From Limisphaerales bacterium (GTDB lineage Bacteria; Verrucomicrobiota; Verrucomicrobiia; Limisphaerales; SXTU01), in the NCBI GenBank assembly GCA_009773355.1, contig WRPG01000013.1:92497-129226 (forward strand): a DNA stretch of 36,730 nucleotides. The letters are read 5' to 3'. Positions 1 to 36,730 of this stretch are shown in pieces. Made by a program: the position numbers and the translations under genes. The notes under the pieces are model-generated. The model saw only the letters and a program-made list of their open reading frames with translations. It was not told where the DNA came from and made no database searches. The first letter of the stretch is position 1, and each line of letters starts with the position of its first letter.

Positions 1-1
1 T

Positions 2-607
2 GACCTGGAGGTCTTTTCCCCGGCCGGGACGAAGGCGGAGTTCCCCGCGCCGCCCGAGCAGGCGGGGTGGCCGCTGATCGGGATGGTCGCGGTGCTGCGG
101 CAGGCGAAGGGGCACCTCACGCTCGTGCGCGCGGCGCGGCGGCTGCGGGACGAGGGCCGGCCGGTGCGGCTGGTGTTCGTGGGCGAGGGGCCGTCGAAGG
201 CGCCGATTGACGCGGAGATCGCGCGGCGGCAACTCGGGGACGCGGTGCAATTCACGGGCTACCGGGACGACATTCCCGCCGTGCTGCGCGCGCTGGACGC
301 GCTGGCGATTCCGTCATTGCACGAGGGCATCCCGCAGACGGCCTTGCAGGCGCTGGCGTGCCAGACGCCGGTGGTGGGCAGCGACGTGGGCGGCATCCCG
401 TCGGTGATCGAGGCGGGGGTGACGGGCCGGCTGGTGCCCGCCGGGGATGACGCGGCGCTGGCGGCGGCGTTGCGCGAGACGTTCACGAACCGCGCGGCAA
501 CCCAGGCGATGCGGGAGCGCGGGCGCGCGCGGGTCGAGGAACGGCACAGCATCGCGCGCATGGCGGACGCGGTGGAGGCGCTTTACCGGAAGCGGCTGGG
601 CCGCTGA
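2..607 (+). CDS. Glycosyltransferase family 4-type, C-terminal part (5' end outside window)
   Basis: The frame is open from base 2, so the gene starts before the window and only about 201 C-terminal residues are visible. The visible part is the nucleotide-sugar-binding Rossmann half of a GT-B enzyme. An RQAKGH segment follows the first beta strand, as in the 'G-R-L-x-x-x-K-G' region of GT4 proteins. A GEGP segment, then an 'ALAIPSLHEGIPQTALQALA' stretch, match the E-x7-E region that contacts the donor sugar nucleotide. A 'VGSDVGGIPSVI' segment follows. The likely role is sugar transfer in surface polysaccharide or glycolipid assembly at the cytoplasmic membrane, which suits the envelope genes that follow. 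The stop codon lies 9 bases from that of the convergent lipoprotein gene. Donor and acceptor cannot be read from the sequence. Confidence 0.88.
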   Translation, partial: DLEVFSPAGTKAEFPAPPEQAGWPLIGMVAVLRQAKGHLTLVRAARRLRDEGRPVRLVFVGEGPSKAPIDAEIARRQLGDAVQFTGYRDDIPAVLRALDALAIPSLHEGIPQTALQALACQTPVVGSDVGGIPSVIEAGVTGRLVPAGDDAALAAALRETFTNRAATQAMRERGRARVEERHSIARMADAVEALYRKRLGR

Positions 608-615
608 CGGCCGGC

Positions 616-792
616 TCAGCGGCGGTCGTAGGTCATGCCCGGCACGCCGCCCTCCCAGCTCTTGGGCGAGTTCCACGGGCGGGCGGACTGGTTGTCCGGC
701 TCGGTGGTGCCGCAGCCGGTGACCAGCGCCAGCGCGCCGAGCACCGCCACGAAAAGCAAAGCGCGGCCGAATTGGAGGAGGCGTGCGTTCAT
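616..792 (-). CDS. Small secreted lipoprotein, unknown function
   Basis: This 58-residue protein starts at MNARLLQF. It has a hydrophobic segment at about residues 10-25 ending in L-V-T-G-C, a good lipobox with Cys27 as lipidation site. The mature part is only about 32 residues, polar, with Trp and Pro (N-S-P-K-S-W-E) and ends in Y-D-R-R. The ATG lies one base after the stop codon of the upstream coiled-coil gene on the same strand, which favours this start over longer ones and suggests translational coupling. Very short lipoproteins of this kind are common and unassigned in Verrucomicrobiota and Planctomycetota. Function is unknown; a role beside the coiled-coil membrane protein is only a guess from position. 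Confidence 0.72.
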   Translation of the reverse strand: MNARLLQFGRALLFVAVLGALALVTGCGTTEPDNQSARPWNSPKSWEGGVPGMTYDRR

Positions 793-793
793 G

Positions 794-1579
794 TCACTTT
801 TGCGGGGGGAGCGCGACGGAGGACGGGGTAAGAACCGCGTCGCCCTCGCGGATTTCGCTCTTCTTGAGCAAGACGTTGGCAATGGAGTAATCGGTTTCGA
901 GGCGGGAAACCTTCACTCGGGCGACGAGCTTGCCTTCGCGGCTGATGGTCAGCTCGCCATTCTTGAGCAGGCCGTGGTTGGCCCCCATGTCCAGGATGAC
1001 GAAGTCCCACTTGGGGTCCACGGCGGTGACCTTGCCGCTGAGGCTGGGCAGCACCACCGCGCCCTTGGGGTTGAGAAAAGACTGCAGCTCGCTGGTGGCC
1101 TTGATGTGCTGGGTCATCAGCACGCGCTGCTCGGACTTGAGGGTGCTGAGTTCGTTGGTGGCCTTGGGCAGCTCGGTGTGGATGCGCTTGATGACCTGCG
1201 GGGTCAGGCCGTCCTTTTGCAGGTCGAAGTATTCGACGCTCATGGCCTTGATGGTGGCGGTCTCCTGCTTGGCCTTGTTGGTTTCCTGCGCGGCGGCGAC
1301 GGCCTTTTGCTTCTCGGCCGCCGCAGCCTTCATGGCGTCAGCCTCGGACTTTTTGGACTGGTCGAGGTCGTTTTTCAGCGCGTCGCGCTCCTGCTCGGCG
1401 CCCTTGGCGCGGGTTTCCTGCTTGGTCCGCTCCTGCTGCTCCTTGGTCAGGTCGTCCGAGGTCTTCTTCTGCTTTTCGGCCAGGCTGTCCAGGTGGGGCT
1501 TGAGCTTGAGCTCGCCGATCACGATGACGCCGGCACTGGCGAGGATGACCAGGAAGAGGATGAGTCGCAGGGCGAGCAT
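794..1579 (-). CDS. Membrane-anchored coiled-coil protein with C-terminal beta domain, unknown function
   Basis: The 261-residue protein has one N-terminal hydrophobic helix (about residues 4-22). A long Lys/Glu/Ala/Gln-rich stretch (about 25-115) is strongly predicted as coiled coil. The C-terminal part (about 178-250) looks like small beta domains: a 'GKVTAVDPKWDFVILDMGANHGL' type strand pattern, then 'GELTISREGKLVARVKV' and a 'REGDAV' turn. This general architecture (TM helix, coiled coil, beta-barrel tail) resembles MreC, but I do not see enough to call it MreC. It probably faces the periplasm. It sits between the BNR-like gene (73-base gap) and the small lipoprotein (1-base gap), all leftward, so the three may be one transcript. 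No Shine-Dalgarno sequence is evident. Confidence 0.8.
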   Translation of the reverse strand: MLALRLILFLVILASAGVIVIGELKLKPHLDSLAEKQKKTSDDLTKEQQERTKQETRAKGAEQERDALKNDLDQSKKSEADAMKAAAAEKQKAVAAAQETNKAKQETATIKAMSVEYFDLQKDGLTPQVIKRIHTELPKATNELSTLKSEQRVLMTQHIKATSELQSFLNPKGAVVLPSLSGKVTAVDPKWDFVILDMGANHGLLKNGELTISREGKLVARVKVSRLETDYSIANVLLKKSEIREGDAVLTPSSVALPPQK

Positions 1580-1652
1580 TGGTTTGGGTCGTTCGGTTAA
1601 ATCGGCAAGGATAATTAGCGGCGGTTCAAGGGGGTGTCAACGTCCGCCTTGG

Positions 1653-2801
1653 TCAGTAGAGCACCGTGAAGCTCCCGTCCGGCTCGGCCACCGCCGCCGC
1701 CAGGCCCCAGACCGGGATGCCGTCGCGCCGCTGCGGCGGGCCGGCGGGCTTGCCCTCGGCACCGAACAACTGCCAGGCCAGCGCGCCGCCGCGCTGCCAG
1801 CCGGTGCCCTCCGTCCAGACCAGCAGCGTCTCGCCCGCCTGGTTGACGGCCACGACGGGGTGTTTGCCTTTGGCCATCATCGTCGGGCTGATCGCCGGCG
1901 CGGCCTTGACGGTGCTGGCGTCGAGCGCGGCGAACTGCACCGGCCCCGCCGTCTCCCATGCGCCGAACACCTTGCCACCCATCTCGGTGAACGCCTCGCT
2001 GCTCATCGGACACTGGCCCACGCGCCACTGGTGGACGTAGTCGCCCTTGAAGCGCTCGCCGCGGTCGCGGGAAACCAGCAGCATCATGTGGCGGTCCAGC
2101 GCGGTGGAGGCGGTGCGGAAGAGCGCGAAGACGGTGCCCTGCCCATCCACGAAGGCCCGCATCCCGCAGCAGCCGCACGCGCCGCTGGCCTCCGGGCTGA
2201 CCTCACGCTCGCGATCGAAGGTCTTGCCATCATCCTTCGACCGCGCGAGGAACACCGCGCGGCTGGTCTCGCCCTGGCTTCCCTCCGGCGCACCATGCCA
2301 GAGCGCATAGACGTTGCCGTCCCTGTCGGCGGCCACCGTCCCGCCGCCATCGAGGTGCAATGTGTTGCGGATGAGGTTGCGCTGCGGCTCGAAGGCGGTG
2401 CCCGCGTCGTTGAGCCGGGTGTAGAGGAGTGGGGCACTCTGCGTCGCGGGCTTGGGCGCGGCCTGGCCGGAGCCGTTCCACACAACGTGAACGCGCCCGC
2501 CCTTGCCCAGCGCAAACTGTGCGCCGCGAATGGTGCCGACGGCGACCGCGCTGCCGGGCTGGCTGTTCACCCGCAACGGCGCGGCGAACTCGGTTTTGCC
2601 CGGCTCGCGGCGCGCGTAGAAGACGTCGCACGCCTTCGGGTCGCCCTTGAGATAGACGAGGTGCAGCATACCGCGCGCGTCCATGACCGCCTGCGGCTGG
2701 AGCGCGCCGGCCGGGGCGCGCTGCACGCGGATCTCAGCGGCGGACGCGACGAGGCAGGCCCAAAAGAGGGCGGCGGACACGGCGGCGGACAAGGTCTTCA
2801 T
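1653..2801 (-). CDS. Secreted BNR/sialidase-like beta-propeller protein
   Basis: The start was placed at MKTLSAAV because it opens a clear signal peptide (hydrophobic to about residue 18, A-S-A-A-E cleavage region). An in-frame start 35 residues upstream would precede it with a non-secretory sequence and run into the divergent ABC gene. The product is 382 residues. Two Asp-box-like motifs, S-K-D-D-G-K-T-F and S-R-D-R-G-E-R-F, together with repeated 'V-A-D-x-x-G-N-V-Y-A-L-W' strands, point to a six-bladed BNR/sialidase-type propeller. A C-G-C-C-G-M cluster mid-protein is unusual for a periplasmic protein and could bind metal or form disulfides. The arginine triad of true sialidases could not be assigned, so enzymatic activity is uncertain; substrate binding is equally possible. 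It is divergent from the ABC exporter, with 85 bases between the two chosen starts. Confidence 0.75.
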   Translation of the reverse strand: MKTLSAAVSAALFWACLVASAAEIRVQRAPAGALQPQAVMDARGMLHLVYLKGDPKACDVFYARREPGKTEFAAPLRVNSQPGSAVAVGTIRGAQFALGKGGRVHVVWNGSGQAAPKPATQSAPLLYTRLNDAGTAFEPQRNLIRNTLHLDGGGTVAADRDGNVYALWHGAPEGSQGETSRAVFLARSKDDGKTFDREREVSPEASGACGCCGMRAFVDGQGTVFALFRTASTALDRHMMLLVSRDRGERFKGDYVHQWRVGQCPMSSEAFTEMGGKVFGAWETAGPVQFAALDASTVKAAPAISPTMMAKGKHPVVAVNQAGETLLVWTEGTGWQRGGALAWQLFGAEGKPAGPPQRRDGIPVWGLAAAVAEPDGSFTVLY

Positions 2802-2886
2802 GCCCGCCAGCAAAGCGCATTCGGCGGCGGCTCGCAAAGCCAATCTTGTTGAACTCCGTCCCGCCTCCGCCAACACTGGCCGCCAC

Positions 2887-4779
2887 ATGCGGCATCTCGC
2901 CAACATCGTCCATTTCGGCTGGCCTTATCTGCGCCGGTATTGGACGCGGATGGTCGCGGGCATCCTGCTTGGCGTGCTGTTCGGCCTGTCCAACGCGAGC
3001 TTCATCTGGGCGACGCAGACGCTGTTCGAGCGGCTGGATTCCAAGCCCAAAATTGAGGAGAAGGACACCGACCAGCTTTCCCGGCTTAACCTTCCCTTCG
3101 CCGACTCCGCCCGGGCCGCGCTCAAGGAACTCAAACAGGCAACCGACCAGGGCATTGACCCGTGGCTGCCGCGCGCGGGTCGCGGGCTGGATGGCCGGCA
3201 GATTTTCGGCGGGCTGCTGTTTCTGCCGGTGCTCGTCGGGCTGCGCGGCTTTCTTGGCTACCTGAGCACCTACTGCACGAGCTGGGTGAGCTACCGCTTC
3301 ATCCGCGACCTCCGCGTGGACGTGCTGGCCAAGCTGCAAAGCCTCTCGCTCGCCTACCATCAGCGCGCCACCACCGGCGACCTGCTCACGCGCATCAACA
3401 GCGACACCTCGGCGCTGCACCGTTGCATGATCCTGGGCTTCGCGGACCTGACCAAGGAGCCAGTGACGATCATCTTCCTCACCATCGGCCTGCTGCTGGT
3501 GAACGTGAAGCTGACGCTGCTCATCCTCGTGTTCGTGCCGCTCTGCATCATTCCGCTGGCCGTCCTGGGCAAGAAGGTCCGTCGCGCCAACGTCGGCGTG
3601 ACCAGCGCCATCGTCTCGCAGGCCAGCCTGCTCGTGGAGGCCATGTCCAGCATCCGCGTGGTGAAGGCGTTCGGCATGGAGGACGCACAGCTCAAGCGCT
3701 ACGCCGAGTTCAACACCCAGCAGGTCTCGCACAGCATGAAGATCACCCAGGCCAAGGAGCTGGTGAATCCGCTCATCGAGACCATCTCCATGATCGGCCT
3801 CGGCGTGCTGGTCGTGCTCATCTTCTACAACCAGACGAGCATCCCGGACCTCGTGGGCTTCCTCACCGGCGTTGTCCTGCTTTTTAACCCGATCAAAAAG
3901 CTCGGCGCCATCCACGTCCTGTTCCGCGAAACCAGCGTCGGCGTGGACCGCCTCGCGCAAGTGCTCGCCGAGCAGCCGACGGTGAAGGAGCCGGTCGCGC
4001 CCAAACCGCTCGCGCCGTTCAGCACCGCCATCACGCTGGAGAACGTCACCTTCAGCTATGGCGACAAGCCGGTGCTGAACGAGGTCAACCTCACCATCCC
4101 GCGCGGCTTCAAGCTCGGCGTCGCGGGCGAGAGCGGCTCCGGCAAAAGCTCGCTGGTCAACCTGCTATTCCGCTTTTACGACCCGACCGGCGGGGCCATC
4201 AAGTTCGACGGCGCGGACGTGCGCGAGTTCGCGCTCGCCGACCTCCGCCACCAGATGGCGCTCGTGAGCCAGGAAATTGTCCTCTTCGACGAGTCCATCG
4301 CGGAAAACATCGCGCGTGGCAAGTCCGGCGCAACGCGCGAGGAGATCGAGGCCGCCGCCCGCGCCGCCAATGCCCACGAGTTCATCCTCCAGCAGCCACA
4401 GGGCTACGAAACCCGCGTCGGCGAACGCGGCGAACTGCTTTCCGGCGGCCAGCGCCAGCGGCTGGCCATCGCGCGCGCCTTCGTCCGCAATGCGCCCATC
4501 CTCGTGCTCGACGAGGCCACCTCCGCCCTCGACTCACAGTCCGAGGCCGAGGTGCAGGCCGCCATCGAGAAGCTGGAGCAGAACCGCACCGTCGTCTGCG
4601 TCGCGCACCGGCTGTCCACCCTTGCCAACATGGACCGCATCCTCGTCCTGGTGGACGGGCGCATTGTCGAGCAGGGCCGCTTTGATGAACTGCTTGCGCG
4701 CGGCGGCCTCTTCGCCAGCATGGCCCGCCGCCAAGGCTTGGAAACCAAACCCACGACCGCCGCCGCTTCACCCGCATGA
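2887..4779 (+). CDS. MsbA-like ABC exporter (fused TM and ATPase domains)
   Basis: This 630-residue half-transporter has an N-terminal transmembrane domain (helices roughly at 22-46, 105-132, 190-230 and 298-335) and a C-terminal ATPase. Walker A is GESGSGKS (414-421), the Q-loop Gln is 462, the signature LSGGQ is at 518-522, Walker B ILVLDE at 538-543 and the H-loop His at 574. It should work as a homodimer in the inner membrane, exporting a lipid-linked substrate. Residues about 47-105 between TM1 and TM2 form an unusually long, charged periplasmic loop. The start MRHLANIVHF was preferred over longer in-frame starts, which add a non-membrane leader overlapping the divergent gene. Its last bases overlap the next gene (ATGA), so it heads a four-gene unit. 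MsbA-family assignment is firm; lipid A as substrate is not. Confidence 0.93.
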   Translation: MRHLANIVHFGWPYLRRYWTRMVAGILLGVLFGLSNASFIWATQTLFERLDSKPKIEEKDTDQLSRLNLPFADSARAALKELKQATDQGIDPWLPRAGRGLDGRQIFGGLLFLPVLVGLRGFLGYLSTYCTSWVSYRFIRDLRVDVLAKLQSLSLAYHQRATTGDLLTRINSDTSALHRCMILGFADLTKEPVTIIFLTIGLLLVNVKLTLLILVFVPLCIIPLAVLGKKVRRANVGVTSAIVSQASLLVEAMSSIRVVKAFGMEDAQLKRYAEFNTQQVSHSMKITQAKELVNPLIETISMIGLGVLVVLIFYNQTSIPDLVGFLTGVVLLFNPIKKLGAIHVLFRETSVGVDRLAQVLAEQPTVKEPVAPKPLAPFSTAITLENVTFSYGDKPVLNEVNLTIPRGFKLGVAGESGSGKSSLVNLLFRFYDPTGGAIKFDGADVREFALADLRHQMALVSQEIVLFDESIAENIARGKSGATREEIEAAARAANAHEFILQQPQGYETRVGERGELLSGGQRQRLAIARAFVRNAPILVLDEATSALDSQSEAEVQAAIEKLEQNRTVVCVAHRLSTLANMDRILVLVDGRIVEQGRFDELLARGGLFASMARRQGLETKPTTAAASPA

Positions 4780-5789
4780 GTGTTTCGTTCGATCACCTCA
4801 AGGAGTTCATCACCGCCGAGCTGGCGCATCGCAAGGCCCAGCCCGCCGGCGTGCTCTCGCCGTCCGACTACTGGCTCGACTACAACCGCTTCTCCTCCTA
4901 CGTCCGCACGCTGCCGGATCACGAGTTGGAGCTGATCCGCCATCACACTTGGCATCTCACGGGCGACATTTACTCGGCCTACCACTTCATCTCCCGGCGC
5001 GCGAAGGCGGAGATCATCTCGATGTATGAGGAAGTGCTGCCGCGCCTCGGCGGCTTCCAGCCCTGCGAGCCGCCCGGTGGCATCGGCGTGGACACGCCGC
5101 ACGGCCGGCTCAACAGCGGCATCCTCCGCTACTCGGTTGTGTTGAGCGACCTCTACACCCACGGCTTCCTGCCGCGCACCGGCGCGAAGCGGCTGCTGGA
5201 AATCGGCGGCGGATACGGCGGCCTCGCCTTGATGTGCCAGCAGTTCAACCCGGAGATCAGCTACGTCATCTGCGACCTCGAGGAGACGCTCTTCTTCCAA
5301 GGCGTCTTCCTCACGTTGCACCTCGGCGCTGACCGCGTGCATCTCGTGCGCGGCGAGAATGGCGACCTGGACAACTTGCAGCCCGGCCACGTTTATCTGC
5401 TGCCGCAGACGCGCGTCGCCGCGCTGGAGCGGCTGCGCTTCGACCTCGCGATGAACCAGCAGTCCATGCAGGAGATGACGCGTCCGCAGGTCGAGCGCTA
5501 TTGCGATGTGCTGGAAAAGTGCGCGGCGCAGTTCTACTCGTGCAACCGCAAGAGCCACGGCGCGGGCGTGGTCGAGTCCAAGGGCCTCGTGGCCGACCTG
5601 CACGACTTTCTCGCCGCGCGCTTCCGCATCGCGTGGGACAGCACCGAGCACATCAGCCCGCTCGCGCGCGCGTGTCTGCGGAACAAACCGCTGCGCAAGG
5701 TCGTCACGGCCATCATCGGCAAATCCTTCCTCCCCCGGGGCGAGGCGTCCTTCCTGCGCTTCGTCTATGACTGCCGCAAGGCGGCGTAG
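4776..5789 (+). CDS. Putative sugar O-methyltransferase
   Basis: This 337-residue protein carries a class I SAM-binding motif L-L-E-I-G-G-G-Y-G-G (140-149), followed by 'YVICDLEE' as the acidic second strand. The wider pattern (an N-terminal 'SDYWLDYNRFSSY' segment, 'TPHGRLNSGILRYS' before the SAM site, and a 'LAMNQQSMQEM' stretch) matches what I recall of the putative sugar O-methyltransferase family found in polysaccharide loci. It would transfer a methyl group from SAM to a hydroxyl of a sugar in the cytoplasm. Its ATG overlaps the exporter stop by four bases, so the two are probably translationally coupled. This suggests the methylated sugar belongs to the exported glycolipid. The sugar and position methylated are unknown. 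Confidence 0.83.
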   Translation: MSVSFDHLKEFITAELAHRKAQPAGVLSPSDYWLDYNRFSSYVRTLPDHELELIRHHTWHLTGDIYSAYHFISRRAKAEIISMYEEVLPRLGGFQPCEPPGGIGVDTPHGRLNSGILRYSVVLSDLYTHGFLPRTGAKRLLEIGGGYGGLALMCQQFNPEISYVICDLEETLFFQGVFLTLHLGADRVHLVRGENGDLDNLQPGHVYLLPQTRVAALERLRFDLAMNQQSMQEMTRPQVERYCDVLEKCAAQFYSCNRKSHGAGVVESKGLVADLHDFLAARFRIAWDSTEHISPLARACLRNKPLRKVVTAIIGKSFLPRGEASFLRFVYDCRKAA

Positions 5790-5795
5790 CGCGCC

Positions 5796-7472
5796 GTGTC
5801 CTTCACCTCCTGGCAATACCCGCTCTTCCTGCTCGGCGTCGTGCTGCTCTACTGGCGGCTGCCGCCGCGCGGGCGGCTCACGCTGTTGCTCATCACGAGC
5901 TACGTCTTCTACGGCGTGTGGGACGTGCGCTTCCTCGCGCTGCTGCTCACCTCGACGTGCATTGATTACTACTGTGGTAGAGCCATCGTCGGCGAACGCG
6001 CGCCGGTGAAACAGGTCTTCGGCGCGGCGCTTCTGCCGCTGCTGTGGCTTGGTGGTTGCGCGGCTTTCACCGAGAAGTCCGGCGCGGTGCAAACTTGGAT
6101 TCTCGGCGCCGCCGCCGCCTTCCCGCTGCTCTTCACCGCGCTCTATGAATTGCTATGGCGCAAGCCCGAGGCCGCGCAACGCCGCGCCTTCCTCCTCCTG
6201 AGCATCCTCACGAACCTCGCCGTCCTAGGCTTCTTCAAATACTTCAACTTCTTCGCCGACTCCCTGCTGTCGCTCGCGGGCCAGTTCGGCTTTGCCCCGG
6301 GCTGGATGCTCCCGACCATCATCCTGCCCGTCGCCATCTCGTTCTACACCTTCCAGTCCATCGCCTACTCGGTGGACATTTATCGCGGCAAGGCCCAGCC
6401 CGCGCGCGACCTGCTCACCTTCGCGGCCTACCTCTCCTTCTTCCCGCAGCTCGTCGCCGGCCCCATCGAGCGGCCCAACGACCTGCTGCCGCAGTTCACC
6501 AAGACCGCCGAGTTCGCGTGGGAGCACATCCATCGCGGCCTGCGGCTGCTGCTCATCGGCCTGTTCAAGAAAATCTTCGTGGCCGACAACTGCGCGCTGC
6601 TCGCCAACCACGTCTTCAACGGCCAGGCCGAGCTGAACGCACCGTGGGCCATGCTCGGCGTGGTCGCGTTCGCGTTCCAGATCTACGGCGACTTCTCCGG
6701 CTACACCGACCTCGCGCGCGGTTCGGCCCGGCTGCTGGGCATTCACCTCAACCCGAACTTCCGCCTCCCCTACGCCGCGCGCGGGCCGTCGGACTTCTGG
6801 ACGCGCTGGCACATCACGCTCTCCGCATGGTTCCGCGACTACGTCTACATCCCGCTCGGCGGCAACCGCGCCGGCACCGCGCGCACGCTGGGCAACCTCT
6901 GGGTCGCCATGCTTCTCGCCGGCCTGTGGCACGGCGCGAGTTGGATCTTCGTGCTCTGGGGCGCGTATCACGCCGCGCTGCTCACGCTCTACCGCCTCGT
7001 CCCATGGCTGCGGAAGTTGGAACAAGGGGGGCTGGCTGCTGCTGCTCCCCCGCCCGCACCGCGTGAGCCGGGCGCTGAACCCGTGCCGGCGACTTGCAGT
7101 CGCCGTCCGTCGGCTCCAGACGCGCCACGCGGCGACTGCAAGTCGCCGGCACTGGCCATCGCCGTGATGTTCTGCTTCACCCTCATCGGCTGGGCGATCT
7201 TCCGCGCGCCAAATCTCGCTGTGCTCGGCAACTGGTTCGCCGCCTTCGGGAACTGGTCGCCCGTCGCCGAGGCGTGGGTGAAGCCTTCGCTCTGGCTCGC
7301 GCTGCACGCCGCCCCGCTCCTGCTGCTGCAATGGGCCACGCGCCGCGCCCGCGATGAAGTCGAACTGCCCGACTGGCCCTGGCCCGTGCGCGGGCTGGCC
7401 TTCGTAGTCCTGTTCCTCGCCATCGCCAGCTCGGCGGTGAGCGAGCAGGAGTTCATTTACTTCCAGTTCTGA
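5796..7472 (+). CDS. MBOAT family O-acyltransferase (AlgI/DltB-like) with an in-frame REP-like insertion
   Basis: This polytopic membrane protein of 558 residues starts at GTG, six bases after the methyltransferase stop. Diagnostic pieces of the AlgI branch are 'FFKYFNFF' (about 146-153), 'SFYTFQSIAY' (182-191), 'FPQLVAGPIERP' (216-227), 'RWHITLSAWFRDYVYIPLGGNR' (337 on) and 'LWHGASW' with the conserved His379. Such enzymes move acyl groups across the membrane to extracytoplasmic polysaccharides. Residues about 430-452 (VPATCSRR..., RGDCKSPA) are encoded by a dispersed palindromic repeat also present twice outside genes. It falls in a Pro/Ala-rich loop between membrane segments and keeps the frame, so the protein is probably still functional. 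The next gene overlaps by one base and encodes an SGNH hydrolase, the usual partner of AlgI-type enzymes. Confidence 0.92.
   Translation: MSFTSWQYPLFLLGVVLLYWRLPPRGRLTLLLITSYVFYGVWDVRFLALLLTSTCIDYYCGRAIVGERAPVKQVFGAALLPLLWLGGCAAFTEKSGAVQTWILGAAAAFPLLFTALYELLWRKPEAAQRRAFLLLSILTNLAVLGFFKYFNFFADSLLSLAGQFGFAPGWMLPTIILPVAISFYTFQSIAYSVDIYRGKAQPARDLLTFAAYLSFFPQLVAGPIERPNDLLPQFTKTAEFAWEHIHRGLRLLLIGLFKKIFVADNCALLANHVFNGQAELNAPWAMLGVVAFAFQIYGDFSGYTDLARGSARLLGIHLNPNFRLPYAARGPSDFWTRWHITLSAWFRDYVYIPLGGNRAGTARTLGNLWVAMLLAGLWHGASWIFVLWGAYHAALLTLYRLVPWLRKLEQGGLAAAAPPPAPREPGAEPVPATCSRRPSAPDAPRGDCKSPALAIAVMFCFTLIGWAIFRAPNLAVLGNWFAAFGNWSPVAEAWVKPSLWLALHAAPLLLLQWATRRARDEVELPDWPWPVRGLAFVVLFLAIASSAVSEQEFIYFQF
7083..7152. 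repeat. REP-like palindromic element, copy A (inside MBOAT gene)
   Basis: This 70-base element has two 23-base arms, 7083-7105 and 7130-7152, that are exact reverse complements. Each arm is itself a hairpin: an eight-base stem (CGGCGACT / AGTCGCCG) around a TGC loop. The same arms occur at 10827-10922 and 26985-27079 with unrelated spacers. This copy has the shortest spacer (24 bases) and keeps the MBOAT reading frame, with no stop codon. Confidence 0.9.
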
Positions 7473-8452
7473 TGCGCGCCGCGACGAAGCCCTTCCTCCT
7501 GTGCCTCGCGCTGCTCGTCGGCGCGGAGCTGGTGGTGCGCGTGTTCTTCGCGCGCAGCATGTCGGGGCGCTTCGACTACGGCTACCACCCGACCGCCGGC
7601 TTCGTGGAGCAGCCGGATGGCACGGTGCGCCTGGAGCGCGCGGGTGGGCGGCGCTTCTTCCCGCAGACCTTCAGCCGCGAGCGCCCGGCGGACACTTTCC
7701 GCATCTTCGTCATCGGCGATTCCGTGGCGCGCGGGACGAGCGTGGCGAGTTCCTACGCCGGCCAGCTCGGCGAACTGCTCCGCGCGCGCGGCGTGAAGGT
7801 GGAAAGTTTCAACCTGTCCGTCCCCGGTTACGGCGCGCGGCGCAAGCACCTCGTGCTCGAACAGGCGCTCCAGTATCAGCCCAGCCTGGTCATCCTGCAC
7901 TTGAACAACTCGAACGAATACGAGGACGAGCGCGAGTGGCGGCGGCGCGAGGAGTTCCGCGGCTGGCATCCGAGGAACTGGCTGATGAAAAGCCTCGTCG
8001 TCCGCCGGCTGCACGAGATGAAGCAGGAGAAGGTGTATTGGGAATGGCTGCCCGCGAGCGTCCGCCAGCAGCGGGCCGCCAGCGACGCCGACGCGGAATT
8101 GAAGTCGTCGCTCAATGCGGACAAGGTCCGGCAGTGGAACGAGCTTGTCCGCAGGCAGACCGGCGAGAGCGTCCGCCTGGCCCGGGAGCGGGGCGCGCGG
8201 GTGCTGGTGGTCGCACAGGCCACAGCCGCGAAGGACGCGGCGGGCAAGCCGGCGCTGGACGACAATTCACTCGATGAACTCGCCACCCGGATGCGCGCGG
8301 AGGGAGCGGCGACGCTCTCGATGAAGGAGCTGCTCTCCCGCCGCGACTGGCCGCCGCTCTTCGCCGACGGCTCGCACCTGCGGCCGGACGGACACATGGT
8401 TTTGGCGGAATCGCTGGCGGAGTCGCTGCGGCGGGAGAAGTGGGTGCCGTAA
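7472..8452 (+). CDS. SGNH/GDSL-family hydrolase, membrane-anchored, partner of the MBOAT protein
   Basis: The 326-residue protein has an N-terminal hydrophobic helix (about 8-27), acting as signal anchor, followed by an SGNH domain. Block I is F-V-I-G-D-S-V-A-R-G with nucleophile Ser84. The glycine block is 'SVPGYG' (117-121) and the Asn block is L-N-N-S-N-E (144-149). The catalytic pair is in A-D-G-S-H (Asp299 and His302). It would hydrolyse or transfer acyl esters in the periplasm. The start ATG overlaps the MBOAT stop (TGATG). MBOAT plus SGNH is the layout of alginate and peptidoglycan O-acetylation systems, so this protein may be the acyl transferase acting on the final glycan, or an esterase that limits modification. 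Confidence 0.88.
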   Translation: MRAATKPFLLCLALLVGAELVVRVFFARSMSGRFDYGYHPTAGFVEQPDGTVRLERAGGRRFFPQTFSRERPADTFRIFVIGDSVARGTSVASSYAGQLGELLRARGVKVESFNLSVPGYGARRKHLVLEQALQYQPSLVILHLNNSNEYEDEREWRRREEFRGWHPRNWLMKSLVVRRLHEMKQEKVYWEWLPASVRQQRAASDADAELKSSLNADKVRQWNELVRRQTGESVRLARERGARVLVVAQATAAKDAAGKPALDDNSLDELATRMRAEGAATLSMKELLSRRDWPPLFADGSHLRPDGHMVLAESLAESLRREKWVP

Positions 8453-8473
8453 CCGCCGGGGGCGGCTGCCGGC

Positions 8474-10039
8474 CTACTTCGCAAACTCCACCGCGCGCGT
8501 CTCGCGGACGACGGTCACGCGGATTTGGCCGGGGTATTGCATCTCGTCCTCGATCTTGCGGCAGAGGTTGCGCGCGAGGGCGGCGGCCTGGTCGTCGGTC
8601 ACGGCCTCGGGCTGGACGAAGACGCGGAGTTCGCGGCCCGCCTGCACGGCGTAGCACTTGTCCACGCCGGGGAAGCTCAGGCCGATCTTCTCCAGGTTTT
8701 CCAGCCGCTTCACGTAAGTGTCCATCGTCTCCGAGCGCGCTCCGGGACGGCTGGCGCTGATGGCGTCGGCGGCGCTCACGAGGATGCCCCAAAGGCAGGT
8801 GTGCGGCACTTCGTCATGGTGCGAGGCGACGCCATTGACGATGTCCTCGGCCTCGCCGAGGCGCTTGAGGAACTCCGCGCCAATGATGGCGTGCGAGCCT
8901 TCCATGTCCTGCTGGAGCGCCTTGCCGAGGTCGTGGAGCAGGCCGGCGCGCTTGGCGGAGGCGACGCACAGGCCGAGTTCCGCCGCCATCAGGCCGGTGA
9001 GGTGCGCGACCTCGACGGAGTGGTCGAGCACGTTCTGTGAGAAGCTCATGCGGAACTTCAGCTTGCCGAGCATCTGCGCGATGTCCTCGTGCAGCGGCGG
9101 CACGCCCGCGCGGAAGATGGCGTCCTCGCCGGCTTTGCGCACGTTCTCGTCCATCTCCTCCTTCACCTTCGCGACGACCTCCTCGATGCGCGTCGGGTGG
9201 ATGCGGCCGTCGAGGATGAGCCGCTGCATCGCCTCGCGCGCAATCTCGCGGCGCACGGGGTCGAAGCCGCTCAACACGACCGCGCCGGGCGTGTCGTCAA
9301 TCAGCACGGTCACGCCGGTCAGCGCCTCGAACGCGCGGATGTTCCGGCCCTCGCGGCCGATGATGCGGCCTTTGATCTCGTCGCCGGTGAGCGTGATGGT
9401 GGCTGTGGTGGTCTCGTAAGTGTGCTGCGCCGCGTAGCGCTGGATGGCCAGCGACACGATGCGCTTGGCCTGCTCCTCGGCGCGGTTCTTCGCGTCGGAC
9501 AGGATGCGCCGGGAAAGCTCGTTGGCGTCGCGCAACGCGGCCTGCTCGCACTCCTGTAGGAACTGCGCGCGGGCGTCGGCCTCGGAGAGGTTCGCCAGCC
9601 TCGCAAGCTGGGCGCGGCGCTCGCGGGCAAGGGCGTCGGTCTCGGCGCGGGCCTTTTCCAGCGCGCACTCCTTCGTGTCGAGCGCGGCCTGCTGGCTCTG
9701 GATGTTTTTCTCGCGCTGGAGGAAGCCCTCGAGCTGCGTGTTGATGAGCTGCTCGCGTTGTGAGAGGCGCTGTTCGGCGCCGGCAATTTCCTGCTGGCGC
9801 GTGACATAGGCGAGTTCGGCCTGGTTGCGCAGCTTGATGGCCTCCTCGTTCGCGGCCACGCGCGCCTCGCGCAGGAGCGCCTCGGCCTCGCGCTTGGCGG
9901 ATTCAATCGCCGCGCGCCGCGCGTCGGCGAGCTGTTGCCTGCGGACGCGCTCCTTGTAGCGCACGTAGGCGTAGCCGAACGCGCCACCCAGCAGAATCCA
10001 GCCGGCATCCGAGAGGTCGAAGGCGGCGAGGAGGCTCAT
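8474..10039 (-). CDS. rny: Ribonuclease Y
   Basis: The 521-residue protein has the full RNase Y order. A short N-terminal membrane helix (about 8-26) is followed by a long Ala/Glu/Arg/Gln-rich coiled coil (about 30-200). The KH domain carries GRIIGREGRN (224-233). The HD domain has His369-Asp370 in 'LLHDLGKA' and a second metal-site cluster 'SHHDE' (406-410). It is an endoribonuclease anchored to the inner membrane that starts mRNA turnover. The start at MSLLAAF was chosen because it puts the membrane helix at the N-terminus; a longer in-frame start would be encoded by the inverted repeat upstream. The stop lies 21 bases from the convergent SGNH gene. It follows the cyclo-ligase on the same strand, separated by a repeat-filled gap. 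Confidence 0.95.
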   Translation of the reverse strand: MSLLAAFDLSDAGWILLGGAFGYAYVRYKERVRRQQLADARRAAIESAKREAEALLREARVAANEEAIKLRNQAELAYVTRQQEIAGAEQRLSQREQLINTQLEGFLQREKNIQSQQAALDTKECALEKARAETDALARERRAQLARLANLSEADARAQFLQECEQAALRDANELSRRILSDAKNRAEEQAKRIVSLAIQRYAAQHTYETTTATITLTGDEIKGRIIGREGRNIRAFEALTGVTVLIDDTPGAVVLSGFDPVRREIAREAMQRLILDGRIHPTRIEEVVAKVKEEMDENVRKAGEDAIFRAGVPPLHEDIAQMLGKLKFRMSFSQNVLDHSVEVAHLTGLMAAELGLCVASAKRAGLLHDLGKALQQDMEGSHAIIGAEFLKRLGEAEDIVNGVASHHDEVPHTCLWGILVSAADAISASRPGARSETMDTYVKRLENLEKIGLSFPGVDKCYAVQAGRELRVFVQPEAVTDDQAAALARNLCRKIEDEMQYPGQIRVTVVRETRAVEFAK

Positions 10040-10062
10040 GCGGGGGAAAGGGGGAAACGCCC

Positions 10063-10161
10063 AACGTCCAACGTCCAACGCTCAATGGTCAACACCCCGA
10101 AGCCACCAGCCGCCGGACGCCCCTCTGGACGTTGGAAGTTGAGCGTTGGACGTTGGACGTT
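10063..10161. repeat. Inverted repeat of CAACGTC-type words upstream of rny
   Basis: Arms 10063-10085 and 10139-10161 are exact 23-base reverse complements separated by 53 bases. Each arm is built from reiterated 'CCAACGT' words ending in 'CGCTCAA'. The element fills most of the gap between the cyclo-ligase stop and the rny start, so it would be transcribed as a strong hairpin in any fau-rny mRNA. No RAYT transposase or other gene is attached. Confidence 0.85.
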
Positions 10162-10199
10162 TTGCATTTCAGCTTTGTGCTTTCTGCGCCCTTTCGCGG

Positions 10200-10784
10200 C
10201 TAATCTGACCTTGCTTGCAGCCACCGCGTCGGCGTGACGACCGCGTCGAGGGCGATGTCGTGCGGCTCGCGCGGCACCTCGGTCACGATTTGAAAGTCGA
10301 ATGCCACGCCAATTTTCATCCCGGTGAAGCCGGCCAACAGCCGATCGTAATGTCCCTTGCCGCGCCCGAGGCGATGCCCGCGAGCGTCGAAGCCTAGCCC
10401 CGGCACGAGCGCCAAGTCCAGTCGGTTCAACGCCACCACGGGACACGCGGCCACCGGCTCATGCACTTGGAAGGGACCGATGACCAGTTCGCGCACGGGG
10501 TCAATGACGCGCACCGCCTCGTAGGCATTCGCGGCCGGGTCGAAGCGCGGGAGGGCGAGCAGCTTGCCGGCGGCGAGCGCGTCAGCGAGCAGCGGGGCGA
10601 TGTCCGGCTCGCTGGGAACGGGGAAGAAGAGCAGGACGGCGCGGGCGTTTTGCCAGGCGGAGGAGTTGCGCACGCGCGCGCAAAGCCCGGCGGAGGCGGA
10701 AGCACGGGCATCGGCGGCCAGCGCCTTCAACTCCGCGCGCAGGCGAGAACGCAGGGCAGCCTTACTTTCAGCGGGCAAAGTCAT
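10200..10784 (-). CDS. fau: 5-formyltetrahydrofolate cyclo-ligase
   Basis: This 194-residue protein is of normal length for the family, which converts 5-formyl-THF to 5,10-methenyl-THF with ATP in the cytoplasm. The hallmark near the C-terminus is 'LVPGLGFDARGHRLGRGKGHYDRLL', containing the conserved G-x-G-x-G-x-Y-D region that binds nucleotide and folate. The N-terminal 'K-x-x-L-R-x-x-L' helix and 'VLLFFPVPSEPDIAPLL' are also typical. It lies between rarA and rny on the same strand; linkage of this enzyme to rny recurs in several phyla. The last codons overlap a low-complexity stretch (about 10171-10202) made of CTTTGCG-like words that recurs elsewhere in the window. Confidence 0.95.
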   Translation of the reverse strand: MTLPAESKAALRSRLRAELKALAADARASASAGLCARVRNSSAWQNARAVLLFFPVPSEPDIAPLLADALAAGKLLALPRFDPAANAYEAVRVIDPVRELVIGPFQVHEPVAACPVVALNRLDLALVPGLGFDARGHRLGRGKGHYDRLLAGFTGMKIGVAFDFQIVTEVPREPHDIALDAVVTPTRWLQARSD

Positions 10785-10826
10785 GCGGGGTCAAAACTCC
10801 AAACCAGGCGGCCGCGCCACAACCCC

Positions 10827-10922
10827 GTGCCGGCGACTTACAGTCGCCGTTTGGCGGGTGGACTGCTCGGAGCGGCCTCGAACTGCTGCTCCCAACCGAC
10901 GGCGACTGCAAGTCGCCGGCAC
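10827..10922. repeat. REP-like palindromic element, copy B (between rarA and fau)
   Basis: Arms lie at 10827-10849 and 10900-10922, reverse complementary except for one base in the loop of the left hairpin (CTTACAG in place of CTTGCAG). Arm sequence matches copies A and C; the 50-base spacer does not. It lies between the rarA stop and the fau start, on the upstream side of fau, where it would form a double hairpin in a rarA-fau transcript. Confidence 0.9.
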
Positions 10923-10963
10923 AGGGTTGAAGCACGGTGGCCTCGGGTCGCTCTTGGAGCTTT

Positions 10964-12340
10964 TCATTTTGGCTTCGCCTCTGCCGCCAGCGCCCGCCAC
11001 TTCTCCACGCGCTCCTTGATTTTCTTCTCCACGCCCTGCTCGGTCGGCTCGTAGTAGCGGCGGGCTTCGGTCAGGTAGTTCTGCGCGACGAAGTGGCCTT
11101 CGCCGTCGTGCGCATACTGGTAGCCCTCGCCGTGGCCTAGACGCTTCGCCCCCTTGTAGCTCGCGTCGCGCAAGTGCTCGGGCACCGGCAGCGTGCGGCC
11201 GGAGCGCACGTCTTCGAGGGCGGCGTCAATGGCCTTGTAGGCGCTGTTGCTCTTGTTCGCCGTGGCGATGTAGATGGCCGCTTCCGCAATGGGAATCCGT
11301 GCCTCGGGCCAGCCGACGAACTCGGCGACTTGATGCGCGGCCTGCGCGAGCACGAGAGCCATCGGGTCCGCGAGGCCCACGTCCTCGGCGGCGCAGATGA
11401 GGATGCGGCGCGAGATGAAGCGCGGGTCTTCGCCGGCGTGGATCATCTTCGCCAGCCAGTAGAGCGCGGCGTCGGGGTCGCTGCCGCGCATGGACTTGAT
11501 GAACGCGCTGATGGTGTCGTAGTGCGCGTCGCCGTCGCCGTCATAGACGATGGCCTTTTTCTGAATGCACTGCTCGGCCACCTCCATCGTGATGCGGATG
11601 GTGCCGTCGGATTCCGGCGCGGTGGTGAGCGCGGCGATTTCCAGCGAGTTGAGCGCCTTGCGCGCGTCGCCGTCGGCCACGCGGGCAAGGTGCTGCGCGG
11701 CTTCCTTCGCGATCTTGATCTTCAGGTAGCCGATGCCGCGCTCGGCATCCATGAGCGCGCGGGCAATGAGGTCGAAGAGGTCGTCCTCGGAAAGCGGCTT
11801 CAGCTCGAAAATTTGCGAGCGCGAGACGAGCGGCGAGTTGACGAAGAAGAACGGGTTGTGCGTGGTCGCGCCGATGAGCCGGATGACGCCGCTCTCCACG
11901 TCCGGCAGCAGCACGTCCTGCTGCGACTTGTTGAAGCGGTGGATTTCGTCCACGAAGAGAATCGTAGTCTGGCCGGTGTTTTCGAGGCGGTTGGCCGCGC
12001 CCTGGAGCACGCGCCGCATGTCCGCGACGTTCGACTCGACGCCGCTGAGGCGCTCGAACTTGCACTTGGTCTGCCGCGCGATGATTTGCGCGAGCGAGGT
12101 TTTTCCCGTGCCCGGCGGCCCGTAGAAGATGAGCGATTGGATGCGGTCCGCCTCGATGGCGCGGCGCAGGAGCATCCCCGGCGCAAGGATGTGCTGCTGG
12201 CCGCAATACTCGTCAAGGTTGCGCGGCCTCATGCGCGCAGCGAGCGGCACGGCGGCGGACGGGTCCGCATGTGAATGCTCTGACGGTGTCGCCGACGCGG
12301 GAGGCGTCTCGGCTGGGGCGAACAGATCGTCGCGCGGCAT
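10964..12340 (-). CDS. rarA: Replication-associated recombination protein A (AAA+ ATPase)
   Basis: The 458-residue protein matches RarA/MgsA/Mgs1. An 'LAARMRPRNLDEYCGQQHIL' entry segment is followed by Walker A GPPGTGKT (74-81) and Walker B ILFVDEIHRFNKSQQD (DEIH at 131-134). A sensor-1 region I-G-A-T-T-H-N-P-F-F and sensor 2 'GDARKALN' follow. The C-terminal half has the family tetramerisation and MgsA_C features ('IKSMRGSDPDAALYWLAKMI', 'EDVGLADP', 'LPVPEHLRDASYKGAKRLGHGEGYQYAHD'). It acts at stalled replication forks together with single-strand DNA-binding protein. The Pro/Ala/Ser-rich first 30 residues are not conserved family sequence, and the true start could be slightly downstream. Confidence 0.95.
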   Translation of the reverse strand: MPRDDLFAPAETPPASATPSEHSHADPSAAVPLAARMRPRNLDEYCGQQHILAPGMLLRRAIEADRIQSLIFYGPPGTGKTSLAQIIARQTKCKFERLSGVESNVADMRRVLQGAANRLENTGQTTILFVDEIHRFNKSQQDVLLPDVESGVIRLIGATTHNPFFFVNSPLVSRSQIFELKPLSEDDLFDLIARALMDAERGIGYLKIKIAKEAAQHLARVADGDARKALNSLEIAALTTAPESDGTIRITMEVAEQCIQKKAIVYDGDGDAHYDTISAFIKSMRGSDPDAALYWLAKMIHAGEDPRFISRRILICAAEDVGLADPMALVLAQAAHQVAEFVGWPEARIPIAEAAIYIATANKSNSAYKAIDAALEDVRSGRTLPVPEHLRDASYKGAKRLGHGEGYQYAHDGEGHFVAQNYLTEARRYYEPTEQGVEKKIKERVEKWRALAAEAKPK

Positions 12341-12349
12341 GAGGCGAAC

Positions 12350-12580
12350 CTACCAGCGCGGGGCGGGCGCGGAAAGAGCTGAACGCGTGCGGTTGGGTGG
12401 CGGCGGGGTGAAGACCGCGTCGTGCTGGAAGAGCGAGGCCCATTCCTGCGCGGCCTGATGGTCGGACGCCGAGCCGCCGTGCAGTTCGTAGCGACCGTCA
12501 CCACGACGGTGCAAGGTGGCTTGGCCGAAGCTTGCCACCGCTTCGAGGCGATGGCTCCAGGAGGAGAGGATGTTTTTCAC
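12350..12580 (-). CDS. Small conserved-looking protein, unknown function, upstream of rarA
   Basis: This 76-residue ORF would start at GTG (VKNILSSWSHRLEA). Its first 58 residues have a plausible soluble-protein pattern: an amphipathic helix, then 'ATLHRRGDGRYELHGGS' as a beta hairpin, then 'DHQAAQEWASLFQHDAVF' as a helix. The last 18 residues are Pro/Arg-rich. It ends 9 bases before the rarA start on the same strand, so it could be cotranscribed. Against it, there is no visible ribosome-binding site, and the region is also the upstream region of purB on the other strand. An in-frame ATG ten codons upstream is possible. I do not recognise the family. Confidence 0.5.
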   Translation of the reverse strand: MKNILSSWSHRLEAVASFGQATLHRRGDGRYELHGGSASDHQAAQEWASLFQHDAVFTPPPPNRTRSALSAPAPRW

Positions 12581-12676
12581 GCCGCGAGTCTGCGGGTGGC
12601 GGTGGGACAAGGACTGTCCGGGTTTCGCCGTGGATTACCCTTTTTTCATCGCCCGTTTTCCGGTTTCATCGGGGCG

Positions 12677-14011
12677 ATGATTACGCGCTATTCCCGCCCC
12701 GAAATGCGGGCCATCTGGACCGACGAAAACAAACTCAAGATCTGGTTGCAGATCGAACTCCTCGCCAGCGAAGCCTTGGTCAAGGAAGGCGTCGTCCCCG
12801 CCAAGGATTTTAAGAAGATCAAAGCCGGCTGTGACAAATGGTTCGCCGATCTCCCCGGCCTCGTTGCCCGCCAGCGCGAATTGGAAAAGACGCTCAATCA
12901 CGACGTCATCGGCTTCACCACCGCCGTCGCCGAGGCCATCAACGACGACGCGAGCCGCTGGTTTCATTTCGGTCTCACCAGCAGCGACGTGGGCGACACC
13001 TGTTACGCCGTGCAGATGATGCAGAGCGCGGACATCCTCATCGCCGACGTGAAGGCGGTGCTGCCCGTCATCGCGCGCCGCGCGAAGGAGCACAAGTTCA
13101 CGCCGTGCATGGGCCGCAGCCACGGCATCCACGGCGAACCTACGACGTTCGGCCTCAAGCTCGCGTTGATGCACGATGAATTCACCCGCGCCCTCCGTCG
13201 CCTCGAATCCGTGCGCGATGTCGTCGCCGTTGGCAAAATTTCTGGCGCTGTCGGCACGAGCGCGCACTTGTCGCCGCGCGTGGAGGCTTACGTTTGCAAG
13301 AAGCTCGGCATTCAACCCGCGCCCATCGCCACGCAAGTCGTGCAGCGCGACATCCACGCCGAATTCCAACTCGCGATGGCCCTTGTCGGCGCGAGCATCG
13401 AACGTTGGGCGGTGGAGTTCCGCCACTTGCAGCGCACCGAAGTGCTCGAAGCCGAAGAACCGTTCACCAAAGGCCAGAAAGGCAGCAGCGCCATGCCGCA
13501 CAAACGCAATCCCATCACGTGGGAACGTCTCACCGGCCTCGCGCGCGTGTTGCGCGGCAACGCGATGGCGTCGCTGGAAAACGTCGCCCTCTGGCACGAG
13601 CGCGACATCAGCCACAGCAGCGTCGAGCGCATCATCTTCCCCGATTCCTGCACGCTGCTGGATTACATGTTCGCCTTGCTCACGCGGCTGATGGACGGCT
13701 TGAACGTCTATCCCGAGAACATGAAGAGGAATCTCGGCCTCTCGCTCGGCATGTGGAACAGCCAGACCGTCCTGCTCGCGCTGATCAAGAAAGGCCTGAC
13801 CCGCGAAGCTGCCTACAAACTCGTGCAAGACGCCGCGATGAAGACCTGGGAAGTCAAACACGCCGGCCGCGACGACGCGGATTTCGTGGAAGTCCTCAAA
13901 GCCACGCCCGAAGTCGCGAAGCATTTCAAGAAAGGCGAACTCGAAGCGCTCTGCTCGCTGGATTTCCATTTCAAGGAAGTGAACAACCGGTTTAAGAAGT
14001 TGGGGCTTTGA
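12677..14011 (+). CDS. purB: Adenylosuccinate lyase
   Basis: This 444-residue fumarase/aspartase superfamily enzyme acts twice in purine synthesis: it splits SAICAR to AICAR and adenylosuccinate to AMP, releasing fumarate. The signature G-S-S-A-M-P-H-K-R-N-P is at 269-279 and holds the catalytic Ser loop. G-R-S-H-G-I-H-G-E-P-T-T-F-G (147-159) carries the general-acid His, and 'TSSDVGDT' (101-108) matches the substrate-binding T-S-x-D. The start MITRYSRPEM is the classic N-terminus of the bacterial PurB clade; in-frame extensions upstream are not family sequence. The four-helix-bundle gene starts two bases after the purB stop, so the accessory genes downstream may be read through from the purB promoter. 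Confidence 0.96.
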   Translation: MITRYSRPEMRAIWTDENKLKIWLQIELLASEALVKEGVVPAKDFKKIKAGCDKWFADLPGLVARQRELEKTLNHDVIGFTTAVAEAINDDASRWFHFGLTSSDVGDTCYAVQMMQSADILIADVKAVLPVIARRAKEHKFTPCMGRSHGIHGEPTTFGLKLALMHDEFTRALRRLESVRDVVAVGKISGAVGTSAHLSPRVEAYVCKKLGIQPAPIATQVVQRDIHAEFQLAMALVGASIERWAVEFRHLQRTEVLEAEEPFTKGQKGSSAMPHKRNPITWERLTGLARVLRGNAMASLENVALWHERDISHSSVERIIFPDSCTLLDYMFALLTRLMDGLNVYPENMKRNLGLSLGMWNSQTVLLALIKKGLTREAAYKLVQDAAMKTWEVKHAGRDDADFVEVLKATPEVAKHFKKGELEALCSLDFHFKEVNNRFKKLGL

Positions 14012-14013
14012 CC

Positions 14014-14661
14014 ATGCCAGACAATAGGACCAAGAAGACCAATGCGACAAAGAAGGCCGCAGCGAGCCATGCGTCGTCTGAGTCTTCGCCGTCCTATCCC
14101 GGCTTCATCCCGCCGCATGGCGGTTACGAAAAACTCTTGGCCTACCGGAAATCCGAGATCATCTACGACGCCACCGTCCGCTTCTGCGACCGCTTCATAG
14201 ACAAGCGCTCGCGCACTCACGACCAGATGGTGCAAGCCGCGCGCAGCGGCAACAAGAACATCGCCGAAGGCAGCCAGATTTCCGGCACGTCCAAGGAAGG
14301 CGAGATCAAACTCACCAACGTGGCCCGCGCCAGCCTGGAAGAACTCCTCGGTGATTACCGCGATTACCTCCGCCAACGCGGTTTACGCAAATGGGAGCCA
14401 AACGACCGTGAAGCCTTATTCGTTCGCAAACTCCGTGCGCGCAACAGTGAGTCCTACGAGTCCTATCGGTCGTTCATCGAGACCCGCCCCGCCGAAACCG
14501 TAGCCAACATCCTCATCTGCCTGATCCATCAAGCCAATTACCTGCTGGACCAGCAACTCCGGCAACTCGAACAAGAATTCCTCCAGGCCGGCGGCCTGCG
14601 CGAACGTATGACCCGCGCCCGCCTCGCCGTGCGCGACGGAAAAACGCGTAACACATCATGA
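14014..14661 (+). CDS. Four helix bundle suffix-domain protein
   Basis: The 215-residue protein starts with a Lys/Ser/Ala-rich tail of about 30 residues. It then has 'GYEKLLAYRKSEIIYDATVRFCDRF' and 'THDQMVQAARSGNKNIAEGSQ' (about 69-88), followed by 'EGEIKLTNVARASLEELLGDYRDYL'. This is the 'four helix bundle' pattern first noticed in the ORFs of 23S rRNA intervening sequences. The longer form with a conserved C-terminal 'suffix' (here 'ETVANILICLIHQANYLLDQQLRQLEQEFLQAGGLRERMTRARL' in character) is common in Verrucomicrobiota and Bacteroidota. Function is unknown; the conserved basic and Asn-rich helix could contact RNA or a protein partner. A TTG two codons upstream overlaps the purB stop and is an alternative start. 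It overlaps the next gene by ATGA. Confidence 0.82.
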   Translation: MPDNRTKKTNATKKAAASHASSESSPSYPGFIPPHGGYEKLLAYRKSEIIYDATVRFCDRFIDKRSRTHDQMVQAARSGNKNIAEGSQISGTSKEGEIKLTNVARASLEELLGDYRDYLRQRGLRKWEPNDREALFVRKLRARNSESYESYRSFIETRPAETVANILICLIHQANYLLDQQLRQLEQEFLQAGGLRERMTRARLAVRDGKTRNTS

Positions 14662-15320
14662 TCAGCCACATTGAACCCGCTGCCGGCAAAAGCAGCGCGC
14701 CAACCTACCAACTCAAGATCGTCCTGCTCGGCTCGAAGCCACCCATCTGGCGGCGGCTGCAAGTGCCGGGCGACGCCAGCCTCGGCTGGTTGCACGCCGT
14801 CTTGCAAGTGGCCCTGGGCTGGACCAACAGCCACCTCCACCATTTCCTCACCCGCGACGCGCTCTACGCCGATCCGCGCGACAACGAAGACATGGGTTTT
14901 GGCGAGCAACCCGATCGTGATGAGGCGAAGGCGACACTCGCGCAGGTCGCGCCGGACGCAGACGCGCAATTCGGCTACGAATACGACTTCGGGGATTCGT
15001 GGGAACACGAAATCACCGTCGAGAAAATCCTGCCCGGCGAAGCCGCCACCGCCACGACCGCGCTCTGCCTCGACGGCGCTCGCGCGTGCCCGCCGGAGGA
15101 TTGTGGCGGCATCTGGGGCTACGCGGAACTGCTCAAGACCCTCAAAAACCCGAAACACCCCGAGCACAAGACCATGAAGGAATGGCTGGGCCGCCCGTTC
15201 GATGCCGCCGCCTTCGATGTGGCGAAAACCAACCTCTGGCTGCGGAAACTGAAATGGCCGCGCGTCACCGAAGCCCAACTCCGCAAAGTCCTCATGGGCC
15301 GCGACGACTACCACGAGTGA
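14658..15320 (+). CDS. Plasmid pRiA4b ORF-3-like family protein
   Basis: The 220-residue protein has the family hallmarks 'LLGSKPPIWRRLQVPGDASLGWLHAVLQVALGW' (about 23-55), 'SHLHHF' (58-63) and 'FGYEYDFGDSWEHEITVEKILPG' (105-127). Its C-terminal part has 'CPPEDCGGIWGYAELL', in which the two Cys and the C-G-G-x-x-G-Y pattern are conserved. Proteins of this family are also known as passenger proteins of some insertion sequences and as ORF-3 on Agrobacterium plasmid pRiA4b; their biochemical role is not established. The start overlaps the preceding stop (ATGA), so it is probably coupled to the four-helix-bundle gene. No transposase is adjacent here. Confidence 0.88.
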   Translation: MISHIEPAAGKSSAPTYQLKIVLLGSKPPIWRRLQVPGDASLGWLHAVLQVALGWTNSHLHHFLTRDALYADPRDNEDMGFGEQPDRDEAKATLAQVAPDADAQFGYEYDFGDSWEHEITVEKILPGEAATATTALCLDGARACPPEDCGGIWGYAELLKTLKNPKHPEHKTMKEWLGRPFDAAAFDVAKTNLWLRKLKWPRVTEAQLRKVLMGRDDYHE

Positions 15321-15780
15321 CGCCGAAACCGAATCGCCGCGAAAGAACGTAAAAAACTTCTCCCTCTCCGCGCTGGGGAGAGGGCCGGGATGAGGTGCTT
15401 CCAACCGCTGATGGACGCTGATGGACGCTGATGCAGGAGGGCTGACGCGAATTTCACGAATTGGCGCTAAACCAAACTGACTTGCCCCAACGGGGCAACG
15501 GAAATTAGCCCGGGGTTGCTTTGCGACAAGCACGGGGATTTAACGACTCCTCACCCCGGCCCTCCTCCTCGTTCGGCGAGGAGAGGGAGAATTATTTTGT
15601 GGGACGTTTACCCGGGGTAGGTGCTTGCGCACGGCCACCGGCGCACCAACCCCGGGCTAATTTCCGTAGCGCCTTCAGCGCATTTGAATTCGCGTCAGCC
15701 CCTCTTGAATCCGTGTCCTTTGGTGTTCTTCCGTGGTTAAAACCTTTTGCCCGCCCGCCATTTTTGTTACGAATGCTCGC
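15321..15780. repeat. Gene-free stretch: nested mosaic of dispersed inverted repeats
   Basis: About 460 bases without a convincing gene. Three inverted repeats are visible. CTGACGCGAATT (15442-15453) pairs with 15687-15698. The 20 bases 15499-15518 pair exactly with 15647-15666. Inside, 15360-15395 (an AGAGGGCCGGGATGAGG-type arm) pairs loosely with 15549-15590. In addition, 15405-15433 holds tandem 'CTGATGGACG' words, and 15707-15745 a stretch of 'CCGTGTCC...TTCCGTGGTTAAAA' type, which resembles widely dispersed repeats in this phylum. The mosaic suggests repeated insertion of small repeats into the same gap. Confidence 0.75.
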
Positions 15781-16335
15781 GTGGAACTGAAAGACCAAGC
15801 CACCACGCCAACGCTCGCCCACAAGCTGGACGACACGGTGCACGTCTCTGGTTTGGCGATCCGGTTGGCGCGCGAGAGCGGCGCGGGCAAACGGTTGCCG
15901 GAATGGTTGCTCAAGGTCGCCATCGCGCGCGGGGCAAATCATTACCGGCGGGAGTTCGATCCGACTTTGCCTGCGGATTTGCCTGCCATCAGCGATGAAG
16001 AAATCGGGGTGGCGCTTTGCCTCGGTCAGAATCCTTACAGCCTGGACGCGTTGCGCGTGGCGGCGCAGTTCTTGAGTTCCCCGCGCATCAATGCCGCGCG
16101 CCTCTGCCATCTCGCGGTTCAGGAACGGTGCGAGCCGGTGTTGCTGCACATCGCCGAAGTCGCCAAGAAATACGCACCGGAACAAGAGCCGTGGGCCACG
16201 TTGCGGAATCAACTCTCCCCACGCCATGTCCCGCGCACCGACGCGTTGCCGCACTGGACACGCCTCGTCAGCCACACTGGCGTGACGGCAAACGGCGGTT
16301 CGCCGCGCACCGACTGGCTCTGCCGCCATGAATAA
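15781..16335 (+). CDS. Uncharacterised helical protein upstream of a nucleotidyltransferase-like gene
   Basis: The 184-residue protein is unrecognised. The likely start is GTG at VELKDQATTP. A GTG 16 codons upstream is in frame, but that extension is encoded by a dispersed repeat. The sequence looks all-helical and soluble: 'LDDTVHVSGLAIRLARESGAGKRLPEWLLKVAIARGANHYRR', 'SDEEIGVALCLGQNPYSLDALRVAAQFLSSPRI', and 'LCHLAVQERCEPVLLHIAEVAKKYAPEQEPW'. The conserved-looking segment 'ALCLGQNPYSLDALRVAAQFLS' resembles helical repeats. Its end overlaps the next start by eight bases, indicating coupled translation. The pairing with a nucleotidyltransferase-like protein recalls toxin-antitoxin and AbiEi/AbiEii-type pairs, but neither partner's activity is shown. 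Confidence 0.68.
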   Translation: MELKDQATTPTLAHKLDDTVHVSGLAIRLARESGAGKRLPEWLLKVAIARGANHYRREFDPTLPADLPAISDEEIGVALCLGQNPYSLDALRVAAQFLSSPRINAARLCHLAVQERCEPVLLHIAEVAKKYAPEQEPWATLRNQLSPRHVPRTDALPHWTRLVSHTGVTANGGSPRTDWLCRHE

Positions 16336-16885
16336 CCCGCTCCACATTCTCCAGACGCTGGATCGCCACCTGACCAAGCCGGCGGAGATCACGATCTTCG
16401 GACGCGCGGCGCTGGCGCTGGGTTTTCCCAACAGCCCGGCAGCGTTTGCCACAACGCACGCCGTGGACGCCATTCTTCCACTTTCGTGGCTTGCCGCCGA
16501 AGACGAGAACATGGATTTCTGGCAGGCCCAGCAGAAAGCGAATGCGGAGCTTGAACCGTCCGGCCTCTACATCACGCATCTATTCCGCGAACTGGAAATT
16601 ATTCTCACGCCCGATTGGCTGACCCGGCGCGTCCGCGTTCCGCTAGAATTGCGACAGTTGACTGTCTTCCGCCCGTCCGCACTTGATTTGATCCTGACCA
16701 AGATGGCGCGTGGCGATGCGAACGATCTGGCTGACATCCGGTTTCTGCTCCAACAGGAAACCGTTTCCACCGACCAGATCCGCGCCGCCTTCATCCGTGC
16801 TCGTGTGCCGGATGTGCCAGAACTTTGCGAGTTATTCCGGGAATCGCAGGCCAAGGTGTTGGCGTTGGCTGCCGACCAGGATTAA
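16328..16885 (+). CDS. Degenerate nucleotidyltransferase-like protein (DUF6036/AbiEii-like)
   Basis: The 185-residue protein begins with a helix, then 'AEITIFGRAALALGF' (19-33), which resembles the G-G-x-A-L motif of minimal nucleotidyltransferases. 'ATTHAVDAILPL' (41-52) sits where these proteins carry T-x-D-x-D. The C-terminal half has 'LELRQLTVFRPSALDLILTKMARGDANDLADIRFLL' (about 107-140), very like the 'P-x-D-L-x-x-x-K-L-x-R-x-x-x-K-D-x-x-D' block of DUF6036 and AbiEii proteins. The Gly-Gly/Gly-Ser pair is G-R here and only one Asp of the D-x-D is present, so catalysis may be lost. Starting ATG overlaps the upstream gene. It may be an antitoxin or toxin relative; the assignment rests on pattern only. 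Confidence 0.65.
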   Translation: MNNPLHILQTLDRHLTKPAEITIFGRAALALGFPNSPAAFATTHAVDAILPLSWLAAEDENMDFWQAQQKANAELEPSGLYITHLFRELEIILTPDWLTRRVRVPLELRQLTVFRPSALDLILTKMARGDANDLADIRFLLQQETVSTDQIRAAFIRARVPDVPELCELFRESQAKVLALAADQD

Positions 16886-16887
16886 TC

Positions 16888-18093
16888 ATGGCCTTCCGAA
16901 TCCATGACAGCGTGGTGCGCGGTAAGATTGACAACCGCGTGAAGGGCATCGTGCGCGGCCAGATCTGGGTCGAGGGCCGTGCCGAACCCGTTGTGCTCGA
17001 ACTGAAGGGCAACGCGTGGCCCGACCTCGCCGGTTGTCTGCTCACGTTCAGCAATCCGCAGAAGCGTGTCCCGCATCACGGGTTGGATTCGCTCCACCCG
17101 GTCCAGCGCGGCAGCATCGGCGACCTGACGGCGTCACGGAAGGTGCGCGTGTTTGATGTGCCTCTCACGGAGGCGCTCGACATGATCCATCGCCAGGAGA
17201 AGCCGCCGGAGCACATGGCCAATTCGCTTTATCTCGAATGGTTCAGCGAGGCGAACGGGCGGGTCGTGGTCGAGAGCGCGGATTACGAACTCACGATCTC
17301 CGCGCCGGAATGGCGGCTGACTCCGAAGGAAGACGAAGAGCGCGCCAGACAAGCCGCCGCCGGCATGGATGATTTCATGCAGAAACTCACCGAGGCCATC
17401 GAGCAGCACCAGCGCGGGCAGAAGGACCCCGAGGAGCCGTGGGACGAGCACGACTACGAGAAGTTCCTGAAGGAATCGGACGCGCGCACGGACAAATACA
17501 TGGAATTGCAGGAGAAATACGGCGACTCGGACGAGGCGGAGGAGAAGATCGCCAAGGAAATGGGCTGGGACCGCGAGCTGACTGAGGAAGAGGCGGAGGA
17601 GGAGCGCAAGCGCATCGAGGAAATGAACCGCGCCTGCGAGGAGGCGTTAAACGAGCCGGAGCCAGAGCCGGACCCGGCGCGCGAGGGCATTGACTGGATT
17701 CGCACGAAGCGCGGCGACTTGCGGCATCCGCTCCAGCACCGGTGCTTTGAGAGCGCCATCCGGCTGGGCAAGCGCGTGGACAAGCTGGGGGTGAAGCGAT
17801 CCGAGCATGCGGATGTGCAACAGTTCATTTTCGAGTTTCAGACGACTGGGGTGAAGCTGGCGGGCGCGCTCAACGGCGTCGCCGAGGGGCGCGGGTGTCG
17901 CGACAACGCCTTCACGGTCGCGTATCTGAAGCGCGCGTTGGACCACTTGCACAAGGCGCAGGCGGGCCTTGAAGCGGTCGCCACCCGGAAGCTGCTGCCG
18001 GGGACATTGCTCACTGAGGCGCGCAAGGAACTGTTCGAAATCCGCGAGGGCATCCTCAAGTTGATGGATGAATTTCGCGGTCGGAAACACTGA
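16888..18093 (+). CDS. Large acidic protein of unknown function
   Basis: The 401-residue protein starts two bases after the preceding stop. The first about 140 residues look globular and beta-rich: 'DSVVRGKIDNRVKGIVRGQIWVEGRAEPVVLELKGNAWPDLAGCLLTFSNP', then 'ANSLYLEWFSEANGRVVVESADYELTISAPEWRLT'. Residues about 145-275 are very acidic and probably coiled ('EEDEERARQAAAG', 'KIAKEMGWDRELTEEEAEEERKRIEEM', a Glu-Pro-Glu-Pro run). The last about 120 residues are helical and contain 'HRCFESAIRLGKRVDKLG', 'VAEGRGCRDNAFTVAYLKRALDHLHKAQAGLEAV'. I recall similar uncharacterised proteins in Planctomycetota and Verrucomicrobiota but no function. No signal peptide or membrane segment is visible. It may belong to the same transcript as the two genes before it. 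Confidence 0.8.
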   Translation: MAFRIHDSVVRGKIDNRVKGIVRGQIWVEGRAEPVVLELKGNAWPDLAGCLLTFSNPQKRVPHHGLDSLHPVQRGSIGDLTASRKVRVFDVPLTEALDMIHRQEKPPEHMANSLYLEWFSEANGRVVVESADYELTISAPEWRLTPKEDEERARQAAAGMDDFMQKLTEAIEQHQRGQKDPEEPWDEHDYEKFLKESDARTDKYMELQEKYGDSDEAEEKIAKEMGWDRELTEEEAEEERKRIEEMNRACEEALNEPEPEPDPAREGIDWIRTKRGDLRHPLQHRCFESAIRLGKRVDKLGVKRSEHADVQQFIFEFQTTGVKLAGALNGVAEGRGCRDNAFTVAYLKRALDHLHKAQAGLEAVATRKLLPGTLLTEARKELFEIREGILKLMDEFRGRKH

Positions 18094-18240
18094 CCCTGCC
18101 GGCGCGGCGTCCCTTGCCAGGCAGCAAAACCCGGTTCAGGAAATCGGGCCGTCGGCCGCGCCGGCGGCGACAGGGGCAACGCGGGGGGCCGGATCCTGCG
18201 CGCGTGCCACCGGCGGAGCGAGGTTGAACCCTCCGCGGGT

Positions 18241-18663
18241 TCAGTCGGTGGCCACGAACCAGCGCAGGTGCTTGTTGATGACGGGCTGCTCCTTCGCGGC
18301 GGCTCGCACGGCCTTCTCGCGGAACTCGGAGCGGACTTGGGTGAGTTCGCCCACGTCCAGCCAGTTCCCGCCGCATTGGGGGCAGGCGTCCACCTGCGTG
18401 CGCCGCAGGGCGGTGCAGAAATGACGCATCATCGGGACGGCGCACTTGGGGCACTGGCGCTTCGCCTGGTAGTCCACCTCCACGGACATGTCCACGGGCA
18501 CCATCAGCAGCGCCTCGGCCGCCGCCAGTTCGTGCGGCTCGTCAAAGCGCGCCAGCTCGAAGTTGTCAAACCACAGCCCGCCGCAGCCGCCCTCGCAAGT
18601 GTCCACCTCGACGCCTTCGACGTGCAGCTTGCGGAGCGGGTTGGCACAGGCGGGGCAGTTCAT
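18241..18663 (-). CDS. Double zinc-ribbon protein (zf-TFIIB type)
   Basis: The 140-residue protein has two TFIIB-type zinc ribbons. The first is C3-P-A-C6 with C23 and C27 in 'DTCEGGCGGLWFDNFEL'. The second is C71-P-K-C74 with C94 and C97 in 'DACPQCGGNWLDVGEL'. Each ends in the 'G-G-x-W-x-D-x-x-E-L' pattern typical of the family. Between them lies 'LLMVPVDMSVEVDYQAKRQ'. The tail is helical and basic. These cytosolic proteins are widespread but functionally undefined; binding to nucleic acid or protein is possible. It is convergent with the large acidic gene (147-base gap with nothing recognisable) and divergent from the adjacent insertion sequence, which ends about 58 bases upstream of its start. 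Confidence 0.88.
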   Translation of the reverse strand: MNCPACANPLRKLHVEGVEVDTCEGGCGGLWFDNFELARFDEPHELAAAEALLMVPVDMSVEVDYQAKRQCPKCAVPMMRHFCTALRRTQVDACPQCGGNWLDVGELTQVRSEFREKAVRAAAKEQPVINKHLRWFVATD

Positions 18664-18706
18664 GGCGGGTGAGGCGGAAGCTAGCCATGCCGGGCAGGCG
18701 CGTCAA

Positions 18707-18721
18707 CCTGGGGTCTTGCGC
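18707..18721. repeat. 15-bp target site duplication, left copy
   Basis: CCTGGGGTCTTGCGC directly precedes the insertion sequence and recurs exactly at 20270-20284 directly after it. A perfect 15-base flanking duplication marks both ends of the element and implies a fairly recent insertion. Confidence 0.88.
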
Positions 18722-18823
18722 TGTCGGAACTCCATGAAAATGTCCCCAAGGTAACTCGATAAGAATGTCCCCTTGGCGGCGGGTTTGCGAAAGCAACCCG
18801 CCAACCACATGGAGACATTGACA

Positions 18824-20257
18824 ATGAGCCGGAAAGAACGGGCACGACTGACGATCATGACCGGGGTCACGGACGGGAAGCTGACGGTGGTGCAGGCGGC
18901 GGAGCTGATGGGGGTGTGCTACCGCCAGGGCAAGCGCATCTGGCAGCGCTATCGGGCCGACGGCGACGCCGGGTTGGTGCACCGGCTGCGCAGCAAGGCC
19001 AGCGCGCGGCGCAAGCCCGCCGCGCTGCGGGAGCAAGTGCTGGCCCTGTATGCCCAGGAACGCTACGCCGACTTTGGCCCGACGCTGATGGCCGAGCAAC
19101 TGGCCAAGCAAAAGCTGGTCGTGGACCACGAGACCCTGCGGCGCTGGCGCATGGCGGCTGGCCAACACGTGGTGCGGCGGCGCAAGCAGGCGCACCGGCA
19201 GTGGCGGGAACGCAAACCCAGCTTCGGAGCGATGGTGCAACTGGACGGCTCGCACCACGACTGGTTCGAGGGCCGGGGCCCCAAGTGCGTGCTGATGGTG
19301 ATGGTGGACGACGCGACCAACCGGATGCGGGCGCGCTTCTTTGAGGAAGAGACCACGCGTGCCAGCTACGACGTGCTGGAAGGCTGGGTGAGCAAGCACG
19401 GCCTGCCCGCCAGCCTGTATGTGGACCGGGACAGCATCTACCGGTGCGAGGGCGAACCCAGCATCGCGCAACAACTGGCCGGCAAAGCGCCGCAGACGCA
19501 GTTTGGGCGGGCCATGGAGCACCTGGGGGTGGAACTGATCCTGGCCCATAGCCCGCAAGCCAAAGGGCGGGTAGAGCGGATGAACGGGACGTTGCAAGAC
19601 CGGCTGGTCAAGGAACTGAGACTGGCCGGGATCAGCGACATCGAGAGTGCGAACCGGTTTCTGGACGCGAAGTATCTGCGGGCGTTCCACCGGCAGTTTG
19701 GGCGGGTGGCGGCGAGTCCGCTGGACGTGCATCGCGCCGTGCCGCGGAACCTGGGCGAGGTGTTGAGCTGGGAGGAAGAGCGCGTGGTGCAGGGGGACTG
19801 GACGGTGACGTGCGGCGGGCAGCGCTATCAGTTGGACCGGCAGCACGAGGCGATGAGCCTGGTGCGGCGCAAGGTGATCGTGCGGCGCCTGCGCACCGGG
19901 CGAGTGCAGTTGGTGCACCGGGGCAAGGCGCTCAAATGGCGGGCCCTGCCGGCCGGCGCGCCGAGGAAGCAAGGCGTGGCGAAGCAGAAGCCCGAGCCCC
20001 GGCCCACCCCGAAAGCGAACGTGCCTGCGGAAAGCCATCCGTGGCGGCGCGCGGGAGTGGGGGCCGGGAGAAGGTTTTGGCAGGAGGTCCGAGCGCGTGG
20101 GAAGCAGATGCGTATGGCGGCGCGGCTGGGGGTGCGGGACTCCGGTCGGCCTCCGCTCCGCTCCGGCCTCCCTGCGTCCCGCACCCCCAGCCGGGGAAAC
20201 GGACAAGCAACAACACAGGGGACATTCTCTCGTGAGTTAAACAGGGGACATTTCTAA
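18824..20257 (+). CDS. DDE transposase of the insertion sequence (rve superfamily)
   Basis: The start MSRKERARLT is supported by GGAG nine bases upstream; an ATG five codons earlier is possible. The product is 477 residues. An N-terminal helix-turn-helix ('LTVVQAAELMGVCYRQGKRIWQRYRADGDAGLVHR') is followed by an RNase H-like core. Its catalytic residues appear to be Asp in 'MVQLDGSHHDWF', Asp in 'LYVDRDSIY' and Glu in 'AKGRVERMNGTLQDRLVKELR'. The C-terminal part ('QYQLDRQ'-like, 'KVIVRRLRTGRVQLVHRGKALKW') matches the beta-rich tail of ISNCY/IS1202-type transposases. The last about 45 residues are Arg/Ser/Pro-rich. They are encoded by a DNA hairpin (20124-20192) and then by the element's own right end, so they are probably not conserved. 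The reading frame is intact. Confidence 0.9.
   Translation: MSRKERARLTIMTGVTDGKLTVVQAAELMGVCYRQGKRIWQRYRADGDAGLVHRLRSKASARRKPAALREQVLALYAQERYADFGPTLMAEQLAKQKLVVDHETLRRWRMAAGQHVVRRRKQAHRQWRERKPSFGAMVQLDGSHHDWFEGRGPKCVLMVMVDDATNRMRARFFEEETTRASYDVLEGWVSKHGLPASLYVDRDSIYRCEGEPSIAQQLAGKAPQTQFGRAMEHLGVELILAHSPQAKGRVERMNGTLQDRLVKELRLAGISDIESANRFLDAKYLRAFHRQFGRVAASPLDVHRAVPRNLGEVLSWEEERVVQGDWTVTCGGQRYQLDRQHEAMSLVRRKVIVRRLRTGRVQLVHRGKALKWRALPAGAPRKQGVAKQKPEPRPTPKANVPAESHPWRRAGVGAGRRFWQEVRARGKQMRMAARLGVRDSGRPPLRSGLPASRTPSRGNGQATTQGTFSRELNRGHF
20124..20192. repeat. Long hairpin inside the 3' end of the transposase gene
   Basis: Arms 20124-20140 and 20176-20192 are exact 17-base reverse complements around a 35-base loop rich in 'CTCCG' words. 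It lies within the transposase frame, about 65 bases before the stop. It could weaken transcription leaving the element or simply be a small repeat that inserted into it. Confidence 0.75.
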
Positions 20258-20269
20258 AGAGTTTTGACA

Positions 20270-20284
20270 CCTGGGGTCTTGCGC
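20270..20284. repeat. 15-bp target site duplication, right copy
   Basis: An exact second copy of CCTGGGGTCTTGCGC, directly after the insertion sequence and 30 bases before the first sulfatase start. Confidence 0.88.
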
Positions 20285-20313
20285 GAACCCGCTCCGCTCG
20301 CCATCGTCGGCCA

Positions 20314-21825
20314 ATGCGCCCGCTCCTCCTGCTTTGCGCCGTCCTTGCGGCTCTGCGTCCCTGCGTTGAACCCGCCGCCGCCGCCCCGCGCCCGCCCAAC
20401 GTCGTCTTCATCATCGCCGACGACCTCGGCTGGGGCGACCTCGGCTGTTACGGGCAGAAGCTCATCCGCACGCCGCACCTCGACCGCATGGCCGCCGAGG
20501 GGATGCGCTTCACGCAGCATTACTCCGGCAACGCCGTGTGCGCGCCGTCGCGCTGCGTGCTGATGACCGGCAAGCACCCCGGCCACGCCTACATCCGCGA
20601 CAACCGGCAATACCGCCCCAAGCCCGAGGAAGGCCAGGAGCCAATTCCCGCCGCCAGCGTGACCGTGGCGAAGCTTTTCCAGCAGCGCGGCTATGCGACC
20701 GGCGGTTTCGGCAAGTGGGGCCTCGGCGGCCCGGGCACGACGGGCGAGCCGCTCAAGCAGGGCTTCACCCGCTGGTTTGGCTACAACTGCCAGGGCGTCG
20801 CGCACAACTTCTACCCGACTTACCTCTGGGACAACGACCGGAAGGTGCCGCTGAAGAACGCCGAGTTCTCCGCGCACGACACGCTCAAGCCCGGCGAAGA
20901 CCCGCAGGACCCGAAGACTTACGCGCGCTTCCAGGGCCGGGAGTATTCCGCCGACCTGATCGCGGAGCAGGCGCGCGCGTTCATCCGGGCGAGCAAGGAC
21001 AAGCCGTTCTTCTGCTACGTGCCGACGACCGTGCCGCATCTCGCGCTGCAAGTGCCGGATGACTCGCTCGCGGAGTATGCCGGCAAGTTCCCGGATCCGC
21101 CCTACGCCGGCGGCAAGGGCTACATCCCGCATTTCAAGCCGCGCGCCGCCTACGCCGCGATGATCACGCGCATGGACAAGGAAATCGGCGCGATGATGAA
21201 GCTCGTCGCCGACCTCGGCCTCGATGAGAACACGATCTGGGTGTTCACGTCGGACAACGGCCCGCTGCACGGACGGCACGAGGGCCTGGCCGGGACGGAC
21301 GCGACCTTCTTCAACTCCAGCGGCGGCCTGCGCGACGGCAAGGGCACGCTCTTCGAAGGCGGCTTCCGCGTGCCGGGCATTGTTCGTTGGAAAGGCAAAA
21401 TCGCGCCGGGCCAGACCAGCGACCGCGTGACCGGCTTCGAGGACTGGATGCCGACGCTGATGGAACTCACCGGCGCGAAGGAGACTTCGCCGAAGGACAG
21501 CGATGGCATCAGCTTCGCGCCGACGCTGCTCGGGCAGCGCCAGCCGGAGCGGCCGTTCCTCTACCGCGAGTTTCCCGGTTACGGCGGCCAGCAATGCGTC
21601 CGCATCGGCGACTGGAAGGGCCTGCGGCAAAACCTGAAGCCCGGACCCGCCGCGAAGAAAGCCCCGGACTTCACCATCCAGCTCTTCAACCTCCGCGATG
21701 ACCCGGCGGAGACGACCAACGTGGCCGCCAAGTATCCCGACATCCTCAACAAGCTCGCCGACGTGATGCGCGCCCAGCACGTCGCCTCGGCGGAGTTTCC
21801 GCTGCCGGCGCTGGACAAGCGTTAA
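20314..21825 (+). CDS. Secreted sulfatase 1 (Cys-type)
   Basis: The 503-residue protein has a signal peptide (hydrophobic to about residue 13, A-A-A-A-P cleavage region near 24). The sulfatase fold begins with 'VVFIIADDLGWGDLGCYG' (metal-binding Asp36-Asp37). The active-site C-A-P-S-R (Cys76 to Arg80) followed by 'LMTG' requires conversion of Cys to formylglycine. 'GKWGLGG' and the second metal site 'FTSDNGPLHGRH' follow. A 'GGLRDGKGTLFEGGFRVPGIVRW' block is typical of arylsulfatase A-like enzymes. It probably removes sulfate esters from polysaccharides in the periplasm or outside. The first codons are made of CTTTGCG/CTCTGCG words that recur in non-coding repeats of this window. The insertion sequence ends about 44 bases upstream, so its native promoter may be lost or replaced. 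Confidence 0.94.
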   Translation: MRPLLLLCAVLAALRPCVEPAAAAPRPPNVVFIIADDLGWGDLGCYGQKLIRTPHLDRMAAEGMRFTQHYSGNAVCAPSRCVLMTGKHPGHAYIRDNRQYRPKPEEGQEPIPAASVTVAKLFQQRGYATGGFGKWGLGGPGTTGEPLKQGFTRWFGYNCQGVAHNFYPTYLWDNDRKVPLKNAEFSAHDTLKPGEDPQDPKTYARFQGREYSADLIAEQARAFIRASKDKPFFCYVPTTVPHLALQVPDDSLAEYAGKFPDPPYAGGKGYIPHFKPRAAYAAMITRMDKEIGAMMKLVADLGLDENTIWVFTSDNGPLHGRHEGLAGTDATFFNSSGGLRDGKGTLFEGGFRVPGIVRWKGKIAPGQTSDRVTGFEDWMPTLMELTGAKETSPKDSDGISFAPTLLGQRQPERPFLYREFPGYGGQQCVRIGDWKGLRQNLKPGPAAKKAPDFTIQLFNLRDDPAETTNVAAKYPDILNKLADVMRAQHVASAEFPLPALDKR

Positions 21826-21859
21826 CCTCCGACCCTTCCTGCGCCGTCTGACGCGGGGT

Positions 21860-23677
21860 ATGCTCACATCCATGCGCTCCGCCTGCCTTGCTTTCGTCGC
21901 GGCACTTTGTGTCCTCGCCAGCCATGCCTCCGCTGCCGCGAAGCCCAACATCCTGATCTTCCTCGCGGACGACTCCGGCTGGGGCGACTACTCGTTCAAC
22001 GGCAACACGAACATCCGCACGCCGAACATTGATTCCCTCGGCCGCCACGGCGCGTCGCTCGACCGCTTCTACGTTTGTTCGGTGTGCGCGCCGACGCGGG
22101 CGGAGTTGCTCACGGGCCGCTACCACCCGCGCGGCGGCGTGCGCGGCGTCTCGACGGGACTGGAGCGCCTGAACGTGGACGAACGAACCATCGCTGACGC
22201 CTTCAAGGCGGCTGGCTACGCGACCGGTGCTTTCGGCAAATGGCACAACGGCTCGCAATGGCCGTTCCACCCCAACGCGCGCGGCTTCGACGAATACTAC
22301 GGCTTCACCTCCGGCCACTGGGGCGAATACTTCGACCCGCCGCTGGAGCACAATGGCCAGCTCGTGCGCGGCAAAGGCTTCGTGGCCGACGACCTCACCA
22401 GCCACGCCATCGAGTTCATCGAGCGGAACCGGGCGAAGCCGTTCTTCTGCTACGTGCCCTACAACACGCCGCACTCCCCGTGGGCCGTGCCGCAGGAGTA
22501 TTGGCAGCGCTTCAAGAACGACTCCGTCAGGCTGCGCGCCAGGCCCGGCGACCCGGAGGAGCTGGACCAGACCCGCTGCGCGCTCGCGATGGTCGAGAAC
22601 CTCGACTGGAACGTGGGCCGCGTGCTCCAGCGCCTCGACGAACTCAAGCTCGCCGACAACACCATCGTCCTCTACTTCTCCGACAACGGCCCGAACTCGT
22701 GGCGCTGGAACGGCGGCATGAAGGGCCGCAAAGGCTCGACGGACGAGGGCGGCGTGCGCTCGACGTGCTTCATCCGCTGGCCGGGCCAGATCCGGGCCAA
22801 CACGACCGTCACCCAAATCGCCGGGGCCATTGACCTGCTGCCCACGCTCACCGCGCTGGCCGGGGTGAAGCGCGTGGGCGACAAGCCGCTCGATGGCCAC
22901 GACCTCTCGGCGCTGCTGCGCGGCGCAAAGGCGCAGTGGCCCGACCGCACCATTTTCTCGCATTGGAACGGCAACGTCAGCGCCCGCTCGCAGCAGTATC
23001 GCTTCAGCAACACCGGCGAGCTGTTCGACATGGTCGCCGACCCCGGCCAGACGAAGAACATCGCCGCCGGGAAGCCCGAGGTCGCCGCGAAGTTCGCCGC
23101 CGCCGTCACCGACTGGCGGCGCGACGTGCTGGGCCGCACCACCGCGCCCGTTCCCAACGCGAAGGGCAAAGGCAAAGGCGGCGGCCTCCCGCCCGACGAC
23201 CGGCCGTATCCCGTCGGCGCGGGCGGGGCGAAGTTTCCCATCACGCCGCTGCCCGCGCGCGACGGCCTCGCCCACGGGGGCGTCAAGCGCAGCGCCAGCG
23301 CGCCGAACTCCTCCTACTTCGTGAACTGGAAATCCTTGGAGGACACAATCACCTGGGACGTGGAAGTCAGCACGGCGGGCAGCTACGACGTGGTCATCCA
23401 GCACACCGCCGCGGACGCCGGTGCAACGGTGGAACTCAGCCTCAATGGCAGCCGGCTCGCCGGCAAAGTCCCCGCCGTCTGGAACCCGCCGCTCTACGCG
23501 AACCAGGACACCATCGCCCGCCCGCCCGCCGAATCCACGATGAAGGAGTTCCGCCCGCTCAACCTCGGCGTCATCCGCCTGGATCGGGGGCGCGGCCCGC
23601 TGACCTTGCGCGCGCTGGAGATTCCCGGCGCGAGTGTGATGGACGTGCGGCAGGTGACGCTCACGCTGCGGCCGTGA
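21860..23677 (+). CDS. Secreted sulfatase 2 (Cys-type) with C-terminal beta-sandwich region
   Basis: The 605-residue protein opens with a signal peptide (cleavage near 'SHASAAAKP'; an ATG four codons later is an equally good start). The catalytic domain shows 'ILIFLADDSGWGDYSFNG' with the metal Asp pair, active-site Cys76 in C-A-P-T-R-A-E-L-L-T-G, 'GAFGKWHNG', and 'LYFSDNGPNSWRWNGGMKGRKGSTDEGGVR'. Residues after about 430 form a Gly/Lys/Pro linker. A domain of about 150 residues follows ('ITWDVEVSTAGSYDVVIQHTAADAGATVELSLNGSRLAGKV', ending 'LTLRALEIPGASVMDVRQVTLTLRP'). It resembles the carbohydrate-binding-like beta-sandwich added to some planctomycete and verrucomicrobial sulfatases. It lies 34 bases after sulfatase 1, so cotranscription is likely. 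Confidence 0.92.
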   Translation: MLTSMRSACLAFVAALCVLASHASAAAKPNILIFLADDSGWGDYSFNGNTNIRTPNIDSLGRHGASLDRFYVCSVCAPTRAELLTGRYHPRGGVRGVSTGLERLNVDERTIADAFKAAGYATGAFGKWHNGSQWPFHPNARGFDEYYGFTSGHWGEYFDPPLEHNGQLVRGKGFVADDLTSHAIEFIERNRAKPFFCYVPYNTPHSPWAVPQEYWQRFKNDSVRLRARPGDPEELDQTRCALAMVENLDWNVGRVLQRLDELKLADNTIVLYFSDNGPNSWRWNGGMKGRKGSTDEGGVRSTCFIRWPGQIRANTTVTQIAGAIDLLPTLTALAGVKRVGDKPLDGHDLSALLRGAKAQWPDRTIFSHWNGNVSARSQQYRFSNTGELFDMVADPGQTKNIAAGKPEVAAKFAAAVTDWRRDVLGRTTAPVPNAKGKGKGGGLPPDDRPYPVGAGGAKFPITPLPARDGLAHGGVKRSASAPNSSYFVNWKSLEDTITWDVEVSTAGSYDVVIQHTAADAGATVELSLNGSRLAGKVPAVWNPPLYANQDTIARPPAESTMKEFRPLNLGVIRLDRGRGPLTLRALEIPGASVMDVRQVTLTLRP

Positions 23678-23682
23678 GCCGG

Positions 23683-23830
23683 GTTCAGTGTTCAGTAACC
23701 AGTAATCAGTTTTCAGTTCAGCCTCCGTTTTCTGCCATGTCCTCCCTCATCCAACTTCATCGTGGTCTCCGGCTCGCCCTCCTGCTGGCCGTGTTCGCAC
23801 TGAACACTGAACACTGGATACTGAACACTG
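23683..23830. repeat. CAGTGTT-word inverted repeat spanning the start of sulfatase 3
   Basis: The left arm (23683-23720, reiterated 'TTCAGT' words) and right arm (23798-23830, 'CTGAACA' words) are imperfect reverse complements; roughly 27 of 31 aligned bases match. The spacer holds the start codon of sulfatase 3. The right arm is inside its signal peptide, encoding A-L-N-T-E-H-W-I-L-N-T. Confidence 0.8.
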
Positions 23831-25728
23831 CCGCCGCCGTGCGCCGTCCGAACGTCATCTTCTTCCTCGTGGACGACATGGGCTGGATGGACTGCGGCGC
23901 CTACGGCTCGAAGTATTACCCGACGCCGAACATGGACCGCTTCGCCACGCGGGCGCTGCGTTTCACGGATGCTTACGCGCAGCCGCTCTGCTCGCCCACG
24001 CGCGCATCGCTGCTCACGGGGAAGTATTCCGCCAGGCACGGCATCACGAGCGCGACCGGCCACCAGCCGCCGCAGCCGGCGGGGCACAAGTTCCTGCCCG
24101 GCTCCGCGCCAGCGAACCGCCCGCTGCTCGCGCCCGAGAGCAAGAATTACCTGGAGCCGTCCGAGCTCACGCTGGCCGAGGCGTTGCGCGCGGCGGGCTA
24201 CCGCACCGCGCACATCGGCAAGTGGCACCTCGGTCTCACGCCGCCGCACTGGCCGGAGCAGCAAGGCTTCGATGTCGCGTTCCATTGCCATCCCGACCCC
24301 GGCCCGCCGGGCAATTACTTCTCCCCCTATGGCGTGAAGTCCGACGGCGAGCCGCGTGGCCAGCAGCGCGTCGGCACCATCACCGACGGCCCGCCCGGCG
24401 AATACATCGTGGACCGCGTCACGGACGAGGCCGTGAAGTTCATCGAGGCGAACCGCGAGCGCCCGTTCTTCCTCAACCTCTGGCAATACGGCGTCCACGG
24501 CCCGTGGGGGCACAAGGAGGCTTACACGCGCGAGCTTGCGAAGCTCAAGGACCCGCGTGGCAAACAGGGCAACCCCATCATGGCCTCCATGCTCCGCAGC
24601 GTGGACGAGAGTTTCGGCCGCGTTCTCGACACGCTCGACCGGCTCAAGCTCGCGGAGAACACCATCGTCATCTTCAACTCCGACAACGGCGGCAACGTCC
24701 ACAGCAACGTCCCCGACACGGCCAAGACCGCGAAGGCCGAGAAGAACAAGTCCGCGCAGCTCACCGACTGGCGCAAGTGGGCCGGCGATCTCCCGCCCAC
24801 GAGCAACGACCCGCTCCGCGACGGCAAGGGCACGCTCTACGAGGGCGGCACGCGCGTCCCGCTGATGTGGGCGTGGGCCGGCCGCATCCAGCCCGGCCTC
24901 GCGCACGACGTCGTTGGGCACATAGACCTCTACCCGACCGTGCTCGACCTCATCGGCGTGCCGCGCCCCGCGCAGCAGAAGTTCGACGGCGTGAGCTACG
25001 CCCGCGTGCTGCGCGGCGAGGGCCGGCTCGACCGCGCCGCGTTCTTCAACTACTTCCCGCACGCCCGCAACGGCGGCGGCGTGTGGGTGCGCGCGGGCGA
25101 CTGGAAGCTGATCCGCTGGTTTGACCCCGGCACGCCGCGCGAGCTGTTCAACCTGAAAGCCGACTTGGGCGAAACGAACAACCTCGCCGCCGCCCAGCCC
25201 GCGAAGGTGAAGGAACTCGACGCGCTCATGGACGGCTTCTTGAAAGACACCGGCGCGACTTACCCGCGCCCGAACCCGGCTTACAAGGCCGTTGCCAATC
25301 CCGCTGCGGCTGCGGCGTCCGCCCCGAAAGCCGCCGCCGCGCTCGGCGGCTGGGTGCCGAAGTTCTCCACGACGGAAATCAAGGATGGTGCGCTGGTCGT
25401 GACCGCCGATGGCCGCACGCCGTTCCTCGGCCTCACCGGGCTGAAGCATGCCGGCCCCGTCACGCTCTCGCTCCGCGCGAAGAGCGCCGGCGGCCTCGCG
25501 AAGGTCCAGTGGCGCACCGCCGACCAGGAAACCTTTCCCGCGAGCGGACAGGTCTCCGAGTTCGCGCTGCCCGGCAGCGCCGACTGGGCCGAGGCGAAAG
25601 TCACGCTGCCCGTGACCGGTTCGCTGCTGCATCTCCGCCTCTACCTTCCCGCCCAGGCCAGCCCCGTCACCCTCGATTGGGTGGAGTTGAAGCCCGCCAC
25701 GGGCAAACCGCAGCGGTGGGATTTCTGA
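23737..25728 (+). CDS. Secreted sulfatase 3 (Cys-type) with C-terminal extension
   Basis: The 663-residue protein starts at MSSLIQLHRG, the first ATG giving a secretion signal (hydrophobic about 11-22, cleavage near A-A-A-V). Residues 21-31 of that signal are encoded by a dispersed repeat arm. The sulfatase domain has 'VIFFLVDDMGWMDCGAYG', active-site Cys85 in C-S-P-T-R-A-S-L-L-T-G, 'HIGKWHLGLTPPHWPEQQGFD', and 'VIFNSDNGGNVHS', then 'PLRDGKGTLYEGGTRVPLMWAW'. After an Ala-rich linker (about 510-530) comes a beta-rich region ('KFSTTEIKDGALVVTADGRTPFLGLTG', 'GPVTLSLRAKSAGGLAKVQWRTADQ', ending 'SPVTLDWVELKPA') that looks like a carbohydrate-binding-type sandwich. Substrate is unknown; the three neighbouring sulfatases suggest use of sulfated polysaccharide. 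Confidence 0.92.
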   Translation: MSSLIQLHRGLRLALLLAVFALNTEHWILNTAAAVRRPNVIFFLVDDMGWMDCGAYGSKYYPTPNMDRFATRALRFTDAYAQPLCSPTRASLLTGKYSARHGITSATGHQPPQPAGHKFLPGSAPANRPLLAPESKNYLEPSELTLAEALRAAGYRTAHIGKWHLGLTPPHWPEQQGFDVAFHCHPDPGPPGNYFSPYGVKSDGEPRGQQRVGTITDGPPGEYIVDRVTDEAVKFIEANRERPFFLNLWQYGVHGPWGHKEAYTRELAKLKDPRGKQGNPIMASMLRSVDESFGRVLDTLDRLKLAENTIVIFNSDNGGNVHSNVPDTAKTAKAEKNKSAQLTDWRKWAGDLPPTSNDPLRDGKGTLYEGGTRVPLMWAWAGRIQPGLAHDVVGHIDLYPTVLDLIGVPRPAQQKFDGVSYARVLRGEGRLDRAAFFNYFPHARNGGGVWVRAGDWKLIRWFDPGTPRELFNLKADLGETNNLAAAQPAKVKELDALMDGFLKDTGATYPRPNPAYKAVANPAAAAASAPKAAAALGGWVPKFSTTEIKDGALVVTADGRTPFLGLTGLKHAGPVTLSLRAKSAGGLAKVQWRTADQETFPASGQVSEFALPGSADWAEAKVTLPVTGSLLHLRLYLPAQASPVTLDWVELKPATGKPQRWDF

Positions 25729-25809
25729 TTTCAGAGCGCGCAGCGCACGCAGCTTTGGGCATGGACACCCGGCGGAACCGGAGTAGCCTCGCGCCAACTC
25801 ATCACCGCC

Positions 25810-26628
25810 ATGAAACGGCCCTCCGCCCTCCTCCGCCCTGCCACCGGCTTCACGCTCATAGAATTGCTGGTGGTCATCGCCATCATCGCGATTCTCGCGG
25901 GGATGCTCCTGCCCGCCCTCACCAAGGCGAAACAGAAATCCCAAGGCACGCTGTGCGCGAGCAACCTCAAACAGCTCCAGCTCGGCTTCAACCTCTACTC
26001 ACCCGACTACGATGGGAAGTTCATCCCGAACTGGCCGGGCAGTTGGTGCCCCAACGCGATGGGCACCGCGCCGAACACGCCAGGCAACACCAACTGGTCC
26101 GCCATTCAAAACAACTCCCACCTGTCGCCCTACGTCGCGAAAAACTACGCCATTTACAAGTGTCCCGCCGATAAGAGCGCCGACCTGGGCAATGGTATCC
26201 CGCGAGTCCGCAGCGTGGCCATGAACCAAGGCGTCGGCTGGGGCGCTTCCGCCTCATGGCAGGATCGGAACTATGCCACCTTCCGCCCCTCCCAACTCTT
26301 CATGATCTACCAGCGCGAGTCCGACGTCGTCCGCCCCAGTCCCTCCGACCTGTTCGTGATGACCGACGAGCACCCGTCCATCATCAACGACGACGCGTTC
26401 GGTGTCGTCATGAAGACCAACCCCGCCGCGTCCGGACTCCTCATAGACTTCCCGGCCAACTACCACAACCTTGCGAGCGCCTTCTCCTTCATGGACGGCC
26501 ACACCGAACTGCACAAGTGGACCGAGCCGGTGCTGCAGGCGGCGATTCGCTATCCCGCCGGCCCGCCCGGCAACCAGTCCATCGTGGACGCCCAGTGGCT
26601 GTCCGACCACGCTTCCGCGCCCAAGTGA
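25810..26628 (+). CDS. Pseudopilin-like protein with H-x9-DG tail, copy 1
   Basis: The 272-residue protein has a type IV prepilin leader. Cleavage would be at Gly13-Phe14, Glu18 is the conserved +5 residue, and a hydrophobic helix follows ([17 protein letters not shown]). The rest is a large globular domain rich in Asn, Tyr and Pro. '[14 protein letters not shown]' resembles the C-P-x-D motif shared with the other two copies. Near the C-terminus [14 protein letters not shown] gives His, nine residues, Asp-Gly, the 'H-x9-DG' signature. Such proteins form huge families in Planctomycetota and Verrucomicrobiota; their role is not known. It follows sulfatase 3 by about 80 bases and precedes a small lipoprotein by six. 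Confidence 0.9.
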
Positions 26629-26633
26629 AACCC

Positions 26634-26981
26634 ATGAAGTTTCAGCTCCTGATCTGTGCGCTGTTGTTGGTCAGCGCGGCCTGCCGCAAGCGCCAGCCCG
26701 TCGCACCGCCGCCTCCGCCGGAGGCCGCCAGCCCGGCGGCACCAGCTCAAAAACTGGCGACTGGCCATGTCGTGCCCACGACGGTCAAGGAGTTCGAGTC
26801 CAGCGCGGTCCTTGCCGATTTGAACAAGAACCTGCAAATTTTCCTGATTCAAAAGCAACGCCTCCCCGCCGATTTGAACGAGCTGGCGCGCGACAGCGGG
26901 ATGCCCATCCCCAAGCCGCCGCCGGGCACCAAGCTGGTGATTGACGTGAAGGCGAAAGCGGTGAAGGTCGTGTCGCAGTAG
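26634..26981 (+). CDS. Small secreted protein or lipoprotein, unknown function
   Basis: The 115-residue protein starts six bases after the pseudopilin stop. Its signal sequence (MKFQLLICALLLVSAAC) ends at Cys17. The residue three before the Cys is Ser, so the lipobox is imperfect, but lipidation is plausible. A Pro/Ala-rich linker (about 20-42) leads to a helical part: 'TTVKEFESSAVLADLNKNLQIFLIQKQRLPADLNELARDSGMPIPKPPPGTKLVIDVKAKAVKVV'. The segment 'LNKNLQIFLIQKQRLPADLNEL' resembles the pseudopilin-associated pattern 'L-x-x-x-L-x-x-Y-x-x-x-x-G-R-x-P-x-x-L-x-E-L', in which Tyr is replaced here by Phe. Cotranscription with the pseudopilin suggests the two work together. Function is unknown. Confidence 0.78.
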   Translation: MKFQLLICALLLVSAACRKRQPVAPPPPPEAASPAAPAQKLATGHVVPTTVKEFESSAVLADLNKNLQIFLIQKQRLPADLNELARDSGMPIPKPPPGTKLVIDVKAKAVKVVSQ

Positions 26982-26984
26982 CCC

Positions 26985-27079
26985 GTGCCGGCGACTTGCA
27001 GTCGCCGCCCGTTGGCTGCTGGAGGAGATTGGGTTTCGAGCCATCCGCCCGCAACGCGGCGACTGCAAGTCGCCGGCAC
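26985..27079. repeat. REP-like palindromic element, copy C (between convergent genes)
   Basis: Arms 26985-27007 and 27057-27079 are exact reverse complements and identical to those of copy A; the 49-base spacer differs. It fills the gap between the lipoprotein stop (26981) and the stop of the leftward prenyl-synthase fusion (27083), where its hairpins could act as a two-way transcription end. Confidence 0.9.
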
Positions 27080-27082
27080 GGG

Positions 27083-28891
27083 TCACTTCGCCATCACCAC
27101 GTCCAAATCGCGCGGGGCGGCTTCGGGAGCGGACGCGCTGGCTTCGAGGCGCACGCCGTCGCGCACGCCGTTGAGCTGCTCCTGCTCCTTGCACCAGCCC
27201 TTGATTTCCACGTCGTTGAAGATCTTGCCCAGCACGCGGCGGAGGAGGCCCTTGAGGTTCGGGTTCTCCAAGTCGCGCAGGCAGCGGATGGCTTCTTCCT
27301 TGTAGGTTTCGAGCAGGGTCTTGGCGCGGAGGTCGGCACCGAGTTCGGTGTAGAGAACCTCGATGTCCTTCACGCTGACACCGGCGGGGAGTTGGCGACG
27401 CCACACGCTCGCGAGCAGTTCCTTCTGCGCATCCTTGGCCTTCTCGTGCGCGACGGCGAGCAGGAGGCTTGGGCGCAGGCCGGCGATGTCGTTGGTCTCG
27501 CCGGTGTCGCCGAGGTCGCTGAGGTCGTCGCGAATCTGGTAGGCGATGCCGAGTGCCTCGCTGTAGACGTGCAGCACGTCCTCGACTTCCTCGTGCTGGT
27601 CCACGCCCGCGTAGAGCGCGCCGACACGCAACGCGACCTCGAAGGCCGGCGCGGTCTTCTTGCGGAAAATGTCGAGCACCTGATGCTGCGTGAGCGACTG
27701 TGGGCGGCTTGCCCAGCAAAGTTCCGCGCCCTGGCCGCGGCAAAGCTCGCGCTGGCCTTCGCTGGCGATGCGCACCATCTCGGCCTTCTGCGCCGGGCTG
27801 GCCTTGCAGGCGGCGAGCAGGCGGTAGCCTTCGCCGATGAGCAGGTCGCCGACGTTGAGCGCCACGGCGGTGCCGTATTCCTCGTGCAGAGTTTTCTCGC
27901 CATAGCGCAGCGCGTCGTTGTCCTCGATGTCGTCGTGGATGAGCGAGGCCTTGTGGAAGCACTCGACGGCGACGGCCACCTTCTTGATGTCCTCGGGCAA
28001 CGGCTTGCCGAGATCGCGGCGCAGCGCCTGAAACGCGGACACGACGAGGAAGGGCCGCCAGCGCTTGCCGGCGCGCATGAGCCACTCGCGCGCGATGCGC
28101 TCCGTCTCGCCCTCGGCGTTGCCCATGATGGTGTCGAGCGCCACGGGGCTGAACCAGAAGTCCACATCGTCGCGCAGCGCGCCGAGGTCGAGCCGGCGCG
28201 TCTGGTCGTCGCTGGTGAGGTGGATGTAATCCCACACCCAGTCGAGGTCCACGGTGGTGTCAATGCAGTCGTCTTGCAGCAGCGGGATGGCGACGCCGGG
28301 AATCGCAGCGGCTTCCATGTAAGGGAAGGCGCGTTCCAGCACGCTCAGGCAGCTCACACCGACGATGGCCTCGATTTTGCCGGTCTGGATGAGCGACATG
28401 ACGATGGCGGAGCCTTCCGCCACGAGCGTCGCATAGCCGAGCTTCTCCGCCTCCGCCTGCAAGTCCTGAATCGTGCAGAGGCCGCACTGCTTGCACAGCA
28501 GGCCGAACTCATCGAAGGGCGCGGGGCACTTGCTCTCGACGCGCAGGCACTTGGGCAGCAGCAGCAGCCGGCGCTCGAACGGCACGGCGGCGATCTGCTC
28601 GCGCCACATCTCGTTGTTGATGAGCACGCCGATGTAGTCGCGGTAGATGGGGTCGCACTTGAGCATCCCGATGACGCGGTCGGCGTGGACCTTCAGCTCG
28701 TCCGCCGGCATGGGCGGCACGGGGTTGAACTCGGCGACGTAGTTGCGGATGACGTGGAGGAAGTGGTTCCGCTCGATGGGCGTCTGGGGGATGTTCTTTT
28801 TCGGCGTGCGGAAGCGCTGCTGGACGACGTGCTTCGGGACGGCGGCAGAGGAGTAGCTGCCGGGCGGCTTGAAGGCGATGGTCTCGGTCAT
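27083..28891 (-). CDS. DUF116-like domain fused to trans-polyprenyl diphosphate synthase
   Basis: The 602-residue protein has two parts. Residues about 40-215 carry 'LLPKCLRVESKCPAPFDEFGLLCKQCGLC', with Cys115, 122, 133, 136 and 139, followed by 'LVAEGSAIVMSLIQTGKIEAIVGVSCLSVLERAF'. This matches the DUF116 pattern, a presumed metal or iron-sulfur binding domain. Residues about 250-580 are an all-helical isoprenyl synthase: GKRWRP (275-280), first aspartate-rich motif D-D-I-E-D (320-324), G-Q (387 region), K412-T413, and second motif D-D-L-S-D (455-459). It should condense isopentenyl diphosphate onto an allylic diphosphate. Typical synthases are about 300-350 residues, so the N-terminal half is an addition. 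Chain length and role of the Cys domain are unknown. It is divergent from the kinase gene. Confidence 0.88.
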   Translation of the reverse strand: MTETIAFKPPGSYSSAAVPKHVVQQRFRTPKKNIPQTPIERNHFLHVIRNYVAEFNPVPPMPADELKVHADRVIGMLKCDPIYRDYIGVLINNEMWREQIAAVPFERRLLLLPKCLRVESKCPAPFDEFGLLCKQCGLCTIQDLQAEAEKLGYATLVAEGSAIVMSLIQTGKIEAIVGVSCLSVLERAFPYMEAAAIPGVAIPLLQDDCIDTTVDLDWVWDYIHLTSDDQTRRLDLGALRDDVDFWFSPVALDTIMGNAEGETERIAREWLMRAGKRWRPFLVVSAFQALRRDLGKPLPEDIKKVAVAVECFHKASLIHDDIEDNDALRYGEKTLHEEYGTAVALNVGDLLIGEGYRLLAACKASPAQKAEMVRIASEGQRELCRGQGAELCWASRPQSLTQHQVLDIFRKKTAPAFEVALRVGALYAGVDQHEEVEDVLHVYSEALGIAYQIRDDLSDLGDTGETNDIAGLRPSLLLAVAHEKAKDAQKELLASVWRRQLPAGVSVKDIEVLYTELGADLRAKTLLETYKEEAIRCLRDLENPNLKGLLRRVLGKIFNDVEIKGWCKEQEQLNGVRDGVRLEASASAPEAAPRDLDVVMAK

Positions 28892-29080
28892 AAAGAAAGT
28901 TGCGGCGTTGGACGTTCTCGCGCGGTCGCTCAGTCAAAGTCTCGGCTGCCGGAAAACAGTGCGCGTTCCCCGTCCGCTGGTCTAGTCAGGAATTGAACTG
29001 CCAAGGCCAAGCCACGGTCCCCCGCACTTTCCCGGCTGGTCAACGCCCGGCCCGCAGGGTAAGCAACCGCCGTCAACTCC

Positions 29081-29872
29081 ATGAACGACCCGCACCTCAT
29101 CCTCGGCGTGGACATCGGCGGCACCAGCATCAAGGCCGCCGTGGTGGACACCCGCAAGGGCGCGCTCACCACCACCGTCGTGCGCGCGAAGACCCCGCAG
29201 CCCGCCACACCCAAGGGCGTCGTCGCCGCCATCGGCGAGCTGGCCAGGCGTCTCAAGTGGCGCGGCCCCGTGGGCGTGGGCTTTCCCGGCCTCATCAAGC
29301 ACGGCGTCGTGCGTCGCGCGCCGAACCTTGATCCCGCGTGGGTGCGCCATGAGATCGTGGATCATCTGCGCCGGGCCTTGGACGCGAGCCACGTCGCCGT
29401 GGGCAACGATGCCGACGCCGCCGGTCTCGCCGAGGCGCGCTTTGGCGCGGGCCGGGGCGTGCGCGGCACCGTCGTGCTCGTCACGCTCGGCACGGGCATC
29501 GGTTCCGCCGTGCTGCACAATGGCTCCTTGCTGCCGGACACGGAGCTGGGCCATCTGGAAGTCGGCGGGCAGGACGCGGAGAAGTTCGCTTCCACCGTCG
29601 CCCGCGAGCGCAACAAGTGGAGCTGGGAGCAATGGGGCAAAAACGTGGACCGCTACCTGACCACGCTGGAATACATGCTCGCACCCGACCTCTTCATCAT
29701 CGGCGGCGGCGTGAGCGCGGAGCCGGAGAATTTTTTCCGCTACCTGGAGAACGTGGAGGCCAAGATCGTCCCGGCCACGATGGGCAACGATGCCGGCATC
29801 GTCGGCGCGGCGCTCTTCGCCGTGCATGGGGTCAAAACCCTGGCGAGAAAGCGGAAACGGAGCGCGCGGTAG
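29081..29872 (+). CDS. ppgK: ROK-family kinase, polyphosphate glucokinase-like
   Basis: The 263-residue protein starts with the ATP/polyphosphate loop '[16 protein letters not shown]' (9-23). 'VGVGFPG' (64-70) and '[20 protein letters not shown]' (107 on, catalytic Asp) follow, then '[16 protein letters not shown]'. The T-E-L-G-H-L-E segment (154-160) contains the conserved Glu-Leu-Gly-His. The ROK zinc motif C-x-C-G-x-x-G-C is absent. Instead '[14 protein letters not shown]' is present, as in the short polyphosphate glucokinase branch, which also fits the length. The expected reaction is glucose to glucose-6-phosphate with polyphosphate (or ATP). The basic tail (K-R-K-R-S-A-R) is unusual. 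The 189-base gap to the divergent synthase holds no other gene and probably both promoters. Confidence 0.86.
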
Positions 29873-29973
29873 GCCGGAGCCGCGGCACCGCCGGGGGTGA
29901 GCCGCGCCCGCCGCCGAAATTCCCCGTTGCCAAGCGGAGAGGGCTGGGCCACGTTCGCACAAGCCCAAAAGCC

Positions 29974-30819
29974 ATGAACTTGCCGACTTCCTCCCGCTCG
30001 GCCGCGCCCGCGCCCGGCTTCACCCTGATCGAACTGCTCGTCGTCATCGCCATCATCGCGATCCTGGCCGGGATGCTGTTGCCGGCGCTCTCCAAAGCCA
30101 AGGGCAAGGCGCACACGATCAAGTGCCTTGGCAATCAGCGCCAGATCGGAATGGCGACCAAGCTCTACGCTGGTGACAATGACGACAAGTATCCGCACGG
30201 ACAGGACATCAATGGCCCCTCCGGAGCCGGTGGCGTGGCCACGGCCAACGCCCCCGATGCGTGGAACAACGTCCTTCTGCCTTACCTCGGGATCAAGGGC
30301 ACCCCGACGTCAGTCCCCGTCTATGATTGCCCGGCCAAGGTTGACGTTTCGCTGGTTCAGGCCGGCGTGCAGTATGCGCAAACATACCGGGCCAACGAGC
30401 ACATCTACCGCTTCGCCACGGGCACGCGGTATCCGGCGCCCTTGAGAGAGTCAGGGATTCAGGCTCCAGCCTCCATCCTGATGATGGTGGAGAAGAATCG
30501 GAACAACATGCAGTATCAATACCAGCAGAATAATCTCGATGCCAACCGCCTCGCCTGGCACAACTTCAACGCCAACGGACTGCCTTCCAACAACGGAATG
30601 ACCAAGCACCAGGACGGCACGACTTCCTTCGCGGCGGATGGCCACGCCGAGCATCTGCGGCTTCCCCCCCATGTGCGCGGCTCGACCACTCCGCCGGCCG
30701 ACATGCAGGACATGGGTGACTGTCGGGGCAATCCTACGGGTGGCAACCAGCCAAACAACTTCGTGTCCACCCGGGCCAAACTCTGGATGCGCGAAACCAC
30801 CACCTGGCCGGGGTTCTAA
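29974..30819 (+). CDS. Pseudopilin-like protein with H-x9-DG tail, copy 2
   Basis: The 281-residue protein has a prepilin leader of 15 residues ([10 protein letters not shown]) cleaved before [11 protein letters not shown], with the +5 Glu conserved. After the helix comes '[37 protein letters not shown]', very like the equivalent segment in copy 3. 'VYDCPAKVD' is the Cys-Pro segment, and [14 protein letters not shown] gives H-x9-DG. The final about 60 residues are an Asn/Gly/Pro-rich extension. It follows the kinase by about 100 bases but need not belong with it. Function is unknown; a secreted or surface-assembled role is expected from the leader. Confidence 0.9.
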
Positions 30820-30886
30820 GCGGGGGACAACGACTGCGCCAGAACACGGGCCGAATTGCGCTCCCCCCGGCGCGTCTGCTTTCATC

Positions 30887-31999
30887 ATGTTCATTCTCGA
30901 CGCCCATCTCGACCTCGCCATGAACGCGCTGGAGTGGAACCGCGATCTCACGTGGTCCCTCGAACGCATCCGCCGCCGCGAACTCAACCAGACCGACAAG
31001 AAGGACCGCGGCAACAACACGCTGTGCTTCCCCGAGCTGCGCCGCGCGGAGATCGGCATCTGCGTCGCCACGCAGATCGGGCGGTGGTCGCCTTACTTCC
31101 ACCGGCTGCCGGGCTGGGCCTCGCCGCATCAGGCCTGGGCGCAGACGCAGGGCCAGCTCGCGTGGTATCGCGCGATGGAGGAGGAGGGCGAGCTGGTGCA
31201 AATCCGCAACCGCGCCCAGCTCGAAGCGCACTTCAAGCTCTGGCAAAAGCTCCCGCCGCCGGATGCGAAGGCTTACGTCGTCGAGTCCCGCCGGCAACCC
31301 GCCAAGCCGCCCATCGGCTACATCCTCAGCCTCGAAGGCGCGGATTCGCTCATCACCTTGAAGCATCTGGAGCGCAGCTACGCGGACGGCCTCCGCGCGC
31401 TCGGCCCCGCGCACTACGGCCCCGGCGTCTATGCCCACGGCACGGACGCGCTCGATCCGTTGCCCGCGCGCGGCAAAGAGCTGCTCAAGGAGATGGACCG
31501 GCTCGGCATGATCCTCGACAGCACTCATCTCAACGATGCGTGCTTCTGGGAGGCGCTGGACGTTTTCCAAGGTCCGGTCTGGGCCAGCCACCAGAACTGC
31601 CGCGTGCTCGCGCCGTGGAACCGCCAGTTCGCCGACGACCAGATCAAGGCCGTCGTCGAGCGCGGCGGCGTGCTGGGCATGGCCTTCGACGCGATCATGA
31701 TGGTGCCCGGCTGGATTCACAACCGCAGCAAGCCCTCGGACTTCAACCTCAAGATCGAGCGCATCTGCGAGCACATTGACCGCATCTGCCAGCTCGCCGG
31801 CAGCGCCAAGCACGTCGGCATCGGCACCGACCTCGACGGCGGCTTCGGCAACGAGCAGACGCCGATGGACCTGAACTCGATCTACGACCTCCAGACGATT
31901 CCCGGCCTGCTGAAGAAGCGCGGCTACAAGAAGGCGGAGATCGAAGGCATCATGTCGGGCAACTTCCTGAACTTTCTGCGCAAGCAGCTGCCCGCGTAA
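30887..31999 (+). CDS. Membrane-dipeptidase-like metallopeptidase (M19)
   Basis: The 370-residue protein retains the binuclear zinc ligands of the renal dipeptidase family: His7 and Asp9 in 'LDAHLDL', bridging Glu150 in 'LSLEGADSL', His214 in 'DSTHLND', His235 in 'WASHQNCR', and Asp315 in '[11 protein letters not shown]'. The C-terminal '[14 protein letters not shown]' corresponds to the family's G-G-N-x-L-R-V end. It would cleave dipeptides, possibly with D-amino acids. The start [10 protein letters not shown] was chosen because the family begins just before the H-x-D motif; there is no signal peptide, so a cytosolic location is expected. Its first upstream 67 bases after the pseudopilin stop show nothing clear. 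It may or may not share a transcript with that gene. Confidence 0.92.
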
Positions 32000-32228
32000 C
32001 GGGGTTGCCAAGATTGCGAGGAACCGCCCTGTTCGCCTGCCGCGACAGGGGGCCAACTGGTTCTCGCCAAACGACGCGACCGGTTTGCGCGCTTGCCCGG
32101 TGAGGGCACGCGGTTGGTCAGCCCGGCTAGGGCCGAAATACTCCTTGCCAAAGGCATCAGGCAGGCAAAGGGTCGGCCAGCTTCCAACCAACCGTCCTTC
32201 GGGGACAAACCTCCGCACTCCCGTGCCC

Positions 32229-33089
32229 ATGAATGCTCACCCCAGCAGAAAGGCCCCTGGCTTCACCCTCATCGAGTTGCTCGTCGTCATCGCGATCATC
32301 GCGATCCTGGCCGGCATGCTCCTGCCCGCCCTCAGCAAGGCCAAGCAAAAGGGCCACGGGATCAAGTGCCTGAACAACATGCGCGGCCTGACGCTGGGCT
32401 GGGCGATTTACGCCTCGGACCACGATGACCGCATCCCCTTCGCCGGCAGCGGCACCGGGGTCTCGGGGTCATGGATCAGCGGCACGATGAACTTCAATCC
32501 CGCCAACGCCTCGAACTGGGACGTGACGGTGGATTTGGAGAAGAGCGTCCTGTGGCCGTATTGCGGCAAGGCCGCCGCAGTGTTCAAGTGCCCGGCGGAC
32601 CGCTCCATGATCACCCCCAGTTCCGGGCCGTTTGCCGGGCGGCCAGTGCCGCGCATCCGCACCATGTCCATGAGCCAGTGGTTCGGCGGCTTCGGCAATT
32701 CGACGATGGTCTTCACCGGCAAGCCCGGCTGGTCCAGCCCGCCGTGGAAGATGTATCGCCGCATGGGCGACCTGGTGGATCCCGGCCCCTCGAACACCAT
32801 CCTGTTTTTCGACATGCGCGAGGACGCGATCAACTCCGGCGGCCTGCTGGTCAGCATGGCGGGCTACCCGAGCACCCCGAACCAGACGGAGTGGGTGGAT
32901 TACGACCTGCCGGCCAGCTACCACAACAAGGCGGGCGGGCTGTCCTTCGCGGACGGGCACTCCGAAGTCCACCGGTGGCAGGATCCGCGCACCATGCCGT
33001 TGGCCGTTCCGGGTGTGTTGCTGGCCAATCAAGGCCCCAGCCCGAACAATCCCGACATCATCTGGATGCAGCAGCGCGCGACGCGGTAG
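32229..33089 (+). CDS. Pseudopilin-like protein with H-x9-DG tail, copy 3
   Basis: The 286-residue protein has a 12-residue basic prepilin leader (S-R-K-A-P-G) before [11 protein letters not shown], with the +5 Glu. '[35 protein letters not shown]' follows the helix. '[11 protein letters not shown]' is the Cys-Pro-x-Asp segment, and [14 protein letters not shown] gives H-x9-DG. Between the dipeptidase stop and this start, 229 bases hold no convincing gene. The downstream 413 bases are also gene-free. It is the only one of the three copies without a close partner gene downstream. Confidence 0.9.
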
Positions 33090-33502
33090 TGAGCGTGGCC
33101 CTTTCCTGCGGTGAAGTGAGGCCTGATCCGTTGGCAAGGGCTGAAAGCCCGCCATTCGAAAGCTTGGGGTAAGTGAGCGCAGCGAACGCGGCCCCAGGTC
33201 AACGATGAGAAAACAAGTTGAGGGCTGAAAGCCCGGCACATTGAGCGTGGGATAGGACGGATTGTTTCGCGCTTACAGCGCTGGCTCCATTTTCCCCTAC
33301 GAACCTGGGCCTCCGCTCGCGCTGCTCGCTTCAGCCCAGGCTGGCGAATGACGGGCTTTCAGCCCTCAGTTTTGCGCCTCAGCGCCTTTGGCCTTTGCGT
33401 TGATTCCCTAAGCCGGGACTGGGTCGAACCGCTGACGCGGTTGCGGTGTTGCCAATCGGTTCCGGAGGTTGCCCTCGCGTGGCTCGCTTCACCCCCGGCT
33501 AC
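33090..33502. repeat. Gene-free stretch: mosaic of dispersed palindromic repeats
   Basis: No gene is supported here. The word GGGCTGAAAGCCC occurs at 33138-33150 and 33222-33234, and in reverse complement at 33353-33365. A 'GGGGTAAGTGAGCGCAGCG...GCCCCAGG' segment (33166-33199) is loosely complementary to 'CCTGGGCC...GCTTCAGCCCAGG' (33305-33341). A CTTTGCG-word stretch at about 33370-33405 resembles those at 10171-10202 and in the sulfatase 1 leader. From about 33490 a 'CCCCGGCTACTCACG...GGCCCCGCTGGGGCC' segment runs on into the end of the zinc-ribbon gene. Confidence 0.75.
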
Positions 33503-33928
33503 TCACGTTTGGCCCCGCTGGGGCCTTTGAGCGGACTCGCTCGCTTGCGCCAAGCGCTTCCGTTCCAAGCCCTCCAGATGCACCTTGCGCGCGGCGGCCT
33601 TACGCTTCCGGAGTTCACGTCGGCAGTCGTGGCAATGGATCGCAATCGCTTCGATCTCGCCGCCCTGTTCCTCATACCACCGCTGTTGTTGTCGAGCGGT
33701 CCAAACTTCCGTCTTGCCGCACAGTTTGCAGGTAAACGTCCGGTCTTGCCAAAAATCTGGGATGCGCGGAATCGCGCAGCGCGAAGTAATCTTGGATTTA
33801 ACCACTGGAACAGCCCGACCCTGTAGGACTTCCTGAAGAAGGGCCTTCTTCCAAGTCCTCATGTGTTCAGCGTCCTGAACGGCTCGCAACTGTTCGCGTC
33901 TCTCTTTGTTGTGCTTGCCTCTGGGCAT
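33503..33928 (-). CDS. Zinc-ribbon protein, putative
   Basis: The 141-residue basic protein starts at MPRGKHNKER; longer in-frame starts run through the FkbM gene and were rejected. A single zinc ribbon is formed by Cys67-K-L-C70 and Cys99-H-D-C102, in 'FTCKLCGKTEVWTARQQQRWYEEQGGEIEAIAIHCHDCRREL'. The spacing and 'W-T-A-x-x-Q-x-x-x-Y/W' pattern match the probable zinc-ribbon domain seen in many short bacterial proteins. Flanking sequence is Lys/Arg-rich helix, suggesting nucleic-acid contact. The last residues (Q-R-P-Q-R-G-Q-T) are encoded by a dispersed repeat, so the native end may have been altered. It lies 17 bases downstream of the FkbM gene on the same strand. Confidence 0.75.
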   Translation of the reverse strand: MPRGKHNKERREQLRAVQDAEHMRTWKKALLQEVLQGRAVPVVKSKITSRCAIPRIPDFWQDRTFTCKLCGKTEVWTARQQQRWYEEQGGEIEAIAIHCHDCRRELRKRKAAARKVHLEGLERKRLAQASESAQRPQRGQT

Positions 33929-33945
33929 GGGGAAGAATTGCCAAT

Positions 33946-34809
33946 TCAGCCCTGCGCTTTGTCCTCCATCCCCAGCTTCACCGCGTAGATCATCACGTCC
34001 TGGAACACGCCCATGAAGCGGCGCTCGGCCTTGATGTCCACGCCCAGCGAGTAGGTGTAGCCGGCGTCCTCGAGGATTTTCAGGAAGCGGCTCATCTTCA
34101 CCTCGGTCGTGCCGTAGCGGTGGTGATACTCGATGGCCATGCGGTGGATGCGCCCCAGCTTGCCGCTCGCCACCAGGTCCGCGAAGACCTCCCACTCGCC
34201 GCCCTCGATGTCGAGCTTGAGCAGGTCCACGTCCTCATGGATGGAGTCGGAGAGCTTCACCAGCCGCACCTCGATGGGCACGGTCTTCTGCTTCTCGTCG
34301 CGGTTGCCGATGGCGCTGCTCATCGGCGAGAAGCCGGGGTTCACGTGGAAGGTTGTCGTGCCCTCCGCGCTGGCGCACGCGGCCTGCACGAGCGCGACGT
34401 TCTTCAAGCTGTTCGCCCCGACGTTCTGCTTGAGCATCTCAAAGCAATACGGATTCGGCTCGAAGGCGAGGATGCGCGCGTCCGGGTAGTGCAGCTTGAA
34501 GTAGAGCGTGGCGCAGCCGATGTTCGCGCCGCAATCAATGATGAACGGGTCGCGGCGCGGGAGCTTCACCAGATACTCGTTGCCGATGAAGACCTCGTTG
34601 AAGAGAAACTCCAGCTCCAGCCAGTTCTGCGCGTGGATGACGGTGTTGCCCAGCTCAATGGTGAGCGGCTTGTCGCGGTTGGCCTTCGGGTAGCGGCGGA
34701 GCTGGAGCCAGGCGTGGTAGATGGCCCGCGCGCTCGGTTTGGCGCTGGGCAGGCGCAGGATGCGGCGGCGGTCGCGGATGAACTCGAAGGTGGAGAGCAA
34801 AGAGGGCAT
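33946..34809 (-). CDS. FkbM-family methyltransferase
   Basis: The 287-residue protein starts at MPSLLSTFEF. The longer in-frame start would add 18 residues encoded by GAGCTTG-type repeat DNA and was rejected. SAM-binding motif I is 'FIIDCGANIGCATLYFKLHYP' (about 89-109), with 'ILAFEPNP' (113-120) as the acidic strand-2 motif, then 'VDLLKLDIEGGEWEVF', the classic FkbM D-I-E-G-x-E block. These enzymes O-methylate sugars, polyketides or other hydroxyls. An N-terminal helical region of about 60 residues ('IYHAWLQLRRYPKANRDKPLTIELGN') is seen in the subset found beside glycosyltransferase genes. Substrate is unknown. It follows another methyltransferase-like gene on the same strand, with a 150-base repeat between. 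Confidence 0.88.
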   Translation of the reverse strand: MPSLLSTFEFIRDRRRILRLPSAKPSARAIYHAWLQLRRYPKANRDKPLTIELGNTVIHAQNWLELEFLFNEVFIGNEYLVKLPRRDPFIIDCGANIGCATLYFKLHYPDARILAFEPNPYCFEMLKQNVGANSLKNVALVQAACASAEGTTTFHVNPGFSPMSSAIGNRDEKQKTVPIEVRLVKLSDSIHEDVDLLKLDIEGGEWEVFADLVASGKLGRIHRMAIEYHHRYGTTEVKMSRFLKILEDAGYTYSLGVDIKAERRFMGVFQDVMIYAVKLGMEDKAQG

Positions 34810-34812
34810 GTT

Positions 34813-34955
34813 TAGAAGCTCCAAATCCCAAGCTCCAAGCTCCAAAGAAATCCCAAATTCCAAGCTCCAAAATCCAAGCCGGCGCGGTGGCCGTTTTGGA
34901 GCTTGGAGCTTGGAGCTTCTTTGGAACTTGGGATTTGGAGCTTGGAGCTTTTCAT
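34813..34955. repeat. GAGCTTG-word inverted repeat between two methyltransferase genes
   Basis: The left arm (34815-34885) consists of reiterated 'AAGCTCC' words with 'AAATCCCAA' interruptions. The right arm (34894-34952) is largely its reverse complement ('TTGGAGC' words, 'TTGGGATTT'). The loop is a short GC-rich stretch. It occupies nearly the whole intergenic gap, from four bases upstream of the FkbM start to eight bases before the stop of the upstream gene. Confidence 0.82.
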
Positions 34956-34959
34956 CGGG

Positions 34960-35892
34960 TCAAATCTCAATCAGCGGCAGATGCTTCACGCGCTCCCACT
35001 GCTCGTCGAGCGAGGCTTCGCGCATCCGCGGGGCGCAGGGGTAGAAGGCTTCCTCCGGCGTGAACTCGGCCACCTTCCCCTGCCCCACGTCGCGGCGGAT
35101 GAAGAAGGCGTTCGCGCCCGAGGTGTCGCATCCGGCAAGGAAGTAGCCCTTCTTCGCCGCGAGCTTCGTGAACGCCGTGAGTGACGCGCCATGATACCAG
35201 CCGCTTTCGTGATGCGCGTAGCGCTCGAACGACGGCTCGTAAGGCACCGTCACGCTGCGCGTCGGGCCGAAGCTGGCGTTGAACTCGATGATGAGCAGGC
35301 GCGGCGAGACGACCGTGACCGCGTCCCAAATCCAGTAGTCCACGCCGTCAATGTCAATGGACAGCATGTCCAGCTCGCCCTTGAAGCCGTATTGGGCGAA
35401 GAGGTCGTTGACGTTCTCCTTCGTGATGAAGTTGGTGCGAATCTGGACGTGCTGCGGCGCGATGCCGTGGCGGCGGTGGTAGAAGGTCCGCGCGCGGTCG
35501 GCGAGGGAATCGCTGCCGTCTATGAGCAGTCCACCCCAGCCGAAGTGCAGCGCGAGGTTCGCGGCGTTGCACTCCGTGCCGTCCTCGATGCCGAACTCGA
35601 TGAAGGTCTTGTTCGGCGCGCCGATCTGGGAAAAGAAGTGCAGCAGCAGCCCGTCCTCGCCGAACTGCGAGTGAATCTTGCGCTCGTGGCTGGCGAGGAG
35701 CTTGCGCTGGTCCGGCGCGTGGATGAGCGCGGCGTATTGCTCGCGCAGGGCGTTGACCTCGTTCTGGTCGCCGACGTGGCGCTGCCACCAGGCCTGCATG
35801 CCTTTGAGGCGCGGGAGGTTCTTGCCGGTGCTGGCCCAGCGCGCGGCCTTCTTCAAGCCGCGCTTGGCGGCGTCTTTGAGCAGGTCAGACAT
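34960..35892 (-). CDS. FkbM-like SAM-dependent methyltransferase, divergent
   Basis: The 310-residue protein starts at MSDLLKDAAK; the upstream in-frame region overlaps the toxin-antitoxin genes. After a basic helical N-terminus (about 1-60) comes 'SQFGEDGLLLHFF' (75-87) and the SAM motif region 'TFIEFGIEDGTECNAANLALHFGWGGLLIDGS' (96-127). Then 'ELDMLSIDIDGVDYWIWDAV' replaces the D-I-E-G block by D-I-D-G, followed by 'PRLLIIEFNASFGPTRSVTVPY'. This matches a group of FkbM-like proteins, often unnamed, in surface polysaccharide loci. The G-x-E-D-G variant of motif I is typical for that group. Methyl transfer to a sugar is likely but unproven. Confidence 0.78.
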   Translation of the reverse strand: MSDLLKDAAKRGLKKAARWASTGKNLPRLKGMQAWWQRHVGDQNEVNALREQYAALIHAPDQRKLLASHERKIHSQFGEDGLLLHFFSQIGAPNKTFIEFGIEDGTECNAANLALHFGWGGLLIDGSDSLADRARTFYHRRHGIAPQHVQIRTNFITKENVNDLFAQYGFKGELDMLSIDIDGVDYWIWDAVTVVSPRLLIIEFNASFGPTRSVTVPYEPSFERYAHHESGWYHGASLTAFTKLAAKKGYFLAGCDTSGANAFFIRRDVGQGKVAEFTPEEAFYPCAPRMREASLDEQWERVKHLPLIEI

Positions 35893-36018
35893 GGTTTGAA
35901 AACGGGGAGAGGAAACCACGAACGGGCGCGGATGGGCACGAAGAAAAGTGTGGCGGAGGTTCCGGCACCAGAAACCCCTGACTTGCCCAAGGCGCGGAAC
36001 CGGTGCTATGAATGTGCC

Positions 36019-36204
36019 GTGAGCACGCTCGCTGAAATCGAATCCGCCGTGGACGTGCTGCCATTGCCGCAGCAGCAGGAACTGCTGCATCACTTGGAAG
36101 CCCGCCTGAAGCAACCGCCCGCCGCCCGCCGCCTTCCGCTGGTGCCCGCCACGGGGCAGCCCATCACCCAGGAACAGATTGACGATGCCCTCGACGCCGA
36201 CTGA
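36019..36204 (+). CDS. Antitoxin of a VapBC-type pair, putative
   Basis: The 61-residue protein probably starts at GTG (VSTLAEIESAVDVLPLPQQQELLHHLEARL). An in-frame ATG 29 codons upstream exists, but that stretch includes an 'AACCACGAACG' type repeat. The N-terminal half is an amphipathic helix pair like those of short antitoxins with no obvious DNA-binding fold. The C-terminal half is Pro/Arg-rich and ends in 'ITQEQIDDALDAD', the kind of acidic tail that folds on a PIN toxin. It overlaps the toxin start by 20 bases, the usual arrangement. The family cannot be named with confidence. Confidence 0.72.
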   Translation: MSTLAEIESAVDVLPLPQQQELLHHLEARLKQPPAARRLPLVPATGQPITQEQIDDALDAD

Positions 36205-36631
36205 GGCCCTGCTGGACGTGAACGTGGTCATCGCCTCGGTCTTCGCCGACCATGTGAACCACGCAGTGGCCCGGAAGTTCGTGGAAGGCTTGGCGCGGTT
36301 CCATACCACCCCGACCATCCAAGGCGGTTTTCTGCGCTTCGCCACGCGCCCGTGGAAGAATGAGCGCAAGGAAGAGCAACCGCCGCGACTCACGATGGCC
36401 GCCGCGCTCGCCCGCTTGCGCGAGTTCACCTCCGTCTCGGGCCACGCGTTCCTGCCGGACGACGCGCCTTTCACCAACCTCGGCCTGCGTTCCATGCAGG
36501 GGCACCGGCAATGGACTGACGCCTACCTGTTGCACCTCGCCCGAGCGCACGGCCTCGCGCTGGTCTCTTTGGAAAGCCGGATGTCGAACCTCGACGACGC
36601 GGCCAAACCGGTATTGTTCGTCGTGGCTTAA
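36185..36631 (+). CDS. vapC: PIN-domain toxin, VapC-like
   Basis: The 148-residue protein has a PIN-domain layout. 'ALLDVNVVIASVFADHVNH' carries the first catalytic Asp (about residue 12), 'TTPTIQGGFLRFATRP' is the second block, 'QWTDAYLLHLARAHGLALVSLE' the third, with a conserved Asp in T-D-A-Y. In most VapC proteins the second block has Glu where Gln stands here, and the final strand ends in Asp where Glu stands here. Activity could therefore be reduced or differently tuned. VapC toxins are ribonucleases cutting tRNA or rRNA. ATG at MPSTPTEA is preferred over TTG two codons earlier. The overlap with the antitoxin supports coupled synthesis. The remaining 99 bases of the window hold no recognisable feature. 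Confidence 0.82.
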   Translation: MPSTPTEALLDVNVVIASVFADHVNHAVARKFVEGLARFHTTPTIQGGFLRFATRPWKNERKEEQPPRLTMAAALARLREFTSVSGHAFLPDDAPFTNLGLRSMQGHRQWTDAYLLHLARAHGLALVSLESRMSNLDDAAKPVLFVVA

Positions 36632-36730
36632 GGAAACGCTGAACAAAGGCTGATTTTCAAACTCCGACTTCTGCGGGCCGTGCCGACGAGGGCTTCCGCC
36701 GATTTTGGGGCTGCGCGCGCTTGACCCCAG

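Follow-up and report, generated by a model that had tools for sequence, protein, structure and literature searches.

An in-frame REPIN in an MBOAT acyltransferase gene of a Limisphaerales bacterium and frame retention in its dispersed repeat family

Palindromic repeats that are read in frame within genes are best known from Rickettsia, obligate intracellular bacteria with reduced genomes, as the RPEs (Ogata 2000/2002; Claverie and Ogata 2003; cited in PMC3733652 and PMC6649704), the repeat identity of which is lost with time according to the latter paper. Intragenic REPs of several species were surveyed by the Di Nocera group in 2013, Opitutus terrae having the largest number of GTAG cases; REP dimers within genes encode 20-30 residues there, and tolerance in loops was argued (PMC3733652). 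The REPINs of Pseudomonas fluorescens SBW25 are dispersed inverted pairs of about 70 bp that form a hairpin, occur as singles and doublets and have been observed to be lost, and the REPs are extragenic and tied to RAYTs (Bertels and Rainey 2011; PMC3116915). The family analysed here belongs to a known kind, that of the Rickettsia RPEs and the Opitutus intragenic REPs. It shares with RPEs the occurrence of dispersed palindromes in frame in several unrelated, open and apparently functional genes, with empty sites in orthologues, and differs in its GC-rich Verrucomicrobiota host, its REP-doublet architecture and the location of most copies outside genes. Like the GTAG and CGTC REPs of Opitutus terrae, a member of the same phylum (Verrucomicrobia), it occurs as singles and dimers in ORFs and encodes 20-30 residues, whereas its arms carry no GTAG tag and do not follow the CGTC stem rule (PMC3733652). 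SBW25 REPINs have the same layout; in contrast to these, about a third of the copies lie within genes, and a search of the genus for a cognate RAYT gave none.

The window, i.e. the whole stretch of DNA analysed, comprises 36,730 nucleotides of a 6.16-Mb genome (G000). At 7083-7152 it contains an unstranded 70-bp REPIN, ordered GTGCCGGCGACTTGCAGTCGCCG, 24-bp spacer, CGGCGACTGCAAGTCGCCGGCAC and identified through its arms, its DNA fold and its absence from orthologues. The two inverted 23-bp arms (7083-7105, plus strand; 7130-7152, minus strand) are exact reverse complements of each other and each is also an imperfect palindrome. As single-stranded DNA, the element folds into one hairpin (-39.7 kcal/mol, z = -9.5). 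In agreement with the preliminary description, the palindrome is located in frame and without stop codon in a gene of the MBOAT family of O-acyltransferases (5796-7472, plus strand; 558 residues, GTG start; PF03062, E = 2.3e-25), where it encodes V430-A452, VPATCSRRPSAPDAPRGDCKSPA. The left arm is read as VPATCSR, a minority phase of the family, and the right arm as GDCKSPA, the common exit phase. The protein matches the DltB-type model TIGR04091 below the cut-off of that model, and its predicted structure resembles DltB (8jem/6bug) and other MBOAT structures in Foldseek. A gene for a GDSL/SGNH-like hydrolase follows directly (7472-8452, plus strand; PF13472, E = 2e-8), and the two likely form a polysaccharide O-acylation pair.

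The arm core of the family is GGCGACT-TGC-AGTCGCC and its hairpin GTGCCGGCGACT. Allowing up to three mismatches, the core GGCGACTTGCAGTCGCCG has 12 matches in the window, being six arms each read on both strands, compared to 0.18 expected from shuffles. Two further complete and unstranded REPINs lie outside convincing coding sequence, one of the 96-bp size class at 10827-10922 and one of 95 bp at 26985-27079. The earlier claim that identical arms occur twice outside genes thus holds apart from a single arm mismatch in one copy; the spacers are longer, so that the arms recur in the window but the complete elements are not identical. Throughout the genome, the arm core has 101 forward matches (101/100) and the reversed-pattern control none, as anticipated for a dispersed element. 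That conserved codons should resemble the repeat by chance, conceivable in that GC-rich, Pro/Ala-rich coding sequence may appear repetitive, is at odds with both counts and was rejected, as orthologues lack the stretch altogether; we regard its probability as negligible. A structured RNA was likewise rejected as an explanation, as an Rfam search of the window returned no family.

Full-length MBOAT orthologues are present within the genus in G002 (91% identity) and in G009 (81%; on the contig of public locus L023), and both lack the element DNA as well as residues 430-452 in the alignment. More distant orthologues (L019-L027) possess a short loop with neither the REPIN nor the second repeat described below. 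In the available orthologues, the insertion is hence confined to the lineage of G000, as the preliminary description had proposed to check by alignment, and no homologue was found that keeps the residues while lacking the DNA repeat. The MBOAT insertion very probably postdates the split of this lineage from the nearest sampled relatives. Directly upstream of the element, a Pro/Ala-rich linker (about residues 410-429; 7023-7082, plus strand), delineated by alignment and low pLDDT, is unrelated in sequence to the G002 and G009 loops, and on the structural model it would be a tolerant site. The AlphaFold2 model, computed from 34 sequences (mean pLDDT 86.6, pTM 0.87), places residues 411-449 without secondary structure between helices 403-410 and 450-470, with low pLDDT at 415-418 and values below 50 at 430-446, i.e. 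the insert is predicted to be a disordered linker between two helices. The insert is most likely near neutral.

It may be objected that the gene is a pseudogene or a misassembly, in which case an in-frame reading would be meaningless. All genomes used are draft metagenome assemblies, and that of G000 comprises 162 contigs with many repeats. Yet reads of ordinary length exceed the 70 bp of the element, both flanks align co-linearly, on single contigs, with the orthologues from G002 and G009, and the ORF remains open to the conserved C-terminus EFIYFQF with coding signal on both sides of the insert. We therefore consider this objection highly improbable.

The same loop is occupied in G002 and G009 by another stretch, CTCGCCCCC...GTGAGGGG, read in frame as PSPPTGERAGVRG or TSPPSAKRAGVRG. 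The core of this second repeat, GGGCCGGGGTGAGGG, is dispersed in 11 of 11 genus genomes, with 116 exact matches in G002, 45 in G000 and none for the reversed control. On its own the G002-loop repeat folds weakly (z = -0.83), and it is hence identified by its dispersal rather than by folding. It extends in frame as CTCGCCCCC..GGGGGAGAGGGCCGGGGTGAGGGG through the MBOAT loop at L120 (G002:C287, about 1470-1565, minus strand) and L121 (G009). Related strings are found in frame at the L149, L155 and L173 sites, with peptides such as LTPALSSGGGEG and TPSPRPSPSVGAREK, and the window itself holds two weak matches to the core with one to two mismatches (15382-15396 and 15548-15562).

Sampling about 60 places in G000 reveals constant arms, variable spacers and additional single REPs, in size classes of about 66-73 bp and about 93-98 bp. 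The family is present in 11 of 11 genus genomes, with 1 to 101 forward core matches each; among the same-order genomes searched outside the genus few have weak core matches, indicating that it is rare there. Inverted pairing of palindromic REPs, a short spacer, one long hairpin and a high copy number are all as in described REPINs, whereas the location is not exclusively extragenic, as 20 of the 64 G000 copies lie inside genes. The outer arm end is GTGC, neither GTAG nor GTGG; degenerate variants of the REP tetranucleotide have been reported (PMC3733652). Many copies have a CGTC-like string after the arm (inner position +1 T in 63%, +2 C in 72%). The CGTC superfamily is defined by its CGTC tag and an 8-9 bp stem with AT pairs in the first and second position (PMC3733652), a rule that the stem CGGCGACT/AGTCGCCG fails, and membership was rejected. 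No Y1_Tnp gene flanked by window-family arms was found in the incomplete genomes of the genus, and 'REPIN' therefore denotes architecture here and not dependence on a RAYT. As candidates, L016 was rejected as an ordinary IS200 transposase without arms, and L017 and L018 because other REPs flank them.

L017 and L018 are the two REP-associated tyrosine transposase genes of G000. The former (86.8 bits, above the cut-off) has REPs of a third type in its flanks. The latter (262 residues; below the NCBIfam cut-off) has GTAGCTCGACATTCCAATGTCGAG GTAG REPINs on both sides, at 943-1063 and 1817-1913 of the locus, the downstream one overlapping the C-terminal codons of the RAYT. This canonical GTAG family has 171 core matches in G000. 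It shares genome and REPIN layout with the window family and differs in flanking its own RAYT and in being nearly absent from genes: 1 of 32 copies examined is intragenic (and in frame) compared to 20 of 64 (Fisher p = 0.0013), demonstrating that REPIN families of one genome differ in gene entry. The TAG stop that arises in one of the three phases of the GTAG arm is likely to explain only a small part of this gap. In the L017 region (109-1908; G000:C27, about 163952-165751), a 599-residue ORF fuses a 4-hydroxyproline epimerase in frame to the RAYT; REP sequences separate the two domains and also follow them.

The MBOAT insertion is not isolated but one of about 20 in G000. Copies were classified by a home-made coding score based on hexamers, for which long ORFs from the loci concerned served as training set and which was applied to the flanks only. 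The 20 intragenic copies among the 64 of G000 lie between flanks that are coding in the same frame, and all are stop-free; none of the 64 separates same-strand flanks in different frames, although the coding calls are computed rather than curated and the 34 copies classed as 'noncoding/unclear' may hide some disrupted genes. In G002, the nearest relative, 11 of 41 classified copies are intragenic, again all in frame. Together, 31 of 31 intragenic copies are open and in frame, with no frameshift and no stop. For comparison, REPINs from non-coding places were placed computationally at random coding positions and classed likewise, yielding 279 open, 337 frameshifted and 44 stop-containing insertions (42% open). 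The observed 31/0/0 then has a probability of 0.42^31, about 2e-12; as at least two sites are common to G000 and G002, the effective number of intragenic copies is 28-29. The bias towards in-frame intragenic copies thereby supports the early suggestion that frame-keeping copies are selectively retained. Pfam domains span the insertions in a glycoside hydrolase, three MFS transporters, ApbE, the CheW domain of CheA, RsmA and Lnt, showing that the hosts are ordinary genes. The in-frame set represents either survivors of selection or, in principle, the product of targeting; we favour selection since entry and exit frames are independent, and purifying selection is the likely cause of the bias.

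The entry phase is biased as well. RAGDLQSP is read in 24 of 31 intragenic copies (15 of 20 in G000, 9 of 11 in G002), VPATCSRR in 5, including the window copy, and the third phase in 2 (binomial p = 6e-7 for 24/31; 8e-6 for 21/28). This strong preference for one phase may further distinguish the family from the RPEs. The two cysteines that the product of the element was said to add to the membrane enzyme are indeed encoded by the window copy, but they are incidental, as this is a minority phase and RAGDLQSP dominates. A literature search for the encoded peptide strings found none. Stop codons were rejected as the cause of the bias, because the three phases are about equally open: among non-coding copies, 59, 61 and 63 of 70 readings per phase contain no stop, and the simulated open insertions divide as 82/83/114.

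Alternatively, the insertion mechanism itself may generate both phase and frame bias, with a transposase target in a fixed codon phase and little selection. The outer flanks are indeed C-rich (the last three positions have C in 63-73% of cases each), and base composition varies with codon phase in this GC-rich genome; a CCCG target would give 0.45 for the favoured phase. CCC, however, is distributed nearly evenly over the codon phases (0.365/0.324/0.312), so that a CCC target predicts 0.32 for the favoured phase (p = 3e-7 for 24/31), and a simple C or CCC preference is insufficient. Furthermore, the exit frame is always kept although the entry phase says nothing about it, and the same loops in relatives are empty or contain unrelated repeats. 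An origin of both biases in targeting is accordingly unlikely, while an unrecognised target preference could lie behind part of the phase bias. Selection on the peptide would be its simplest cause: neither of the other two entry readings is as hydrophilic as RAGDLQSP (mean Kyte-Doolittle -1.09 compared to -0.45 and +1.16).

The states of individual sites across the genus were compared using the flank peptides of 19 sites, concatenated as one query against the genus, followed by comparison of the loops. At the GH31 site, G000, G001 and G010 carry the insert and G007 and G003 retain CGCCGGCACGGG alone; at the EamA site, the insert is present in G000 and G002, and most other genomes have short loops. 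At the L185 site, G000 carries a full REPIN and G007 (L267, G007:C28) a 10-nt palindrome, GTGCCGGCAC, in which the two outer ends are fused, the product that a deletion between the GCCGGC direct repeats in the arms would leave. The L149 site, in a protein without Pfam match that is spermidine-synthase-like by inspection, has a 27-nt collapsed REP (RADGLQLPAR) in G004, a diverged REPIN in G002 and a different repeat in G010. An unrelated repeat replaces the REPIN in relatives at the MFS (L155) and MBOAT sites. Empty sites exist in orthologues for MBOAT, L154, L177, L173a and L185, some of them keeping scars. These forms likely correspond to successive insertion, divergence, collapse through arm-to-arm deletion, scar formation and replacement.

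Recruitment of the peptide, RAGDLQSP...GDCKSPA or VPATCSRR, as a positively selected loop for binding, targeting or regulation would account for one phase recurring in about 15 different G000 proteins and for the insertions at the L154 and L157 sites that several species have in common. Against this, the hosts are unrelated (glycosidases, transporters, RsmA, CheA, ApbE), orthologues lack the peptide, have a collapsed form or carry a different repeat, neither the two cysteines nor a fixed motif is kept in diverged copies, and the model predicts disorder for the MBOAT insert. We judge recruitment to be quite improbable. Regarding the proposal that such elements open a route to new protein loops, added unstructured sequence that is often lost again is what the data bear out, not new function.

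Collectively, we propose that the window element very probably belongs to a selfish, mobile REPIN family that is filtered by purifying selection at the protein level and whose presence in the MBOAT loop is lineage-specific. A non-autonomous REPIN of this genus-wide family would have inserted into the loop, its movement probably being provided in trans by a RAYT-type single-strand transposase. Intragenic insertions would persist if length and sequence keep the downstream frame and if 20-30 extra residues are tolerated, and the survivors would hence be found in frame, in loops or linkers; this location is predicted by the model for MBOAT and presumed for the other hosts. Entry as RAGDLQSP...GDCKSPA would be favoured through selection against the hydrophobic or Cys/Arg-rich alternatives. 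Old copies would either shrink by arm-to-arm deletion, leaving one REP of 27 nt or a short scar, or diverge where they stand. That the family has become adapted to genes through a benign hydrophilic peptide, with loops serving as landing pads for successive unrelated repeats, is a more tentative extension and on balance doubtful.

The lengthening of proteins by selfish DNA is a real, though precedented, route here, in a 6-Mb GC-rich genome in place of the reduced genomes of Rickettsia. About twenty genes have inserts, a nearly extragenic REPIN family in the same genome represents a built-in control, and eleven genomes display the same sites filled, diverged, collapsed, scarred and replaced. 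This renders the genus a good natural system in which the frequency of selfish DNA becoming protein, selection at the protein level and the reuse of tolerant loops are measurable. As far as the compared literature goes, the new points are the family, the measurement of how often it keeps the frame, its bias in reading phase, a sister family outside genes that acts as control, the scars and the reuse of loops by unrelated repeats. Retention relative to simulated insertions, phase bias and loss scars extend beyond the 2013 survey, where two Xanthomonas species have different REPs at about one and the same position in recB, a parallel to the shared loops (PMC3733652).

Two individual hosts deserve mention. 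The RsmA gene at L191 (1488-1510; G000:C33, about 20043) contains a single REP arm; compared to G002 (L238), the segment up to the NLPY motif is lost and FDVPY stands for KLVANLPY. The allele may be impaired, or the assembly may have collapsed at the hairpin. At L171 (1436-1567; G000:C127), three tandem family arms are read in frame in a fatty-acid/polyketide-synthase-like protein that combines an acyltransferase with several carrier-protein domains; the contig also has a second REPIN, inside a FabA-domain protein (L144).
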